DNA from: Candidatus Planktophila sulfonica
GTDB taxonomy: Bacteria; Actinomycetota; Actinomycetes; Nanopelagicales; Nanopelagicaceae
Direction of reading: 5' to 3'
Length of the DNA stretch: 64,000 nucleotides
Assembly: GCF_002288065.1 (NCBI RefSeq)
Contig: NZ_CP016773.1
Location: forward strand, 496,001-560,000
The first letter of the stretch is position 1; every line of letters begins with the position of its first letter. The notes beneath the pieces are model-generated. The model saw only the letters and a list, made by a program, of their open reading frames with translations, was not told the DNA's origin and ran no database searches. Both the position numbers and the translations under genes were made by a program. Shown here piece after piece: positions 1-64,000 of the stretch.

Positions 1-506
1 CCGAGAGCGATTGTTGCGCCAGAGCGAGAGACGCCAGGAATCAGAGCCATGGATTGTGCGAAGCCGTAAATAACTCCATCGCGCACAGAAAGGTTCGATA
101 AATCTTTAGCGCTCTTACCGACACGATCGGCGAATCCGAGAATCAACCCAAAGATAATGAGCGTTGATGCAATAACCCACAAAGAACGGAAGTGGTTGGT
201 GATGTACTCCTGGCCGAGATAGCCCAACACAACAATCGGCAAAGTTCCGACAATGATGAGGCTTCCCAAGCGGGCCTCAGCAGATCCATCACGTTTAATC
301 CAGGCACGTGCGATATTGAGAATATCTCTGCGGAAGTAGAGCAAGACTGCGAGCTCGGTACCAATCTGCGTAATGGCAGTAAAGGCTGCGCCCGGGTCAG
401 TTGCATTGGGTAGAAACTCTCCAACGATACGGATATGCGCACTAGATGAAATAGGCAGGAACTCAGTAAGTCCTTGGACTATTCCTAAAAAGAGCGCTTC
501 TAACAT
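1..506 (-). CDS. uppP: Undecaprenyl-diphosphatase UppP/BacA (3' end cut by window)
   Basis: Integral membrane phosphatase that converts undecaprenyl pyrophosphate to the monophosphate lipid carrier for cell-wall synthesis. Reading the minus strand from ATG at 506 gives [20 protein letters not shown] and then SSAH, the family's N-terminal glutamate-rich active-site region. Near the window edge comes the second signature PGVSRSGAT. About 168 residues are visible, against a usual length of about 270, so the C-terminal third lies beyond base 1. A GATACT hexamer ends 7 bases before the ATG and could be a -10 for a leaderless mRNA. The EamA gene lies just upstream on the same strand, ending 20 bases away. 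The family call is firm; only the truncation limits it. Confidence 0.93.
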
Positions 507-526
507 GGAAGTTAGTATCTCAATAA

Positions 527-1402
527 TTACTTCGCGACAGGTTTACGGCTCGCGAAGTAAGAACCAATTAATACCAATGGAAGTCCAAGGACGATTCCAA
601 CTGTGAGTGGTTCATTCAAGATGATGACTCCCAAAATCACTGCGATTGCTGTGTTGAGGTAAGTAACTAGAGATCCACGGGCGACGCCGATGATGGATGC
701 AAGAGTAAAGAATGCGGCAAAGGCAGCTCCCGTAGATAGAACTCCCAGTCCCACGATCGCGCGGATTGCGCCATCTGAAATCTGATGTGTCGGCCATTGT
801 GCAATAGTGAAAGGCATATAGAAGATTGCAGTCATCAACATCGCGACCGCATTAATTGCAATTCCTGATACATGGGGAAGTGCACCTTGCACCATCATCA
901 CAGCGTACGAGTAACCGATAGATGCGACCAGAACCATTGCAATCGAAAGTGGATCAGCAGATCCGGTAATGCTTTCGATACCAACGACAGCTACGAGGCC
1001 GATAAAACCCGCGATGATTCCGAATAAGCGCGTGTGATGCCAGACTGATTTATCGCCACGCATTGAAGCAAAGATCGTTGCCCAGATAGGCACTGACGCG
1101 ACAAGGAGCCCAGCCAGCCCTGATGAAATCTTCTGCTCTGCAGTTCCGATCAGAATCCAAGGCCCAATCATTTCTAGCAGCGCATAAGCAAAGACATAAC
1201 GCCATCCACGAACAGCTGCAATGAACTGACGTTGCTTAATGGCGATAGGAATCAATATTGCTGCGCCGATTGCTGTTCGAAGACAGACAACAGTTGCGGG
1301 ACTAAATCCATTATCTGGATCAACGGCTACCTTGATGAAAAGGTAAGGAATACCCCATAGGAAGCCGACAAGAATGAATAAGAACCAACCGCGACGTGAC
1401 AT
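527..1402 (-). CDS. DMT-superfamily permease (EamA family)
   Basis: Predicted inner-membrane transporter of 291 residues with about ten hydrophobic helices and the two-fold EamA repeat, beginning [17 protein letters not shown]. The FLWG motif and a late [16 protein letters not shown] segment are typical of drug/metabolite exporters. I chose ATG 1402 rather than upstream starts because it begins immediately before the first transmembrane helix and leaves only 7 bases after the stop of the upstream glycogen synthase gene, suggesting cotranscription. The substrate cannot be told from sequence; relatives export amino acids, purines or drugs. A second, unrelated EamA gene lies at 11743-12621. Confidence 0.88.
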
Positions 1403-1409
1403 GTTTTCC

Positions 1410-2576
1410 TTACTTGTTGATGACGCTCTTATAGAGCGCAATGGTTTGGGCAGCGACGGCATCCCAGCCGAACTCTGATTGGGCACGTGCACGTCCTGCT
1501 TTTCCATACTTTTTAAGCAGGGCAGGATCTGCCATCAGTGATGAAATAGCTGAAGTTAAATCTGCTTCAAACTTTCCGTGATCTATTGTGTAATCAACGA
1601 GCTCACCGGTCTGCTTATGTGAAACAACTTCAGGGATTCCACCGACACGAGACGCGAGCACTGCAGTTTCGCACCCCATCGCTTCAAGGTTCACGATTCC
1701 AAGAGGTTCATAAATAGATGGACAGAGGAATAAATCCGCATGAGTAAGTGCTGCTGTCAGCTTGTCATGGGGGAGCATCTCTTTAATCCACCAGACGTTA
1801 GAACGCGTGCTCTGAAGTTCTGCAATCAGTGCGGCAACTTCATTGCCAATCGTCTCTTCATCAGGACTTCCGGCAGCAAGCACCAGCCCGTATTCGGCTG
1901 GAACTTTCTTCCAGGCACGGAGTAAGTGAGCTAAACCTTTTTGGCGAGTAATGCGGCCGACGAACATTGCGTAGCGACCAGTGATTCCAAATTCCTTCAA
2001 CACTGCATCATCGTGATTTGGCGCGAACTTTTCAGTATCAACGCCATTGCGGATTGTGACCACCTTGGCAGGATCAACTTCTGGATAGGCGTTTAATACA
2101 TCTGCACGCATTCCATCGCTGACAGCGATGATGGCAGCAGCCGCTTCGTAGGCAGTCTTCTCAGCCCATGAAGAAATCTTGTATCCGCCACCGAGTTGTT
2201 CTGCTTTCCATGGGCGCAAAGGCTCGAGCGAATGTGCGCTGACGATATGAGGTGTGCCGTAGAGAAGTGAAGCTGTATGTCCTGCCATATTGGCATACCA
2301 AGTATGTGAATGGATTACGTCAACGTTGTGAAGGTTTTGGGCAATCGCTAAATCTGTAGCAATCGCTTGAAGCGCAGGGTTTGCAGATGCGAACTCGGCG
2401 GGAGTGTCATAGCCATGAGATCCATCGGTGCGAGCTCCACCAAAGCAGTGAATATCGACTTCGACACCTGAAACTGCGCGAAGAGCTTGGGTTAACTGAA
2501 CAACGTGGACGCCGGCTCCACCATAAACCGCTGGAGGCCACTCTTTGGTAACGATTCCGATTCGAGTAGCGCTCAT
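1410..2576 (-). CDS. glgA: Actinobacterial glycogen synthase / alpha-maltose-1-phosphate synthase (GlgA/GlgM type)
   Basis: Cytoplasmic glucosyltransferase of 388 residues using ADP-glucose. The N-terminus (KEWPPAVYGGAGVHV, residues 11-25) carries the nucleotide-sugar glycine loop. The C-terminal half has the retaining-GT signature YEPLGIVNLEAMGCETAV, with the E-x7-E pair. It looks like the GT4-type actinobacterial enzyme (the Mycobacterium Rv1212c kind), for which maltose-1-phosphate synthesis is reported, rather than the longer GT5 GlgA of enterobacteria. It is divergent from glgC with 57 bases between them, the same arrangement as in mycobacteria. The promoter hexamer TACTCT ends 6 bases before the ATG, so the mRNA is probably leaderless. 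The exact acceptor (glycogen or glucose-1-P) is inference. Confidence 0.92.
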   Translation of the reverse strand: MSATRIGIVTKEWPPAVYGGAGVHVVQLTQALRAVSGVEVDIHCFGGARTDGSHGYDTPAEFASANPALQAIATDLAIAQNLHNVDVIHSHTWYANMAGHTASLLYGTPHIVSAHSLEPLRPWKAEQLGGGYKISSWAEKTAYEAAAAIIAVSDGMRADVLNAYPEVDPAKVVTIRNGVDTEKFAPNHDDAVLKEFGITGRYAMFVGRITRQKGLAHLLRAWKKVPAEYGLVLAAGSPDEETIGNEVAALIAELQSTRSNVWWIKEMLPHDKLTAALTHADLFLCPSIYEPLGIVNLEAMGCETAVLASRVGGIPEVVSHKQTGELVDYTIDHGKFEADLTSAISSLMADPALLKKYGKAGRARAQSEFGWDAVAAQTIALYKSVINK

Positions 2577-2633
2577 GAGGTAAGAGTATCGGTGACTCTA
2601 GATAGATTGAAAGTTGTTGGGTAGCCTTGCTCC
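2577..2633. promoter_or_regulatory. Divergent glgA/glgC promoter region, both transcripts predicted leaderless
   Basis: For glgA (minus strand) TACTCT occupies 2583-2588, with 6 bases to the ATG. For glgC (plus strand) TAGCCT occupies 2622-2627, again with exactly 6 bases to the ATG. Neither gene has a Shine-Dalgarno sequence. No good -35 hexamer is visible for either, as is common in actinobacteria. Confidence 0.7.
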
Positions 2634-3857
2634 ATGCCTCGCTACGAAGTTCCTCTAGGAATTGTTCTTGCGGGCGGCGAAGGCAAGCGTTTGATGCCAC
2701 TTACTGCAGATCGCGCAAAGCCTGCAGTTCCGTTCGGCGGTTCTTATCGCCTCATCGACTTTGTACTTTCAAATCTTGTAAATGCTGAAATGCGCAAGAT
2801 TGCAGTTCTTACTCAATACAAATCACACTCACTCGACCGCCACATCACTACTACCTGGCGTATGTCGACTCTTCTTTCAAATTACATCACTCCAGTACCT
2901 GCACAACAGCGTCTTGGACCACGTTGGTACACAGGTTCTGCCGATGCCATCTTGCAGAACTTCAACTTGATTCAAGATGAAAATCCAAAGCATGTTCTTG
3001 TCTTCGGTGCTGACCACGTTTATCGCATGGATCCAAGTCAGATGTTTGAACAACATCTCGAGACAGGTGCAGGAATCACAATTGCTGCAATTCGCATGCC
3101 GCGTGCAGAAGCACACGACTTCGGCGTTATCGAACTCGCAGAAGATGGAATCACCATTAAGGCATTCCACGAGAAGCCTTCAAATCCACCGGCGATGCCA
3201 GGACACCCTGACCTCTGTCTTGTCTCCATGGGTAACTACATCTTTAAGCGCGATGTCATGGAAGAAGCGCTCATTCTCGACTCTGAAGATCTTGAATCAC
3301 GCCATGACTTAGGTACCAACATTATTCCGATGCTCACAAAGGCAGGCCTTGCAAAGGTCTATGACTTTGAAAATAACGTGGTACCTGGTGCAACCGAGCG
3401 CGATAAGGGTTACTGGCGCGATGTAGGTTCTATCGATGCTTACTACGACGCGCATATGGATCTAGTTTCGATCCATCCAATCTTCAATCTCTACAACCGC
3501 GAATGGCCGCTGCTTACCAACCCACCTTCACTTCCACCTGCAAAGTTCAGCGCAAGCGGAATCGCACAAGATTCAATCGTGGGTGCAGGCTCAATCATCG
3601 CGGGTGGTCACGTTAACCACACCGTCACTTCTTACGATGTACACGTAGGAAATGGTGCATTTGTTGATGGCGCAGTCCTCATGCCAGGTGTAAAGATTGG
3701 CGATCGCGCTGTAGTTCGTAAGGCAATCATCGACAAGAACGCGATTGTCGAAGCAGGTGCGCAGATTGGCGTAGATCTCGAACGAGATCGTCAGCGCTTT
3801 ACCGTCACCGAGAGCGGAATCGTCGTCGTCGGCAAGGGAATGATCGTTACTGCGTAA
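2634..3857 (+). CDS. glgC: Glucose-1-phosphate adenylyltransferase
   Basis: ADP-glucose pyrophosphorylase of 407 residues that makes ADP-glucose from ATP and glucose-1-phosphate, the committed step of glycogen synthesis. The nucleotidyltransferase domain starts [16 protein letters not shown] (residues 9-24) followed by KPAVPFGG. The C-terminal part, from about residue 300, has the hexapeptide pattern of a left-handed beta-helix ([32 protein letters not shown]). It lies head-to-head with glgA, whose product uses ADP-glucose. Its last 11 bases overlap the convergent hydrolase gene. The start follows a leaderless-type -10. Confidence 0.97.
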
Positions 3858-4773
3858 GCTTCTTAATCTCTCCAGCTACAAAATCAATCGATTCCTGCGC
3901 AGTAGGCGTCACAGCCATATTGGTAAAGAATCCATGAATCATTCCTGCGTACTCTTTATAAATCACGGGCACCCCATCGCGCTGCAATAGCTCAGCATAT
4001 TTCTCGCCATCACTAATCAGTGGGTCATATTGGGCGGTAATAACTATTGCAGGGGCAAGGTTCGCAAAAGTAGTTGCTTTCATTGGCACCGCATATGGAT
4101 TTGTATCGTGCTGACTTCCTTGTAAGTACTGATCCCAGAACCACTTCATCGCTTGCGTTGAAAGCCCATAACCGGTGGCGTTGTTGATATATGAATCCGT
4201 TTGAAAATCGCGGTCATTGCACGGATAGATAAGAAGCTGAAAAGCAACACCCACTTTGTTATCGCGCGCCTTGATTGCAACACCGGAAGCCAAGTTAGCT
4301 CCTGCGCTATCGCCAGCAACTCCGATTTTTGTAGGATCAATCTGCAATAGCGCGGCGTTGGTGATTACCCATTGAAGAGTTGAGTAGCAATCATCGAAAG
4401 GAATCGGGAATGGATGTTCGGGCGCCTTCTGATAATTGACGCTGATGATTGTCGCTCCACTTTGATTAGCTAATCGCGCAAGTGAAGCATCATAAATATC
4501 GAGGAAGTTAAGAACCCACCCACCGCCATGGAAATACACAATTGCCGGTGCGCTGGTAGCCGTTGTCGGCCGATAGATGCGGATAGGTAAATCAGCAGTT
4601 GGCCCTGGAAAAAATCTATTGATGACTTCGTGCACTGGTTCTACGGGACCAGCTAATGCAGGACGTGATTGCGTGTTCTTGCGAATGACATCGACAGGGG
4701 CTTCCCACACTTGTGGAAGACCAGCTGCAGCACCTGCTTCAAGGAAAGCTTTGATTTCTGGAGCAAGTGACAT
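3847..4773 (-). CDS. Alpha/beta hydrolase, hormone-sensitive-lipase (HSL) family esterase
   Basis: Cytoplasmic carboxylesterase-like protein of 308 residues. The oxyanion-hole motif HGGGW is present near residue 80, the nucleophile elbow GDSAGAN near residue 155, and the catalytic Asp/His lie in the C-terminal third ([10 protein letters not shown] and MIHGF), the usual HSL-family order. It is the last gene of a minus-strand group after xylB and the photolyase; the gap to the photolyase stop is 12 bases. The substrate is unknown. Neighbouring genes give no clear hint, and the grouping may only reflect shared transcription. Confidence 0.9.
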
Positions 4774-4785
4774 GGAGTTATTGAA

Positions 4786-6300
4786 TCAGAGTTCACCACG
4801 AGAGAGAAGGTCTAACACTTCTTTCGCGCGCTCTCGCAATTCCGGTAAATCACTCAATCGTTTCAACCCGGCTAATTGCTGGCCCATGCGATGGTTCTTT
4901 GCAAAACGTTCTTGATTGCGATCAAGGAAATCCCAGTACAGCGTTGTAAATGGACAGGCGTCATCACCGATGCGTTTCTTGGGATCAAAGGCGCATCCCT
5001 TGCAGAAACTTCCCATCTTAGAAATATATGAACCACCTGATGCATATGGTTTGGTAGCTAACTTGCCGCCGTCTGCATGCAAACTCATTCCAATCACGTT
5101 GGGAACCATGACCCAATCTGCAGCGTCGATAAATGCTCGGCGCATCCAATCTAAGAATTCTTGTGGTGAGGTTCCGGTGATGAGTGCGAGATTACTTAAG
5201 ACCATCAGACGTGGAATGTGATGAACCCAGGCGCGTGCTTCGATATCTCGCACCTGAGTTGATACGCATTTCATCTCAGTTTTGCTCGAATCTGTGAAGA
5301 GAGGCAAGAGTGGGCGAGACGCAGCTAAAGCATTTTCATTGCGATAGAGATCGCCGAAGTGCCAATAGAGACCATTGATGTATTCGCGCCAGCCAATGAT
5401 TTGGCGAATAAATCCTTCAGCACTCGGTATCGGAATATCACCCTTAGCAAAGCGCTTGAGCGCTGCAGCAATTACCTCTTCAGCATGGAGCAATCCAACA
5501 TTGAGATAAGGACTTAAGAGTGAGTGATTGACCGCCCAGGAATCAGCAACCATCGCATCTTCATAAGCTCCGAATTCAGCAAAACCTGTCTTAAAGAAGT
5601 GTTCCATTTGTTTAAGTGCAGCAGCACGAGTTGTGCCCCATGTTGTATCGGGATCATCGCCAAAGACAGGAATCTTGCGCTTCTTAATACCTGCAATTAC
5701 TGCCGCATCGATTTCATCGCGTGGGTGTTCAAGATAAGCGGGCCATGTGTGTGCACTCTTGGGAGGCGGAAGACGATTATCGGCGTCGTAATTCCATTTG
5801 CCACCGACAGGGTCACTGCCTTCCATCAAGATATTCAAGCGAACACGTTGTGCACGATAGAAGTTCTCCATCACCAAGCTCTTCTGTGCATTTGCCCATT
5901 GCGCAAAAAGTGGGCGGGATGTCAGAAAGAAATCGTTAGGGATAAGTGTCAGTCCGAGGCCCTTTAACTGTTCGAACTGTTGATGTGAAGAAGGTTCGGT
6001 AACTTCAATCTCAACGCCTGGATGAGTTGCTCGAAAATCGTTGATTCCCACTTCAGTGTTAGCGCTTTGGATGAAAGTGACTGTAAATCCTTCATTGCGT
6101 AGCTCTTGCAGGAAGTGATCGCGAGCAGACATCAGAAAGAAGAGGCGCTGAATATGCCAAGAGCGAGTAGTGAGCATGCGTTCACTCTCGATGAAGAGAA
6201 TCTGATGGGTCTTTGGATCAGCTTTCTTCAGCGCTCCGTAATTGCGATTCAGTTGGTCGTTAAGAAGAAGTACTGTCTTTTTAGATTGAGCAGTTACCAA
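4786..6300 (-). CDS. phrB: FeS-cluster photolyase/cryptochrome, PhrB-like (6-4) photolyase family
   Basis: Flavoprotein of 504 residues of the bacterial iron-sulfur photolyase branch, whose studied members repair (6-4) photoproducts with light. Cys345, Cys433, Cys436 and Cys449 reproduce the spacing of the four cluster ligands known in Agrobacterium PhrB (350, 438, 441, 454), so the 4Fe-4S cluster should be intact. The N-terminal Rossmann-like domain (LLLNDQLN) and the helical FAD domain ([27 protein letters not shown]) are also visible. It starts with TTG inside the last codons of xylB (7-base overlap), suggesting translational coupling. A UV-repair role fits the pigmented lifestyle implied by the carotenoid genes. 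Choice of (6-4) over CPD substrate is by family only. Confidence 0.93.
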
Positions 6301-7703
6301 TTGGTTGTTCTATCTCGCAGGGTTCGGTATGCGCTCACAACATCGGGCGTTGCAGGTGAATGAGTAGATGTGACCTCACCCAAATTCCATTGTGGCGGGG
6401 TATCTCCACCCAAGAGCGCCCACGCAGCTTGTCTGGCAGCGCCATCAGCAACATATTCACCAGGTTGTGGCACAAGTACTTCGCGACCAAAGAGTGATGA
6501 TGCAATAGATGAAATAGCAGGATTCTTGGCAGCTCCACCAATTAGTAGAACACGATTAATCGAAACTCCTAATTGTTCAAGAGCATCAACTGCATCAACG
6601 AGGCCACACAACATTCCTTCAATCATGGCACGTGCGATATCTGCAGGATTTGAGTTTGAAAGGTTCATGCCAGCAAAGACACCGGTTGCATCAGGACGAT
6701 TTGGAGTGCGTTCACCTTCGAAGTAAGGAAGGAGAGACAAACCATTTGCACCTGGCTTTGCGCTCAGCGCTAGAGCGCCCACTTCATCATGAGTCTTTCC
6801 TAAGATACGAGTGGCTGCATCCAAGATTCGCGCAGCATTGAGCGTGCAGACCAGAGGCAGGAAGCGACCTGTTGCATCAGCAAAACCTGCAACCGCGCCA
6901 CTTGCATCATGGGTTGGCGTATCGGAAACTGCAAAAGCGGTTCCACTTGTACCAAGAGAGACAACAACGTCACCAGGTTGGGCTTGAACACCAAGAGCTG
7001 CTCCTGCATTGTCGCCTGCTCCTGCTGCGATAGGAATACCTGAAAGCGTTTCGCCACCAAAGGCGCTTGGCGCAACGATACGTGGAGTAACAATCGCTCG
7101 ATCTGTTCGTAGCGCTGATTTCAATAAATCGTCGCGATATGTTGAAGTGACAGGATCAAAGTAGCCGGTACCTGATGCATCAGAGCGATCGGTAAATAGC
7201 TTCTCGAAATCTTTTCCACCTTGTAAGCGCCATGAAAGCCAGTCATGGGGGAGCGCAACTGCTGCAACTTTATCTGCGTTTGCTTTTTCATTTTCAGCAA
7301 GCCAGCGAAGTTTCGTTGCAGTAAAGGATGCAACTAGAACAGATCCAACTTTCTTTGCAGCTTCAGCATCGCCTCCCATTTCAGAATTAAGATCGCGCGC
7401 CGATTGTGCAGAGCGAGTGTCATTCCATAAAAGTGCGGGGCGAATAACTTCGCCATTGCTATCGAGTGTGACCATTCCATGCTGTTGTCCGCCGATTGAG
7501 ATTGCAGCAACATCGTCTAATCCGCCGGCATCGGCGATCGCACTTTCGAGGGCTTTCTCCCAGAGGGCTGGCTCTACTTCTGTTCCATCAGGGTGAGAAG
7601 CGCGACCCTGGCGAAGTAACTCACCAGTATTAGCGTTGCGAATAACGACCTTTACGGATTGGGTCGAAGAGTCCACACCAGCGGTGAGTTGGGGTTTTGC
7701 CAT
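6294..7703 (-). CDS. xylB: Xylulokinase (FGGY carbohydrate kinase)
   Basis: ATP-dependent sugar kinase of 469 residues, predicted to phosphorylate D-xylulose for entry into the pentose-phosphate pathway. It begins with the FGGY phosphate-1 loop [13 protein letters not shown] and has [14 protein letters not shown], the substrate-pocket motif typical of XylB. The C-terminal GGGAKN-like adenosine motif appears as [15 protein letters not shown]. No xylose isomerase or xylose transporter is in the window, so the sugar could differ (other FGGY kinases act on ribulose, glycerol or gluconate). It is first gene of a minus-strand operon with the photolyase and the HSL esterase. TAGCCT at 7710-7715 lies 6 bases before the ATG. 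Confidence 0.9.
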
Positions 7704-7790
7704 GGCGAAAGGCTAGACTGTGCCAGTCAGTGTTGACCACAGTGCGGCTTATTTATTTAGCCAAATCTCACTTAATTTTGGAGCGTTGCA
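7704..7790. promoter_or_regulatory. Divergent xylB / pfk promoter region
   Basis: On the minus strand TAGCCT (7710-7715) sits 6 bases from the xylB ATG, the leaderless pattern. On the plus strand TTGACC (7733-7738) is a plausible -35 for the phosphofructokinase gene, with AT-rich sequence where a -10 would be. That gene has a true Shine-Dalgarno, GGAG at 7780-7783, 7 bases before its ATG, so it is leadered. Confidence 0.55.
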
Positions 7791-8816
7791 ATGCGTATTG
7801 GAATTCTTACAGGCGGCGGAGATTGCCCAGGACTTAACGGCGTTATTCGCGGAGTAGTTACAAAGGGAATCAAAGAGTACGGATACGAGTTCGTAGGATT
7901 CCGTGATGGTTGGAAGGGTCCTCTTGAGGCTCTCACCATGCCTTTGGATCTTGCAACTGTAAAGCCAATCCTTGCAAAGGGCGGAACCATCCTCGGTTCA
8001 TCACGTACCAACCCATTTAAGATGGAGAACGGCGTCGAGCGCATCAAGCAGAATCTTGCTGATCAGGGCATCGATGTTCTCATCGCAATCGGTGGCGAAG
8101 ACACACTCGGCGTTGCAACAAAGCTCGACGCGCTAGGCGTCAAGGTCATCGGTGTTCCAAAGACAATCGATAACGACCTTAACAACACAGATTTCACATT
8201 CGGTTTCGATACTTCCGTCAACATTGCAATGGAAGCAATCGATCGCCTTCACACAACTGCAGAATCACACCACCGCCCATTGATCGTTGAGGTCATGGGT
8301 CGTCACGCTGGTTGGATTGCACTCCACTCAGGTATTGCAGGAGATGCGGCATGCATCTTGATTCCAGAAGTTAAGTTCTCTGTCGACAAGGTATGCGAAT
8401 ACGTAAAGTCACGTTTTGAAACAGGTACAGCTCCAATCATCGTTATCGCTGAAGGTGCAATTCCTCAGGATGGCGACATGATCACTAAGGATCAGCCACT
8501 CGATGCATTCGGCCACGTACAGCTTTCAGGTATTGGCGATTGGCTCGCAGCTGAGATCGAGACAAAGACTGGATACCAGACGCGTTGCACAGTTCTTGGT
8601 CACATCCAGCGCGGTGGAACTCCATCAGCTTTTGACCGCGTTCTTAGCTCACGCTTTGGACTAGAGGCAATCACAGCTGTTCACGAAGGTGACTTCGGCA
8701 AGATGATGGCTCTTCACGGAACAACAATCGCTCGCGTGCCTTTGGCATCAGCGACAGATGTTCTTAAGACTGTTCCAATCGAGCGCTACGAGGAGATCAC
8801 TTCGTTCTTTGGATAA
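7791..8816 (+). CDS. pfp: 6-phosphofructokinase, predicted pyrophosphate-dependent
   Basis: Glycolytic enzyme of 341 residues that phosphorylates fructose-6-phosphate. The N-terminal loop GGGDCPGLNGVIR and the catalytic PKTIDND are clear. Two residues decide the phosphoryl donor in this family: position 104 is Asp (in GGEDT) and position 124 is Lys (in PKTIDND), where ATP-dependent enzymes such as E. coli PfkA have Gly at both. This pair is the pyrophosphate-dependent signature, and the overall sequence resembles the PPi-enzyme of Amycolatopsis methanolica. The reaction would then be reversible and serve glycolysis and gluconeogenesis. GGAG 7 bases upstream supports the start. Donor specificity is inference from residues. 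Confidence 0.93.
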   Translation: MRIGILTGGGDCPGLNGVIRGVVTKGIKEYGYEFVGFRDGWKGPLEALTMPLDLATVKPILAKGGTILGSSRTNPFKMENGVERIKQNLADQGIDVLIAIGGEDTLGVATKLDALGVKVIGVPKTIDNDLNNTDFTFGFDTSVNIAMEAIDRLHTTAESHHRPLIVEVMGRHAGWIALHSGIAGDAACILIPEVKFSVDKVCEYVKSRFETGTAPIIVIAEGAIPQDGDMITKDQPLDAFGHVQLSGIGDWLAAEIETKTGYQTRCTVLGHIQRGGTPSAFDRVLSSRFGLEAITAVHEGDFGKMMALHGTTIARVPLASATDVLKTVPIERYEEITSFFG

Positions 8817-8852
8817 TCTCCCTCCGAGATTGCCACTGAATTACCTATTCTT

Positions 8853-10214
8853 ATGACTATGAATACCTCTTCCTCGCAGCTAGATAATCTCTTCGACCCA
8901 TCACTCGTCGCTGCCCAGCAACCTAATTGGCCGGGCGGACATGATGGCGAGCAGATGAAGAAGGCAGTTGCTGATCTTCGCGCTCTTCCTCCACTTGTCT
9001 TTGCTGGCGAGTGCGATGATCTTAAGGCGAAGATCGCAGAAGCTGCAGCAGGTCGAGCATTCTGGTTACAAGGTGGAGATTGCGCCGAAACATTTAATTC
9101 AGCAACTGCTGATTCAATTCGTAACCGCATCAAGACAATCTTGCAGATGGCTGCTGTATTGCAGTACTACTCAAGCTTGCCTGTCATCAAGGTAGGCCGC
9201 ATGGCCGGGCAGTTCGCAAAGCCACGCTCCAATGACCTTGAGACTCGTGGCGATGTCACACTTCCTGCATACCGCGGCGATGCTGTAAACGATATTGAAT
9301 TCACAGAAGCAGCTCGCACCCCAGATCCAAATCGTCTTGTGCGTGTTTACAACACATCTGCTGCAACTCTTAACTTAGTTCGCGCATTTACCCGTGGTGG
9401 TTTTGCAGATCTTCGTCAGGTGCACGAATGGAATAAGGGCTTTATCCGCGATTCTAAGTTCGGCGATAAGTACGAGCAGATGGCAAATGAAATCGGTCGC
9501 GCACTTTCATTTATGCAATCAGCTGGCGTAGATCCAGAACAGTTCAAGGCTGTTGATTTCTATGCAAGCCACGAAGCTCTCATCATTGAATACGAGAAGG
9601 CACTTACTCGTATCGATTCACGTACGCAGCTTCCATACGATGTTTCAGGACACTTCATCTGGATCGGAGAACGCACACGTCAGCTCGATGGCGCACACGT
9701 TGATTTCGCATCAAAGGTACGCAATCCAATCGGTATCAAGCTTGGACCAAAGTCGACTGTAGAAGATGCACTCGCACTTATTGCAAAGCTCAATCCAGAT
9801 AACGAGCCAGGTCGCATCACTTTCATTACACGTATGGGTGCGGGCACGATTCGCCAGGCACTTCCAGCGCTTGTCGAAGGTGTTACAAAGAGCGGCGCGC
9901 AAGTTCTCTGGGTATGCGACCCAATGCACGGCAACACTTTTGAATCCAAGAATGGCTACAAGACTCGTAACTTCGAAGATGTTCTCGATGAAGTACGCGG
10001 ATTCTTTGAAGTCCATAAGAAGCTCGGAACCCACCCGGGTGGAATCCACATTGAGCTCACTGGTGACGATGTCACTGAATGCCTTGGTGGCGGAAACGAA
10101 GTATCTGAAAAGGATCTCGAATCACGCTATGAAACAGCATGCGACCCACGCTTGAATCACTCGCAATCACTCGAGCTTTCATTCTTGGTTGCTGAAATGT
10201 TGCGCGACCGCTAA
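8853..10214 (+). CDS. aroG: 3-deoxy-7-phosphoheptulonate (DAHP) synthase, class II
   Basis: First enzyme of the shikimate pathway, condensing phosphoenolpyruvate with erythrose-4-phosphate. The product of 453 residues is of class II (plant/actinobacterial) type, shown by WLQGGDCAETF near residue 75, KVGRMAGQFAKPRS, and HEALIIEYEKALTR. The C-terminal metal/PEP region includes WVCDPMHGNT and GGIHIELTGDDVTECLGG. Only 36 bases separate it from the phosphofructokinase stop. TATTCT at 8846-8851 lies 7 bases before a second ATG at 8859, so the true start may be that leaderless codon, two residues in. In Mycobacterium the orthologue also lies near a PASTA-type kinase and a polyprenyl synthase, as here. 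Confidence 0.97.
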   Translation: MTMNTSSSQLDNLFDPSLVAAQQPNWPGGHDGEQMKKAVADLRALPPLVFAGECDDLKAKIAEAAAGRAFWLQGGDCAETFNSATADSIRNRIKTILQMAAVLQYYSSLPVIKVGRMAGQFAKPRSNDLETRGDVTLPAYRGDAVNDIEFTEAARTPDPNRLVRVYNTSAATLNLVRAFTRGGFADLRQVHEWNKGFIRDSKFGDKYEQMANEIGRALSFMQSAGVDPEQFKAVDFYASHEALIIEYEKALTRIDSRTQLPYDVSGHFIWIGERTRQLDGAHVDFASKVRNPIGIKLGPKSTVEDALALIAKLNPDNEPGRITFITRMGAGTIRQALPALVEGVTKSGAQVLWVCDPMHGNTFESKNGYKTRNFEDVLDEVRGFFEVHKKLGTHPGGIHIELTGDDVTECLGGGNEVSEKDLESRYETACDPRLNHSQSLELSFLVAEMLRDR

Positions 10215-10224
10215 TTTAGCGAGC

Positions 10225-10719
10225 GTGACGCTGCTTCTTTCCACCCTTGCAACACCTATCGGTAATCTCAATCTGATTGCAGATCAACACATCCTGCTTG
10301 CGGCAAATCTCTCCAATCTCAAGGCGCTCAAAGAGAGCCTAGGTGCCGATGATGCCGCGCACGACATCAAGAGTGTTGCAAAGATTCCTGTCATCACGGA
10401 TCTGATTAACGATTACTTTGCTGGAGATATCTCAGCGCTTAATTCGATTCAAGTACGTCAACCTGGTGCTCCATTTTCACAAGCAGCGTGGAAGGCGATG
10501 AGGAAGGTAAAGCCTGGCGCAGTTATCTCTTACGCTGATCTAGCAGATCGCGCTGGAAGCCCTGCAGCTGTTCGTGCTGCCGGTAGTGCGTGTGCAAAGA
10601 ATGCAATTGTTCTCATTGTTCCCTGCCATCGCATCGTAAAAACTGGCGGAGCGCTAGGAAATTATGCCTACGGATTAAGTAAGAAAGAGTGGCTACTTCG
10701 CCATGAGGGCGCTCTTTAA
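10225..10719 (+). CDS. ogt: Methylated-DNA--protein-cysteine methyltransferase (Ogt/MGMT)
   Basis: Suicide DNA-repair enzyme that moves alkyl groups from O6-alkylguanine onto its own cysteine. The acceptor motif PCHRIV places the active Cys at about residue 134 of 164. The preceding GAVISYADLADRAGSPAAVRAAGSA is the helix-turn-helix/arginine-finger region, and the N-terminal domain starts STLATPIGNLNLIA. I chose GTG 10225, 10 bases after the aroG stop, since an upstream ATG at 10189 would read through the end of aroG and add residues unlike the family. The last 27 bases overlap the convergent threonine aldolase gene. Confidence 0.92.
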   Translation: MTLLLSTLATPIGNLNLIADQHILLAANLSNLKALKESLGADDAAHDIKSVAKIPVITDLINDYFAGDISALNSIQVRQPGAPFSQAAWKAMRKVKPGAVISYADLADRAGSPAAVRAAGSACAKNAIVLIVPCHRIVKTGGALGNYAYGLSKKEWLLRHEGAL

Positions 10720-11742
10720 TATTTTTTCCAGGATTTCAATCGCCTGAGAACACTGCGCATCATCGAAATCAAGATGAGTAACAAGACGTGCATAGTGAGG
10801 ACCCAGTGCGCTAATCCATAGACCAGCTTCTTTGCAGCGCGCAGTTAAATCAGCGGCTGTTATTCCGACCTTTGATAGATCAAGACCCACAATATTTGTC
10901 ATAACCTTTGCAGGATCTACGAGGGATGCATCAACGGCAGCGAGTGCAACAGCAATCTTCTTTGCGCGAGCATGATCTTCGGCAAGACGAGCAATATTGT
11001 TATCAAGAGCGTAATGAGCTGCCGCTGCAATGATTCCTACTTGTCGCATTCCAGCGCCGTAACGTTTTCGCCAGATGCGCGCTTCGCCAACACGTTCCTT
11101 CGTTGAAAGCATGACTGAACCGATGGGTGCGCCAAGTCCCTTTGAAAGACAGACGCTAATGGTGTCAAAGTGCTTGCCGTATTCAGCGAAAGAGACACCG
11201 GATGCAACATGGGCATTCCAGATGCGTGCGCCATCGAGGTGCATGGCGATTCCGCGTGCACGCGCAGCTGTTGAGAGCTTGGCAATTTCCTCAATCGGCT
11301 GAACAGTTCCGCCACCGAAGTTATGTGTGTTCTCAACTGCAATTGCCTTAGTTGAAACCAAATAAGGGCCAGCGTTCTCATGTGCAATAGCTAAAGGATC
11401 TTCAGCCTTCAGAAGGCCATCAACTGATGGCCAGGTACGCGTTGTGATTCCGCTAAAAGTTGCCGCAGCTCCAAGTTCGGCTCGGACAATATGTGATCGC
11501 GTTTCTACGAGAAGTTCTTCGCCGGGCTTTACCAATGTACGTATAGCTAGCTGGTTAGCAAGTGAACCTGTGGGGGAGAAGAGGCCAGCTTCCTGGCCGA
11601 ACATTGCAGCAACGCGTTCTTCGAGTGCATTAACGGTTGGATCATCGCCATATACATCATCGCCGACTTCAGCAGATGCCATAGATTCGCGCATTGCAAG
11701 GCTGGGCTTAGTGACAGTGTCAGAGCGTAGATCAATAGCCAT
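10693..11742 (-). CDS. ltaE: Low-specificity L-threonine aldolase
   Basis: PLP enzyme of 349 residues cleaving L-threonine or L-allo-threonine to glycine and acetaldehyde. It opens with the family hallmark DLRSDTVTKPSLAMRESMA and has EVGDDVYGDDPTVNALE. The PLP lysine is Lys201 in CLSKGLGAPIGS, and the cofactor Asp is in MHLDGARIWNAH. It may be a glycine source. It is the last gene of a minus-strand operon (PASTA kinase, nfo, EamA, ltaE); its ATG directly abuts the stop of the EamA gene with no spacer, so translation is probably coupled. Confidence 0.95.
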   Translation of the reverse strand: MAIDLRSDTVTKPSLAMRESMASAEVGDDVYGDDPTVNALEERVAAMFGQEAGLFSPTGSLANQLAIRTLVKPGEELLVETRSHIVRAELGAAATFSGITTRTWPSVDGLLKAEDPLAIAHENAGPYLVSTKAIAVENTHNFGGGTVQPIEEIAKLSTAARARGIAMHLDGARIWNAHVASGVSFAEYGKHFDTISVCLSKGLGAPIGSVMLSTKERVGEARIWRKRYGAGMRQVGIIAAAAHYALDNNIARLAEDHARAKKIAVALAAVDASLVDPAKVMTNIVGLDLSKVGITAADLTARCKEAGLWISALGPHYARLVTHLDFDDAQCSQAIEILEKILKSALMAK

Positions 11743-12621
11743 TTACTTATTCTCCGATGATGAATTCTCAGTGAGAACGATGACGAACATTGCAGTCAGA
11801 ACCATAAGACCACCAAGGGTAGCTTGAATGGTCAAACGTTCACCACCGAAGATAAATGCAAAGATTGCCGCGAAGACAACTTCCATCGTGAGAATTACGG
11901 CAACCTTAGTCGTGGTCATATGCGCCTGAGACCAGGTCTGAACCACAAAGGCAACGGCAGTACAGATAACGGCGGTAAAGATAACGACTGCCCATACGCC
12001 TGAATCTGGTGGCGCTGAATAGCCTTCGGGGATTGATGCGATTCCAGAGAGAAGTGCGCAGACTGCAAGCTGTACAACTGTCATCGCATAGACGTCGCGA
12101 CCCGATGACCATTTACCTAGCGCGATGATGTGAGCACCAAAGAAGAAGGCGCTTGCAAGAACCAGCATCTCTCCAAATCCAACCGAGAAGCCACGGATGG
12201 AAAGTAGCCCAAGTCCAACCGTTGCCACAAAGACACAACCCCAAATTAATTTGGTGAGCTTCTCTTTCAGAAAGTAACTAGCTAGCAATGGCGTAAAGAC
12301 AACATAGAGCCCGGTAACAAAACCTGTGATGGCTGCTCCTGTGCGTGCTAGCCCAAGAGTTTGAAAGATATAGCCCAGCCCTAGAAAAATGCCGGCATAG
12401 CTTGCGGGTAGAAGTAACTCGCGATTAAATTTCTTGATCACACTTGGTTTCAAAGCAATCATGACAATGACTGCTAGCGAGAAGCGAGTAAAGAGAAAGT
12501 TATTAACGCTCTGACGTTCGATGGCATCTTTCATCACAACAAAGGCCATACCCCACGCAGCAGAAACTGAGAGAAGCGCCCAGGGCGCAAGGCGAATCTT
12601 TAAAGCGTGAGATGAACTCAT
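11743..12621 (-). CDS. DMT-superfamily permease (EamA family)
   Basis: Predicted membrane transporter of 292 residues with about ten helices in two EamA repeats, beginning after a short basic N-terminus with LLSVSAAWGMAFVVMKDAIE. The segment LGYIFQTLGLARTGAAITGFVTGLYVVFTPLLA is typical of the family. Its ATG overlaps the end of nfo by 4 bases and its stop abuts ltaE. Relatives export amino acids or metabolites; pairing with threonine aldolase hints at amino-acid export, but this is only a guess from position. Confidence 0.88.
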   Translation of the reverse strand: MSSSHALKIRLAPWALLSVSAAWGMAFVVMKDAIERQSVNNFLFTRFSLAVIVMIALKPSVIKKFNRELLLPASYAGIFLGLGYIFQTLGLARTGAAITGFVTGLYVVFTPLLASYFLKEKLTKLIWGCVFVATVGLGLLSIRGFSVGFGEMLVLASAFFFGAHIIALGKWSSGRDVYAMTVVQLAVCALLSGIASIPEGYSAPPDSGVWAVVIFTAVICTAVAFVVQTWSQAHMTTTKVAVILTMEVVFAAIFAFIFGGERLTIQATLGGLMVLTAMFVIVLTENSSSENK

Positions 12622-13490
12622 CCACGCAGCTGCTTTAGAAGTGCGATTTCCTCGCCATGTTCAGGTTCCATTCCTGGAGTTTCGAGAATAAGTGGAGCAT
12701 TCGCTACCGCAGGATGCTTCAGCAATTCCGCGAATGGATCGACTCCGATAAAGCCCTTACCGATATTTTGGTGGCGGTCTTTAAGCGCGCCACAGACATC
12801 CATTGAATCATTGGCATGGATAAGTTGAATTCGTTCGATGCCAGCAACTTGAACGAGAAGATCGAGGGTCTCCTTCATTCCACCCTTCTTGGCAATGTCG
12901 TGCCCTGCTGCAAAGACGTGACAGGTATCAAGACAGATGCCGACCTTTGGGTGGTATTCCAGAGCTTTCAAGTAGTTCTCTAAATCTTCTAGGCGCTTCA
13001 CAAGTGATTGACCTTGTCCAGCAGTAGGTTCCAGCAAGAGCATTGGTGCATCATCATCGAGCGCTTCAAGAATAGGCATAACGCCCTTCTTAATCTGCTT
13101 CCATGCGTTATCGACGTTATCTTCCTTCACAGCAGATCCTGTGTGAATAACAACTCCGAGTGCGCCAATCTCTTGGCCGCGCTTAAGCGAATAAGCAGTC
13201 GATGCCAATGAGTTCTTATATGTATCTTCAGTTGGCGAACCTAAGTTAATGAGAAATGGTGCGTGCACATAAGTTTCAATATCGAGCGCCTCAGCCTTTT
13301 CGCGAAAGAGCGCATCAGCTTCATGATTAGTCTCAGGCATCGCCCATCCGCGTGGATTCGATGTAAATACTTGAATTGCTTCAGCTTGTGTTAACTCGGC
13401 ATATGCAATGGAACGCTTAGCCATTCCTCCTGAAGTAGGAGTATGAGCGCCGATACGTGGCTTTTTTGGTGACTTAGCAGCTGGAGACAT
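12618..13490 (-). CDS. nfo: Deoxyribonuclease IV (AP endonuclease family 2)
   Basis: Zinc-dependent endonuclease IV of 290 residues that cuts DNA at abasic sites in base-excision repair. The TIM-barrel motifs are present in order: RIGAHTPTSGGMAKRS, YVHAPFLINLGSP, GVVIHTGS, LLLEPTAGQG, GICLDTCHVFAAGHD, HANDSMDVCGALKDRHQNIGKG in two overlapping parts, and LILETPG. These contain the expected His, Glu and Asp metal ligands. It starts 4 bases after the stop of the kinase gene upstream and overlaps the following EamA gene by 4 bases, so all lie in one operon. Confidence 0.96.
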   Translation of the reverse strand: MSPAAKSPKKPRIGAHTPTSGGMAKRSIAYAELTQAEAIQVFTSNPRGWAMPETNHEADALFREKAEALDIETYVHAPFLINLGSPTEDTYKNSLASTAYSLKRGQEIGALGVVIHTGSAVKEDNVDNAWKQIKKGVMPILEALDDDAPMLLLEPTAGQGQSLVKRLEDLENYLKALEYHPKVGICLDTCHVFAAGHDIAKKGGMKETLDLLVQVAGIERIQLIHANDSMDVCGALKDRHQNIGKGFIGVDPFAELLKHPAVANAPLILETPGMEPEHGEEIALLKQLRG

Positions 13491-13494
13491 TTGC

Positions 13495-15393
13495 CTACCC
13501 TACTGTGATGGTCACCGTACTGCCACGTTTGACCTTGCTTCCCACCTTCGGAGAAATATTTGTCACCTTCTTGACCGCTTTCTTACCGATCTTCTTGACG
13601 ACGACCTTCAACTCAAGATCCTTCAGGGCTTGAACAGCCTTGGCTTCTTCAATTGAAAATAGGTTAGGGATATATGCATATTGCGTTCCCTTAGAAATAA
13701 CCAGTGCAACTGCAGAACCCTTATCTGCGGTTGCCCCTCCTGCAGGTTTCTGCGAAATCACTTCTCCAGCAAGACGAGTCTCGCTAAATGCATATGTGGA
13801 AGTGACGGCAAATCCTGCATCTTGAAGTTCATTGAGAGCCTGATCTGAGCTCTTTCCGATGTAGGAAGTAAGAGCTACTTGTTCGATTCCCTTAGAAACA
13901 CGAATCACAACAACAGAGCCGCGCTTTACCTTCTCACCTGACGGTGGATTGGAATCAATGACATAACCCTTTGGGACAGTGGTGCTGAACTCTTCAGAAA
14001 GTGGCTTGAGATCCAGTGGCATCTTCGCAATTAGATTTGTTGCTGCCTCGGGTGTAAGCCCCACAACTAATGGAAGAGTAAAACGTTCAGGTCCCTTAGA
14101 AACAATAAGTTTCACAGTTCCGCCTGCATCGACGCGACCGCCAGCTTCAGGAAGAGATTGAATGACTCGACCTTCAGCAATATCTTCGCTGAATTGCTTC
14201 TCGATAATCAGAGAAGTAAGACCTAGCGGTTCAAGAGCTGCAGATACTTCACTCTGCGATGCGCCAACTGTTGATGGAACGACGACGCGAGAGCCTGGAC
14301 CAATCAATACATACCAACCAACAATGCCGACGACTACGGCCATAAGCAGAGCAATCTTGCGATTGCGACGAACGCGCTTGCTAGCTTTCTTGCGCTTTCT
14401 TACCTCTTCGGTGGTTTCACGAGGTGCAGGAGTCGGGATGCTTTCAGTCAATTCTCTTACCTTTGCTCGCAGTGATTTTCGGGTTGGCTTTGGTCGCATC
14501 GGTTCGATGGGAATATCTAGTTCTAGGCTGAGTTGATTCTCTTTAGGACTGAGCGCCTGATTAATGCGCGATAGCTCTTCATGGAAGACCGTTGCATCGC
14601 GTGGACGCTCATCTGGATTAGAACTAGTGGCGCGATAGATCAAATCATCGAGTTGCTCTGGAATACCTGAAACTAATGAGCTGATCTTAGGAACACGATT
14701 ATTGACATGCATGTAGGCAATCTGAATTGGTTCAGCACCTTCAAAAGGTTTTTTGCCTGTAAAGATTTCAAATGCAGTAATTGCTATCGAATAAATATCG
14801 CTACGTGAATCTGCGATGCCGCGTTGCACCTGCTCAGGGGAGAGGTAAGAGACGCTACCGAGAATGACGCTGGATTCTGCCGTCATAGTGCCGCCCAGCA
14901 AAGGACCCTTTGCTAAACCAAAGTCGGCAATCTTGATACGACCTTCTTTAGAGATCAAGATATTTTCTGGCTTTAAATCGCGGTGAACGATTCCAATTTT
15001 GTGGGCGGCCGATAGGGCGCTGAGAACTGGAAGGAGGAACTTGATTCCATCCTTGACTGAAAGGCTTCCTTGTTCGTTGAGATATTCACGAAGCGTATGA
15101 CCTTCGATCATCTCCATCACTAAGAAGATTGCTGGCGTGCCATTCTGATTCCAGCCTTGATCTTGTACAGCAACAATATTTGGGTGAGATAGAGCGGCAG
15201 CAGCTTTCGCTTCGCGGATAAAGCGTTCAACAAATTGTTCATCCTGCGCCAAGTGGGGGTGCATGATTTTGACTGCAACTTTGCGATCCAAACGAGTATC
15301 GAGTGCCTCGTAGATGCTGGCCATGCCGCCTGTGGCCATCTGGCGAATGAGTTGGTAACGCCCATCAATGAGCTCGCCGGTCAGGTCAGACAT
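13495..15393 (-). CDS. Membrane Ser/Thr protein kinase with four PASTA domains (PknB/PknL type)
   Basis: Receptor-type Hanks kinase of 632 residues. The cytoplasmic kinase domain has the ATP loop MATGGMASIYEA, Lys42 in VAVKIM, HRDLKPEN at 137-144 and DFG at 157-159, so it should be active. One transmembrane helix (KIALLMAVVVGIVGWYVLIG, around residues 350-370) follows a basic juxtamembrane stretch. Four extracellular PASTA repeats follow, which in relatives bind muropeptides or lipid II. Location near class II aroG and a polyprenyl synthase matches the pknL locus of corynebacteria and mycobacteria; orthology to PknL is inferred from that. It leads an operon with nfo, EamA and ltaE. TAGAAT 7 bases before the ATG suggests a leaderless mRNA. 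Confidence 0.94.
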   Translation of the reverse strand: MSDLTGELIDGRYQLIRQMATGGMASIYEALDTRLDRKVAVKIMHPHLAQDEQFVERFIREAKAAAALSHPNIVAVQDQGWNQNGTPAIFLVMEMIEGHTLREYLNEQGSLSVKDGIKFLLPVLSALSAAHKIGIVHRDLKPENILISKEGRIKIADFGLAKGPLLGGTMTAESSVILGSVSYLSPEQVQRGIADSRSDIYSIAITAFEIFTGKKPFEGAEPIQIAYMHVNNRVPKISSLVSGIPEQLDDLIYRATSSNPDERPRDATVFHEELSRINQALSPKENQLSLELDIPIEPMRPKPTRKSLRAKVRELTESIPTPAPRETTEEVRKRKKASKRVRRNRKIALLMAVVVGIVGWYVLIGPGSRVVVPSTVGASQSEVSAALEPLGLTSLIIEKQFSEDIAEGRVIQSLPEAGGRVDAGGTVKLIVSKGPERFTLPLVVGLTPEAATNLIAKMPLDLKPLSEEFSTTVPKGYVIDSNPPSGEKVKRGSVVVIRVSKGIEQVALTSYIGKSSDQALNELQDAGFAVTSTYAFSETRLAGEVISQKPAGGATADKGSAVALVISKGTQYAYIPNLFSIEEAKAVQALKDLELKVVVKKIGKKAVKKVTNISPKVGSKVKRGSTVTITVG

Positions 15394-15400
15394 ATCCCGA

Positions 15401-15406
15401 ATTCTA
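15401..15406 (-). promoter_or_regulatory. -10 element for the PASTA-kinase operon
   Basis: TAGAAT on the minus strand, with 7 bases to the kinase ATG; the transcript would begin at or one base before the start codon. It overlaps the last codons of the upstream kinase-like gene (stop at 15404-15406). Confidence 0.55.
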
Positions 15407-15940
15407 GGTAGTCAGTACGAAATCAGCGGCGTTCTGCGTGCCCTCGTCGCGAAAATGTTGCTCTTGTGTGGAAAGCCACTTTTTCATCTGACTCTCTATT
15501 TCATTTCCATCACGTTCTAAAACCCTTGCCATTCCTTCTGAATCCTCGATATCAATCCAGATAAGGGCAGCAAGTGAATCGCGAATAGCCATCTGCCCGC
15601 TGCCGACTCCTTCAAGGATAAGCAGCTCTGATTTTTCAATTTCAGATGCTTGATTAAATTCGCCGGCGAGCCAGTTATATGTAGAAAGAGATATTGGCTT
15701 TGCATCTTTATGGGCGCTCACAAGGTGCGTAAGAACGTCCGTTAATTGCGATGTAAGTGCGTTATCCCAACCGTGATAGAGATCATCCATATGTACTTCA
15801 GTGATGGAATAACTCTGGGCGAGAGCAAGCTTTATATCGTGGGCAAGGGTGGTCTTTCCTGCACCTGCTGGCCCATCAATTGCGATGATTGGTTGCGGTA
15901 CGTCCTTACAGAGATCGGATAGCGCGTCTATGAGATCCAT
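15404..15940 (-). CDS. P-loop small-molecule kinase, uridine-kinase-like, in TPP-riboswitch operon
   Basis: Predicted cytoplasmic kinase of 178 residues. Walker A is GPAGAGKTT (residues 23-31). EVHMDDLYHGWDN around residues 48-60 matches the substrate/metal region of uridine-kinase-like enzymes, and LLILEGVGSG is the Walker B-like strand. It overlaps pnuC by 35 bases and is downstream of the TPP riboswitch, so both should be made in response to low thiamine pyrophosphate. I infer that it phosphorylates the transported vitamin or a thiamine moiety (thiamine or hydroxyethylthiazole/HMP), trapping it in the cell. Alternatives are a nicotinamide riboside kinase, the usual PnuC partner, or a nucleoside kinase. 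The fold call is firm; the substrate is a hypothesis. Confidence 0.82.
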   Translation of the reverse strand: MDLIDALSDLCKDVPQPIIAIDGPAGAGKTTLAHDIKLALAQSYSITEVHMDDLYHGWDNALTSQLTDVLTHLVSAHKDAKPISLSTYNWLAGEFNQASEIEKSELLILEGVGSGQMAIRDSLAALIWIDIEDSEGMARVLERDGNEIESQMKKWLSTQEQHFRDEGTQNAADFVLTT

Positions 15941-16496
15941 ACCAAGTACTCCATCCCAGCGCAGCCATTGCAGTGAACGCTACATAAAGTAGTGTTGTAA
16001 AGAGTAACCCTTGTGATGCATAGAGCGCGACGTATCCGGCATCGACAACCAACCACATTGGCCAGCTATCGTACTTTTCATAAACCATCAGAATCTGTGC
16101 AGCGAGTGAACCAAAGAAGAGAAGTGCATCAACGTAGGTAGATGCAGCCCCTGCCCATTTCAAGACTGGGCCGAGTGCAAGTGTTGCAACCAAAATTGCA
16201 CCGACTGTATACAGGCGATACTTATTTTTGAATGGACCAGGCTTTGCACCTGTTGGTTCCCAGCCATACCAACCAGCAATTGCTGCTGCGATAAAGACTA
16301 ACTGCAGCGCAGCGCTTGCATAAAGTTTGTAATGTAAGAAGAAGAGACCATACAAAACACTACTGAGCGCCCACCAAGGCCAAGTAATTCTCTTTGCTGT
16401 AATACCGAGTGCTACACCGATAAATGAAACTACTGATGCAATAAATTCGAGATAAGAGACTTCATAAGTCCAGGCGGTGAAAAAGGTGGAATACAT
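15906..16496 (-). CDS. pnuT: PnuC-family vitamin transporter, probably thiamine-type (PnuT)
   Basis: Membrane protein of 196 residues with about seven hydrophobic helices. WSSVLYGLFF-like and YEKYDSWPMWLVVDAGYVALY segments (the latter near residues 138-158) are PnuC-family hallmarks; this family carries out facilitated diffusion of nicotinamide riboside (PnuC), thiamine (PnuT) or riboflavin (PnuX), made directional by a cytoplasmic kinase. The riboswitch upstream recognises thiamine pyrophosphate, so I favour the thiamine type. GAGGA at 16500-16504 lies 3 bases before the ATG, directly after the aptamer, where it can be masked. The following kinase gene overlaps it. If the riboswitch call failed, nicotinamide riboside would be the default substrate. 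Confidence 0.85.
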   Translation of the reverse strand: MYSTFFTAWTYEVSYLEFIASVVSFIGVALGITAKRITWPWWALSSVLYGLFFLHYKLYASAALQLVFIAAAIAGWYGWEPTGAKPGPFKNKYRLYTVGAILVATLALGPVLKWAGAASTYVDALLFFGSLAAQILMVYEKYDSWPMWLVVDAGYVALYASQGLLFTTLLYVAFTAMAALGWSTWYGSHRRAIRSL

Positions 16497-16509
16497 CTAT
16501 CCTCATTTC

Positions 16510-16580
16510 TAGATCCGCATTACCGGAACAGTCAGACGGTCGACTTCGATGAAGTCCTCTCAGCCACTGTGGCTCCCGTT
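16510..16580 (-). ncRNA. TPP (thiamine pyrophosphate) riboswitch
   Basis: On the minus strand the leader reads ACGGGAGCC, a short hairpin, then GGCTGAGA (core CTGAGA at 16558-16563), an extra GACTTC/GAAGTC hairpin, GACCGT, and GGTAATGCGGA (TAATGC at 16517-16522). This is the order of the actinobacterial THI box: P2 forms by ACGG with CCGT, P3 by GCCA with TGGC, and P5 by CCG with CGG. The P4/P5 strand departs from consensus (TGACTGTTCCGG where TGAACCTGATCTGG is usual). The Shine-Dalgarno of pnuC is within 10 bases of its end, so control is probably by masking translation start. It begins right after the crtB stop and at the predicted transcription start. Confidence 0.85.
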
Positions 16581-16581
16581 A

Positions 16582-16610
16582 TGTATAACTTTAGCGAATA
16601 CGAGCAGCAA
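16582..16610 (-). promoter_or_regulatory. Promoter of the riboswitch-pnuT-kinase operon
   Basis: Minus strand: -35 TTGCTG (16605-16610), a 17-base spacer, and -10 TATACA (16582-16587). The predicted start, about 7 bases on, falls at the first base pairs of the TPP aptamer. The -35 lies inside the last codons of crtB, so the operon has its own promoter rather than depending on crtE-crtI-crtB read-through. Confidence 0.75.
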
Positions 16611-17469
16611 TTGCCTGAATGTAGGCAGCTCCTGCAACGCGTGCGCGGCGAGCAGTTGAAGTCTTTGCTCGCTTATTGAAGATGTCATAGCCAATTGCTT
16701 CGACTTCATCGACGATTCCGCAATACAACTCGCTCGCTGCACGAATACAGGGACGAGATTCCTTATCCAAGTAAGCAATCCCGATATCGGCTTCTCGCTG
16801 TAATTGACGAACGCGAGCGATTTGGAACTTCAGCGCAGCAGTGATTTCAGGGGTTAAGACGCGACGTTCCAACATGGCGCGATCTACTCCGAATTGAGCA
16901 AGCTCTTGAAGAGGTAAATACACGCGACCACGATCGAGATCCTCGTTCACGTCGCGAATAAAGTTGGCGAGCTGGAAGGCGATACCTAACTTCTTCGCGG
17001 CCTCGTATGCGCGCTCATCTGAGTAACCCAAAATTGGGACCATCTCAAGACCGATGACAGCAGCAGAACCGTAGACATACTCAAGAAGATCTTCATATCT
17101 CTGATATTCGGTGACGGTTAAATCCATCTCCATGGAGTGCAAGAAATCAACAAAGTATTGGTGGGGGATATCAAACTTACGAGCGGTATCAACGAGTGCG
17201 CGACCTATGTGATCGGTACTTGTACCCGACTTAAGGTCTGCAAGAACTCCGCTGCTCCAAGAACGCAACGCTTCAGCTTTCTCTGTTGGAGAAAGAGTGG
17301 AAGCTAGATCATCAACGATTTCATCGGCATAGCGAGCAAAACCGTAGAGAGCATGTACGTATGGACGCTTATTCTTGGGAAGAAGCAGGGTTGCTAAGTA
17401 GTAAGTCTTGCCATGCAACGAGTTAAGTCGTTTGCACTCTTCATAACTTGCTGCAAGAGCTTGATCCAT
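16591..17469 (-). CDS. crtB: Phytoene synthase
   Basis: Joins two geranylgeranyl diphosphates to phytoene, the first committed carotenoid. The 292-residue protein has both aspartate-rich diphosphate-binding motifs: YADEIVDDLA near residue 47 and NFIRDVNEDLDRGRVYLP near residue 168. ALYGFARYADEIVDD and ARVRQLQREADIGI are typical of bacterial CrtB. Its ATG directly abuts the crtI stop with no gap, and it is third in the crtE-crtI-crtB operon. A separate promoter for the thiamine-type operon lies across its 3' end. Confidence 0.96.
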   Translation of the reverse strand: MDQALAASYEECKRLNSLHGKTYYLATLLLPKNKRPYVHALYGFARYADEIVDDLASTLSPTEKAEALRSWSSGVLADLKSGTSTDHIGRALVDTARKFDIPHQYFVDFLHSMEMDLTVTEYQRYEDLLEYVYGSAAVIGLEMVPILGYSDERAYEAAKKLGIAFQLANFIRDVNEDLDRGRVYLPLQELAQFGVDRAMLERRVLTPEITAALKFQIARVRQLQREADIGIAYLDKESRPCIRAASELYCGIVDEVEAIGYDIFNKRAKTSTARRARVAGAAYIQAIAARIR

Positions 17470-18954
17470 TTACTTAACCGGACCCACAATTCGTTCAGCT
17501 GCCAAACGTCCTGAGATAAGAACCATTGGAACGCCAACGCCTGGTTGAGTTCCGCTACCTGCGAAGACAACATTTTCAAATCCAGCTGCCATATTGCGTG
17601 GTCTAAATGGACCTGTCTGGAAGAAGGTATGTGCGCTAGCAAATGGTGCACCGCGCTCCATTCCTTGTGCCTGCCAATCAAGGGGAGTAGTCATAACTTC
17701 TGTTTCGATGGCATCGCCAAAACCTGTATATCCACGGTCTTCAAGAGTCTGAATCATCTGATCGCGATAAGGCTTTGCCTGCTTGGTCCAATCGATATCT
17801 GCATCCAAGTTAGGTGTTGGGTACAAGATGTAATAAGACTGCTTTCCGGCAGGTGCAAGAGATGGATCGTCATGAGTTGGCACAGTCACCAACACAGAAG
17901 GATCTGTCATTAGAACCTTCTTATTGATGAGTTCGTCAAAGACGCCATCCCAAGATTCGCCGAAGTGAATATTGTGGTGAGCAATATGGTCATACTTCTT
18001 AGATGAACCAACGAGCAGAGTTGCACATGATGGTGAGTAGTTAAGACGCTTGATATTAAGTGGTGTCTTACCTAGCAAGTCACGCCATACAACTGGCAAA
18101 TCTGGGTTCATCACAACGACATCGCACTCAATGCGTTCGCCGGTATTTGTTGTGACAGCCTTGACGCGACCGTTCTGCTTATCAAGGCCAGTAACGGTTG
18201 TGTTGTACTTAAATTCAACGCCGTGCTTCTGAGCAGCAGCGGCTAGAGCGCGTGGAACTGCATGCATTCCGCCCTTAGGGAAGAAGACACCGTTTACTGA
18301 ATCCATATAGGCAATGACTGCATAAATTGCCAAGGCTTGCTGTGGGCTAACGCCGGCATACATAGCCTGGAATGAGTAAACCTTCTGAAGACGTGGGTCC
18401 TTGAGGTACTGATTGACCTTTGGCTGTAAATGTCTGAAACCACCGAGAGCAATGAGGCGAGCCAAGTTAGGAGTCAGAAGATTAAGCGGTGAATCGATGT
18501 TCTTATCGATGAAGTCATGCATCTCGTACTTGTAAAGCTTGGTGACGAAATCTACGTATCGGCGGTAACCCAAAGCTTCTTCAGGTGAAACCTTCTCGCG
18601 GATCTCTTCTTCCATCTGCGCAGTATTTGCATGGACATCAATCTGAGATCCATCTGCGTAGAAAGCGCGATACAGAGGTGAAAGAGGCATGAGTTCAAGC
18701 CAATCCTTCATATCTTCACCCACGCAACTAAAGGCATCTTGAATAAGTGAAGGCATTGTTAAAACAGTTGGACCAGTATCGAATGAGTATCCATCCTTAT
18801 TGAGCAGACCATTACGCCCACCAGGTACGGCTTCACGTTCAATCACTGTGACTTTACGGCCAGCACCTGCAAGGCGTAGCGCTGCACTGAGTCCACCCAG
18901 ACCTGCGCCAACTACGACAACGTGATCTGTGGGTCCCTTAACGGTTCTTGTCAT
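17470..18954 (-). CDS. crtI: Phytoene desaturase (CrtI)
   Basis: FAD-dependent desaturase of 494 residues converting phytoene to (neuro)lycopene at the membrane. The N-terminal dinucleotide fold VVVVGAGLGGLSAALRLAGAG and the substrate motif PGGRNGLLNKDGYSFDTGPT are clear. The C-terminus has VVFAGSGTQPGVGVPMVLIS, the bacterial phytoene-desaturase signature. The ATG overlaps the last base of the crtE stop (TAATG), and crtB follows directly. It differs from the second CrtI-like protein at 21514-23034, whose C-terminal motif is GGSAHPGGGLPLV; this one sits with crtE and crtB and is therefore the likely phytoene desaturase. Confidence 0.95.
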   Translation of the reverse strand: MTRTVKGPTDHVVVVGAGLGGLSAALRLAGAGRKVTVIEREAVPGGRNGLLNKDGYSFDTGPTVLTMPSLIQDAFSCVGEDMKDWLELMPLSPLYRAFYADGSQIDVHANTAQMEEEIREKVSPEEALGYRRYVDFVTKLYKYEMHDFIDKNIDSPLNLLTPNLARLIALGGFRHLQPKVNQYLKDPRLQKVYSFQAMYAGVSPQQALAIYAVIAYMDSVNGVFFPKGGMHAVPRALAAAAQKHGVEFKYNTTVTGLDKQNGRVKAVTTNTGERIECDVVVMNPDLPVVWRDLLGKTPLNIKRLNYSPSCATLLVGSSKKYDHIAHHNIHFGESWDGVFDELINKKVLMTDPSVLVTVPTHDDPSLAPAGKQSYYILYPTPNLDADIDWTKQAKPYRDQMIQTLEDRGYTGFGDAIETEVMTTPLDWQAQGMERGAPFASAHTFFQTGPFRPRNMAAGFENVVFAGSGTQPGVGVPMVLISGRLAAERIVGPVK

Positions 18955-20039
18955 TAGTAGCTCCTACGGATTGCGGTCTCAGCGAGAGCTAAGAGAAATG
19001 GACGTGCATTTTCGTTAATCGCTGCAGAATTTGCTGCAGCTACTGATTCTTCACCGAGGCGGTCGATCAATTTTTCTACATCGGCGATTGCGCCGGTATC
19101 CATGATGAGCGCACGAAGTGACTCGATTTTTTCTGCAGAGAGGTCAGGCTTACCAAGATTGGCTGAAAGTTCTGCGCGGGCAGCATCCGTTGCCTTCTCC
19201 ATGGTCATCGCCATCAATACTGTGCGCTTTCCTTCGCGTAAGTCATCTCCTGCAGGCTTGCCCGTAGTTTCAGGATCTCCAAAGATGCCGAGTATGTCAT
19301 CGCGCAATTGGAATGCTTCACCGAGTGGAAGGCCGTATGCAGAAAGTACGTTGAGAAGTTCAGAATGCTCAGTCGCTGATGGACGGGCAATGACCGCACC
19401 TAAATGCAGCGGACGTTCGATTGTGTACTTACCTGACTTGTAACGGGCAATTCGTAGCGAACGTTCGACGCTATGTTCGCGTTCGCCTGCTTCACGAACA
19501 TCGAGGTACTGACCTGCCATTAGTTCGATACGCATTTCATCGTGGATGCGAAGCGCTGCTGTAAGTGATTCATGTGAAAGACCACTGTTGTGAAGCATGT
19601 GATCTGACCAGACAAGTGCGAGATCTCCGAGCAATACAGCAGCTGCTTCGCCAAATTGTTCAGCAAGTCCTGCCATCGAACCTTGGCGATGAAGATTTTC
19701 AAAGTGGCGATGGATCGCTGGCTTTCCGCGACGCGTATCTGATCCATCCATCAAGTCATCATGAATAAGTGCGCATGCTTGCAAGAGTTCCAAGCTCGCC
19801 ATTGCACGAATCTCAGTGCGGCTTGGAGTTGCCCCTGCTGCCATGAAACCTGCATAGGCAAAGAGAGGGCGAAGACGCTTGCCGCCTTCAAGAAGATAAT
19901 CTTCGAGGGCATCACAGACCGGTACTAATTCAGATGCGATGCTGGTGAGATAGTCACGTTGTTCGGCGAGATAGTGAGTAAGTTCGCCTTTCACAGCATC
20001 GCGTACCTCTGATGCGCTCTTCATGACCTCTTTATCCAC
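18954..20039 (-). CDS. crtE: Geranylgeranyl diphosphate synthase (polyprenyl synthetase)
   Basis: Makes the C20 diphosphate precursor for carotenoids. The trans-prenyltransferase motifs are LIHDDLMDGSDTRRG (first aspartate-rich region, with the chain-length region LELLQACA just before it) and FQLRDDILGIFGD (second region). Length is 361 residues. I chose GTG 20039 (product beginning MDKEVMKSASEV) because TACCTT at 20046-20051 lies exactly 6 bases upstream on the minus strand, the leaderless pattern used in this genome; an in-frame ATG five codons later (20024) is the alternative. It leads crtE-crtI-crtB. Adjacent, divergent metF gives the same order as metF/idsA2 in mycobacteria. Product length C20 is inferred from the crt context. 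Confidence 0.94.
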   Translation of the reverse strand: MDKEVMKSASEVRDAVKGELTHYLAEQRDYLTSIASELVPVCDALEDYLLEGGKRLRPLFAYAGFMAAGATPSRTEIRAMASLELLQACALIHDDLMDGSDTRRGKPAIHRHFENLHRQGSMAGLAEQFGEAAAVLLGDLALVWSDHMLHNSGLSHESLTAALRIHDEMRIELMAGQYLDVREAGEREHSVERSLRIARYKSGKYTIERPLHLGAVIARPSATEHSELLNVLSAYGLPLGEAFQLRDDILGIFGDPETTGKPAGDDLREGKRTVLMAMTMEKATDAARAELSANLGKPDLSAEKIESLRALIMDTGAIADVEKLIDRLGEESVAAANSAAINENARPFLLALAETAIRRSY

Positions 20040-20061
20040 GGAGAAAAGGTACCCTGACGCC
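20040..20061. promoter_or_regulatory. Back-to-back crtE/metF promoters with overlapping -10 boxes
   Basis: Only 22 bases separate the two GTG start codons. The minus-strand -10 TACCTT (20046-20051) and the plus-strand -10 TACCCT (20050-20055) share two bases within the palindromic core GGTACC, each exactly 6 bases from its start codon. Both mRNAs should be leaderless, and the two polymerases cannot occupy the site together. Confidence 0.65.
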
Positions 20062-20931
20062 GTGGAGATGCGCAGTGTGAAGAGTGGCCTTACCTACTCA
20101 TTCGAATTCTTCCCACCCAAAGATGTTGAAGGCGAAGAGCGCCTCTGGGCTGCGATGTCGCAGCTTGAATCCATCGCCCCTGATTTCATCTCTGTGACCT
20201 ATGGCGCAGGTGGCTCAACCCGCGACCGCACCATTCGCATCACCTCAGAAATTACCGCTCGTACACATATCCCGACTGTTGCCCACCTAACTTGTGTGGG
20301 TTCTACTCGCGATGAGTTGGTAGATATCTTGAGTAAATATCGCGACGCTGGAATCAAAAGTATTTTGGCACTTCGCGGAGATCCAACTGGTGGACCTCGT
20401 GCACCTTGGAGTGCAACTGAAGGCGGACTCAATCACGCAGATGAGCTGGTAACTCTCGCTGCTGAATTCGGCGGATTTACTATCGGCGTCGCCGCATTTC
20501 CAGATGGGCATCCATCATCTGAAGGAGATATCGATAAAGATGTTCAGGTGTTGCTTGAGAAAGAGAAGCGCGGTGCAACATTTGCAACAACGCAATTCTT
20601 CTTCGATACAGCTAAGTGGAAAATTCTCGTTGATAAGTTAGCTGCAAAGGGCTCAACGCTTCCAATCATTCCCGGCATCTTGCCTGTGACCAATGTCAAG
20701 CAACTTAATCGCATGGCAGAACTCAGTGGCGTGCCAATTCCTTCAGAAATTTCAAGCGCCTTTGCAAAGGTCGAGAGTAATCCAGATGATGTGCGCAAAG
20801 TTGGCGTCGAACTTGCCACCAAACTCTGTCAGGAGTTACTTGAAGCAGGTGCCCCGGGACTTCACTTCTACACAATGAATACCTCATCGGCTACCCGCGA
20901 GATTTACTCGCAGATTAAAGATGAGCGATGA
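20062..20931 (+). CDS. metF: 5,10-methylenetetrahydrofolate reductase
   Basis: FAD enzyme of 289 residues that makes 5-methyltetrahydrofolate for methionine synthesis. The start of the barrel SFEFFPPKDVEGEERLW, the segment PDFISVTYGAGGSTRDRT, and AHLTCVGSTRDEL followed by ILALRGDPTGG are the standard MetF motifs. I chose GTG 20062, preceded by TACCCT with 6 bases between; ATG 20068 is two codons on. An in-frame ATG at 20023 would lie inside crtE and add unrelated residues. Its stop overlaps the start of the CDP-alcohol phosphotransferase gene (ATGA). Confidence 0.96.
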   Translation: MEMRSVKSGLTYSFEFFPPKDVEGEERLWAAMSQLESIAPDFISVTYGAGGSTRDRTIRITSEITARTHIPTVAHLTCVGSTRDELVDILSKYRDAGIKSILALRGDPTGGPRAPWSATEGGLNHADELVTLAAEFGGFTIGVAAFPDGHPSSEGDIDKDVQVLLEKEKRGATFATTQFFFDTAKWKILVDKLAAKGSTLPIIPGILPVTNVKQLNRMAELSGVPIPSEISSAFAKVESNPDDVRKVGVELATKLCQELLEAGAPGLHFYTMNTSSATREIYSQIKDER

Positions 20932-21545
20932 AAGAGCAGCAGTTTAAAGAGCGCTGGAGCGAACTCCATGGTGGCGCGGATACTGAAGGCGTTGTAGGTG
21001 GATGGCTCTCGTTCTCTTATCAAGCAGCGCGTGTTTGTGTAGCTCTTCGCATCACACCTAATCTCTTAACTTTTCTTGGCCTCGGAACAGCGATTGCAAT
21101 GGGGCTTTCTGAGTACGCAGCCATTGCACTCCTTTTGCTTGTCATCTCACTCTTCTTCGATGGTATCGATGGCAGCGTTGCGATTCTTCGTGGCACTGAA
21201 AGCAAATGGGGCGAGCTCCTTGATTCACTCGCCGATCGCATCTCTGAAGCATTCTGGCTTTATATGGGTTGGCGCTTAGGTATTCCTGCTTGGGTCGTCA
21301 TCACCATGTGGACGATTGCATCAACGCAGGAATATGCCCGAGCACGCCTTGCATCACTTGGTCATCGTGAAATCGGTGTTGTGACTCCAACTGAGCGACC
21401 AGTGCGCGCAATCTTTATGGCCTTTGCTTTGATCTTCTACATCTTTGATATTCCAGGAACGGTGCAACTTTCATACGCGTTCTTGGCTCTTCTTACCTTT
21501 AGCTTCTTAAAGGTTATGAAGGTTGCTTCTCTAAAATTGCGTTAG
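20928..21545 (+). CDS. CDP-alcohol phosphatidyltransferase family protein
   Basis: Membrane phospholipid-synthesis enzyme of 205 residues with several transmembrane helices. The family motif D-x2-DG-x2-AR-x8-G-x3-D-x3-D is present as Asp78, Asp81-Gly82, Ala85, Gly95, Asp99 and Asp103, so all four metal/catalytic aspartates are kept, but the Arg after Ala85 is replaced by Ile86. That Arg normally contacts the CDP-lipid. Substrate (glycerol-phosphate, inositol-phosphate or other alcohol) cannot be told. It is coupled to metF by a 4-base overlap, and its 3' end overlaps the convergent crtD-like gene by 32 bases. Confidence 0.88.
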   Translation: MKEQQFKERWSELHGGADTEGVVGGWLSFSYQAARVCVALRITPNLLTFLGLGTAIAMGLSEYAAIALLLLVISLFFDGIDGSVAILRGTESKWGELLDSLADRISEAFWLYMGWRLGIPAWVVITMWTIASTQEYARARLASLGHREIGVVTPTERPVRAIFMAFALIFYIFDIPGTVQLSYAFLALLTFSFLKVMKVASLKLR

Positions 21546-23034
21546 CAACCATCTCTGCGCTGAGGCCCACAAGAGGTAGCCCGCCTCCAGGATGAGCGGA
21601 TCCACCTACTAAGTACAGACCCTTAATTGGTGAGCGGTTCTTCGCGCGAGCAAATGCAGAGCGCGCACCGTTACTTGAAGTTCCATAGATCGAACCACCT
21701 GGTGCATTAACACTTGTCTGTAAATCTAGGGGAGTGCGAATCTCAAGTACTTCTAGGCGATTTCGAATAGCGATTCCCTGTGACTCAATCTGATCGATAA
21801 TCGTATTTGCATACTGGCGCTTGAAGTTTTCATCGCTCCAATCAAAACCATCACCAGTGGTGCTGTGGCGCGGAGCATTTACTAAGACAAACCATGCCTC
21901 ATGACCTTTATCTTTAACCATCAGTGGATCGCGAGGTGCGCAGATATAGATAGTTGGTTTCTCAACCGGGGTCTTACTGGTGAAGATTGCTTCAAATTCA
22001 AGGTCGTAATTTTCAGGGAACAAGATGGTGTGATGTTCAAGTGGCTGCGCATCCGATGGTTTAAGACCAAGTAGGAGCGAGAAACCAGCAAGTGAAGGTT
22101 CTTGTTTTGCCAGTTGCTTACGAATTTTTACAACCTTATTGGTTGGTGCCAATAACTTCTCGTAGACAAATTGCGCATCTGCGTTGGCAACTACGCGATC
22201 AAAGTTCTGCTTATTGCCATGTACTACAACACCTGAAACACGGCCTGATGTGAGGGTAATTTCTTCAACGCGGGCGTTGAGCTGAATATCTACGCCCAGC
22301 TTTTCGCATCTCTCAGTGATCTTTTCAGAGAGTGTGCCAATACCGCCCTTGATATGCCAAGCACCGAACGCTTCTTCGACGAAAGCAATAGTTGATAGAA
22401 CTGCAGGAGCTACGCGAGGGTCAGAGCCGCTATAGGTTGCATAGCGATCCATAATCTTTGCCAGGTTTGGATTAGAAATAGCTAGACCGCGCAGTGATTT
22501 CCACGGTGAAATAGTCTTTAGGTCTCGAATCAATCGCGGGCGCTTGAGTAGAGAAACTGGCGACTTCAGCTCTGACTCAATAAATGGTTCGCGCGAGACA
22601 TCCCACATCGCTTCCGCCTGCAACATCACTCGGTCCCATTCAGCTGCTGCATCTGCGCCAAGAGATTCTTCAATTGAGGCCAGCGTCTTCTTGCGAGATA
22701 AGTTGGCAAACTTCACTGACTTGCCATCGTGGAACCGGTAATCAAAAGATGGATTTACTTCTTCAATTTCAAGAACGCGACCCATGACCTCGCCTGTGCG
22801 CTGGAAGAAATCGCGATAAACAGCCGGCAGAGTCAGAAGTGAAGGACCAGTATCGAATGCGTAGCGGCCAATCCATTCAGTGCGGCACTTACCGCCGGTG
22901 CGATCGGATGCTTCAAAGATTGTGACCTTATGTCCGGCTTTTGCTAAACGAGCTGCTGTGCAGAGTCCGCCGATACCTGCGCCAATAACCGCAATGTTTT
23001 CAACGTTCTTTACTTTTCCCACATGGCCGGTCAT
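21514..23034 (-). CDS. crtD: CrtI-family carotenoid desaturase, probably CrtD-like (3,4-desaturase)
   Basis: FAD protein of 506 residues of the CrtI/CrtD/CrtO superfamily. The N-terminus reads IAVIGAGIGGLCTAARLAKAG and TGGKCRTEWIGRYAFDTGPS; the C-terminus GLYLVGGSAHPGGGLPLVGLS is typical of CrtD-type desaturases that act on hydroxylated carotenoids. Operon position after crtA, cruF and a glycosyltransferase supports a tailoring role, predicted as desaturation at C-3',4' of a 1'-hydroxylated linear end. A ketolase (CrtO-like) or saturase is possible. Start ATG 23034 overlaps the glycosyltransferase stop by 4 bases; an in-frame ATG at 23052 lies inside that gene. Confidence 0.85.
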   Translation of the reverse strand: MTGHVGKVKNVENIAVIGAGIGGLCTAARLAKAGHKVTIFEASDRTGGKCRTEWIGRYAFDTGPSLLTLPAVYRDFFQRTGEVMGRVLEIEEVNPSFDYRFHDGKSVKFANLSRKKTLASIEESLGADAAAEWDRVMLQAEAMWDVSREPFIESELKSPVSLLKRPRLIRDLKTISPWKSLRGLAISNPNLAKIMDRYATYSGSDPRVAPAVLSTIAFVEEAFGAWHIKGGIGTLSEKITERCEKLGVDIQLNARVEEITLTSGRVSGVVVHGNKQNFDRVVANADAQFVYEKLLAPTNKVVKIRKQLAKQEPSLAGFSLLLGLKPSDAQPLEHHTILFPENYDLEFEAIFTSKTPVEKPTIYICAPRDPLMVKDKGHEAWFVLVNAPRHSTTGDGFDWSDENFKRQYANTIIDQIESQGIAIRNRLEVLEIRTPLDLQTSVNAPGGSIYGTSSNGARSAFARAKNRSPIKGLYLVGGSAHPGGGLPLVGLSAEMVANAILEKQPS

Positions 23035-24104
23035 ACGGTGCGACCTTTCCACTGGATAGTTCCGCGTTTAGCCCATGAGTAGATGATGAGATAAATCAAC
23101 AGAGCGCTTGAAAGCGGATGCAAGAATGCGTAAATCGGATTACCGCGCGAACGGATTGCGCTGATTTCGCGAGAGAAAACTATGTAGGCGTAGATAAACC
23201 ATCCGGTGAGATAGCCGTTGAAGATAAGAATGACAGGCAGGATTCCTGTAATAAAGATAAAGGCCACCGCAACGACAGCACCGATACGGCCACCAAAAGC
23301 TTTCCAGAGTGATTTTCCGTAGCCCTGTCGGATCTCATCAAATGATCCATACATGCGAGTGCTTGCTATTGCTGAGCCTTCAGTGACTACGCCCTTAAAA
23401 CCAGCTGCAATCAGAGAACGTGCAAGTTCGATGTCATCAAGGATTTGATTGCTGACTGATGTGAAACCACTGATCTTTTCTAGTGCAGTTGAGCGCACGA
23501 CAAAGAATTGACCATTGGCTACGGCGGTTGAACGACGTGGATATTTCTCAGCGAGGCGAAGAATGACGGTAGCCATCCAAGACCAATGCAGAAGAGGCTG
23601 AATTAACTTTTCAGAGAAAGTCTGCGCAATCTGACGTGGGTATGGTGAGATGAAATCCAGTCTCAGCCTCTCCATCTGTGTAATTGCGCGCATGATTGCA
23701 TTGGGTTCTAGGCGCACATCCGCGTCAAGTGTGATGATGTAATCCGAAGTTGTCGCTTCATAACCTGATTGCAGCGCAGATACTTTTCCAAGCCATCCCG
23801 GGCGAAGCTCGGGGGAGTCAATCACAGTAAATCGTGAATCGCTGCCGATAACAGTTACGAGTAGTTCGGCTGTCTTATCTGTAGATCCATCGTTGATGAT
23901 GATGAACTTGAGCTTCTTGACGCCCATCTGCGAAACCAGCGCCGAAATGAATTCAGGGACATTCTCTGCCTCGTTACGCATCGGAACCAAGACGGTTACA
24001 GCTTTCTTGACCTCTTCGTCCCTTTTAGGAATGCGAATTGTGAAAAAGTTAATGAGCGAGATTGCAAAGATGAGAATTGAAAAAGATAAAAGAAATTGAG
24101 CCAT
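23031..24104 (-). CDS. Family 2 glycosyltransferase, carotenoid-type (CruG/CrtQ-like)
   Basis: Membrane-anchored glycosyltransferase of 357 residues. An N-terminal helix (residues 1-23) is followed by the GT-A fold: VTVLVPMRNEAENV, IIINDGSTDKT, and the DxD-type motif ITLDADVRLEPNA. QILDDIELARSLIAAGF carries the catalytic ED-like acidic pair, and hydrophobic helices follow near the C-terminus. This layout is shared by CruG and CrtQ, which add sugar to hydroxylated linear carotenoids. It sits directly downstream of cruF (6-base gap) and overlaps the crtD-like gene by 4 bases, so the hydroxyl made by CruF is its likely acceptor. The sugar donor is unknown. Confidence 0.85.
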   Translation of the reverse strand: MAQFLLSFSILIFAISLINFFTIRIPKRDEEVKKAVTVLVPMRNEAENVPEFISALVSQMGVKKLKFIIINDGSTDKTAELLVTVIGSDSRFTVIDSPELRPGWLGKVSALQSGYEATTSDYIITLDADVRLEPNAIMRAITQMERLRLDFISPYPRQIAQTFSEKLIQPLLHWSWMATVILRLAEKYPRRSTAVANGQFFVVRSTALEKISGFTSVSNQILDDIELARSLIAAGFKGVVTEGSAIASTRMYGSFDEIRQGYGKSLWKAFGGRIGAVVAVAFIFITGILPVILIFNGYLTGWFIYAYIVFSREISAIRSRGNPIYAFLHPLSSALLIYLIIYSWAKRGTIQWKGRTV

Positions 24105-24110
24105 TACTAA

Positions 24111-24917
24111 TTAATCTTTGTTGCCGAGCCAGCTTGAGAAGAAGTACGGAGTAAGTAGTCCACCCATAATCACTGTGCCGAAGAATGCGAGTCCGGGGCG
24201 ATCGAAGAAGAAGAGGTTGCCGACGAATCCGCCAAAGAGAGTCCAGAGAAGAAGTGCATCAACTGCCGCAAGGGAAGCTGCTTCCTTGCGTCGCTCTTTC
24301 GGTAGAACAAGATTGAGAATTCCGACAATGACTAAACCTGCAAGTAACCAACCAAAGGCATTCGATAGTGGAATATCTGGAGTAAATGGAACGTGCGCGC
24401 CAGTTACTTCCCATGTCCAACGACCAGCGCCGACCATCAGTGGATCGAGGAAGAGATCCCATGCTGCAAGAACTGCGCCTCCGTAGAGAAATACCCAATT
24501 ACCTGCGATACGTCGTGCAGCTAAGAGCGCAGGATGAACCATCATCACCCAAGCAAAAGGAACAACAAGTGGAACTCCGAAGAGTTGTGCGCCAAGGGAT
24601 GAGTCATATTCATAGACTCCAAATGGCCATCCTGTATGAACTCCGAGAACTTCGATTCCTAATCCAAAGAGCGCGGTAATGGGCAGATAGCGAGTCGAAT
24701 ACTTCGCTCCATAAGAGAGGTGTCCATGCACAACCATGGCGAGTGCACCCATATAGATAGTTGCGATAGTGACCAAGCGCAAGGCTTCGCCCTCGATGAG
24801 CGGATATGAAATCTGAAGAAGGATTGTTAAGCCAACAAAGAGAAAGAGAAAGTTTCTTGCCTGAGGAGAAATACCGCCACGACGCCTACGGCGCGGGTTG
24901 TAATGGCGGATTGACAT
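24111..24917 (-). CDS. cruF: Carotenoid 1',2'-hydratase, CruF family
   Basis: Membrane protein of 268 residues with about eight helices. HTGWPFGVYEYDSSLGAQLFG, read as two parts around residues 92-112, then GVPLVVPFAWVMMVHPAL and LAAWDLFLDPLMVGAGRW are hallmarks of CruF, which adds water across the terminal double bond of lycopene-type psi ends to give a 1-hydroxy group. It lies 14 bases after crtA and 6 before the glycosyltransferase. The same enzyme partners CrtD in Deinococcus and CruG in cyanobacteria. It implies that at least one end of the carotenoid stays linear. Confidence 0.93.
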   Translation of the reverse strand: MSIRHYNPRRRRRGGISPQARNFLFLFVGLTILLQISYPLIEGEALRLVTIATIYMGALAMVVHGHLSYGAKYSTRYLPITALFGLGIEVLGVHTGWPFGVYEYDSSLGAQLFGVPLVVPFAWVMMVHPALLAARRIAGNWVFLYGGAVLAAWDLFLDPLMVGAGRWTWEVTGAHVPFTPDIPLSNAFGWLLAGLVIVGILNLVLPKERRKEAASLAAVDALLLWTLFGGFVGNLFFFDRPGLAFFGTVIMGGLLTPYFFSSWLGNKD

Positions 24918-24931
24918 GGTCTAAGTCTGCC

Positions 24932-25630
24932 TTACTTCGCTCTCGTTGCAGAAATCTCACCGCGGAGCTCGAGTACCTCAAAGCGTGCGAAGAGTTCTTC
25001 GCTATACCAACCGATTTCTTCAGTCTGCTTGATGGCGACTTGATGCGCCTGCCCCTTATAGGCAAAATCCCGAAGAGCAGCTGCTGATTTCCAGAGCGAG
25101 AAAGTGCCTTGCAGTCCGATAGGTGCCTCACCGATTCCGATTGCTGTAATCAAACCAGGAGAGTTGTGAAGATCTGTGACCACCGGTGGAACTGCACCCC
25201 AGAAACGAAAGTTTTGATGCCACTTAATTCGCGCACGTGTAATCGCAGCAATCTGCGCATCAGGAGTTGAAAGCGCAGAAGTAAAGTCAAAAGGATTGGT
25301 CTTTGCCCACAAACCATGTGAAGACAAAGGCGAAAGAACTGCGCGAAATTCTGATGTAGATCTCTTGCGCCAGTTGGTCACGATGGAAGATGAATCAAAA
25401 TCAGCCAAACGATTCTGATCGACGACCACAACCATGCCCCATCGAGTCAGGTCAGCATCGCTTGGGGTAAATGTTTTGCCCGTACCCGTTCCCAGAAGCT
25501 TCGAAAATGAAATTCCGGTGAACTTGCGACTGCGCATCCGGTCAATTGCCATGCTGAGAAAGGCGAAGGGGATACTCTTGCGTGCAATAGTAAAGAAGTA
25601 AGCGACGGTGACTTTCTCGGCGCTTTCCAT
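24932..25630 (-). CDS. crtA: Spheroidene monooxygenase family protein (CrtA)
   Basis: Carotenoid C-2 oxygenase family, 232 residues. Diagnostic stretches are AAITRARIKWHQNFRFWGAV, GLITAIGIGEAPIGLQGTFS and GWYSEELFARF, all in the C-terminal half as in purple-bacterial CrtA. CrtA puts a keto group at C-2 of spheroidene; a relative in a marine flavobacterium hydroxylates C-2 in myxol synthesis. Here it leads an operon with cruF, a glycosyltransferase and a crtD-like gene, so it probably oxidises C-2' of the same linear end. The -10 TATCCT lies 6 bases before the ATG, indicating a leaderless mRNA. Keto versus hydroxyl product cannot be decided from sequence. Confidence 0.92.
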   Translation of the reverse strand: MESAEKVTVAYFFTIARKSIPFAFLSMAIDRMRSRKFTGISFSKLLGTGTGKTFTPSDADLTRWGMVVVVDQNRLADFDSSSIVTNWRKRSTSEFRAVLSPLSSHGLWAKTNPFDFTSALSTPDAQIAAITRARIKWHQNFRFWGAVPPVVTDLHNSPGLITAIGIGEAPIGLQGTFSLWKSAAALRDFAYKGQAHQVAIKQTEEIGWYSEELFARFEVLELRGEISATRAK

Positions 25631-25636
25631 AGTAAA

Positions 25637-25642
25637 AGGATA
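25637..25642 (-). promoter_or_regulatory. -10 element of the crtA-cruF operon
   Basis: TATCCT on the minus strand with 6 bases to the crtA ATG. On the plus strand the same bases overlap AAAGGA (25635-25640), which is the Shine-Dalgarno of the divergent aquaporin gene. The two genes are only 15 bases apart. Confidence 0.6.
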
Positions 25643-25645
25643 CCC

Positions 25646-26311
25646 ATGCTGCGCAAGAAGTTATTCGCTGAGTTTCTAGGAACAGCTGTTCTTGTGGCCA
25701 CCGTTGTTGGCTCAGGCATCATGGCAACTAACCTCAGCCCAGACCTTGGCATCGACCTTCTTATCAATACCGTTGCAACAGTCTTCGTTCTCTACATTCT
25801 CATTACTCTCTTAGCCCCAATCAGCAGCGCCCACTTCAACCCATTGGTCAGTGCAATCGCGTTCTTCCGTAAAGAGCTAACAGCAGCTCATGCAATTGCA
25901 TTCTTTGTTGTGCAGATCCTTGGTGGATCACTTGGCGCAATCATCGCCAACCTCATGTTTGAACACCCTGCTATTGATCCTTCGCAGAATGTAAGAGAAG
26001 GAGTCAACCTTCTTCTCGGAGAAGTGGTTGCATCTGCGGGCCTTATCTTCATCATCTTTGTAGCAGTGAAGCAGGGAATAGATAAGAAGATCCCACGCCT
26101 CGTTGCTGCGTGGATCGGCGCTGCCTACTTCTTTACTTCATCCACTTCCTTTGCCAATCCAGCTGTCACGATTGCACGAAGCCTGACTGATTCTTTCTCA
26201 GGCATCAATTTCTCATCAGTTCCTGCATTTATCGGCGCGCAAATCGTAGGCGCAGCCCTTGGTTATGCAGGATTCAAATACCTCACCACTAAAGCAAAGT
26301 CAGGAAAGTAA
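25646..26311 (+). CDS. aqpS: MIP/aquaporin family channel, probable arsenite channel (AqpS-like)
   Basis: Channel protein of 221 residues with six helices and the two half-helix boxes. The first NPA box is changed to NPL (Asn65-Pro66-Leu67 in SAHFNPLVS), and the second is intact (Asn171-Pro172-Ala173), with the selectivity-filter Arg178 kept. It stops exactly where arsC begins, with no spacer. In Sinorhizobium an aquaglyceroporin replaces the ArsB pump next to ArsC, letting arsenite made by the reductase leak out; the same role is inferred here. Without this neighbour it would be a generic glycerol or water channel. AAAGGA 5 bases before the ATG is the ribosome site. Confidence 0.88.
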   Translation: MLRKKLFAEFLGTAVLVATVVGSGIMATNLSPDLGIDLLINTVATVFVLYILITLLAPISSAHFNPLVSAIAFFRKELTAAHAIAFFVVQILGGSLGAIIANLMFEHPAIDPSQNVREGVNLLLGEVVASAGLIFIIFVAVKQGIDKKIPRLVAAWIGAAYFFTSSTSFANPAVTIARSLTDSFSGINFSSVPAFIGAQIVGAALGYAGFKYLTTKAKSGK

Positions 26312-26710
26312 ATGAGCCAACCAACCGTTCTCTTCGTCTGTGTTCACAATGCCGGTCGCTCACAGATGGCAGCAGGCTTTATGCGCGAACTCGGACAGGG
26401 TCGCGTTGAAGTTCTCTCTGCAGGCTCTGCTCCTAAGGATTCAATAAACCCCATTGCAGTTGAAGCAATGGCTGAAGTTGGAATCGATATCGCCAACAAC
26501 ACTCCAAAAGTATTAACAACCGAAGCAGTTCAAGAATCAGATGCTGTCATCACTATGGGCTGTGGCGATGTCTGCCCGTTCTACCCAGGTAAGCGTTATG
26601 AAGATTGGGTTCTAGATGATCCTGCAGGACAGGGGATTGAACCTGTTCGCGTAATTCGTGATGAGATTAAGTCGCGCGTAGAAAAGTTACTCGCTGAACT
26701 TCTTGCCTAA
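26312..26710 (+). CDS. arsC: Arsenate reductase, low-molecular-weight phosphatase fold
   Basis: Cytoplasmic reductase of 132 residues converting arsenate to arsenite. The phosphate loop is Cys10-x5-Arg16-Ser17 (CVHNAGRS), the downstream cysteines are Cys84 and Cys88 in MGCGDVCPFYPGKRYEDW, and the general-acid Asp is in LDDP. Such sequences are either thioredoxin-coupled or, in actinobacteria, mycothiol/mycoredoxin-coupled; the sequence alone does not settle which. It directly follows the aquaporin, forming a two-gene detoxification unit without a visible ArsR in the window. Confidence 0.93.
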   Translation: MSQPTVLFVCVHNAGRSQMAAGFMRELGQGRVEVLSAGSAPKDSINPIAVEAMAEVGIDIANNTPKVLTTEAVQESDAVITMGCGDVCPFYPGKRYEDWVLDDPAGQGIEPVRVIRDEIKSRVEKLLAELLA

Positions 26711-27195
26711 TCTCCAACAACCATAGGCGTTGCACCTGTGCAGGCAATGAGTTCTGAGTAGCTTGTTGGGTAAACCGCGTGCGGATGTCCTGATGCAGCC
26801 CACACAACGTCGTAATCATTGAGCGCTTCGTCGATCAACGTGATTTCTGGTGTTGAGATCCAGCCGATAGGGGATACGCCACCAACGGAGTAGCCGGAAA
26901 CTTCTTTGACGTAGTTGGCATCGGCGCGACCGAGTTCTGGAATGTTGAGGTTCTTTGAAACAAGGTCTGTATCAACTCTGTGGCGACCACTTGTGATAAT
27001 CAGTAACGGATTTCCTGATGGAAGTCTGAAGATGAGTGATGATGCAATCTGACCGACTTCAATACCAAGGCCGTTAGCTGCATCGATTGCAGTGCGCGCA
27101 GTTTCTGCAAGGATATTGATTTCACCTTTGACACCAAGTGAATCTGCGGCCTCTTTGAAACGTTTAACTGCAGCCTTTTCGAGAATTCCATCCAT
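26707..27195 (-). CDS. ybaK: YbaK/EbsC-type aminoacyl-tRNA deacylase
   Basis: Editing-domain protein of 162 residues. Family features include QIASSLIFRLPSGNPLLIIT (with the helix that positions substrate), the HRVDTDLVSK region, GYSVGGVSPIGW, and VWAASGHPHAVYPTS near the C-terminus. Members remove wrongly attached amino acids from tRNA-Pro or tRNA-Cys. The gene overlaps arsC by 4 bases at the 3' end. On the minus strand TAAAGT (27202-27207) lies 6 bases before its ATG, predicting a leaderless mRNA. Confidence 0.93.
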   Translation of the reverse strand: MDGILEKAAVKRFKEAADSLGVKGEINILAETARTAIDAANGLGIEVGQIASSLIFRLPSGNPLLIITSGRHRVDTDLVSKNLNIPELGRADANYVKEVSGYSVGGVSPIGWISTPEITLIDEALNDYDVVWAASGHPHAVYPTSYSELIACTGATPMVVGD

Positions 27196-27224
27196 ATGAG
27201 AACTTTATGAGATACCGTCACGCT
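27196..27224. promoter_or_regulatory. Divergent ybaK / MFS promoters, both leaderless type
   Basis: Minus strand: TAAAGT (27202-27207) with 6 bases to the ybaK ATG. Plus strand: TACCGT (27213-27218) with 6 bases to ATG 27225. The whole control region is 29 bases. This spacing is why I start the MFS gene at 27225 rather than at an in-frame ATG at 27207. Confidence 0.65.
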
Positions 27225-28427
27225 ATGTCACAGACTTTGACCCCGTTCCAGCATGGAATCAGAGCCCGTAATGCGCTTTGGGCAATCTTCTTCTTTATGG
27301 GAGTTGTCTCGATGGGGTGGGTGCCACGTATCCCTGAGATCAAAGAGGCGATTGGCCTGACCAACTCTCAGCTGGGAATGGTCTTTATCGGAAGCACGAT
27401 TGGTGCAGTTCTTGGTGCGCAGTTTGCAGGACGTGCGATTCATACCTTTGGAACAAAGAAAGTTGTTTCTGGTGCAGTACTTGTAATGCCTGTGGGACTG
27501 ATCGGGATGGGAAGTGCAACTACTTTCACTCAGCTCTTCTTGGCTTTATTCGTTATGGGATTCGGCTATGCCAACCTCGATATCACAGGCAATACCGTGG
27601 CAGTCGAAGTTGAAAACTTGGTTGATCGCAAGTGGATGGTTTCATTCCACGGATGCTGGAGCGTTGGTGCATTTGCAACAACAGTGCTGGGCGGATCAAT
27701 TGCTCATGCTGTAGATCCACGTGAGAACTTGATTGGCGTTGGAATAGTTTCGATTCTCTTCTTTATTCCACTCTCTCGCTACATGTTGCCGCCAGATCTT
27801 GATAACCATAAAGGTGACGATAAAGATTCATCAGCAAAGATTCCGCTCTTTGCAAAAGAAACAGCTCCACTGTGGTGGATGGGCTTTGGAATGCTCGGTG
27901 GTTTGATTGCAGAAGGATCAGCCAGCGATTGGGGCGCACTTCTTCTTAAAGACAGCATGGGTATTGGCAAGGGACTTAACGCGGCAGCATTTGCCTCGTT
28001 CTCACTTGCGATGATCATCGCTCGCTTCTCAGGAGACTGGGCGCTGACAAAGTTTGGACCGGCAGCTGTTGTCCGTATCGGAGGTTTTGGTGGAGCAATC
28101 ATCTGGGGAAGTGCGATTGCAATTGCAGTTCCGCTTTCAGATTCACATCCACTCCCAGCATTTATTATTATCAATATTGGCTTTGCAGCTGCCGGTTTAG
28201 GTATCGGACCAATGTTTCCTGCATTTATCTTGGCAGCTAGTCGCATTCCTGGAATCGCACCTGGTGTAGCAATTGCGCGTGTAGGAGTGACTGGTATTGC
28301 TGGTTACTTTATTGGACCAACAATTACAGGATTCCTTGCAGATATCTTCTCGTTGCCGGTGGCGATGTTCTATCCGGTTGCGCTCTTAGGTATGGCTGGT
28401 TTCTTCTCGCGCGTAATTAAGGTTTAA
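27225..28427 (+). CDS. MFS transporter (YbjJ-like)
   Basis: Major-facilitator permease of 400 residues with 12 predicted helices. The N-terminal part reads WAIFFFMGVVSMGWVPRIPE and QLGMVFIGSTIGAVLGAQFAG, resembling the YbjJ group of sugar or metabolite exporters. The loop between the two halves is hydrophilic (NHKGDDKDSSAK). The substrate is unknown and the neighbours do not help. The stop overlaps the convergent TauE gene by 4 bases. Confidence 0.9.
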   Translation: MSQTLTPFQHGIRARNALWAIFFFMGVVSMGWVPRIPEIKEAIGLTNSQLGMVFIGSTIGAVLGAQFAGRAIHTFGTKKVVSGAVLVMPVGLIGMGSATTFTQLFLALFVMGFGYANLDITGNTVAVEVENLVDRKWMVSFHGCWSVGAFATTVLGGSIAHAVDPRENLIGVGIVSILFFIPLSRYMLPPDLDNHKGDDKDSSAKIPLFAKETAPLWWMGFGMLGGLIAEGSASDWGALLLKDSMGIGKGLNAAAFASFSLAMIIARFSGDWALTKFGPAAVVRIGGFGGAIIWGSAIAIAVPLSDSHPLPAFIIINIGFAAAGLGIGPMFPAFILAASRIPGIAPGVAIARVGVTGIAGYFIGPTITGFLADIFSLPVAMFYPVALLGMAGFFSRVIKV

Positions 28428-29164
28428 AGCCAGGTCTTTGCAAGAGTAAAGAACGAAACTGCGAAGAGTAAATAAGCAAAGGCTTTACGTAGCGCAACAG
28501 GGGATGACTTTCCTGAATAGTGCGAAGCAATCTGCGCAATCACAATTGCGGCACCTGCCATAAAGATTGGGATATGCCATTGCACATCAGCCCACAGTGC
28601 GTGGTGGCCGATAAATGAAATTAAAGAGTTAAGGGCAATGATCAGTAGCGATGTTCCTGCCGCAATTGCTTGAGGAGTTCCGAAGAAGAGAACAAGAACG
28701 GGAATAGCTAAGAAACCACCGCCAATTCCGAAGAGCCCTGTCATTGATCCGATCAGAAGTGACATCAGAATGAGAATGTGAAGAGGCATGCGCTTATGTT
28801 CTTCAAGTCTTGGTGGGCGCAGCATGGAAAAGCCGGCTAAAAGGAGAACGGCTGCAAAACCTGTGGTGATCACGCTATCGGGAATGTGTTCGGCGATGAG
28901 AGCGAAACCGATATTGGTGATGAGGCCAATGCCTGAAATAACAAAGGCATCGCGATAGAGAATCTGCTTCATGCGAGCTTTCGGAACAAGCCCTGATAGC
29001 GCTGCAAGAAAGACAACAGCCAAAGCTGCGGTAGTTGCAAGCTTGGGTTCGAAGTCAAAGAGATACATCAAGATTGGTACCGAGAGCATGGCACCGCCTG
29101 CTCCGATAAATCCAAGGACGGCACCGATAAATGAACCAGCAAGCAGAGCGCCGAGGATTTCCAT
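28424..29164 (-). CDS. TauE/SafE (TSUP) family anion exporter
   Basis: Membrane protein of 246 residues with about eight helices in two repeats. Signature segments are GSFIGAVLGFIGAGGAMLSVPIL in two overlapping parts near the N-terminus and SMTGLFGIGGGFLAIPVLVL near residue 130; the GIGGGF repeat is typical of the family. Members move sulfite, sulfoacetate or related organosulfur anions. It is the downstream partner of doxX on the same strand, but a strong terminator lies between them, so it is probably transcribed separately. Confidence 0.9.
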   Translation of the reverse strand: MEILGALLAGSFIGAVLGFIGAGGAMLSVPILMYLFDFEPKLATTAALAVVFLAALSGLVPKARMKQILYRDAFVISGIGLITNIGFALIAEHIPDSVITTGFAAVLLLAGFSMLRPPRLEEHKRMPLHILILMSLLIGSMTGLFGIGGGFLAIPVLVLFFGTPQAIAAGTSLLIIALNSLISFIGHHALWADVQWHIPIFMAGAAIVIAQIASHYSGKSSPVALRKAFAYLLFAVSFFTLAKTWL

Positions 29165-29188
29165 ATAGCTATCTTGTCAGGAGAATGG

Positions 29189-29219
29189 AAAAAGCCCCCC
29201 GATTTCTCGAGGGGCTTTT
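29189..29219 (-). terminator. Rho-independent terminator between doxX and the TauE gene
   Basis: The stem AAAAGCCCC / GGGGCTTTT (29190-29198 with 29211-29219) has a further CGA/TCG pairing in the loop and, on the minus strand, a run of five T after the stem. It ends doxX transcription; the stem is symmetric enough to work on both strands. Confidence 0.85.
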
Positions 29220-29232
29220 CGTGAACTTTAGA

Positions 29233-29655
29233 TTAGAAATCGAAGAAGTTCAGGCTTCCAACGCTTGGACCGAACTCTGTGAGTGATCCGAATGCGATGA
29301 GTGCAAAGAGGATAAGAGCTGCGCCAGCAAGTGCGATGTTCTTGTTAAATGCGATCATCTCGTTCTGCTTAGCTGTTGCATCAGTTTCTTTCCAGAAGTT
29401 GTGGAAGATGACTGCTGCGAGGATAAGAGTGATAGCCAAGAGAAGTGCACCAAGGTCAACCCAGAGACCGATAGCGATATAGACGCCACCGAGTAGGAAG
29501 AAGAGGCCTGAGATAAGAACACCAAACTTTGCAGCTGGGAGCTTCTTGTACTTTGCGTAACCTGTCATCGCTTCAAGCTTTGCGAAGTGAGTGATACCTG
29601 ATGTGATGAAGATGAAGGCGAAAAGGATTCGGCCTACGAGTAGAACTGCGTTCAA
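29233..29655 (-). CDS. doxX: DoxX family membrane protein
   Basis: Small membrane protein of 140 residues with four predicted helices (ILFAFIFITSGITHF, FGVLISGLFFLLGGVYIAIG in its core, LLLAITLILAAVIF, IALAGAALILFALIAFG). DoxX proteins are quinone-linked or stress-related and often controlled by MarR-type repressors. The start is TTG 29655 with AGGAG 7 bases upstream. A perfect 18-base palindrome sits 42 bases upstream and resembles a MarR-family operator. The precise function is not known. Confidence 0.88.
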   Translation of the reverse strand: MNAVLLVGRILFAFIFITSGITHFAKLEAMTGYAKYKKLPAAKFGVLISGLFFLLGGVYIAIGLWVDLGALLLAITLILAAVIFHNFWKETDATAKQNEMIAFNKNIALAGAALILFALIAFGSLTEFGPSVGSLNFFDF

Positions 29656-29696
29656 TTGATTCTCCTAAGGATTAGCGGGTACTTACAGGCTAAGGG

Positions 29697-29714
29697 TAGT
29701 TGAAATTTCAACTA
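29697..29714. promoter_or_regulatory. Perfect 18-base palindrome, candidate MarR-family operator
   Basis: TAGTTGAAATTTCAACTA is an exact inverted repeat lying 42 bases upstream of the doxX start. Its GTTGA-n-TCAAC core resembles the consensus reported for the C. glutamicum MarR-type regulator RosR. It overlaps a possible -35 (TTGAAA) for doxX. No regulator gene is beside it. Confidence 0.6.
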
Positions 29715-29792
29715 TCTTCCTCCACGCCACGCCGTTTTACCTCCTGGCAGGGGGGTCGATCCACGCTCAAATCCGCCCCTATATGGGGCCAC

Positions 29793-29821
29793 TTGCCCTT
29801 GTCAGTCCTCTGGTCTACTTT
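29793..29821 (+). promoter_or_regulatory. Promoter of the SOS mutagenesis operon
   Basis: TTGCCC (29793-29798), a 17-base spacer and TACTTT (29816-29821). The -10 touches the first base of the LexA palindrome, so a bound repressor would block the start of transcription. Confidence 0.65.
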
Positions 29822-29838
29822 TCGAACATCTGTTCGAA
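29821..29838. promoter_or_regulatory. LexA-binding site (SOS box)
   Basis: TTCGAACATCTGTTCGAA is an exact inverted repeat (7 + 4 + 7) and matches the actinobacterial/Gram-positive SOS-box form CGAACRNRYGTTCG. It directly follows the -10 of the operon that encodes two error-prone polymerases, the classic arrangement of a LexA-repressed gene. Confidence 0.9.
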
Positions 29839-29870
29839 TTATCAACAGGCACCAAGGGGAAGTAGTAAAG

Positions 29871-30164
29871 ATGTCAGCACAATCTGTACCAGCTCAAGTA
29901 ATACCAGCACACGAAGTCGTATCTGATGGCGGCCTTACGCCAATTGAGTTCACCTTTAAAGGACGACGCTTTCGCATCCATGCAGTCTTATCGCGATGGT
30001 GCGAGGCCGGGGGATGGTGGAACCGCATTAGCGATGGCAAGTTCCGCCCCGACGATCAAGCGCGTGCTTTATGGACTGTCGAAGCAGCGCCTATCGGTGC
30101 GCTCACCACATTCCAACTCGAACGCGATGAGACAACGGGTCAATGGATTATTAGGGCCATCTAA
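29871..30164 (+). CDS. DUF6504-like small protein heading the dnaE2 operon
   Basis: Small soluble protein of 97 residues starting MSAQSVPAQVIPAHEVVSD. The core FKGRRFRIHAVLSRWCEAGGW and TTFQLERDETTGQWIIRAI resemble the DUF6504 proteins found upstream of dnaE2/dinB in actinobacteria, whose role is not established. ATG 29871 is preceded by AAGGGGA at a distance of about 11 bases. In-frame codons further upstream would run through the LexA site and the promoter. It ends 2 bases before dnaE2 and is the first gene of the LexA-boxed operon, so a damage-response role is likely by context only. Confidence 0.78.
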   Translation: MSAQSVPAQVIPAHEVVSDGGLTPIEFTFKGRRFRIHAVLSRWCEAGGWWNRISDGKFRPDDQARALWTVEAAPIGALTTFQLERDETTGQWIIRAI

Positions 30165-30166
30165 GA

Positions 30167-33100
30167 ATGAGCTTTATCCATCTGCGCACCGCAAGTGCGT
30201 ACTCACTTAAATACGGAACAACGCAGCCACGCGATTTAGTTGCGCGCGCATCGGAACTCGAAATGCCGGCGCTCGCACTTACTGATCGCGACGGCATGGC
30301 CGGTGCAATTCGTTTTACCAAGGCATGTGTATCTCATGGCATCGCACCCATTATCGGAATCAATCTTCCAATTCGTATCGGCGATCTATCAGGAACACTT
30401 CCGCGCGTTACGGTGCTTGCACATGGTGATGGCGGGTGGCGCAGTTTGGTCCGTCTTTACACAGGGCTGCAGATGAATTCACTCGATCGCACTGCAGTCT
30501 TAACGCCTGAACTTCTTGAAAAATTTAGCGAGTACACATCAAATCTGCATTTATTGCATGGCCCTGAATCACCAGTGTCACAGGCGTTGGCCACACACCG
30601 ATTCGATGCAGCACTTGATATCTTCAATCAGACCCGTGATCTATTTGCTGACCATGCCATCGAATGCGTATCGCACTTAGTTGCCGGCAGCGGTCCGCGT
30701 TCTACGGCGCATGCTGCCCGTTCTCTCATCTTTGCTCGCGATAACGATATCGATGCAGTTATCACCAATGCAGTGCGTATGCGCGATCGCGCCGATGGAC
30801 CAGTAGCCGATGTCCTCGATTGTGCGCGCCAATTAGTTCCGTTGCATCCACGTAACGTCGAACGCCGTAACTCTGAAGCTTTCTTAAAGAGTAGCGATGA
30901 AATGATTGCGTTGGCTGCCGAAATTTCGCGAGCAGCCGGTGAACGCACACCGCGTGCGCTGCTGAAGACAACTAGGCAGTGGGCAGAACGCGCAGTGCTT
31001 TCACCTCATCGCGATATTGGTTTAGGCGGCATTCATTTGCCCGAACCCCATGTTGTCGGCGCAGATTCTCCAGCTGCAATGCGCGCGCTACTGCGCACTC
31101 GTTCTGAAGCTGGAATCAACTGGCGCTATAACGATGGCGCCACTATTGCAAAGGCGCGTGCGCGACTCGATGACGAACTCGCCATAGTTGCAACGCTGGG
31201 CTATGAGTCCTACTTCTTAACGGTTGCCGACATTACCGATATGGCGCGCGCTGCCGATATCCGGGTTGCAGCGCGTGGCAGTGGTGCAGGCTCACTTATC
31301 TGTCACCTGCTCGGAATATCCGGCGTCGATCCGATGGAACATGGTTTATTGATGGAGCGCTTCTGTTCACCGCTTCGTCGCGCACTTCCTGATATTGATA
31401 TCGATGTTGAATCCGCACGCCGCCTCGAAATCTACGAGATGGTCTTTAAACGATATGGTGCACAAGATTGGAGCAAGCCTGGGCTGGTTTCACGATGTGC
31501 CACCGTTGCAATGGTCGACACATACCGGGCGCGTAATGCAATTCGCGATGCAGGGGCGGCGCTCGGCATGCCAGCAATGGAGATCGATCTCCTGGCAAAA
31601 TCAATGCCACATATTCGCGCCGGCAATATCGATGCAGCGCTGAACTCACTGCCTGAACTTAAGAACCTCAATACATCGGCGCCTCTTACTCGCGCCACCA
31701 TCGCACTTGCTGCACGCCTCGATGGCCTGCCTCGCCACTTAGCGATGCACCCATGCGCGATGGTCTTATCCGATGCAGCTTTTCTCGACCGCGCACCAGT
31801 GCAGATCAATGCTGGTGGTTTTCCTATGGTCGAATTCGATAAAGATGATGTTGAAGATATTGGTTTACTCAAACTCGACATCTTGGGAGTGCGTATGCAA
31901 TCTGCCATCGCACATGCAGTACATGAAATCAAACGGGTTGAAGAGAAAGAGATTGATATCGATGCAGTGGCTCTCGATGACCTCGACACATATCAACTCA
32001 TTCAATCAACGCGCACGCTGGGTATCTTCCAAGTGGAAAGCCCCGGACAACGCGAACTCGTTGGAAAACTTGAACCGCGCACCTTCAATGATTTGATTAT
32101 CGATATCTCACTCTTTAGACCAGGGCCGGTAAAGAGCGACATGATTCGCCCATTCCTAGAAGCTCGCCACGGTTTTAGCCCTGCGCAGATCATTCATCCT
32201 GATTTGTTGCCCATCCTGTCCGAAACCGAAGGCGTTGTTGTCTTTCACGAACAAGTGATCTCGATTATCTCTGTCATGACAGGCATTTCATTAGCTGCTG
32301 CCGATGAAAAGCGCAGAGCGCTGGGGGATAGGGCTGGCCAACAAGAGGTCTGCGATTGGTTCTTTCCTGCCGCAACCGAACGTGGCTATGAACTGAAAGT
32401 CATCACTGAGATCTGGGATGTACTGCGCGCCTTTGCATCCTTTGGTTTCTGTAAAGCACATGCTGCTGCCTTTGCCCTGCCCACATATCAATCGGCATGG
32501 CTGAAGACTCATCACCCGGCAGCTTTTATCGCAGGTGTACTGACACACGATCCCGGCATGTATCCCAAGCGGTTACTGCTCGATGAAGCGCGCCAGATGG
32601 GTGTGGGTATCGCACCTCTTGATATCAATAAATCTTCTATCGATTATCACGTCGAACGCACACTCGATGGCGATGCAATCCGTATTGCGTTCTCAACTGT
32701 TGCAGGAATATCGGATAAAGAAATTACCTCCATCATTGCGGGCCAGCCCTATATCGATCTCGCCGATTTCTATCGCAGATCAGGTGCATCAGTGCCGGTA
32801 ATCGAAAACCTCATCATGACCGGTGCATTTGATTCAGTGCACACCAACCAACGCGATCTCTTGTTGCACTTTAGCGACCTACAGAAATCACCGGTTGCGC
32901 ACTTGCCGGGTTCACAACTCACCTTTGGTTTTGCTGCCCCTGCTCTTGAAAGTAGCGGGCTACAACCGCTGAACACAGCAGAAAAAGTGCGCAGCGAAGT
33001 CGAACGCTTAGGCATGGATGTCACTCAACATATGCTCAGCTTCTACGCACCGTTTCTCAATGCCATCGGCGCTGTGAAATCTTCTGACTTACTTTCGCAC

Positions 33101-33403
33101 CGTTCCAAATCATCAGTGCTGGTCGCCGGAGTCAAGGTCGCGCTGCAAACTCCGCCGGTGCGTTCAGGTCGCCGCGTTATCTTCTTAACTCTCGATGATG
33201 GTTATGGCTGCAGCGATTCAACATTCTTTCCTGATGCACAAGTCGATCATGCATCAACGCTCTATTCGACATCACTTCTTCTGGTGCGCGGTGAGACCCG
33301 TCGTACTGGTGCCCGTGGAATCTCTATCCGCGCAACAGCAGTGTGGGACTTGCGCCTGGCTTACGAAAAATGGCGTAGCCAAACAGATAGTGTGGCGATA
33401 TGA
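30167..33403 (+). CDS. dnaE2: Error-prone DNA polymerase III alpha subunit (DnaE2/ImuC)
   Basis: Translesion C-family polymerase of 1078 residues. The N-terminal PHP domain begins FIHLRTASAYSLKYG: two of the three histidines of the HLHVH metal motif are replaced (Arg7, Ala9), so PHP nuclease activity is probably lost. The palm motif PDIDIDVES (around residue 410) keeps the catalytic aspartates. GSGAGSLICHLLGISGVDP and FGFCKAHAAAFALPTYQSAW are polymerase landmarks. It lies in the LexA-controlled operon between the DUF6504 gene and dinB, overlapping dinB by 4 bases. The replicative DnaE1 is separate, at 57602-61135. Confidence 0.95.
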   Translation: MSFIHLRTASAYSLKYGTTQPRDLVARASELEMPALALTDRDGMAGAIRFTKACVSHGIAPIIGINLPIRIGDLSGTLPRVTVLAHGDGGWRSLVRLYTGLQMNSLDRTAVLTPELLEKFSEYTSNLHLLHGPESPVSQALATHRFDAALDIFNQTRDLFADHAIECVSHLVAGSGPRSTAHAARSLIFARDNDIDAVITNAVRMRDRADGPVADVLDCARQLVPLHPRNVERRNSEAFLKSSDEMIALAAEISRAAGERTPRALLKTTRQWAERAVLSPHRDIGLGGIHLPEPHVVGADSPAAMRALLRTRSEAGINWRYNDGATIAKARARLDDELAIVATLGYESYFLTVADITDMARAADIRVAARGSGAGSLICHLLGISGVDPMEHGLLMERFCSPLRRALPDIDIDVESARRLEIYEMVFKRYGAQDWSKPGLVSRCATVAMVDTYRARNAIRDAGAALGMPAMEIDLLAKSMPHIRAGNIDAALNSLPELKNLNTSAPLTRATIALAARLDGLPRHLAMHPCAMVLSDAAFLDRAPVQINAGGFPMVEFDKDDVEDIGLLKLDILGVRMQSAIAHAVHEIKRVEEKEIDIDAVALDDLDTYQLIQSTRTLGIFQVESPGQRELVGKLEPRTFNDLIIDISLFRPGPVKSDMIRPFLEARHGFSPAQIIHPDLLPILSETEGVVVFHEQVISIISVMTGISLAAADEKRRALGDRAGQQEVCDWFFPAATERGYELKVITEIWDVLRAFASFGFCKAHAAAFALPTYQSAWLKTHHPAAFIAGVLTHDPGMYPKRLLLDEARQMGVGIAPLDINKSSIDYHVERTLDGDAIRIAFSTVAGISDKEITSIIAGQPYIDLADFYRRSGASVPVIENLIMTGAFDSVHTNQRDLLLHFSDLQKSPVAHLPGSQLTFGFAAPALESSGLQPLNTAEKVRSEVERLGMDVTQHMLSFYAPFLNAIGAVKSSDLLSHRSKSSVLVAGVKVALQTPPVRSGRRVIFLTLDDGYGCSDSTFFPDAQVDHASTLYSTSLLLVRGETRRTGARGISIRATAVWDLRLAYEKWRSQTDSVAI

Positions 33404-34593
33404 CCAGCGAGGAAGTACAGGAGTCAACAATCCTGCATGTCGATATGGATGCCTTCTATGCATCTGTCGCCGAACTCGATAATCCACAATACAAAGGTAA
33501 GGCGCTCGTTGTAGGCGCTGGTGTTCGCGGCGTTGTCTTGTCGGCAAATTACGAAGCTCGCAAATTTGGAATCCGCGCAGCAATGCCAGTGGGACGCGCA
33601 AAGCGAATGGCGCCGCATGCAATCTTTATCGCACCTGAACACCATAGATACTCTGAAATATCAGAACGCGTGATGGCGATCTTTAATTCCTATACACCGC
33701 TGGTTGAACCCATCTCACTCGACGAAGCATTTCTTGATGTCACGGGGTCGCAGAAGTTATTCGGTACAGGCCGTGAAATCGCCGCAAAGATTCGCACGCA
33801 AGTTGAGAAAGAGGAAGGCATTACCTGCTCCGTTGGAATCGCACCCTCTAAATTCATCGCAAAGCTGGCATCGCAACATTGCAAACCCAATGGCATGCTC
33901 GAAATTAAATCTGACCGTATTCTCGAATTCCTACATCCACTTCCTGTGCGCGCAATATGGGGAGTAGGGCCAAAGACTGCCGAGTCTCTTGATCGTTTAG
34001 GGCTGCATACCGTTGCTGATATCGCCAACACTCCGCGCTCTACACTGATTCGCGCACTAGGGGATGCAACAGGTGAATCTCTCTATGAACTTGCATGGGG
34101 GCGCGATTACCGCGATGTCGTTGTCAATGAACCTGAAAAAAGTATTGGTAACGAAGAAACCTTTTCTCGCGATATCGATAGCCCAGAAGAAATCTTGCGC
34201 GAATTCCTTCGTATGACCGAGAAAGCCACTGCACGACTTCGCGATGCCAATCTCTTTGCAAAGACAATCACCATCAAGATTAAATTTGCCGACTTCTCAT
34301 CCATCACGCGATCAAAGACGTTGCCACTTGCCATCGATAGCACTCACGAAACTTATGAAGTAGTGAAGAAGTTGTATTTGGCTCTTCGCAACGATGGTGC
34401 CCGCATCCGTTTAGTCGGAGTATCACTCGGCAATCTTCAGGAAGATGTCCCGGTCCAGCTCGAACTCGGCGCCCGTGAACGAGGATGGCGAGAAGCAGAT
34501 AGCGCTATAGATAAGGCCACAGCCCGTTTTGGAAGGGCCAGCGTGCGCCCAGGACGCTTGATTAAGCCTGAAAAGTCTCAAGATGAGGCGTAA
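33400..34593 (+). CDS. dinB: DNA polymerase IV (Y family)
   Basis: Translesion polymerase of 397 residues. Catalytic acids Asp15 (HVDMDAFYASV), Asp108 and Glu109 (SLDEAFLDV) are all present, unlike the inactive ImuB proteins that usually accompany DnaE2. Palm, thumb (helix-hairpin-helix IWGVGPKTAESLDRLG) and little-finger regions follow in order. A possible clamp-binding peptide is VQLELG near residue 350. It is translationally coupled to dnaE2 (4-base overlap), last in the SOS operon. It may take ImuB's role of loading DnaE2 while also synthesising DNA itself; that is inference. Confidence 0.95.
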   Translation: MTSEEVQESTILHVDMDAFYASVAELDNPQYKGKALVVGAGVRGVVLSANYEARKFGIRAAMPVGRAKRMAPHAIFIAPEHHRYSEISERVMAIFNSYTPLVEPISLDEAFLDVTGSQKLFGTGREIAAKIRTQVEKEEGITCSVGIAPSKFIAKLASQHCKPNGMLEIKSDRILEFLHPLPVRAIWGVGPKTAESLDRLGLHTVADIANTPRSTLIRALGDATGESLYELAWGRDYRDVVVNEPEKSIGNEETFSRDIDSPEEILREFLRMTEKATARLRDANLFAKTITIKIKFADFSSITRSKTLPLAIDSTHETYEVVKKLYLALRNDGARIRLVGVSLGNLQEDVPVQLELGARERGWREADSAIDKATARFGRASVRPGRLIKPEKSQDEA

Positions 34594-34617
34594 GTAGCGC
34601 GTATTTACGAACTGTTC

Positions 34618-34623
34618 TATTCT
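34618..34623 (+). promoter_or_regulatory. -10 element for the DUF3040 gene
   Basis: TATTCT with exactly 6 bases to ATG 34630; there is no Shine-Dalgarno, so the mRNA is predicted to be leaderless. Confidence 0.6.
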
Positions 34624-34629
34624 GCACAT

Positions 34630-34983
34630 ATGGCTCTCTCCGATCGCGAACGTCGCCTCTTGGCCGAGATGGAAGCTGCTCTGGCCACTGATGACCCACG
34701 CCTTGAATCCCGCCTAGGAGCCACAACCCTTGCACCGGCACGTCCACGCTTATTGCTGGGCGCTGCTGCAACCCTTGCTGGAATTGCCATCCTCTTCGGT
34801 GGCTTGATCTCAAAGACCACACCTATTGGCGTTGCCGGATTCCTTGTAGCTCTCTTTGGCGTACTGACCTTGGTCCGCTCACTGGGATCGATTACTAAGG
34901 GTTCACCTCGCACAAAGGCGCCTCGCACATCCTTAAGCGCTCGCCTGGAAGAGCGTTGGAATCGACGTGACTTTCAGCAGTAA
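34630..34983 (+). CDS. DUF3040 membrane protein
   Basis: Protein of 117 residues found upstream of mraZ in many actinobacteria (as Rv2169c in Mycobacterium). The N-terminal MALSDRERRLLAEMEAALA plus DDPRLESRL is the DUF3040 hallmark, predicted amphipathic. Two hydrophobic helices follow, LLLGAAATLAGIAILFGGLI and GVAGFLVALFGVLTLV, then a basic C-terminal tail. Its function is unknown; conserved position next to the division cluster suggests an envelope role. A strong terminator follows, so it is its own transcription unit. Confidence 0.88.
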   Translation: MALSDRERRLLAEMEAALATDDPRLESRLGATTLAPARPRLLLGAAATLAGIAILFGGLISKTTPIGVAGFLVALFGVLTLVRSLGSITKGSPRTKAPRTSLSARLEERWNRRDFQQ

Positions 34984-34999
34984 GTAGACCAATACCCAC

Positions 35000-35029
35000 A
35001 AGCCCTGGCCTTCGGTCGGGGCTTTTTTT
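35000..35029 (+). terminator. Rho-independent terminator after the DUF3040 gene
   Basis: AGCCC/GGGCT outer stem with GGCC-TTC-GGTC inner hairpin (35001-35023), followed by seven T. It insulates the DUF3040 unit from the mraZ operon. Confidence 0.88.
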
Positions 35030-35043
35030 GCGCCCAAAAACAG

Positions 35044-35121
35044 GTGGGGAGAGGTGGGGCGAGATAGGGAAAATATTGGTGAATAGTGGTGTAAAAAGGG
35101 GGAAAGTGGTGTAAAGTGGGG
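35044..35121 (+). promoter_or_regulatory. Extended MraZ operator: eight G-rich repeats on a 10-base period
   Basis: Units start at 35044 (GTGGGG), 35054 (GTGGGG), 35064 (ATAGGG), 35076 (TTGGTG), 35086 (GTGGTG), 35096 (AAGGGG), 35106 (GTGGTG) and 35116 (GTGGGG). All steps are 10 bases except the third to fourth, which is 12. MraZ is known to bind a few TGGG/GTGG-type direct repeats upstream of its own gene; the last three or four units here are the most regular. The array ends 52 bases before the mraZ ATG. Confidence 0.8.
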
Positions 35122-35173
35122 AATTGAGCGAGGAATACACGCTCAAACCAACTTGGGGAAGGTGGTGAAGACA

Positions 35174-35605
35174 ATGTTTCTAGGCACACACGAACCACGC
35201 CTTGATGAAAAAGGCCGTCTCATCCTTCCTGCCAAATTCCGTGAAGATCTCTCATCAGGTCTAGTTATCACCAAGGGACAAGAGCGATGCCTCTATGTCT
35301 TCCCAGCTGCTGAATTCGCAACGATCACTGAAACGTTGCGCCAAGCCCCAGTGACTGCAAAGAGCGCTCGCGATTACCAGCGCGTGATGTTTGCAGGCGC
35401 CCACGATGAAATTCCTGACCGCCAAGGTCGCGTCACCATCCCACAAGGTCTTCGCACATATGCAGGCCTTGAAAAAGAGTGCGTTGTTATCGGCGCAAAT
35501 ACTCGCGTTGAAATTTGGGATAGCGCTGCATGGAACGAATACCTCGCTGATCGCGAAAAGAGTTTTGCTGATGTCTCCGAAGAAGTTTTTCCGGGACTTT
35601 TTTAG
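35174..35605 (+). CDS. mraZ: Transcriptional regulator MraZ
   Basis: DNA-binding protein of 143 residues made of two AbrB-like SpoVT folds: [20 protein letters not shown] and KFRE at the N-terminus, and [22 protein letters not shown] in two parts from about residue 75. MraZ forms a ring and represses the division/cell-wall operon by binding repeats like those just upstream. I start at ATG 35174 because MFLGTH is the conserved family start; TTG 35153 would add seven unconserved residues. GGGGAAGG upstream may serve as ribosome site. The stop codon lies inside a 12-base inverted repeat. Confidence 0.96.
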
Positions 35606-35618
35606 AACATCAGCAAAA
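35563..35618. repeat. 12-base inverted repeat spanning the mraZ stop codon
   Basis: TTTTGCTGATGT (35563-35574) and ACATCAGCAAAA (35607-35618) are perfectly complementary with 32 bases between; the left arm encodes part of the MraZ C-terminus. There is no T-run after the right arm, so it is not a standard terminator. It may form an RNA stem across the end of mraZ. Confidence 0.7.
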
Positions 35619-35630
35619 AACATTTAAAAC

Positions 35631-35682
35631 AACTAAATAGCACAACTGAATAGCACGACCGAAGAACACAACTACATAGAGC
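35631..35682 (+). repeat. Four tandem 13-base repeats between mraZ and rsmH
   Basis: Copies at 35631 (AACTAAATAGCAC) and 35644 (AACTGAATAGCAC) differ by one base. Copy 3 at 35657 (GACCGAAGAACAC) matches copy 2 at 9 of 13 positions, and copy 4 at 35670 (AACTACATAGAGC) matches copy 1 at 10 of 13. They run without gaps into the 5' arm of the RNA structure that follows. Confidence 0.7.
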
Positions 35683-35799
35683 GCTCATTTGTGGCCACCG
35701 CCGACCTTTCCATTCATGTTAGGCCGGCAGCGACGTCCCTTCCCCGGCGTCGCTATCGAAAAAGATCCGTCGGCCGGCGGTGACCAGAGATGAGCGCTC
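35679..35799 (+). ncRNA. Structured leader RNA upstream of rsmH, candidate mraW RNA motif
   Basis: A long closing stem is evident: GAGCGCTCAT (35679-35688) pairs fully with ATGAGCGCTC (35790-35799), TGG (35692-35694) with CCA (35784-35786), and CACCGCCG (35696-35703) with CGGCGGTG (35775-35782). Inside, GCGACG and CGTCGC close a hairpin with loop TCCCTTCCCCGG, and GGCCG/CGGCC can pair. The position immediately before rsmH (mraW) in an actinobacterium fits the mraW RNA motif, a predicted cis-regulatory RNA. A further perfect hairpin TTATTGC-aca-GCAATAA follows at 35804-35820. The structure is well supported; the family name rests on context. Confidence 0.72.
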
Positions 35800-35857
35800 G
35801 AAGTTATTGCACAGCAATAAAAAGTTAATGAAACGAAGTAAGAGAACGGGGGAGAAG

Positions 35858-36799
35858 ATGCAACATATATCTGTAATGCGCGATCGCTGCGTCGATCTGC
35901 TTGCTCCCGCAATTCTTGCTTCTTCAAATCCTGTTGTTGTTGATGGAACTCTCGGTCTCGGTGGACATACAGAAGCTCTCTTGCAGCGTTTTGAAAACCT
36001 TACTGTTATTGGAATTGATCGCGATGAAATCGCACTAGAGCGCGCAACAAAGCGCCTTGCACCGTATGCAGATCGCCTCAAGACAGCGCATTGCGTCTTT
36101 GATCAGATTTCAACTGTTGTAGAAGGCTTTGGATATAGTCACATTAATGGCGCCCTCTTTGACCTTGGTGTCTCATCAATCCAACTCGATGAAACAGATC
36201 GTGGATTCTCTTATTCACAAGATGCGCCACTTGATATGCGTATGGATCGCAGCCGCGGAATTACAGCATCAGAGATTCTCAATACTTACGAACCAGGCAA
36301 GCTAGTTCAAATTCTTCGCACTTACGGTGAAGAGAAGTTTGCAACTCGTATTGTTGAAAATATCGTCAAAGCACGCGCAAAGGCGCCACTGAATTCAACA
36401 ACTGAATTGGCAACTCTTGTAAAAGAGAGCATCCCTGCAGCTACACGTCGCACAGGTGGCAACCCTGCAAAGCGCACTTTCCAAGCACTTCGCATTGAGG
36501 CTAATGACGAACTTGGCGCAATCACTCGCGCACTTCCTGATGCACTTGAACTTCTCATGGTGGGTGGTCGTCTCGTGGTGATGTCTTTCCAGTCACTTGA
36601 AGATCGCATCGTTAAAGAGGTCTTTGCAGAGGCGTCAACGTCGAAATCTCCACGCAATCTTCCTATCGAACTTCCTGAATATGCAGCGAAGTTCTCACTT
36701 GTCTTCCGCTCAAGTGAGACTCCAACTGCAGAAGAGCTCGAATCCAATCCACGTTCGGCATCAGTTCGCCTTCGTGCAATCGAGAGGGTGGCTGCCTAA
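35858..36799 (+). CDS. rsmH: 16S rRNA m4C1402 methyltransferase RsmH (MraW)
   Basis: SAM-dependent methyltransferase of 313 residues that methylates N4 of C1402 in 16S rRNA. It starts MQHISVMRDRCVDLLAPAI, has the SAM loop VVDGTLGLGGHTEALLQRF, then LFDLGVSSIQLDETDRGFSY and GNPAKRTFQALRIEAN. I start at ATG 35858, which has GGGGGAG just upstream and where the family's H(I/V)SV motif begins; in-frame codons further 5' would overlap the leader RNA. Its stop shares a base with the ftsL start. Confidence 0.95.
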   Translation: MQHISVMRDRCVDLLAPAILASSNPVVVDGTLGLGGHTEALLQRFENLTVIGIDRDEIALERATKRLAPYADRLKTAHCVFDQISTVVEGFGYSHINGALFDLGVSSIQLDETDRGFSYSQDAPLDMRMDRSRGITASEILNTYEPGKLVQILRTYGEEKFATRIVENIVKARAKAPLNSTTELATLVKESIPAATRRTGGNPAKRTFQALRIEANDELGAITRALPDALELLMVGGRLVVMSFQSLEDRIVKEVFAEASTSKSPRNLPIELPEYAAKFSLVFRSSETPTAEELESNPRSASVRLRAIERVAA

Positions 36800-37227
36800 T
36801 GTCTCTGGCTACCGCTCGTAAAGTTTCAACTGCTCGTCCTGTTACAAAGAAATCTGCGCCTAAGGCAAAGAAGCAGGTATCAGAGCGCACCGCCGAGATT
36901 ATTTCGGGTCTCTTCCCTGAAATTTCATCTGGTGCCCGCGCAACACATAAATACTTTGCGACATTCTTAACTGTTGTCAGTGCAGCAGGCTTCCTCGTAC
37001 TTCTTGGAGTTAACACACTCCTAGCTCAAGATGCATTCACACTCTCTAATCTCAAGACAGAAGCGAAGGCTGTAGCTGATCAACGCGATGCAGTAAATCG
37101 CCAGATTGATTCTTATGCTGCTCCTGAGAAGTTAGCTGCTGCTGCTGCAGCTCTTGGAATGCGCCCATCTGAGACCCCGGTCTTCCTTGATCTCACAACG
37201 CCAGAAGGCGGTGTAGCAAATGGGTAA
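36799..37227 (+). CDS. ftsL: Cell division protein FtsL-like
   Basis: Bitopic divisome protein of 142 residues: a basic cytoplasmic N-terminus (KKSAPKAKK), one helix (TFLTVVSAAGFLVLLGVNTL, about residues 55-75), then a short periplasmic coiled-coil stretch (LKTEAKAVADQRDAVNRQID) and a conserved-type AAALGMRPSETPVF end. It has no strong sequence signature, as is normal for FtsL; assignment relies on topology and on its place between rsmH and ftsI. Confidence 0.85.
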   Translation: MSLATARKVSTARPVTKKSAPKAKKQVSERTAEIISGLFPEISSGARATHKYFATFLTVVSAAGFLVLLGVNTLLAQDAFTLSNLKTEAKAVADQRDAVNRQIDSYAAPEKLAAAAAALGMRPSETPVFLDLTTPEGGVANG

Positions 37228-39025
37228 CCTGCTCTTATCTAAAGCCCGCATCAATATTTTAATTATCGGAATTTTCGTCCTCTTTACAATCCTGGCAGCA
37301 CAGCTCTTTAGAGTGCAGGTTGTTCAGGCAAGTAATTACCAGGAAAAGGCTGCCAATGAGATGCAGTCAACACGCACAATTCCAGCTCAACGCGGTGAAA
37401 TCACAGATATTAACGGCGTCGCCTTTGCTCGCAGCGTTTCAGCAATCACCATCGTCGTCGATCAGACACAAATCACTGATCCTGCGCGAGTTGCAAACTT
37501 TGTTGCTCCCATCTTGGGTCTGTCCGCTGCTGATGTTCAAGAGAACATCACAGGCACCCGAAAGTACTCAATTGTTCTTAAGAATGGTCGCCCAGCTCTC
37601 TGGGATAAGTTGACCGAAGCAATTTATGAATACAACAAAGCTCTTGATGATAAGTACTTTGATAAGCGCATCATCGGCTTCTTCCCAGAGCGTTCATATA
37701 TCCGCGAATATCCATCAGGGCAGCTGATTTCATCACTCGTTGGTTTCGTTCGCGCTGATGGAATTGGTGCAACCGGAATCGAATCAAGTTTGAACTCAAT
37801 CATCACCGGCACAGATGGCAAGTATTCATATGCACGTGGCTATGGAGCTGAAATCCCTGGTTCACAGCGCGAAATCGTTGCAGCAAAGGCCGGCACAAAT
37901 ATTCGTCTCACCATCAATCGCGATGTGCAGTGGGTTGCATCTAAGGCAATCGCCGATGCAGTCAAGAGCGCGAACGCAGTCAGCGGCACCGTCATTGTGA
38001 TGGATCCAAAAACAGGCGCCATCGTCGCTCACGCTACGGCTCCAACATTTAATCCAAATAACACAAAGAATGTGCCTCTTGCATTGATGCGTAACCCATC
38101 TGTCCAAGATGTCTACGAACCAGGATCAACTGGAAAAGTTATGACAATGGCGGCAGCTCTTGAAGAGAAGACAATTACTCCAACAACAGTATTTACAGTG
38201 CCTTACATGCTCAAGCGCGGTGGTTCTCCGTTCCACGATCACGAACCACATCCAACTCAACAGCTGACATCTTCAGGAATCCTCGCTGTTTCCAGTAACA
38301 CTGGAACAATTAAAGTTGGCGAAACCATGAGCAATGACACGCTCCACAGCTACCTCACTAGATTCGGTATTGGCATCAAGACAGGTTCCGGACTTCCAGG
38401 TGAATCTGCAGGATTGCTTCGCCCGGTTTCAAACTGGTCTGGAACTACTGCTCCAACAGTTGCATTCGGTCAGGGATACTCAGTAACAGCAATGCAGGCC
38501 ACTAGCGTCTTTGCAACGATTGCTAATAACGGCGTGCGCGTCTCACCAACAGTTATTGCAGGAACAAGTGATCCATCAGGGCACTTCACTCCAACAGCAA
38601 ATCGCTCTAGCGTTCGTGTCGTCAGCGAAGATACCGCAATCAAACTTCGTCTCATGATGGAGAGCGTTGTTTCATCTCAGGGAACCGCGCCCAGTGCAGC
38701 GATACCTGGATATCGCGTTGCTGGCAAGACAGGTACCGCAATGAGATACGACCAGAAGACAGGTCGCTACAGCGGTTACACCGCATCATTTATTGGTTTC
38801 GCTCCTGCAGATGCTCCTCGCTATGTCATCAGCGTTACTCTGCAAGATCCACGTAACGGCCACTACGGCGGTTCACTTGGTGGGCCTGTCTTTAAGAAGG
38901 TAATGACTTTCGTTCTTCAATCAGAGCACGTTGCACCAACTGGCACCAAGGTGCTTCCTGTTGCTCTTACAAAGTCTGAACTCACTCGAGCTCGCGCAAC
39001 ACAGGTAAGCGCAAAGAAGCAATGA
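37220..39025 (+). CDS. ftsI: Division-specific class B penicillin-binding protein (FtsI/PBP3)
   Basis: Septal peptidoglycan transpeptidase of 601 residues. After one transmembrane helix (INILIIGIFVLFTILAAQLF) comes the class B dimerisation region (IPAQRGEITDINGVAFA). The transpeptidase motifs are S303-T-G-K306, S358-S-N360 and K503-T-G505. No C-terminal PASTA domain is present. It overlaps ftsL by 8 bases and murE by 4. FtsW, its glycosyltransferase partner, is encoded further along the same operon. Confidence 0.96.
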   Translation: MGNLLLSKARINILIIGIFVLFTILAAQLFRVQVVQASNYQEKAANEMQSTRTIPAQRGEITDINGVAFARSVSAITIVVDQTQITDPARVANFVAPILGLSAADVQENITGTRKYSIVLKNGRPALWDKLTEAIYEYNKALDDKYFDKRIIGFFPERSYIREYPSGQLISSLVGFVRADGIGATGIESSLNSIITGTDGKYSYARGYGAEIPGSQREIVAAKAGTNIRLTINRDVQWVASKAIADAVKSANAVSGTVIVMDPKTGAIVAHATAPTFNPNNTKNVPLALMRNPSVQDVYEPGSTGKVMTMAAALEEKTITPTTVFTVPYMLKRGGSPFHDHEPHPTQQLTSSGILAVSSNTGTIKVGETMSNDTLHSYLTRFGIGIKTGSGLPGESAGLLRPVSNWSGTTAPTVAFGQGYSVTAMQATSVFATIANNGVRVSPTVIAGTSDPSGHFTPTANRSSVRVVSEDTAIKLRLMMESVVSSQGTAPSAAIPGYRVAGKTGTAMRYDQKTGRYSGYTASFIGFAPADAPRYVISVTLQDPRNGHYGGSLGGPVFKKVMTFVLQSEHVAPTGTKVLPVALTKSELTRARATQVSAKKQ

Positions 39026-40503
39026 TTCGCACCCTCGCACCGTTTACTGCGACCCTCGAAGATACGGCGCAGTTGATAGGTGCATCTCTACACGGTGACA
39101 ACGTCACCTTTACTGGCGTCACTCATGTGGATTCAGAAGTTGAAGCAGGCGATCTCTTTCTTGCAATTCCTGGGGCACGTGTACATGGTGCGACCTTCGT
39201 TCAAGCAGCGGTAAAGCGTGGTGCCGTTGCCGTTCTAACAGATGAAGCCGGCCTTGTTCACTGTTCTGGGATTCCGGCCCTCGTCGTTAAGGATGTCCGT
39301 ACTGCAGGAGCACTTGCCGCTTCCTCTTTATATAAATATCCAACGCGTGATCTTGTCAGTATTGGAATTACCGGAACTAACGGAAAGACCACAGTTTCAA
39401 CTCTGCTCTACCAAATCTTCGAAGCAGTTGGCCGCGAGACCGGTCTTATTGGCACTGTTGAAACGCGCATCGGCGCAGAAGTTGTAAAGAGCTCACGCAC
39501 AACTCCTGAGGCAACTGAGCTTCAAGCACTTGCCGCTGTCATGCGCGAACGTCATATGCGCCATCTAGTTATGGAAGTTTCCAGCCATGCACTCTCTTTA
39601 AAGCGCACGAAAGGTAGCCACTTCTCCATAGCTGCCTTCACCAACCTCTCGCAAGATCACTTAGATTTTCACCACGATATGGATTCGTATTTTGCAGCCA
39701 AGGCGCAACTCTTTACCTCTGAATATGCCGAACAAGGATTTATCAATATAGATTCACCATACGGTCAGCGCATTGTTACCGAGGCAGCGATTCCCGTTAC
39801 AACGGTCTCGCGAGCAAATAAAGAAGCTACCTGGCACTTCACAGAGACTCACAACGTTTCTCGCGGAATCGAATTCAGTATTCGTGGCGCAGGCGGAATC
39901 TTGATTGAATCACGTACTCGACTCTTTGGTGGATACAACCTCGACAACTTATTACTTGCGATTGCTATCGCCGTTGAATGCGGAATTGATCCCATAGAAC
40001 TTGCGGCGATTATTCCAACGCTATCTGGTGCACCAGGTCGTCTTGAATCGGTTTCACTTGGTCAGCGTTATGCAGCGCTGGTTGATTACGCGCATTCACC
40101 CGATGCGGTAAGCAACGTCCTTGCGGCAGCTCGCGAATTTACAACAGGCAAAATCATTGCTGTTCTTGGTTGCGGGGGAGACCGCGACTCTTCCAAGCGT
40201 CCGCTCATGGGTTCAGCGTTGGTACAGGGCGCTGATATTGCAATCTTTACCAGCGACAATCCACGATCAGAATCTCCAAGCGAGATACTTTCTCAGATGA
40301 CAGCCTCGCTTACCTACAACGCACCTTCTCAAATCATTGAAGATCGCAGCGATGCAATTTGTGCAGCTGTCGCTCTCGCATCAGATGGAGATACAGTCTT
40401 AGTTCTCGGCAAAGGACATGAAACCGGACAAGAAGTAGCAGGCGTAGTGACACCCTTCGATGATCGCATTGCGCTGGCGCAAGCGATAGAGGCCAAGCCA
40501 TGA
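39022..40503 (+). CDS. murE: UDP-MurNAc-tripeptide ligase MurE
   Basis: Cytoplasmic Mur ligase of 493 residues adding the third stem residue (usually meso-diaminopimelate in this group) to UDP-MurNAc-L-Ala-D-Glu. The P-loop GITGTNGKTTVSTLL is near residue 115, and the central NLSQDHLDFHHDM and late ALVDYAHSPDAV, TSDNPRSESP regions are MurE marks. DNPR is the motif linked with diaminopimelate specificity. Overlaps at both ends (ATGA) indicate coupling with ftsI and murF. Confidence 0.96.
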   Translation: MIRTLAPFTATLEDTAQLIGASLHGDNVTFTGVTHVDSEVEAGDLFLAIPGARVHGATFVQAAVKRGAVAVLTDEAGLVHCSGIPALVVKDVRTAGALAASSLYKYPTRDLVSIGITGTNGKTTVSTLLYQIFEAVGRETGLIGTVETRIGAEVVKSSRTTPEATELQALAAVMRERHMRHLVMEVSSHALSLKRTKGSHFSIAAFTNLSQDHLDFHHDMDSYFAAKAQLFTSEYAEQGFINIDSPYGQRIVTEAAIPVTTVSRANKEATWHFTETHNVSRGIEFSIRGAGGILIESRTRLFGGYNLDNLLLAIAIAVECGIDPIELAAIIPTLSGAPGRLESVSLGQRYAALVDYAHSPDAVSNVLAAAREFTTGKIIAVLGCGGDRDSSKRPLMGSALVQGADIAIFTSDNPRSESPSEILSQMTASLTYNAPSQIIEDRSDAICAAVALASDGDTVLVLGKGHETGQEVAGVVTPFDDRIALAQAIEAKP

Positions 40504-41891
40504 TTGCAATGAAAGCATCTGAAATCGCATCAGTTATTCAAGGAACACTGCACGGTGATGACGTCACGGTGACAGAAGCAGCTGTTATTAACTCTGCCGA
40601 AGCAACTCCCGGCTCACTCTTCTTAGCAATCAAAGGCGAAAAGGTAGATGGGCACGACTATGTAGCTGATGCTCGATCTCATGGCGCAGTGCTGACCATT
40701 TCAACGAAGTCAGTCGAAGGTTCACACATCGTTGTATCCGATGTAGTAGTAGCTTTGGGCAAACTTGCACAGCATGTTCGTAGCAACTTGCTTAATCTCA
40801 CCGTCATCGGAATTACCGGCTCACAGGGAAAGACGACGACAAAAGAATTATTGGCGACTGTTCTTTCATCAGCGGCGCCAACAGTTGCACCCCACGGAAA
40901 TTTCAATAATGAAATTGGCGCTCCGCTTTCCCTGCTTCATTGCACCGAGGCGACTAAATACTGCATCATTGAAATGGGCGCACGCCACAAAGGCGATATC
41001 GCGCACCTCTGTTCAATCGCACAACCCAACATCGGACTTGTCCTTAAGGTAGGAACAGCCCACGTTGGTGAATTCGGTTCTGTTAAAGCAATCGCTGAAA
41101 CTAAATCAGAACTCGTTGCTTCCCTTCATGAAGAAGGGATTGGAATTCTAGGAACATACGACGAATTCACCCCGAAGATGGCAGCGCTTCACAAGGGCAA
41201 GAACATCACCTTTGGTGAAGGCCCTGATTGCGATATCCGTGCCACCGATATTGAAGTTCGCGAAGGTCGCGCACATTTCGATCTCGTTACTCCTGAAGGG
41301 CGCAGTGCAGTCGGATTGCGCATTGTTGGGCTGCATCAAGTAGCTAACGCTCTCGCGGTGGCATCTGTTGCAACTGTCCTCGGATTCTCTCTCGATCAAA
41401 TCGCCGGCGGACTTTCGACCGCGGAATCAGCCGCCAAGTGGCGCATGGAAATTCACGAACTTCCTTCACTCGTTCTGATCAACGATGCCTACAACGCTAG
41501 CCCCGAAGCGATGGCAGCGGCCTTGCAGACTCTGGTCCTCTTTGCGCAAGAGCGCGGGGGAGAGTCATGGGCATTCGTAGGAAAAATGAATGAACTCGGC
41601 GAGTCATCTGATGCCGATCACGCAGGTATTGGCACCCTTGCCTCAGAACTTGGAATCGATCATCTGGTCTGCGTTGGAGCTCCAATCTACGGAGCAAAGA
41701 TTGCAGCAGATAGCGCCACCTCTGTTCATCTCTGCGCCGATAAAGCTGAAGCACTCACCGTTGCAGCCAATATCAATCCTGGAGATGTTGCGTTGGTAAA
41801 GGCGTCACGATCGGAGAAGCTTGAAGAGTTAGCAGAATCAATTTCTGCACAGTGGTTGGAAAAAATGAAAGAGAGTGAAGAGAACGCATGA
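40500..41891 (+). CDS. murF: UDP-MurNAc-tripeptide--D-Ala-D-Ala ligase MurF
   Basis: Mur ligase of 463 residues that adds the D-Ala-D-Ala dipeptide. The ATP loop [15 protein letters not shown] is near residue 105, followed by [15 protein letters not shown] and [13 protein letters not shown], all diagnostic for Mur[19 protein letters not shown] carries the usual C-terminal motif. ATG 40500 overlaps the murE stop; an ATG three codons later is possible. The 3' end overlaps mraY by 4 bases. Confidence 0.96.
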
Positions 41892-42946
41892 AGCTGATTT
41901 TGATTGCTGGAGCTCTCGCTCTCATCCTTTCACTCTTTGGAACCCCCGCGCTCATTAAAGCGTTAGCTCGTCGCGGTTACGGGCAGATCATTCGTGATGA
42001 CGGTCCATCTACACATCACACCAAGCGCGGTACCCCAACAATGGGTGGGCTCATCATTATTTTTGCTTCTCTCGTTGCTTATCTTGTGGCGCACGCTGTC
42101 ACACAGAGTTCTATTTCGACTTCAGCAATTCTGATTCTCGGACTTGTCATCAGCCTTGGTTTTGTTGGCTTCCTCGATGATTACATGAAGATTTCTCGTC
42201 AGAACTCTCGCGGCATCAGCGGCAAGCAGAAGATCCTCGGACAAGTTCTCTTTGCATCGATCTTTGGTTACCTCGGAACTCGTTTTCCAGATAAAGATGG
42301 ACTTACTCCAATCTCGCTCAATCTCTCAACTGTGCGCGATACGAGTATCACCCTTGGCGTAGTACTTGTTGTTATTTGGATTGCGCTCATGGTTACTGCA
42401 ACAAGTAACGGAGTAAACCTCACCGACGGACTCGATGGATTAGCAACGGGTGCATCTGTCATGACCTTCTTGGCATTTGTTCTGATTGGCGTCTGGGAAT
42501 TCGGTCAGAGCTGCGCAGTTACTGCTTCTGCAAACTGTTACAACGTGCGCGACCCACTTGACCTCGCAGTACTTGCTGCAGCATTTGCAGGTGCATGTAC
42601 AGGTTTCCTTTGGTGGAACGCATCTCCTGCAAAAATCTTTATGGGAGATACCGGCTCACTTGCTCTTGGTGGAGCTCTCGCTGGCTTAGCTGCCTCCCTT
42701 CGCGTTCAACTCTTGCTCATTCCACTGGGCGGACTCTTCGTCATCATTACTCTTTCAGTTGCGCTTCAGGTGCTTTATTTCCGCATCACTGGTGGTAAGC
42801 GACTCTTCAAAATGGCGCCACTACAACATCACTTCGAACTTATGGGTTGGGGCGAAGTCACCATCGTGCTTCGTTTCTGGATCATCGCTGGCCTCAGCGT
42901 CGCTCTTGGTCTCGGACTTTTCTATACACAATGGGTAGCAAGCTAA
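41888..42946 (+). CDS. mraY: Phospho-MurNAc-pentapeptide transferase MraY
   Basis: Polytopic enzyme of 352 residues with ten helices that attaches phospho-MurNAc-pentapeptide to undecaprenyl phosphate, forming lipid I. The signatures are [35 protein letters not shown] and [12 protein letters not shown]; the aspartates of DDY, LDG and GDTGS form the active site. [11 protein letters not shown] closes the family pattern. Its lipid substrate is recycled by UppP, partly visible at the window start. Confidence 0.97.
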
Positions 42947-42953
42947 AACTCCT

Positions 42954-44348
42954 ATGGCACATGCTCTCTACACAAACCTCGATGGCAAACGAATTCTTGT
43001 TGCCGGCGCAGGGGTTACGGGCGCAGCTTGTGCGCGTGCGTTGGAAAAACGAGGCTCCACTGTCACGATTGTTGACGAGAAAGTAACGTCGCTCGAAAGT
43101 TTCTCAGTCATCACACCTGATGCAGTTAGTTTCTCGAACTTTGATCTCTTATTGGTATCACCTGGATGGCGCGAAGATCATCCTGTTGTACTCGCAGCCC
43201 GTGCTGAGCGAATTGCTCTGATCAATGAAGTAGACCTTGCCTGGAGCCTTAAGCCAACTGGTCAAAAATGGATTGCGCTGACCGGAACCAATGGCAAGAC
43301 ATCGACAGTTGAACTCACTGCCGCAATGCTTCGTAGCGGCGGATTCCAGGCAGTTGCTTGCGGCAATGTCGGCACAACTGTGATTGAAACTGTTGATTCC
43401 ATTGAAAAGCACGACTTTCTCGTTCTCGAACTTTCTTCGTTCCAGCTTCACTGGCTAGAAGATGCGCAATTTGTATCTTCTGCAATTCTTAACATCGCCC
43501 AAGATCACGTGGATTGGCATGGCTCATTTGATGCCTATGCAAAAGATAAAATCTCTATTCTTGATAAATCAATGACTGCAGTTCTCAACGCTGATGATGG
43601 CGAGATTGTTAACCGCACTACACATTGGCAGGGACGTAAAGTCTTCTTCTCACTCGATACTCCTGCACCCGGTGAAATTGGAGTAGTTGAGGAACTACTA
43701 GTGGATCGTGCCTTTGTTGCTGATACGCAAGAAGCGTCCATGATCTGCGAACTCGTTGAAGTAACACCAACAGTTCCCCATAACGTCTCCAATACTTTGG
43801 CAGCAGCAGGTCTTGCCCGCACAGTCGGAACGTCACACGAAGCTATTCGCGCTGCTATTCAAGAATTTAGCCCTGGCCGCCATCGCATTGAAAAGGTGGG
43901 CGAGAAAGATGGAATTGCGTGGATCAATGATTCCAAGGCGACCAATCCGCATGCCGCATCTGCCTCAATCATGTCAGCGCTCTCAGTCATCTGGGTTGCT
44001 GGGGGATTAGCAAAAGGTGCATCGATGTCAGAGCTTGTTACTCGTATCAAATCACGTGTGCGCGTCGCAATTCTCATCGGTGAAGATCGAGAACTGATCG
44101 CGCAAGAGTTAACCGAGAAGGCATCACACATCGAGATAATTCGAATAGATGCACCGACTGATTATGTTAAAGGCGGAGCAAGTAATTCATTAATGGAAGA
44201 AGTTGTGCGAGCAGCACACGCGAAGGCACTTTCCGGAGATACCGTCCTTTTGGCTCCTGCATGCGCATCAATGGACCAATTCATTTCCTACGGTGATCGC
44301 GGAGATAGATTTAAAGATGCAGTAGAGAAAGTTGTTCTCAATGGCTAA
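42954..44348 (+). CDS. murD: UDP-MurNAc-L-alanine--D-glutamate ligase MurD
   Basis: Mur ligase of 464 residues adding D-glutamate. The N-terminal Rossmann part is RILVAGAGVTGAACARALEK, the ATP loop is ALTGTNGKTSTVELT, and later motifs are LNIAQDHVDWHGS, PGRHRIEKVGEKDGIAWIND in two parts, and SKATNPHAASASI. The gene starts 7 bases after mraY and its stop is inside the start region of ftsW. Confidence 0.96.
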   Translation: MAHALYTNLDGKRILVAGAGVTGAACARALEKRGSTVTIVDEKVTSLESFSVITPDAVSFSNFDLLLVSPGWREDHPVVLAARAERIALINEVDLAWSLKPTGQKWIALTGTNGKTSTVELTAAMLRSGGFQAVACGNVGTTVIETVDSIEKHDFLVLELSSFQLHWLEDAQFVSSAILNIAQDHVDWHGSFDAYAKDKISILDKSMTAVLNADDGEIVNRTTHWQGRKVFFSLDTPAPGEIGVVEELLVDRAFVADTQEASMICELVEVTPTVPHNVSNTLAAAGLARTVGTSHEAIRAAIQEFSPGRHRIEKVGEKDGIAWINDSKATNPHAASASIMSALSVIWVAGGLAKGASMSELVTRIKSRVRVAILIGEDRELIAQELTEKASHIEIIRIDAPTDYVKGGASNSLMEEVVRAAHAKALSGDTVLLAPACASMDQFISYGDRGDRFKDAVEKVVLNG

Positions 44349-45504
44349 TAAGACCGCTTCAACATTCTTGGCAAAGCCAGTTAATCATCTCTATATGTTG
44401 TTAGTTAGCGCTGGTGCGCTCACCTTCCTCGGTTTGATTATGGTCTTCTCCGCCTCATCCATTACAGCCATTGATAACCAAGGCAGCGCTGCATCCATTG
44501 TGATTCGCCAACTGCTCTTTGTGGCGGTCTCTATTCCGCTTGCTGCATATCTTTCTAAGCTTCCTATTATCCGATGGGAAATCATCGGTCGTGTCGGTCT
44601 GGTTATCTCGATTGGCCTCCTTGGCCTGCTCTTTATTCCAGGGCTTGGCAAGACGGTGAATGGAAATACCAACTGGATTAATCTGAAGTTTTTTGATGTT
44701 CAACCCAGCGAATTCGCCAAGTTACTGATGATCTTGTGGGCAAGCTATCTTCTTGCTCGTAAAGAGAAGTCTGGTCGCCACAGCACCAATGTTGTAAAGC
44801 TGATTGCGCCAGGATTTCTCATCATCATGGCGATGATCATGTATGGCCGCGATCTGGGAACCACTTCAGTCGTTGCTGCGATACTCGCTGGCCTGCTCTT
44901 CGTCTCAGGTATTCAATTGCGAATCTTGGGTTGGATCACTGCAGCAGGGGCACTCGCATTGGCATTTTTGATTGCAACATCGGGATATCGCGCACAGCGC
45001 TTCCTAGTATTTCTCAACCCGTTTGCACCTGAGGATTACAAAAATATTGGATGGCAACCTGCTCACAGCTTGCTCGGTTTAGCTACTGGCGGACTCTTTG
45101 GTGTGGGTCTTGGTGGCAGTCGTCAGAAGTGGGGAAATCTCCCCGAAGCACATACTGACTTCATCTTCTCTGTCATTGGTGAAGAACTTGGTCTTGTTGG
45201 AACTCTTACAGTGCTTATTCTGATGGCAGTTCTCATCTACTCAATTTTCCGAATCGCGCTTCGCGCACAGGATCCAATGGTTCGTTATGCATGTGCCGGA
45301 ATCGGTATTTGGATAACCGTGCAGGCATTTCTCAATATCGGTTCAGCTACGAGCGTTCTCCCTGTTGTTGGCGTGACACTTCCTTTAGTCTCTTATGGTG
45401 GCTCAGCACTGGTGGTAACTCTCTGCGCAATTGGTTTCGTTGCAGGAGCTGCCTTACGTGATCCAGCGGTGCGAAAAGAAATCGTAAAGAAGAAGAGCAA
45501 GTGA
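44341..45504 (+). CDS. ftsW: SEDS glycosyltransferase FtsW
   Basis: Septal peptidoglycan polymerase of 387 residues with ten helices. The family features are ITVFSASSIT-like start (LIMVFSASS), the large extracellular loop with NTNWINLKFFDVQPSEFAKL, and GEELGLVGTL and PLVSYGGSAL near the C-terminus. I chose ATG 44341, overlapping the murD stop; a TTG nine bases upstream is less likely. It partners FtsI encoded upstream. Confidence 0.95.
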   Translation: MANKTASTFLAKPVNHLYMLLVSAGALTFLGLIMVFSASSITAIDNQGSAASIVIRQLLFVAVSIPLAAYLSKLPIIRWEIIGRVGLVISIGLLGLLFIPGLGKTVNGNTNWINLKFFDVQPSEFAKLLMILWASYLLARKEKSGRHSTNVVKLIAPGFLIIMAMIMYGRDLGTTSVVAAILAGLLFVSGIQLRILGWITAAGALALAFLIATSGYRAQRFLVFLNPFAPEDYKNIGWQPAHSLLGLATGGLFGVGLGGSRQKWGNLPEAHTDFIFSVIGEELGLVGTLTVLILMAVLIYSIFRIALRAQDPMVRYACAGIGIWITVQAFLNIGSATSVLPVVGVTLPLVSYGGSALVVTLCAIGFVAGAALRDPAVRKEIVKKKSK

Positions 45505-46583
45505 CCCGAGTACTTTTTGCTGGCGGCGGCACTGCCGGACACGTAGAACCTGCAATCGCGGTTGCCCGCGAATGGCGCGCTCACCATGCAGATTCCAAAA
45601 TCTCTTTTATTGGAACTCGTAGCGGACTGGAATCACGTCTCGTTCCTGAAGCTGGATTTGAAATTAATTACATAACAAAGGTTCGCATTGCTCGCCGACT
45701 ATCTCCATCTCTGCTCGTTGCACCCTTTTCACTCCTTCGCTCTGTTGCACAATCAGTAGCTTTGATGCGCAAGCACGATCTCGTTGTTGGTTTCGGGGGA
45801 TATGTCTCAGCTCCTGCCTATATCGCTGCCGCACTTACACGCACTCCCATCGTTATCCATGAAGCAAATGCGCGCCCCGGGCTGGCCAACCGTCTTGGCG
45901 CCCTCTTCACTTCTCATACTGCAATTACACATTCCATCGGTTCTGGAAAACTTTCTGAATCACTTCTAGCTGGATTGCCACTTCGTGAAGATGTGATCAG
46001 CGCATATCGATCAGCGTCGCACGATTGGCAGAAAGCACGCGCTGAGGCAAAACGTCAGCTTGGATTTAGTGCAACAAAGCCACTCATCTTTATCTTTGGT
46101 GGTTCACAAGGATCCGTTGCTCTTAACCAGGTCATTTCAGATTCACGTTCTGCACTGCTTGCCGACGGTGTTCAAATCCTTCATGGAATTGGTGCCCGCA
46201 ACGAGGAGCCAACAAAGCTCGATGGATATGAAGCGCGCGGGTACATCACCGATATGGCCACTGCTTATTTAGGAGCAGATCTGATTATTTCTCGCAGCGG
46301 TGCGGTGACATGCGCTGAAGTTAATACTTTAGGTCGTTATGCACTCTTCATTCCATTGCCAATTGGAAATGGCGAACAAGAACTCAATGCGCGCGATCTC
46401 GTTTCTCAATCTCGCGCCGAAATTCTGCCTCAAAAAGAGTTCACGGCCAGCTGGCTCACTTCGAATATCAAGCGTCTTATTTCTCACAGTGCCACCGCGC
46501 CCATCGCAGGTTCAGATATCGATATCAACGCTGCATCTAAGATGGTCTCACTGATGGAACACGCGCTGCACGGAGGTAAGTAG
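45501..46583 (+). CDS. murG: UDP-GlcNAc--undecaprenyl-PP-MurNAc-pentapeptide GlcNAc transferase MurG
   Basis: Membrane-associated GT28 enzyme of 360 residues making lipid II from lipid I. GGGTAGHVEPAIAVAREW at residues 8-25 is the acceptor-binding glycine loop, VVGFGGYVSAPAYIAA and HEANARPGLANRLGA follow, and the C-terminal donor site shows FGGSQGSVALNQ and SRSGAVTCAEV. It starts with GTG within the ftsW stop (4-base overlap) and shares one base with murC. Confidence 0.96.
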   Translation: MTRVLFAGGGTAGHVEPAIAVAREWRAHHADSKISFIGTRSGLESRLVPEAGFEINYITKVRIARRLSPSLLVAPFSLLRSVAQSVALMRKHDLVVGFGGYVSAPAYIAAALTRTPIVIHEANARPGLANRLGALFTSHTAITHSIGSGKLSESLLAGLPLREDVISAYRSASHDWQKARAEAKRQLGFSATKPLIFIFGGSQGSVALNQVISDSRSALLADGVQILHGIGARNEEPTKLDGYEARGYITDMATAYLGADLIISRSGAVTCAEVNTLGRYALFIPLPIGNGEQELNARDLVSQSRAEILPQKEFTASWLTSNIKRLISHSATAPIAGSDIDINAASKMVSLMEHALHGGK

Positions 46584-47956
46584 TGAATTCGCTTAAGGGC
46601 AAGAAGATTCACTTCATCGGCATCGGTGGTTCTGGGATGAGCGGCCTAGCGCGTATCGCACTCTCCGATGGAATCGCAGTCTCTGGCTCTGATGCAAAAG
46701 ATTCTTCTGTTCTCACAGCTCTTCGCGCACTCGGTGCAGAAGTCTTCACTTCTCACGAAGCAGCGCACGTTCAGGGCGCGGATGTAGTTATTTACTCCAC
46801 TGCAATCTCTGCTTCTAATCCTGAGATGGCCTATGCAGTCGAACGCTCCATTCCAATCTTGACTCGCGCACAAGCGCTTGCGGCGCTGATGTCCGGAAGT
46901 AAGAGCATCGCTGTTGCTGGAACTCACGGAAAGACTACGACTTCATCAATGCTCACCGTCGCACTTCAGGCATGCGGAGTCGATCCTTCATTTGCCATCG
47001 GTGGAACGCTCACTGCATCAGGGTCGAATGCACACCGTGGAACCGGTGATTTCTTCGTCGCTGAGGCAGATGAATCAGATGGATCATTCGTTGAGTACCG
47101 ACCACTTGCGGCAATCGTTACAAATATTGAACATGACCATGTCGACTTCTTCCACACTCCTGAAGCAGTCACAGAGGTATTCGAGAACTTTGCAGCCACA
47201 ATTTCACCGCAGGGATTTCTCATCTATTGCGCAGATGACGCTGGGGCAACGCGACTTGGAACCTCAGGGCTAACGTGCACACCTATCTCTTACGGTGAAT
47301 CAGAGAGTGCGGACCTGCGTATCGATCAGATTGAACTTAAAGCGATTGGATCTTCGGCTCGCGTGATGTGGAGAGGAAGAGCAGTAGGTCATCTCGAACT
47401 TCAGGTTCCGGGTCACCATAACCTTCTGAATGCAGCGTCCTGCCTTGCGATGGGTCTGACTCTTGAACTGCCAATCCATCAACTCCTTGAGGGACTCCAT
47501 AACTTCCGAGGCGCAGGCCGCAGATTTGAATTAAAGGCAACTGAACATGGAATCAGAATTATTGATGACTATGGCCACCATCCAACTGAAATTACTGTGA
47601 CGCTACAGGCGGCACGTCGCTATGCAGGTGATGGTCGCGTCCTGGTTATTTTCCAGCCTCATCGTTATTCGCGTACACAAGCCTTCTTAGATGACTTTGC
47701 AGTTTCACTAGACCTTGCCGACGATGTCACTTTGCTTGAAATTTATGCAGCGAGTGAGAAACCTATTCATGGGGTTTCATCGTCTCTCATTGCCGAAAAG
47801 ATGAGCCGCGGACATTTCATTCCAAACTTCGCTTCAGCGTCAGAGCGCGTGATTGAGATGGCAAAGCCCGGGGACGTCATCATTACTCTCGGAGCCGGAG
47901 ATGTAAATTCCCTTGCTCCGATCATCGCCGAAGGGTTGCAACGTCGCTTTGCGTAA
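46583..47956 (+). CDS. murC: UDP-MurNAc--L-alanine ligase MurC
   Basis: First Mur ligase of the pathway, 457 residues. HFIGIGGSGMSGLARIAL marks the UDP-binding domain, AVAGTHGKTTTSSMLT the ATP loop, and EADESDGSFVEYRP, NIEHDHVDFFHTPE and IIDDYGHHPTEI are further MurC motifs. It starts at GTG 46583, where the murG stop and this start share a base (TAGTG). Confidence 0.96.
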   Translation: MNSLKGKKIHFIGIGGSGMSGLARIALSDGIAVSGSDAKDSSVLTALRALGAEVFTSHEAAHVQGADVVIYSTAISASNPEMAYAVERSIPILTRAQALAALMSGSKSIAVAGTHGKTTTSSMLTVALQACGVDPSFAIGGTLTASGSNAHRGTGDFFVAEADESDGSFVEYRPLAAIVTNIEHDHVDFFHTPEAVTEVFENFAATISPQGFLIYCADDAGATRLGTSGLTCTPISYGESESADLRIDQIELKAIGSSARVMWRGRAVGHLELQVPGHHNLLNAASCLAMGLTLELPIHQLLEGLHNFRGAGRRFELKATEHGIRIIDDYGHHPTEITVTLQAARRYAGDGRVLVIFQPHRYSRTQAFLDDFAVSLDLADDVTLLEIYAASEKPIHGVSSSLIAEKMSRGHFIPNFASASERVIEMAKPGDVIITLGAGDVNSLAPIIAEGLQRRFA

Positions 47957-48620
47957 AGTCTCAAAGATTCCATTGGTTGCAGTCATAGCTGCGGCGCTCT
48001 TCGGTGGACTCATCTATCTCTTGGCATGGTCTTCAATCTTTACAGTTTCATCCATCACGGTCACTGGTTCGCCTACACCTGAATCACAATCAGCGATTAC
48101 ACAGATCTCAGCAATTACTTCAGGTGAGAAGCTTGCACGAGTAGAACCTCAAGCCATTGAGAAGCGCCTACTTCATCTTAAGTGGATTGAGTCTGCACAT
48201 GTTTCTCGTAACTGGCTTGATGGAGCAGTAGAGATAGTCGTGACGCCCCGAACACCTACTGCAATCTTCAATGGCTCAACTATTGATGCATCCGGAACCA
48301 TCTTTACTTTGCCCGGATTTACGACGGCGGATCTTCCTCGAGTCTCGGCCAAGACACCGGCTCTAGGCCTTGCTGCAATCAAAGTTTTCCAAGATCTTCC
48401 ACGAGAGTTTCAGAGAAGTGTCGTATCTCTTACTGCCCGCAACAGCTCTAACTTCGCGCTCTTTGTAGATGTCGATGGTCGCAACGTTCAAATTTTGTGG
48501 GGCGCTCATGAAGAAACTGCCTTGAAAATAGAGGTTATTAGCGCACTTCTTACACTTGAAGAGAATAAGAAAATTCGTCGCATTGATGTGAGTGCACCAC
48601 ATGCACCCATCGTTAAGTAA
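47949..48620 (+). CDS. ftsQ: Cell division protein FtsQ (POTRA domain)
   Basis: Bitopic divisome protein of 223 residues. A short basic cytoplasmic start (LRKVSKIP) leads to one helix (VAVIAAALFGGLIYLLAWSS), then a POTRA domain beginning FTVSSITVTGSP, and the FtsQ/DivIB core (KWIESAHVSRNWLDGAVEIV). I favour TTG 47949, which overlaps the murC stop by 8 bases; TTG 47913 would add twelve residues unlike the family. Assignment combines fold and position before ftsZ. Confidence 0.9.
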   Translation: MRKVSKIPLVAVIAAALFGGLIYLLAWSSIFTVSSITVTGSPTPESQSAITQISAITSGEKLARVEPQAIEKRLLHLKWIESAHVSRNWLDGAVEIVVTPRTPTAIFNGSTIDASGTIFTLPGFTTADLPRVSAKTPALGLAAIKVFQDLPREFQRSVVSLTARNSSNFALFVDVDGRNVQILWGAHEETALKIEVISALLTLEENKKIRRIDVSAPHAPIVK

Positions 48621-48763
48621 TAAAAATTCACTCAAGTTGTAGTTGAGAAAATAGTTCGTGGCGGTCTTTGATTACTACCTTCATACGCCATACGTTGCCG
48701 CCATCAAAGAGAGTAGAAATGTAATTCTCAAGTAGAGGTTTACAGTTCTAAAGGGGGACTCAC
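48621..48763 (+). promoter_or_regulatory. ftsZ upstream region with pairing elements
   Basis: A 143-base gap. ACTCAA-gttgt-AGTTGAG-like pairing just after ftsQ is too weak for a terminator. GGCGG (48660-48664) can pair with CCGCC (48698-48702), and the adjacent TCTTTGAT (48665-48672) with ATCAAAGA (48703-48710), in the A-B-A'-B' order of an H-type pseudoknot. TACAGT at 48741-48746 could be a -10. AAGGGGGA (48751-48758) is a strong ribosome site 5 bases before GTG 48764. Confidence 0.5.
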
Positions 48764-49891
48764 GTGGCTGCACCACAGAATTACTTAGCTGTCATCAAAG
48801 TTGTCGGTATCGGCGGCGGCGGAGTAAACGCAATCAATCGCATGATTGATGTTGGATTAAAAGGCGTTGAGTTCATCGCAATCAACACTGATGCACAACA
48901 CTTATTAATGAGTGATGCAGATGTGAAATTAGATATTGGTCGCGCATCAACAAAGGGTCTCGGTGCAGGCGCTGCTCCTGAAAAGGGACGCCAAGCTGCA
49001 ATCGATCACACTGAAGAGATTGAAGAAATTCTTCGCGGCGCAGATATGGTTTTTGTAACTGCAGGAGAAGGTGGCGGAACCGGAACTGGTGGAGCCCCAA
49101 TCGTTGCAAAGATTGCACGCGATCTTGGTGCACTCACAATCGGTGTTGTTACAAAGCCATTCTCATTCGAAGGAAAGATTCGTTCACGTCAAGCAGAAGA
49201 AGGAATTGAACTTCTTCGCGAACAAGTAGACACACTTATTGTTATTCCTAACGATCGCCTTCTTGCAATTTCAGATCGTTCAATTACAGCAGTGGACGCA
49301 TTTAAGAGCGCTGATCAAGTTCTACTTTCCGGCGTTCAAGGAATTACCGAAATCATTACTCAGCCAGGTCTGATTAACCTCGACTTCGCAGATGTGAAGA
49401 CAGTGATGACAGATGCAGGTTCTGCCCTTATGGGTATTGGCTCTGCTCGCGGAGATAACCGCGCATCACGTGCTGCCGAACTTGCTATCTCAAGTCCACT
49501 TCTTGAGGCATCAATCGATGGAGCGATGGGAGTACTTCTCTCAGTTGCCGGCGGTTCTGATCTCGGCCTCTTCGAAATTAACGAAGCATGCGAGCTCGTA
49601 CAGGCAGCTGCTCACCCAGATGCACGCATCATCTTCGGTACAACTATCGATGACGCTCTAGGCGATGAAGTTCGTATCACTGTTATCGCTGCAGGCTTTG
49701 CTGGCGGAGAGCCAAAGAAGGTTGAGATGCCTGTCATCAATGCAACCACTCTTGGTGGCGTGGCAGATCCAATCCCTTCAAATGATCCACTCTCTGTGGC
49801 ACTCGATTTGGATTCATCTCCTCGTAAGCGCATTACATTTGAAGAGCTCGTCTCTGAAGATGAAATTGATGTTCCAGATTTCATGAAGTAA
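48764..49891 (+). CDS. ftsZ: Cell division GTPase FtsZ
   Basis: Bacterial tubulin of 375 residues that forms the Z-ring. [14 protein letters not shown] and the tubulin signature GGGTGTGG (residues 103-110) bind GTP; NTDAQ at 41-45 and the T7 loop region DFADVKTVM complete the site. The C-terminal peptide IDVPDFMK is the conserved hook for partners such as SepF, encoded 1.3 kb downstream. It starts at GTG with a strong AAGGGGGA ribosome site. The disordered linker before the tail is short. Confidence 0.98.
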
Positions 49892-49909
49892 TCCACGAAC
49901 GCACTTCGC

Positions 49910-50572
49910 ATGAAGTATCGCTTTACCAATCGCACCGGTGGCGCAAGCTCCGGTGCTTTTGCGTCTCTTAACCTAGGCACCCATGTCAATGATGACCTCG
50001 AAACTGTTTTAGCAAATAGAGCGCTCTTGGCTAGCGAACTTGGCCCGATTCAATATATGTACCAGGTGCACGGCAATCGAGTGGCGATTATTGAAGAGGT
50101 AACGGATGAAGATCCCACTGCAGATGCGTTAGTGACAGGAATACCTGGTCTTTCACTGGCTGTACAGGTGGCTGATTGCATTCCATTATTGCTCCATTCA
50201 AGTCAGTCAGTTGCCGCAGTGCATGTGGGTCGCAAAGGACTCGTTAATGGTGTTGCGCTTGCTGCCATAGAGGTAATGCGCGATATGGGATCTACACAAA
50301 TCACTGCAATCATCGGACCTTCTATTTGTGGAACTTGTTATGAAGTTTCTCAAGAGATCCACGACGAAGTTGTTGCTTTACATCCGGCAGCAACTGCGAA
50401 GACTGCACAAGGCACGCCTGCGCTCGACCTTCCTGCAGCTCTGCGGGTTCTCCTGAAAGATGCAGGCATTCCGATTGTCGATGAATTCCAATGCACTCAT
50501 GAGAATTCTGATCTTTACTCGTATCGTCGCGATGGAGTAACTGGACGCCAAGCAGGGATCATCACGCTATGA
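49910..50572 (+). CDS. pgeF: Peptidoglycan editing factor PgeF (YfiH/laccase-domain family)
   Basis: Cytoplasmic protein of 220 residues. The family's zinc/catalytic residues are visible: QVHGNRV, VADCIPLLL, AAVHVGRKG and GPSICGTCYEV, followed by the LDLPAAL region. PgeF removes wrongly incorporated L-serine from UDP-MurNAc precursors in E. coli; older annotation calls it polyphenol oxidase. Its position immediately downstream of ftsZ and overlapping yggS by 4 bases is the common actinobacterial order. Confidence 0.92.
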   Translation: MKYRFTNRTGGASSGAFASLNLGTHVNDDLETVLANRALLASELGPIQYMYQVHGNRVAIIEEVTDEDPTADALVTGIPGLSLAVQVADCIPLLLHSSQSVAAVHVGRKGLVNGVALAAIEVMRDMGSTQITAIIGPSICGTCYEVSQEIHDEVVALHPAATAKTAQGTPALDLPAALRVLLKDAGIPIVDEFQCTHENSDLYSYRRDGVTGRQAGIITL

Positions 50573-51213
50573 GACGCCGCGGAGAATTAGCCACAAATCT
50601 CGAAGCCGTTAAGGCGCGGATTAAGAACCCCGAAGTCACGCTGATTGTTGTGACCAAGACATACCCAGTATCTGATGTTCAGATTCTCCATGAACTAGGT
50701 GTCAGAGATTTCGGCGAGAACCGAAATGAGGAAGGTTTAGAAAAATCTGCAGCAGTTGAAGGTAGATGGCATTACCAAGGAGAGATCCAAAGTCGAAAGT
50801 TACGAGACATTGGAGCGTGGGCTGATGTGGTTCATTCACTCGATAACGCCAGCCATATTTCCAAGTTAGCCAATGTCGCCTCCAAGTCTCTCGATATCTT
50901 CCTTCAACTTTCACTCGATGGCGACCCTGCACGTGGGGGAGCCGTTGAATCCGAGCTGCCGGCCCTTGCGGATATCGCACTGGCGTCTGCCAATCTTCAC
51001 CTCGCCGGGTTGATGTGCGTGCCACCAGTTGCTGCAGACCCCCGTACTGCCTTTACTGAAATTGCAGCGATTCATCAAAGGTTTATCAGTAAATATCCAG
51101 AAGCTAAATCCCTCTCTGCTGGAATGTCGGGAGACTTTGAAATTGCTATTGACTGTGGAGCGACACATATTCGCGTAGGTAGCTCAATCCTCGGCTCACG
51201 CACGGTGCGCTAG
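50569..51213 (+). CDS. yggS: YggS/PLPBP-family pyridoxal-phosphate homeostasis protein
   Basis: PLP-carrier protein of 214 residues with an alanine-racemase-like barrel and no known enzyme activity. Lys30 in LIVVTKTYPVSD is the PLP lysine. FGENRNEEG, then WHYQGEIQSRKL (usually WHFIGxLQxNK) and LSAGMSGDFEIAID and RVGSSILG are the family motifs. It is slightly shorter at the N-terminus than typical. It is coupled to pgeF by a 4-base overlap. Confidence 0.93.
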   Translation: MRRRGELATNLEAVKARIKNPEVTLIVVTKTYPVSDVQILHELGVRDFGENRNEEGLEKSAAVEGRWHYQGEIQSRKLRDIGAWADVVHSLDNASHISKLANVASKSLDIFLQLSLDGDPARGGAVESELPALADIALASANLHLAGLMCVPPVAADPRTAFTEIAAIHQRFISKYPEAKSLSAGMSGDFEIAIDCGATHIRVGSSILGSRTVR

Positions 51214-51219
51214 TAACCT
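51214..51219 (+). promoter_or_regulatory. -10 element for sepF
   Basis: TAACCT, immediately after the yggS stop, with exactly 6 bases to the sepF ATG. There is no Shine-Dalgarno; sepF can be made from its own leaderless mRNA besides any read-through from ftsZ. Confidence 0.6.
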
Positions 51220-51225
51220 AGCCAT

Positions 51226-51696
51226 ATGTCAGCACTCAATAAAATGATGGGCTTCCTTGGCCTCGTCGATACAGATGAAGAGACCAACGTTTCCGAGGTT
51301 CCACAGCGCGCAGCAGTTGCACGTCCAACTCGCGAACGCACCGGAGTAACAGTTCTAGGTTCTCACCAATCTGCACATCCAGTTGCTTCACAGCCTGCGA
51401 TGATCGAAGAACCAATCTCTTCATACAACATCATCACTCTTCAGCCACGTTCTTACTCTGAAGCTCGCAAAGTTGGCGAGTACTACCGTGAAGGAAATCC
51501 AGTCATCATCAATCTCGATGACATGGAAGAGTCAGAGCGCAAGCGTCTTGTCGACTTCGCAAGTGGTCTCGTCTTCGGACTTCACGGACGTATCGAACGC
51601 ATCAGCCTTAAGGTCTTCCTACTCTCGCCAGCAAATGTCAGCGTGAGCAATGAAGATAAGACAGCTGCACAAGCTTCGTTCTTCAACCAGAGCTAA
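51226..51696 (+). CDS. sepF: Cell division protein SepF
   Basis: FtsZ membrane anchor of 156 residues. The N-terminus MSALNKMMGFLGLVDTDEE is the amphipathic membrane-binding helix, followed by a variable linker. The globular SepF domain is YNIITLQPRSYSEARKVGEY, then NPVIINLDDMEESERKRLVDFASGL in two parts and RISLKVFLLSPANVSVS. In actinobacteria, which lack FtsA and ZipA, SepF is the main tether of the Z-ring through the FtsZ C-terminal peptide, which is present here. Confidence 0.96.
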   Translation: MSALNKMMGFLGLVDTDEETNVSEVPQRAAVARPTRERTGVTVLGSHQSAHPVASQPAMIEEPISSYNIITLQPRSYSEARKVGEYYREGNPVIINLDDMEESERKRLVDFASGLVFGLHGRIERISLKVFLLSPANVSVSNEDKTAAQASFFNQS

Positions 51697-51701
51697 TACA
51701 T

Positions 51702-51983
51702 ATGCTCTCATCGCTTCTCGTACAGCTTCTTGGACTTTTTAAGTTAGCTCTCTTCGCACGCATCATTATCGATTACGTTCGAATGTTTGCGCGCAACTGG
51801 CGCCCCAACGCGTTCTTCCTAGCGATCTTCGAAGTGATTTACTCAATCACCGATCGACCAATGAGATTTGTGCAGCGCTTCGTTCCACCGCTTCGCCTTG
51901 GTGGCGTAGCGATTGATCTCTCTTTCATCGTTTTACTTATTGCGATCAATTTTGCACAGACCGCAATCAGAATAATTCTCTAG
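51702..51983 (+). CDS. YggT family membrane protein
   Basis: Membrane protein of 93 residues with two hydrophobic regions (LLVQLLGLFKLALFARIIID and IDLSFIVLLIAINFAQTAI) separated by the conserved loop TDRPMRFVQRFVPPLRLGG. YggT proteins neighbour sepF in many Gram-positives and are implicated in envelope or osmotic functions. It starts 5 bases after sepF. In most actinobacteria a divIVA gene follows; here the gene ends 4 bases before the convergent ileS. Confidence 0.92.
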   Translation: MLSSLLVQLLGLFKLALFARIIIDYVRMFARNWRPNAFFLAIFEVIYSITDRPMRFVQRFVPPLRLGGVAIDLSFIVLLIAINFAQTAIRIIL

Positions 51984-51987
51984 TTTC

Positions 51988-54900
51988 TTAAGCTATCGCG
52001 AGAGTTACTCCAACGCTCAATTCGTTATCTCCTGCAGTAACTGCTGCATCAAATTCGAACGAAAGCGCCAGTACTTCATCAGAGATATGAGCAGTGTGGG
52101 CTGCAATCACTTCAGCTAACTCGGCAGGTGCGCTCCAGCGCACAGAGATGCGATCTGAAATATCAAAGCCATCGCTCTTGCGACGCTCTTGAATTAAGCG
52201 GATGACTTCACGAACGTTTCCTGAAGCTATCAACTCTGGAGATAGAGCTAGATCAAGAGCCACGCTCTCGCCATCATGGCTTGCCACCATCCAGCCGCTC
52301 TTTGGAACTTCAGTGACCACTAAGTCATCGATATCAATTGCGAATTCACCAAGTGTTGCCGCGCCAGTTGAGCGCAGACCCTTTACAAGAGCAGTTGCAT
52401 CAGCTGCAGCAACTAACTTTGCAACATCTTGCACAGCCTTGCCGTATTTAGCACCGAGTGATTTGAAGTTCGCCTTCACTGAGATATCTACTAAATCTCC
52501 GTCAGCGTTGGCGATATCTTCAAGCTCGATGACATTGAGTTCATCAGAGATCTGAGCCTTCATATCATCTGGAAGGGAAGCCCATCCTTGCGCCGAAATA
52601 AGTGCGCGCTGAAGAGGCTGGCGAATCTTGATGGCAGATTCTGCGCGAGCAGATCGACCTAACTCAACAACGCGTCGAGTCATGGCAACCTGCTCGTTCA
52701 GAGCAGCGTTGATGAGAGATGAGTCTGCAACTGGAAAGTCAGTCAGATGCACTGAAGCAACTACAGATGAATCCGCTGGGCGCACCAATACCTGCCATGT
52801 GTGTTCTGCGATGAATGGAACCATTGGTGCCAAGAGTTGAGTCACGGTTGTGAGGGTCTCATGCAACGTTGCAAGGGCTGCAACATCGCCATCCCAGAAA
52901 CGTCGGCGTGAGCGACGTACATACCAGTTAGATAGATCGTCAATAAAGCGAGCAAGAACACGACCGGCAGTCTGCGAATCGAAATCGTTATACGCCGTAT
53001 CTACTTCAACAATGAGTGCATTGAGTTCACTGATGATCCATTGATCCATCATGGAACGCTCGCTCAAAGCTGGGCTCTGCGAAAGTTCAAACTTTGATGC
53101 TTCTGCATAGAGAGCATGGAATGAAATGGTGTTCCAGTAGGTAAGTAGCGTCTTTCGTACAACATCAGAGATTGCATCGTGGCCGACGCGACGTGCAGAC
53201 CAAGGCGAACCGGCGGCCAACATGTACCAACGGACTGCATCTGCGCCATGTTGGTCCATGAGCGAAATTGGTTCTAGAACATTGCCGAGGTGCTTACTCA
53301 TCTTGCGACCATCTTTATCCAAGATGTGGCCAAGACAGAGAACGCTCTTGTAAGAACTTTCATCGAAGACCAAAGTTCCAATAGCCATCAATGTGTAGAA
53401 CCAGCCACGGGTCTGATCGATTGCTTCACAGATAAAGTCAGCTGGGTATGCAGCCTTGAACTTCTCAACTGAGCCTTCCTTATGTGGGTATCCCCACTGA
53501 GCAAATGGCATCGCACCTGAGTCATACCAACAGTCAATTACTTCAGGAACGCGATTCATAGTTGCTGAACATTCGGCACATGCAAAGGTGATGTCATCAA
53601 CGAATGGGCGGTGTGGGTCCATTGCGCTGAGCTCTTGACCCGAAAGTGCACCTAGCTCTTTGAGCGAATCAACACAGACTTCATGCTTATTCTCGCAACG
53701 CCAGATGGGAAGGGGAGTACCCCAATAACGATTACGTGAAAGTGCCCAGTCAATATTGTTGGTGAGCCAATCGCCGTAGCGACCAGTCTTAATTGTCTCT
53801 GGATGCCAATCAGTCTTCTGATTTTCACGGATCAATTCATCCTTGATAGATGTGGTCCGGATATACCAAGATGGTTGTGCGTAATAGATAAGTGCTGTGT
53901 GACAACGCCAGCAGTGTGGGTATTCGTGCTCATATGGCTGATGCTTATAGAGAACGCCGCTTGCCTTTAGCTCTTTCACGAGTGGCTTATCTGCTTCTTT
54001 AAAGAACATTCCACCAACGACTGGCACATCTGAAAGGAAGGTTCCATCAGGTGCAATTGGGTTCACAACAGGTAATCCATAGGCACGACAAACCTGAAGG
54101 TCATCTGCACCGAATGCAGGGGATTGGTGAACAAGCCCTGTTCCATCTTCAGTGGTGACATAGGTAGCCAAGACAATGAAATGTGAATCCGGAATTTCAA
54201 GGTAATCAAATGGGCGCTTATAGGTGGTGCGCTCTAAATCCTTACCCTTAATAGTCTTCAGGATTTCATGATCTCCAGCGACCTTGGAAAGTAGAGGCTG
54301 TGCAACAACGAGAATTTCACTTACCTCTTCAACAGTTGCCTTCACCACTACATAATCAACATCTGGGTGGACTGCGACAGCGGTATTAGAGACAAGTGTC
54401 CACGGAGTTGTAGTCCATACTAAGAATGAAGCGCCAAGTTCTGCGAGTTCCCCTGATGTTGCAGGAAAGCGAACGAAGACTGATGGGTCGGTAACGGTTT
54501 CATATCCTTGCGAAAGTTCGTGATCGGAAAGACCTGTTCCACAACGAGGGCAATATGGTGCAACGCGATGGTCTTGAACAAGCAGACCTTTCTTCCAAAT
54601 TTCCTTAAGGCTCCACCAAACGCTCTCGACATATTCCGGAGCCATCGTCCAGTAAGCCTGATCGAAATCAACCCAGAAGCCCATTCGCTCTGTCATGGTG
54701 GTAAATGCATCGACATGTCGGGTTACAGATTCACGACACTTATCGTTAAAGGGTGCGATTCCAAACTTTTCAATATCGCCCTTGCCGGAAAAACCTAACT
54801 CTTTCTCAACAGCAATTTCTACAGGTAGTCCGTGGCAATCCCATCCAGCTTTACGAGTGACGTACTTACCCTTCATTGTTTGGTAACGAGGAAAGACATC

Positions 54901-55104
54901 TTTAAAGACGCGCGCTTCAATGTGGTGAGTGCCAGGCATTCCGTTAGCGGTAGGAGGGCCTTCATAAAATGTCCAAGGAGTTCCATTGGCACGTGATTGC
55001 ATGCTCTTCTGGAAAATCTCATTCTCGCGCCAGAAATCTAGAATCGAGTGTTCCATTGCTGGAAGGTCGATCGCCGCTGGGATTGCGCGAAATGGTGATG
55101 ACAT
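51988..55104 (-). CDS. ileS: Isoleucyl-tRNA synthetase
   Basis: Class I aminoacyl-tRNA synthetase of 1038 residues. The HIGH-like motif is PGTHHIEARVFKD and the KMSKS motif is GRKMSKHLGN at about residue 605. The editing domain CP1 lies between, with WTTTPWTLVSNTA. This is the longer, eukaryote-like (ileS2-type) form typical of actinobacteria, without a clear C-terminal zinc finger. GGAGGA six bases before the ATG is the ribosome site and is masked by the T-box leader. It is convergent with yggT. Confidence 0.97.
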   Translation of the reverse strand: MSSPFRAIPAAIDLPAMEHSILDFWRENEIFQKSMQSRANGTPWTFYEGPPTANGMPGTHHIEARVFKDVFPRYQTMKGKYVTRKAGWDCHGLPVEIAVEKELGFSGKGDIEKFGIAPFNDKCRESVTRHVDAFTTMTERMGFWVDFDQAYWTMAPEYVESVWWSLKEIWKKGLLVQDHRVAPYCPRCGTGLSDHELSQGYETVTDPSVFVRFPATSGELAELGASFLVWTTTPWTLVSNTAVAVHPDVDYVVVKATVEEVSEILVVAQPLLSKVAGDHEILKTIKGKDLERTTYKRPFDYLEIPDSHFIVLATYVTTEDGTGLVHQSPAFGADDLQVCRAYGLPVVNPIAPDGTFLSDVPVVGGMFFKEADKPLVKELKASGVLYKHQPYEHEYPHCWRCHTALIYYAQPSWYIRTTSIKDELIRENQKTDWHPETIKTGRYGDWLTNNIDWALSRNRYWGTPLPIWRCENKHEVCVDSLKELGALSGQELSAMDPHRPFVDDITFACAECSATMNRVPEVIDCWYDSGAMPFAQWGYPHKEGSVEKFKAAYPADFICEAIDQTRGWFYTLMAIGTLVFDESSYKSVLCLGHILDKDGRKMSKHLGNVLEPISLMDQHGADAVRWYMLAAGSPWSARRVGHDAISDVVRKTLLTYWNTISFHALYAEASKFELSQSPALSERSMMDQWIISELNALIVEVDTAYNDFDSQTAGRVLARFIDDLSNWYVRRSRRRFWDGDVAALATLHETLTTVTQLLAPMVPFIAEHTWQVLVRPADSSVVASVHLTDFPVADSSLINAALNEQVAMTRRVVELGRSARAESAIKIRQPLQRALISAQGWASLPDDMKAQISDELNVIELEDIANADGDLVDISVKANFKSLGAKYGKAVQDVAKLVAAADATALVKGLRSTGAATLGEFAIDIDDLVVTEVPKSGWMVASHDGESVALDLALSPELIASGNVREVIRLIQERRKSDGFDISDRISVRWSAPAELAEVIAAHTAHISDEVLALSFEFDAAVTAGDNELSVGVTLAIA

Positions 55105-55262
55105 AAAAAATCCTCCAAGAAGTTAAGAACTTCTGGAGGGACGAAATCTGGCGACTTCGCGGTACCACCCGCCTTGTAGCTTCAGCCGTGATGCTGGAGA
55201 TACCTCTTTATTACTTACATCCGGCTGGTTCTACCCCGCTCATGTGGCGGATCTTCCAGCGT
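55105..55262 (-). promoter_or_regulatory. Isoleucine T-box riboswitch controlling ileS
   Basis: On the minus strand the leader contains GGGTGGTACCGCG (plus-strand 55158-55170), the universal T-box; its TGGT bulge would pair with the ACCA end of uncharged tRNA-Ile. A stem I candidate GCTGG...CCAGC (from 55260) holds an ATC isoleucine specifier at 55250-55252. Downstream, CCTCCAGAAGTT pairs with AACTTCTTGGAGG (one bulge) around loop CTT, hiding the GGAGG ribosome site. Six T follow and run directly into the ATG, so the same hairpin could also terminate transcription. Confidence 0.92.
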
Positions 55263-55340
55263 GCTCCGAAGGTGATGGCCTCATCAACGCACTTTTCCTG
55301 CAAGGTCTTGCTCGCAAAGTCTAAACCATGCGTGGCAAAG

Positions 55341-55369
55341 TTGGTTACGAGGGGAAAAACGCATAAGGT
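55341..55369 (+). promoter_or_regulatory. Promoter of the DksA-like/lspA/rluD operon
   Basis: TTGGTT (55341-55346), a 17-base spacer and TAAGGT (55364-55369), followed after 7 bases by GTG 55377. The transcript would be leaderless. It is back-to-back with the ileS leader, which begins about 80 bases away. Confidence 0.65.
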
Positions 55370-55376
55370 GCGCGGC

Positions 55377-56171
55377 GTGCCAGGAAAAAAGATTGTGAAG
55401 AAGGCGGCTAAAAAAGCCCCTGCCAAGAAAGCGCCTGCAAAAAAGGTCGCTAAGAAGGCTCCTGCGAAGAAAGTTGCAGCGAAGAAGGTTGCAAAGAAAG
55501 CACCTGCTAAGAAGGCTGCGGTCAAGAAGGCTCCTGCAAAGAAGGCGCCAGCTCCTAAAACTTCTGTGGCAAAGTCACCAGGTCGCCCATTCCCATCAAA
55601 GATTGGTAAGACAACTCTTACCGTAGATGAAAAATCTCAGACAGTTTCTGTGGCAACAGTTGTTGCACCCACTGCAGCTCCTGTTGTTGAAGAGCGCCGC
55701 TTAGTAATGCCACCTCCTCCGCGTCCCGTAAAGAGCGGAAAGAAAGTTGCACCATTGAAGCCAATTAAGGCAGCTCCTACTCCTGTTACTGCAGCTGAAG
55801 GTGAAGCTCCTTGGACTGCTGCAGAGCTCAAGACAATTCGTGCTGATATTGCAAAAGATCTCGAACGTCTTCGCCACGAGCTCGCACTCGTCGAAGCAGA
55901 GATGGATGACCTCATCGCAGATTCTGGTGAAGGCGCTGGCGATGATCAAGCTGATTCTGGAACAAAGACTTTCGAACGCGAGCATGAAATGTCACTCGTG
56001 ATTAATGCTCGCGACATGGTGTTGCAGACAGAACGCGCTCTCGAGCGAATCGATGCAAAGTCATATGGATATTGCGAAGATTGCGGTTCTGCAATTGGTA
56101 AGGCACGACTACAAGTATTTCCTCGCGCTACTTTGTGCATGATCTGCAAGCAGAAGGAAGAGCGCCGCTAA
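55377..56171 (+). CDS. DksA/TraR-type C4 zinc-finger protein with lysine-rich histone-H1-like tail
   Basis: Protein of 264 residues. The N-terminal half is a repeat of KKAPAKK and KKVAKK units, like histone H1 or mycobacterial HupB tails, predicted disordered and DNA- or RNA-binding. The C-terminal part has a coiled-coil (LKTIRADIAKDLERLRHELA and the acidic segment after it) and the zinc finger CEDCGSAIGKARLQVFPRAT followed by CMIC, the DksA/TraR fold that can enter the RNA polymerase secondary channel. I start at GTG 55377 because of the -10 spacing; GTG 55395 with AGGA upstream is the alternative, and an in-frame ATG at 55188 would lie in the ileS T-box. It stands between ileS and lspA as in Streptomyces. 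Confidence 0.85.
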   Translation: MPGKKIVKKAAKKAPAKKAPAKKVAKKAPAKKVAAKKVAKKAPAKKAAVKKAPAKKAPAPKTSVAKSPGRPFPSKIGKTTLTVDEKSQTVSVATVVAPTAAPVVEERRLVMPPPPRPVKSGKKVAPLKPIKAAPTPVTAAEGEAPWTAAELKTIRADIAKDLERLRHELALVEAEMDDLIADSGEGAGDDQADSGTKTFEREHEMSLVINARDMVLQTERALERIDAKSYGYCEDCGSAIGKARLQVFPRATLCMICKQKEERR

Positions 56172-56172
56172 C

Positions 56173-56637
56173 GTGCGCCGATTGTTCGCAATCGCGTGGA
56201 CTATCTGGCTCTTCGATTTTGTAACAAAGACCTGGGCGCTCTCCACATTCTCAGCATCTCCTAAGCCAGTAATTGGATCTCTTCTGCAATTCACACTCAT
56301 TAGGAATTCCGGCGCAGCATTTAGCCTGGCAACAGGATTTACGATTCTCTTCTCACTTCTTGCCTTAGCTGTTGTCGTGACGGTTATTTCCTATGCCTCA
56401 CGAATTACATCCCAAGGTTGGCAATGGACAGCAGGGCTCTTGCTAGGTGGAGTTCTCGGCAATCTGACTGATCGAATCTTTCGCGAACCATCATTTCTCA
56501 ATGGACATGTGATTGATTGGATTCAGATTCCTAATTGGCCGGTCTTCAATATTGCAGATATGGCGATATCAACAGCTGCGGCGATTGCATTTGTGCTGAC
56601 GATGCGAAATATCCCTCCCATTACACGGGTAAGGTAG
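56173..56637 (+). CDS. lspA: Lipoprotein signal peptidase
   Basis: Aspartyl protease of 154 residues with four helices that cleaves prolipoprotein signal peptides. The motifs are DFVTKTWAL, RNSGAAFSLA, GGVLGNLTDRIF, and the two catalytic aspartates Asp115 (HVIDWIQ) and Asp129 (FNIADMAIS). It starts with GTG one base after the preceding stop, so translation is coupled. Confidence 0.96.
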   Translation: MRRLFAIAWTIWLFDFVTKTWALSTFSASPKPVIGSLLQFTLIRNSGAAFSLATGFTILFSLLALAVVVTVISYASRITSQGWQWTAGLLLGGVLGNLTDRIFREPSFLNGHVIDWIQIPNWPVFNIADMAISTAAAIAFVLTMRNIPPITRVR

Positions 56638-56643
56638 CCACAT

Positions 56644-57582
56644 ATGACAAGAGATTTACGACAGTTAACAGTTCCCGAAGGCGTCGCAGGGGAACGCATT
56701 GATAGCGCGCTGACTCGCGTTTTAGGCCTATCGCGCACAACAATCGTCAAACTTCTTGAAGATGGTGATATCACCACAGGCAATCAAGCGATGCAGAAAT
56801 CAGATCGCGTTGCAGCAGGACAAGTTATTGAAGTGCTGATGCCAGCGCCTCTCAACCAAGATCCCATTCCTCTCACTCCGCTCGAAGGTCTGACCGTTGT
56901 CTATAACGATGATGACATCGTCGTGATTGATAAGCCGGTTGGATGCGCTGCCCACCCAAGTCCAGGATGGATGGGGCCAACTGTTGTGGGTGCCCTGATG
57001 GCTGCGGGTTACACAATTTCTACTTCAGGTCCTGCTGAACGTGCCGGCGTTGTACATCGCCTCGATGCCGGAACTTCTGGCCTCATGATTATTGCAAAGA
57101 CAGAAGCGGCGTATCTCAAACTCAAAGAGATGTTCCGCGAGCATGAAGTCGAAAAGACATATCACGCACTTGTACAAGGACATATGGATCCATCAACTGG
57201 AACAATCGATGCGCCTATTGATCGCCACCCAAAGGAAGATCATCGCTTTGCAGTTGTAGCAACAGGTAAAGAGAGCATCACCCATTACGAAGTCATCGAG
57301 TATTACCGCTCTGTCTCATTGGTGAAGGTCGAACTCGAAACCGGACGCACTCATCAAATTCGTGTGCACTTCTCTGCACTCGGTCATCCACTCGTGGGGG
57401 ACACTACATATGGCGCAGATCCTGTCCTCGGTAAGAAAATGAAGATGTCTCGACCTTGGCTTCACGCTCTTGAACTGCGCTTCAACCACCCTACGAATGG
57501 AAACCCGCTCGTGTTAACCGCGCCATACCCAGCCGACCTTCAGGCTTCTCTGGCGTTGCTATCCGAAGCAGTTCTGCCTTAG
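56644..57582 (+). CDS. rluD: RluD-type 23S rRNA pseudouridine synthase
   Basis: Pseudouridine synthase of 312 residues. An N-terminal S4 RNA-binding domain (GERIDSALTRVLGLSRTTIV, about residues 15-75) precedes the catalytic domain with VVHRLDAGTSGLMI, whose Asp is the catalytic residue, and the late motif ETGRTHQIRVHF. Relatives modify U1911/1915/1917 of 23S rRNA. It lies 6 bases after lspA, the usual actinobacterial order. TAAGGT 8 bases before the ATG may give an extra leaderless transcript. Confidence 0.93.
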   Translation: MTRDLRQLTVPEGVAGERIDSALTRVLGLSRTTIVKLLEDGDITTGNQAMQKSDRVAAGQVIEVLMPAPLNQDPIPLTPLEGLTVVYNDDDIVVIDKPVGCAAHPSPGWMGPTVVGALMAAGYTISTSGPAERAGVVHRLDAGTSGLMIIAKTEAAYLKLKEMFREHEVEKTYHALVQGHMDPSTGTIDAPIDRHPKEDHRFAVVATGKESITHYEVIEYYRSVSLVKVELETGRTHQIRVHFSALGHPLVGDTTYGADPVLGKKMKMSRPWLHALELRFNHPTNGNPLVLTAPYPADLQASLALLSEAVLP

Positions 57583-57601
57583 GCGCTAATGTTGCGCCAC
57601 C

Positions 57602-60600
57602 ATGTCATCTGAAGATTTTTCAGCTTCACGGGCATCGACGCAAGACTCGTTTGTACATCTTCATGTGCATACCGAGTACTCGATGCTCGATGGTGCCGCG
57701 CGCGTTGGAGATCTCGTTAATGAGGTAGCCCGCCAAGAAATGCCGGCAATCGCCATGACAGATCACGGAAATGTCTTCGGCGCATTTGATTTTTATAAAC
57801 AAGCAACGAAAGCTGGCGTCAAACCAATTATTGGTATTGAAGCCTACGTTGCACCTGAATCTCGTTTTGATAAGAAGCGCGTGCAGTGGGCCGATGGTGG
57901 CGAAGATGACGTATCAGGTGGCGGCGCATATACGCACATGACCATCCTGGCTGAAAACAATCAAGGGCTCGCAAACTTATTCCGACTATCTTCTCTTGCA
58001 TCCCTCGAAGGTTATTACTACAAGCCTCGTATGGACCGCGAACTCATCTCTCGCTACGCCGATGGCCTGATTGCAACAACAGGTTGCCCGGGCGGAGAAA
58101 TCCAAACTCGTCTTCGTATGGGTAATTACAAAGAGGCGTTACGTGCAGCAAGTGATTACCGAGACATCTTTGGCGCCAACAACTTCTTCCTCGAAGTCAT
58201 GGACCACCAAATCGATATTGAATCTCGCGTAAAGGCGGATCTTCTTAAACTTGGTAAAGAACTTAAACTTCCGTTGCTCGCCACAAATGATCTTCACTAC
58301 ACACGCCATGAAGATGCAGCAGCGCACGAAGCACTTCTCTGCGTGCAATCAGGATCAACTCTTGCCGACCCCAAGCGGTTTAAATTCGATAACGATGAGT
58401 TCTATCTCAAGACTCCCGCACAGATGCGCGAGCTCTTTAAAGATATTCCTGAATCCTGCGACAACACTCTTCTCATCGCCGAACGCTGCAACGTCAAATT
58501 ACGCGAGAACGAAAACTTGCTTCCCGCATTCGAAGTTCCCAAAGGCGAAACTGAAGATACGTGGCTTCGTAAAGAATCAGTCCGCGGTCTCATCGAAAAA
58601 CTTGGCGAGAAAGCAACCGAGGAATATCGCACTCGCTTGCAATACGAACTCGATGTCATGGCGAAGATGGGATTCCCGGGTTACTTCCTCGTTGTGGCAG
58701 ACCTTGTTGGACATGCAAAGAAAGTTGGCATTCGCGTAGGCCCTGGTCGTGGATCTGCAGCAGGTTCACTCGTTGCATATGCACTTGGCATCACAGGTCT
58801 TGATCCCATCGAACATGGACTTTTGTTTGAGCGATTCCTTAATCCAGAACGTATCTCGATGCCTGATATCGATCTCGACTTCGACGAACGTCGTCGCTCA
58901 GAGATGATCCGTTATGCAACTGAAAAGTATGGCGAAGATCGCGTAGCTCAGATCATCACCTACGGAACTATTAAATCTAAGCAGTCACTTAAAGATGCAA
59001 CTCGCGTTCTTGGTTATCCCTATGCAATCGGTGAAAAACTCACTAAGGCTCTTCCACCTTCAGTTATGGGCAAAGACATCACGCTCTCCGGTGTATTCGA
59101 CTCTAAAGATGCGCGCCATGGCGAAGCAGGCGAATTCCGTCAACTCTACGAGACAGATCCTGATTCAAAGCGCGTCGTTGATTTAGCAAAGGGCCTTGAA
59201 GGTCTAAAGCGTCAGTGGGGAGTGCACGCAGCGGGCGTAATTCTCTCTCGCGAACCTTTGCTCGATGTTATTCCTATCCATCGTCGTGAAGCAGATGGCG
59301 CAATCATCACCCAGTTCGATATGGGTGCTTGCGAATCTACTGGGCTTCTCAAGATGGACTTCCTCGGCCTTCGAAACCTTTCTGTTCTCGATGATGCACT
59401 TCTTAATATCAAAGCGAATCAAAATATCGATGTAGTTCTTGAAGATTTACCACTGAGCGATCAGAAGACATTCGAACTTCTTTCACGTGGAGATACCTTG
59501 GGTGTATTCCAGCTCGACGGCGGGCCGATGCGCGCACTTCTTCGCAGTATGGCACCTGATTCATTTGCCGATATCTCTGCGGTGATCGCCCTGTATCGCC
59601 CAGGACCAATGGGCGAGAACGCACACAATAACTATGCCGATCGCAAGAACGGTCGCAAACCTGTCGAGCCAATTCACCCTGAACTTTCTGAGCCACTTCA
59701 AGAAATTCTCGGTGACACCTACGGTCTCATTGTTTATCAAGAGCAAGTAATGGCGATCGCCCAGAAAGTTGCTGGCTTTACTCTCGGCCGCGCAGATCTC
59801 TTGCGTAAGGCGATGGGTAAGAAGAATAAAGAGATCCTTGATAAGGAGTACATCCCATTCGAAGCTGGCATGAAGGAGAACGGTTTCTCAGTTAGCGCAA
59901 TTAAGCGCCTCTGGGAAGTTCTGATTCCGTTCTCAGATTACGCATTTAACCGCGCACATAGCGCCGGTTACGGTGTTGTCTCCTTCTGGACCGCCTACCT
60001 CAAAGCGAATTATCCAACTGAGTACATGGCAGCACTTCTCACCAGTGTGCGCGATGATAAAGATAAGTCTGCGCTCTATCTCTCCGAGTGCCGTCGTATG
60101 GGAATCAAGGTTCTTCCACCCGATGTCAACGAATCAGATGCCGAATACACCCCTCGTGGAAAAGATATTCGCTTCGGCCTTGCTGCAATTCGTAACGTAG
60201 GAGAAGGCGTTGTTGCATCCGTAAAGGCTGCTCGAGAAAGCAAGGGAGCATTCGCATCCTTTGGAGATTTCCTCGCAAAAGTCGATGCCAACGTCTGCAA
60301 CAAGAAGACCATCGAATCTCTCATCAAAGCAGGAGCATTCGATTCTCTGCAGCATCCTCGTAAGGGGCTGATGGCAATCCACCTCGAAGCTATTGATTCA
60401 GTGATTGAAACAAAGCGCGCTGAGGCCATCGGGCAGTTCGATCTCTTCGGTGGAGATTCGATTACACAAGTTGCAGGTCTTGATATTGAGATCCCAACAA
60501 CCGAGTGGGATAAATCAACGCTCCTTACCTTCGAACGCGAAATGTTAGGTCTCTATGTTTCAGACCATCCACTCTTAGGTGTTGAACACGTTCTTCGTTC

Positions 60601-61135
60601 ACATACAGATATGTCGATCAGCCAGCTCCTCGATGATGGTCCACAAGATGGCATGGTCACTATTGGCGGGCTAATCACTGGCATTCAGCGAAAAGTTTCA
60701 CGACAAGGCGCATCGTGGGCTGTCGTTAACGTTGAAGACCTGGAAGGCGCTATCGAAGTTCTCTTCTTTTCTAATACCTATAACCAATACGCGCTCTCAC
60801 TCACCGAAGATCGCGTGGTTGTTGTCCGCGGGCGATTCTCACGCACCGATGAACAAGTTCGATTTACCGCTCTTGAAATGAAGATGCCAGATATTTCTGC
60901 AGCTCCTACAGGACCTCTACTTATCTCTTTGCCAGCGGCTCAAGTAACTCCACCGATTGTGGAACGAATGAAAGAGATTCTTCGCTCACATCCAGGAAAA
61001 CGTGAAGTTCATCTGCAAGTCATCGATCAACAGAAATCAACGACTCTTAAAATTGACGCGCTAGTAACTTCATCGCCAAGTTTGAGCGCAGATCTCAAGG
61101 CAATTCTTGGGTCAGACTGTCTCATCAGGATTTAA
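57602..61135 (+). CDS. dnaE: DNA polymerase III alpha subunit, replicative (DnaE1)
   Basis: Main chromosome-replication polymerase of 1177 residues. The PHP domain starts FVHLHVHTEYSMLDGAARV with His19, His21 and His23 intact, so its metal site and proofreading activity, as shown for mycobacterial DnaE1, are likely retained. GPGRGSAAGSLVAYALGITG and SMPDIDLDFDERRR give the palm with catalytic aspartates; FNRAHSAGYGVVSFWTAYLK is a further landmark. The C-terminal OB domain (GMVTIGGLITGIQRKVS) is present. A short GGCGC/GCGCC hairpin (57582-57598) fills the space before the ATG and there is no clear ribosome site. Confidence 0.97.
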   Translation: MSSEDFSASRASTQDSFVHLHVHTEYSMLDGAARVGDLVNEVARQEMPAIAMTDHGNVFGAFDFYKQATKAGVKPIIGIEAYVAPESRFDKKRVQWADGGEDDVSGGGAYTHMTILAENNQGLANLFRLSSLASLEGYYYKPRMDRELISRYADGLIATTGCPGGEIQTRLRMGNYKEALRAASDYRDIFGANNFFLEVMDHQIDIESRVKADLLKLGKELKLPLLATNDLHYTRHEDAAAHEALLCVQSGSTLADPKRFKFDNDEFYLKTPAQMRELFKDIPESCDNTLLIAERCNVKLRENENLLPAFEVPKGETEDTWLRKESVRGLIEKLGEKATEEYRTRLQYELDVMAKMGFPGYFLVVADLVGHAKKVGIRVGPGRGSAAGSLVAYALGITGLDPIEHGLLFERFLNPERISMPDIDLDFDERRRSEMIRYATEKYGEDRVAQIITYGTIKSKQSLKDATRVLGYPYAIGEKLTKALPPSVMGKDITLSGVFDSKDARHGEAGEFRQLYETDPDSKRVVDLAKGLEGLKRQWGVHAAGVILSREPLLDVIPIHRREADGAIITQFDMGACESTGLLKMDFLGLRNLSVLDDALLNIKANQNIDVVLEDLPLSDQKTFELLSRGDTLGVFQLDGGPMRALLRSMAPDSFADISAVIALYRPGPMGENAHNNYADRKNGRKPVEPIHPELSEPLQEILGDTYGLIVYQEQVMAIAQKVAGFTLGRADLLRKAMGKKNKEILDKEYIPFEAGMKENGFSVSAIKRLWEVLIPFSDYAFNRAHSAGYGVVSFWTAYLKANYPTEYMAALLTSVRDDKDKSALYLSECRRMGIKVLPPDVNESDAEYTPRGKDIRFGLAAIRNVGEGVVASVKAARESKGAFASFGDFLAKVDANVCNKKTIESLIKAGAFDSLQHPRKGLMAIHLEAIDSVIETKRAEAIGQFDLFGGDSITQVAGLDIEIPTTEWDKSTLLTFEREMLGLYVSDHPLLGVEHVLRSHTDMSISQLLDDGPQDGMVTIGGLITGIQRKVSRQGASWAVVNVEDLEGAIEVLFFSNTYNQYALSLTEDRVVVVRGRFSRTDEQVRFTALEMKMPDISAAPTGPLLISLPAAQVTPPIVERMKEILRSHPGKREVHLQVIDQQKSTTLKIDALVTSSPSLSADLKAILGSDCLIRI

Positions 61136-61163
61136 AGGGTCTTCGCCCTCTCGCTACACAAAG

Positions 61164-61169
61164 TAGAAT
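61164..61169 (+). promoter_or_regulatory. -10 element of the his operon
   Basis: TAGAAT, with exactly 6 bases to the hisD GTG at 61176; the mRNA is predicted to be leaderless, which leaves no room for an attenuator leader peptide. Confidence 0.65.
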
Positions 61170-61175
61170 CGCGCT

Positions 61176-62483
61176 GTGATTCGCACCGTTGACCTCCGTG
61201 GAAAGTCTCTCGACAAAGCTGGCTATCAAGCCGAGCTTCCACGTGCACAGCTCGATGTTGCCCAAGCGATGGTTCTCATTGAACCCATTCTTCGTCGCGT
61301 TCAGCACGGAAACGAATCAGATCTGATTGCTCTCGCTCAAGAGTTTGATGGAGTAACGCCTGCTTCAATCCGAGTTCCACAATCGGCATTGGATCAAGCG
61401 CTAGCTCAATTAGATCCTGCAATTCGTAGCGCACTCGAAGAATCTGCTTCACGTATTCGTAAAGTCCATAACGATCAAGTTCGCGGTGAAACCCGAACAA
61501 CAGTTGTCGATGGCGGAACTGTTACTGAGAAGTGGGTCCCCGTAGATCGAGTTGGTCTCTACGTCCCAGGTGGTCGCGCGGTCTATCCAAGTAGCGTCAT
61601 GATGAATGTGATTCCCGCGCAGATTGCACAGGTACAGAGCATCGCAGTTGCATCTCCGCCACAGAAGGAATTTGGCGGACTTCCGCACCCAACAATCCTT
61701 GCAACTTGCGCACTCCTTGGAGTCACTGAGGTTTACGCAGTTGGGGGAGCGCAAGCAATTGCACTCTTTGGTTATGGAATGAAGGGCGTGGCACAGAAGT
61801 GTGACCTCGTGACTGGTCCTGGAAATATTTATGTGGCAGCAGCAAAGCGGGCGTTGCGTGGAATAATCGGTATCGATTCAGAAGCGGGCCCAACAGAGAT
61901 CGCAATTCTTGCCGATGAGAGTGCAATCGCTGCAGATGTCGCAGCTGACCTCATTAGCCAAGCCGAACACGATGTGATTGCAGCAGCAGTCCTTGTCACA
62001 ACTTCAACTCAGCTTGCGAAAGATGTTGAAGTTGAACTTGAGAAGCGAGTTGCGGCCACTAAGCACTCCGAACGTATTCGCACTGCGCTTACTGGAATCC
62101 AATCAGCAATCGTCTTGGTGGATTCAGTTGAACAAGGTCTCGATGTTGTAAATGCTTATGCAGCGGAGCACCTCGAAATTCAGACCAAGAATGCTGCGCG
62201 CGATGCTGCACAGATTCGCAATGCTGGTGCAGTTTTCATTGGTCGCTTCTCGCCAGTTTCACTCGGAGATTATTCAGCTGGTTCAAACCACGTTCTACCT
62301 ACCGGTGGATGTGCCTGTCACAGCAGTGGCCTCTCTGTACAAACTTTCTTGCGCGGACTTCACTTCATTGAGTATGACCAGAAAGCATTTACCGACATTC
62401 TCGATACCGTCGTCACTCTTGCAAACTCTGAAGATCTTCCTGCTCACGGTGAAGCAATGACCGCTCGTTTGGAAAATCTATGA
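61176..62483 (+). CDS. hisD: Histidinol dehydrogenase
   Basis: Zinc/NAD enzyme of 435 residues for the last two steps of histidine synthesis. [47 protein letters not shown] and [12 protein letters not shown] are the family motifs, containing the zinc ligands and catalytic His. The start is GTG, the first base of a likely leaderless transcript. It begins hisD-hisC-hisB, and its stop overlaps the hisC start by 4 bases. Confidence 0.97.
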
Positions 62484-63568
62484 ACCAGTGGCCAGCGTGG
62501 CTTCCACTTCGCCAAAATCTTCGCGAACTCTCACCGTACGGGGCGCCGCAACTTCCAGCAGATGCTGTGATGAATACCAATGAGAACCCATATGCGCCTT
62601 CGCCCGCTCTTGCAAAGGCGATTGCTGATCGAGTCTCAGAAGTAGCGCTCACTCTCAATCGTTACCCAGATCGCGATGCAGTTGTTCTGCGCACCAAGCT
62701 TGCAGGGTTCATCAACGGGCTATCTGGAACGGATTTCGATGCAAAGAATCTATGGGCTGCCAATGGCAGCAATGAGATTATCCAGTCTCTCTTTATGGCA
62801 TTCGGAGGCGGCACCGCTCTCGGTTTTACCCCTTCTTATTCAATGCACCCATTGATTGCCAAGGTAACTCAAGTGCAGTGGCTCAATGGAAGTCGCCGCG
62901 AAGATTTCAGTCTCGATATCGACTCTGCAATTTCACAGATTCAGCGCGATAAGCCAACGCTCACTTTCATTACAACACCGAACAACCCAACAGGTTCTGC
63001 AGTCACTGTCGATGAAATCGAGAAGATTGCACGTCTCACCTCAGGGCTATTGGTAGTCGATGAGGCTTACGCAGAATTTTCTGAAGAGACCTCAGCGGTA
63101 ACGCTCATCAAGAAGTATCCGCACGTTGTTGTTATTCGCACCATGAGTAAGGCCTTTGCTTTTGCAGGGGTTCGCCTTGGTTATCTGGTTGCAGACCCTG
63201 CAGTCATCGATGCCATGTTCCTTGTTCGCTTGCCGTATCACCTCAGCGCACTCACGCAGGCAGCTGGTGAAGTTGCACTCGATTACAAAGATGAGTTGCT
63301 TGGCACCGTTGCTCAACTTCGCACCGATCGTGATCGCGTTGCAGCTCAACTCACTGAAATGGGCCTGAACGTCATTCCAAGCGCATCCAACTTCCTTCTC
63401 TTCTCAGGATTCGATATGCCATCGGCGCAGCTCTGGCAGGCGATGCTCGATAGGGGAGTTCTCATCAGAGATGTGGGATTATTGGGTTACTTAAGAGTCA
63501 CCATTGGCAATGAGGCCGAAAACACCAAATTTATTACAACGCTATCGGCATGCCTGGGAGAAAAATGA
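62480..63568 (+). CDS. hisC: Histidinol-phosphate aminotransferase
   Basis: PLP aminotransferase of 362 residues (class I fold). [18 protein letters not shown] is the typical start of the HisC core, [13 protein letters not shown] and VVDEAYAEF hold cofactor-binding residues, and the PLP lysine is in [16 protein letters not shown]. It is coupled to hisD and hisB by 4-base overlaps. Confidence 0.97.
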
Positions 63569-64000
63569 GCAGAACATCACGAGTCGAACGCACAACTAAA
63601 GAGTCAAGCGTTCTTGTAGAACTCAATCTCGATGGAACTGGCGAGATCTCAGTAGATACTGGCGTCCCATTCTTTGATCACATGCTCAGTCAACTGGGTA
63701 AGCACTCTGGCTTTAACCTTACGGTAAAGACAACAGGTGATGTCGATGTCGATTCACACCACACTGTTGAAGATACTTCCCTCGCATTTGGCCAAGCACT
63801 TCGCGAAGCACTTGGTGATAAGGCAGGCATTCGCCGCTTTGGCGATGCGATGGTGCCACTTGATGAAGTTCTCGTGCAGGCAGCTGTCGATCTTTCTGGT
63901 CGTCCATATCTTGTCCATCGTCAACCTGAAATCGTCGAACTCATCGGAACATTTGATACAACTCTCGGAAAGCACATCTGGGAATCCATCGTTGCTGAAG
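63565..64000 (+). CDS. hisB: Imidazoleglycerol-phosphate dehydratase (3' end cut by window)
   Basis: Manganese-dependent dehydratase of histidine synthesis. It starts [14 protein letters not shown], and the metal-binding repeats DHMLSQLGKHS and DVDSHHTVEDTSLAFGQAL are present. About 145 residues are visible of a usual total near 200; the second HHxxE repeat lies beyond the window. It is the monofunctional form (no N-terminal phosphatase domain), as usual in actinobacteria. ATG overlaps the hisC stop. Confidence 0.96.
   Translation, partial: MSRTSRVERTTKESSVLVELNLDGTGEISVDTGVPFFDHMLSQLGKHSGFNLTVKTTGDVDVDSHHTVEDTSLAFGQALREALGDKAGIRRFGDAMVPLDEVLVQAAVDLSGRPYLVHRQPEIVELIGTFDTTLGKHIWESIVAE

Follow-up and report, generated by a model that had tools for sequence, protein, structure and literature searches.

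Which carotenoid does a compact four-gene cluster of Candidatus Planktophila sulfonica tailor, and is the product made for a rhodopsin? An earlier note on this DNA had proposed a linear carotenoid end, a 1'-glycosyloxy, 2'-oxidised, 3',4'-didehydro psi end as in myxol glycosides and salinixanthin, possibly acting as a rhodopsin antenna. The genes of the window (the whole stretch of 64,000 nucleotides that was analysed) that bear on these questions are the following.

16591 to 17469, minus strand: crtB, phytoene synthase (PF00494, 233.7 bits)
17470 to 18954, minus strand: crtI, phytoene desaturase (TIGR02734, 531.2 bits, above its cut-off)
18954 to 20039, minus strand: crtE, geranylgeranyl diphosphate synthase type (PF00348, 179.2 bits)
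20023 to 20931, plus strand: MTHFR-type gene that separates the two carotenoid blocks, outside the pathway (profile searches, synteny)
20928 to 21545, plus strand: CDP-alcohol phosphatidyltransferase gene, convergent with crtD, outside the pathway (profile search, synteny)
21514 to 23052, minus strand: crtD, 1'-hydroxycarotenoid 3',4'-desaturase of the CrtI type, 512 aa (NF045637 scoring above TIGR02734)
23031 to 24104, minus strand: GT2 membrane glycosyltransferase, CruG/HpnB-like, probable carotenoid 1'-O-glycosyltransferase, 357 aa (PF00535)
24111 to 24917, minus strand: cruF, carotenoid 1',2'-hydratase, 268 aa (PF04240, TIGR03460)
24932 to 25630, minus strand: crtA, carotenoid C-2 oxygenase (hydroxylase or ketolase), 232 aa (NF045923, predicted fold)

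The gaps of 14 nt between crtA and cruF and of 6 nt between cruF and the GT2 gene, and the 22-nt overlap of the GT2 gene with crtD, make an operon-like arrangement. Coordinates, profile matches and synteny agree with the initial view that crtA, cruF, a GT2 gene and a second CrtI-type desaturase gene form one operon; a sigma-70 promoter scan of positions 25300-26000 gave no match. The gene identities first proposed hold at the family level. CrtA matches the spheroidene monooxygenase model NF045923 over residues 7-225 of 232 (151.7 bits, E 1.9e-44), below the curated 300-bit cut-off of this Rhodobacter equivalog, which is reached in none of the 161 genomes of the order. CruF matches PF04240 (122.3 bits, cut-off 25) and stays under the cut-off of the equivalog TIGR03460 (bisanhydrobacterioruberin hydratase CruF; 106.7 bits, cut-off 154.7), while for the crtD product the CrtD model NF045637 (323.6 bits, 580 required) outscores the CrtI-family model TIGR02734 (309.4 bits). 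The GT2 protein matches PF00535 (77.2 bits) and carries a D127-A-D129 motif conserved in at least 38 of 39 sequences; its top NCBIfam models are CruG, a 2'-O-glycosyltransferase (131.3 bits, cut-off 600), and HpnB (122.5 bits, likewise far under its cut-off). As all four proteins score under the NCBIfam equivalog cut-offs, these are family-level assignments, and orthology is not proven.

Both crtA and cruF are widespread in the order, a profile survey of 161 genomes having found crtA in 148 and the CruF family in 155. Of 40 loci taken from relatives, crtA is present in 37. The order crtA-cruF-GT-crtD is conserved in 35 of the 37 and is therefore not due to chance; the other two are a locus whose contig ends after the GT gene (L029) and one in which crtA is isolated (L058). 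At two loci (L023 and L026) crtI and crtB are separated by a permease-like gene, and in L026 also by a deaminase-like gene (both named by eye). In other Actinomycetota, at least 18 loci (18 of 82) hold a GT2 gene with cruF, crtD and crtA, a lower bound for the spread of the cassette, since the collection scan confirmed 593 loci and kept the best 80.

This distribution bears on the substrate of the glycosyltransferase. The closeness of its CruG and HpnB scores, and its nine PDB matches, which are polyprenyl-phosphate and other GT2 enzymes with no named carotenoid enzyme among them, would fit an HpnB-like protein that acts on a lipid, in which case the pathway would stop at a free 2'-oxidised carotenoid. 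We regard this as very unlikely, given the place of the gene between cruF and crtD in the relatives, its persistence in two clusters that lack crtA and its pairing with the same three families outside the order. The crtA-less loci, sampled in rhodopsin-less genomes only, also inform on the position of the sugar. The three losses checked by locus are all in genus g2: two clusters (G006 and G080) have lost crtA and retain cruF, the GT gene, crtD and CrtYcd, and in the third (G043) the GT gene is lost as well as crtA. Since the GT seems independent of a 2'-hydroxyl in G006 and G080, these two genomes would favour the 1'-O rather than the 2'-O as the site of glycosylation.

The earlier note had seen no lycopene cyclase in the window, which is correct for the CrtYcd type: both whole-genome matches lie at 367 kb, where CrtYc/CrtYd-type genes adjoin blh. 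It had also argued that a cyclase encoded elsewhere would make the product monocyclic, and with these genes present, one genome combines cruF, crtD, crtA and a lycopene cyclase, as in the myxol pathway. The grouping of the cyclase genes with blh, away from the operon, could mean that they supply retinal alone and that the operon acts on acyclic lycopene to give a linear glycosylated xanthophyll; indeed, Nonlabens CruF alone yields hydroxy- and dihydroxylycopene (PMC11855829). However, 17 of the 18 crtA-bearing genomes that lack both rhodopsin and blh retain CrtYcd (13 of 13 among the high-quality ones), which indicates that ring formation persists where Blh makes no retinal. Furthermore, the CrtYcd pair lies within the crt cluster, directly after crtB, in 22 of the 32 fetched loci that extend to crtB, and Nonlabens CrtY with CruF gives a mainly monocyclic product (PMC11855829). 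An acyclic product thus appears unlikely, and the description of the carotenoid as linear stands for the psi end and not for the whole molecule, which the genome comparison indicates to be monocyclic.

Our preferred reading, to which we give a probability of about 0.6, is that the operon tailors the psi end of a monocyclic carotenoid to form a deoxymyxol-type glycoside with an unsubstituted ring. In the presumed order of steps, CrtE, CrtB and CrtI would lead to lycopene, the CrtYc/CrtYd-type cyclase would close one beta ring, CruF would add water at C-1', CrtD would introduce the 3',4' double bond, CrtA would oxidise C-2' and the GT2 protein would transfer a sugar onto the 1'-hydroxyl. On this best reading the product would be close to a deoxymyxol glycoside, of the beta,psi torulene type, with the sugar at C-1' and the oxidation at C-2'; for a hexose glycoside the hand-calculated values are C46H66O7 (730.48) with a 2'-hydroxyl or C46H64O7 (728.47) with a 2'-keto group. 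The proposed psi-end chemistry is supported by the formation of deoxymyxol in E. coli by Nonlabens CruF, CrtY, CrtD and CrtA-OH (PMC11855829), and PMC10784355 lists cruF, crtD and crtYcd among the genes for the monocyclic flexixanthin of Algoriphagus. The gene survey provides a concrete structure to look for.

Whether C-2' would carry a hydroxyl or a keto group depends on CrtA, for which sequence searches gave no Pfam match and no relative in the PDB (a single row, E 0.79). From the CrtA set 17 of 49 rows were left out, and three more for the structure work. The predicted structure (pLDDT 91.2) is closest in VIA-align to the aldoxime dehydratase 3a17_A (Z 14.4, rmsd 3.9 over 221 residues), the best row outside the aldoxime dehydratases reaching Z 9.0, and Foldseek placed putative monooxygenases and an anthrone oxidase-like protein on top, with an rmsd of about 16. 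Aldoxime dehydratase binds heme, and the predicted fold of CrtA fits a heme oxygenase, with the invariant H196 as a candidate, putative heme ligand. In a quick tree of 122 rows, in which the Nonlabens and Rhodobacter CrtA themselves are not included, the 38 acI CrtA form one clade (SH-aLRT 96) that groups with Geodermatophilaceae/Frankia (100), and a Rhodobacter-like origin of crtA was dropped. That spheroidene monooxygenase is the sole NCBIfam match of CrtA suggests a variant of the preferred reading, in which CrtA would be a C-2' ketolase, and not a hydroxylase, and the product a 2'-keto glycoside whose chromophore would be longer and redder; according to PMC2889829, Rubrivivax CrtA ketolates by two hydroxylations followed by loss of water. 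In contrast, CrtA of Bacteroidota is a hydroxylase (PMC2889829; PMC11855829), and the acI clade stands apart from the two Rhodobacterales sequences of the tree. We hold the ketolase variant to be possible, but tentative.

For the ring, predicted to be unsubstituted, no known hydroxylase or ketolase family was found. No match to PF04116 or PF00487 (the FA_hydroxylase and FA_desaturase families, which hold CrtZ, CrtR and CrtW) was obtained in this genome or in 12 congeners, several of them incomplete. A family search of the own genome found no P450-type ring-modifying enzyme, and no CrtO-type ketolase was found among its four PF01593 members, which are CrtI, CrtD, a protein judged by eye to be GltD-like, and an unassigned 407-aa protein under every cut-off shown. 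By these family searches, the genome holds neither the CrtZ- or CrtR-type 3-hydroxylase of the myxol ring nor the CrtW- or CrtO-type enzyme of a salinixanthin-type 4-keto ring. The likeness to myxol and salinixanthin initially put forward does not extend to the ring, as myxol requires CrtZ (PMC11855829) and the salinixanthin ring is a 4-keto ring (PMC12308411).

Is the pigment an antenna? The genome encodes a rhodopsin of the DTE type that carries the xanthorhodopsin glycine; the earlier note had suggested a search for such a glycine, as for blh. In all 21 aligned rhodopsins (its own and 20 picked from 132 other rhodopsin-bearing genomes) Gly, Thr and Tyr occupy the positions XR-156, 160 and 207. 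The pigment might mainly be a light antenna of actinorhodopsin, lying along the rhodopsin with its ring at the glycine opening and passing energy to retinal, which is compatible with a monocyclic structure. The actinorhodopsin of IMCC13023 bound its host's own carotenoid (Ka 2.7e4 per M) and its initial pumping rate was faster; nevertheless, the total pH change was not significantly higher, and salinixanthin reduced the rate (PMC8113403). The crtA gene is absent from 7 of 28 rhodopsin-less genomes (those without a PF01036 match) versus 6 of 133 rhodopsin-bearing ones (Fisher p 0.0019, relatedness ignored), which hints at a link with rhodopsin, but of the 21 rhodopsin-less genomes of high quality, 15 retain crtA, and these belong to five genera. 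The antennas described for XR, GR and Kin4B8 bear ring oxygens, and Kin4B8 does not bind beta-carotene and prefers a 3-hydroxy ring (PMC12308411), whereas known ring-modifying families were not found here. Finally, the positions of Ser208 and Tyr209 of TM6, which hold the ring 3-hydroxyl in Kin4B8, are non-polar in 21 of 21 aligned rhodopsins, which gives this part of the pocket the hydrophobic character that it also has in XR and GR. A mainly antenna function is in our view doubtful, and since many relatives without type-1 rhodopsin keep the operon, an antenna cannot be the sole role.

The most likely function of the pigment is a general one in the membrane or in photoprotection; the pigment may also contact actinorhodopsin in rhodopsin-bearing strains, although light harvesting is probably not its main role. 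A pocket devoid of the polar residues that hold a 3-hydroxyl, in a genome where the known ring enzymes were not found, would point to a fit between pocket and pigment without ring oxygens. This would allow a third antenna chemistry, in which an unsubstituted beta ring is bound and the glycosylated, 2'-oxidised psi end provides the anchor, the pigment being a photoprotectant in rhodopsin-less strains. We consider it distinctly unlikely; if true, it would place such an antenna in a group that ranks among the most abundant freshwater bacteria. The survey shows that there are genomes that have or lack rhodopsin and genomes that have or lack crtA, which makes the antenna idea testable.

Among known systems, the deoxymyxol/myxol pathway of Nonlabens similarly applies CruF, CrtD and CrtA to the psi end of a monocyclic carotenoid (PMC11855829). 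Here, unlike in Nonlabens, the cyclase is of the CrtYcd type, a glycosyltransferase gene accompanies the others and the PF04116 search gave no CrtZ-type match. Clusters of Nonomuraea, Streptosporangium, Actinomadura and other Actinomycetota also combine these four families in the vicinity of crtB and crtI, but in a different gene order, and among those listed a CrtYcd-type gene is nearby in two loci (L095 and L124). The cyanobacterial myxol 2'-fucoside branch uses CruF and CruG, and likewise CruF stands here beside a CruG-like GT2 protein; the CruG model is that of a 2'-O-glycosyltransferase, whereas the GT kept without crtA would rather act at the 1'-O. Salinixanthin, the xanthorhodopsin antenna of Salinibacter ruber, is monocyclic, with a 1'-glycosyl, 2'-oxidised, 3',4'-didehydro end and an acylated sugar. 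The predicted psi end and a glycine-fenestrated rhodopsin in the same genome resemble that system, which differs by its 4-keto ring and acylated sugar, no CrtW/CrtO-type ketolase having been found here. Lastly, Dwulit-Smith and colleagues reportedly described in 2018, for the retinal/carotenoid pathway of acI, a secondary branch from which a complex carotenoid would be expected in every acI clade, presumably the same lineage and branch, given there in outline. The present analysis gives the array of four genes, its occurrence in genomes that lack rhodopsin or blh, the retention of the cyclase and the comparison of the rhodopsin pockets.

The genes, order and coordinates that the earlier note gave for a four-gene carotenoid array all proved correct, as judged by profile matches at the family level. 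The genome is a single contig of 1.34 Mb (completeness 99.98%), with the window at 496-560 kb; window coordinates are as follows.

25630-24932, minus strand: crtA, family match
24917-24111, minus strand: cruF, family match
24104-23031, minus strand: GT2 glycosyltransferase (GT), family match
23052-21514, minus strand: CrtD-type desaturase (crtD), family match
20023-21545, strand opposite to the crt genes: insert of MTHFR and CDP-alcohol phosphatidyltransferase, between crtD and crtE

The spacing along crtA-cruF-GT-crtD is 14 nt, 6 nt and then a 22-nt overlap, and crtE, crtI and crtB lie downstream of crtD beyond the two-gene insert on the opposite strand. None of the four operon proteins reaches an NCBIfam equivalog cut-off, and their identities are those of families. 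The insert recurs in many fetched relatives. Upstream, an aquaporin-like gene and crtA have divergent starts 15 bp apart (25630-25646), around which no sigma-70-like site was found between positions 25300 and 26000.

We surveyed 161 genomes of the order in which the genome collection places this genome, here called acI after the group (Nanopelagicales) that its size and gene content suggest (the genome itself and 160 others; 105 are high-quality). crtA is present in 148 (98 of the high-quality ones), CruF in 155 (105), the CrtYc/CrtYd-type cyclase genes (CrtYcd) in 153 (102), a type-1 rhodopsin in 133 (84) and the retinal-forming blh in 75 (50). Sixty-one genomes have a type-1 rhodopsin without a blh match. 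Among 14 control genomes, crtA, rhodopsin and blh were each found in none, CrtYcd in three and CruF in three. Forty loci were fetched, 20 from rhodopsin-bearing and 20 from rhodopsin-less genomes; 37 carry crtA, and the order crtA-cruF-GT-crtD holds in 35 of these, counting one (L051) in which the contig end cuts into crtD. In L029 the contig stops after GT, and in genome G129 a solitary crtA (L058:1600-2241) lies apart from cruF, flanked by MFS-transporter-like and permease-like genes. The operon is real and strongly conserved.

The predicted pathway is well-founded, and a close tested precedent exists. Nonlabens CrtY and CruF gave mainly 1'-hydroxy-gamma-carotene, and addition of CrtD and the hydroxylase-type CrtA yielded deoxymyxol (PMC11855829, excerpt); the Algoriphagus flexixanthin gene list includes cruF, crtD and crtYcd (PMC10784355, excerpt). 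The earlier note expected a monocyclic product if a cyclase was encoded outside the window, and two adjoining CrtYc/CrtYd-type genes indeed lie at 367 kb, divergent from blh. No CrtYcd pair is next to crtB in this genome; such a pair follows crtB on the opposite strand in 22 of the 32 fetched loci that reach crtB. CrtYcd is kept in 17 of the 18 crtA-bearing genomes that have neither rhodopsin nor blh (13/13 high-quality). Since the cyclase persists in genomes without Blh, these data favour a monocyclic tailored carotenoid with a beta ring. CrtYcd is absent from 4/13 crtA-less versus 4/148 crtA-bearing genomes (Fisher p 0.0015, relatedness ignored). Some genomes have four CrtYcd matches, that is two pairs; in G060, G121 and G148 one pair is near blh and the other on the crtA contig, ~8-9 kb from crtA.

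CrtA may make either a hydroxyl or a ketone: the Bacteroidota enzyme is a hydroxylase, and that of Rubrivivax hydroxylates twice to form a ketone (PMC2889829, excerpt). A quick tree built from 122 sequences places acI CrtA in a single clade (SH-aLRT 96) that groups with Geodermatophilaceae/Frankia (SH-aLRT 100). The closest fold to the predicted CrtA model is aldoxime dehydratase, a heme enzyme. This is in line with an oxygenase; similarity of fold alone does not establish function. As to the sugar, two crtA-less genomes of one genus, G006 and G080, keep cruF, GT, crtD and CrtYcd, with an alpha/beta hydrolase (named by eye) adjoining cruF in place of crtA. The persistence of GT without CrtA suggests that a 2'-hydroxyl is apparently not needed, so that, on the basis of these two genomes, the 1'-oxygen is the more likely attachment site. 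In G043, of the same genus, this locus lacks crtA, GT, crtD, crtI, crtB and a CrtYcd pair and retains only cruF and crtE; cruF (L036:7214-8017) is again beside an alpha/beta hydrolase, and CruF may have another use there.

The note also proposed that the carotenoid may serve as light antenna of an actinorhodopsin. The rhodopsin part held: the genome has one type-1 rhodopsin match, at 237.5 kb, with glycine at xanthorhodopsin (XR) position 156 and with D, T, E and K as its pump and retinal residues, as well as a blh at 368 kb above cut-off in two libraries. In an alignment of this protein with 20 chosen from the 132 other rhodopsin-bearing genomes, Gly-156, Thr-160 and Tyr-207 (XR numbers) occur in 21/21, and IMCC13023 actinorhodopsin bound its host carotenoid (Ka 2.7e4 per M) with an increased initial pumping rate (PMC8113403, excerpt). 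crtA is also absent more often from rhodopsin-less (7/28) than from rhodopsin-bearing genomes (6/133; Fisher p 0.0019, relatedness ignored). The seven belong to genera g2 (six) and g15 (one), three being confirmed by locus (G006, G043, G080); in G068, also among the seven, cruF begins 231 bases from a contig end, and crtA may be absent merely from the assembly. Five of the six rhodopsin-bearing ones are <90% complete and have no CruF profile match either, and in the sixth, G062, cruF begins 285 bases from a contig end. However, 15 of the 21 high-quality genomes without type-1 rhodopsin, spread over five genera, keep crtA, which makes a main role as antenna unlikely.

Ring chemistry also speaks against the antenna. 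Family searches of the genome for PF04116, PF00487 and P450 gave no match, and none of its four PF01593 members is a CrtO candidate; ring enzymes of unrecognised type may exist. One amine-oxidase-family FAD protein of 407 aa (G000:C1:786203-787294; L016:1492-2715), which stays below all NCBIfam cut-offs shown, is possibly a carotenoid or lipid enzyme of unrecognised type. The antenna-binding rhodopsin Kin4B8 does not bind beta-carotene and works best with 3-hydroxy rings, takes 4-keto carotenoids with less transfer, and in its S208A mutant zeaxanthin binding falls to 2% (PMC12308411, excerpt); its Ser208 and Tyr209 positions hold non-polar residues in 21/21 acI rhodopsins. XR and the antenna-binding GR are likewise non-polar there; they use 4-keto carotenoids, for which these searches found no ketolase in this genome. 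The Kin4B8 rules need not apply to actinorhodopsins. An antenna role is thus possible and unproven, and is probably not the main one.

According to a review, actinorhodopsins contain the glycine, and the acI retinal and carotenoid route has been elucidated (PMC9728251, excerpt); according to another paper, two cleavage enzymes are the only biochemically characterised parts of such pathways (PMC11577799, excerpt). A search that did not include Dwulit-Smith et al. 2018 found no published description of the four-gene array in acI, and we claim no priority. Dwulit-Smith et al. 2018 reportedly describe, for all clades of acI, a secondary branch of the carotenoid pathway. A CrtA-alignment scan of named genomes (best 80 of 593 loci, plus two plasmid-collection records) detected crtA alone, at its sensitivity, in 54/82, mostly Bacteroidota. 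At least 18 of these 82 have all four genes within the fetched stretch, and these 18 are all from Actinomycetota, for example Nonomuraea, Streptosporangium, Actinomadura and Patulibacter, so that the module is of a broader actinobacterial kind. These other clusters combine the same four families as acI, but in a different gene order.
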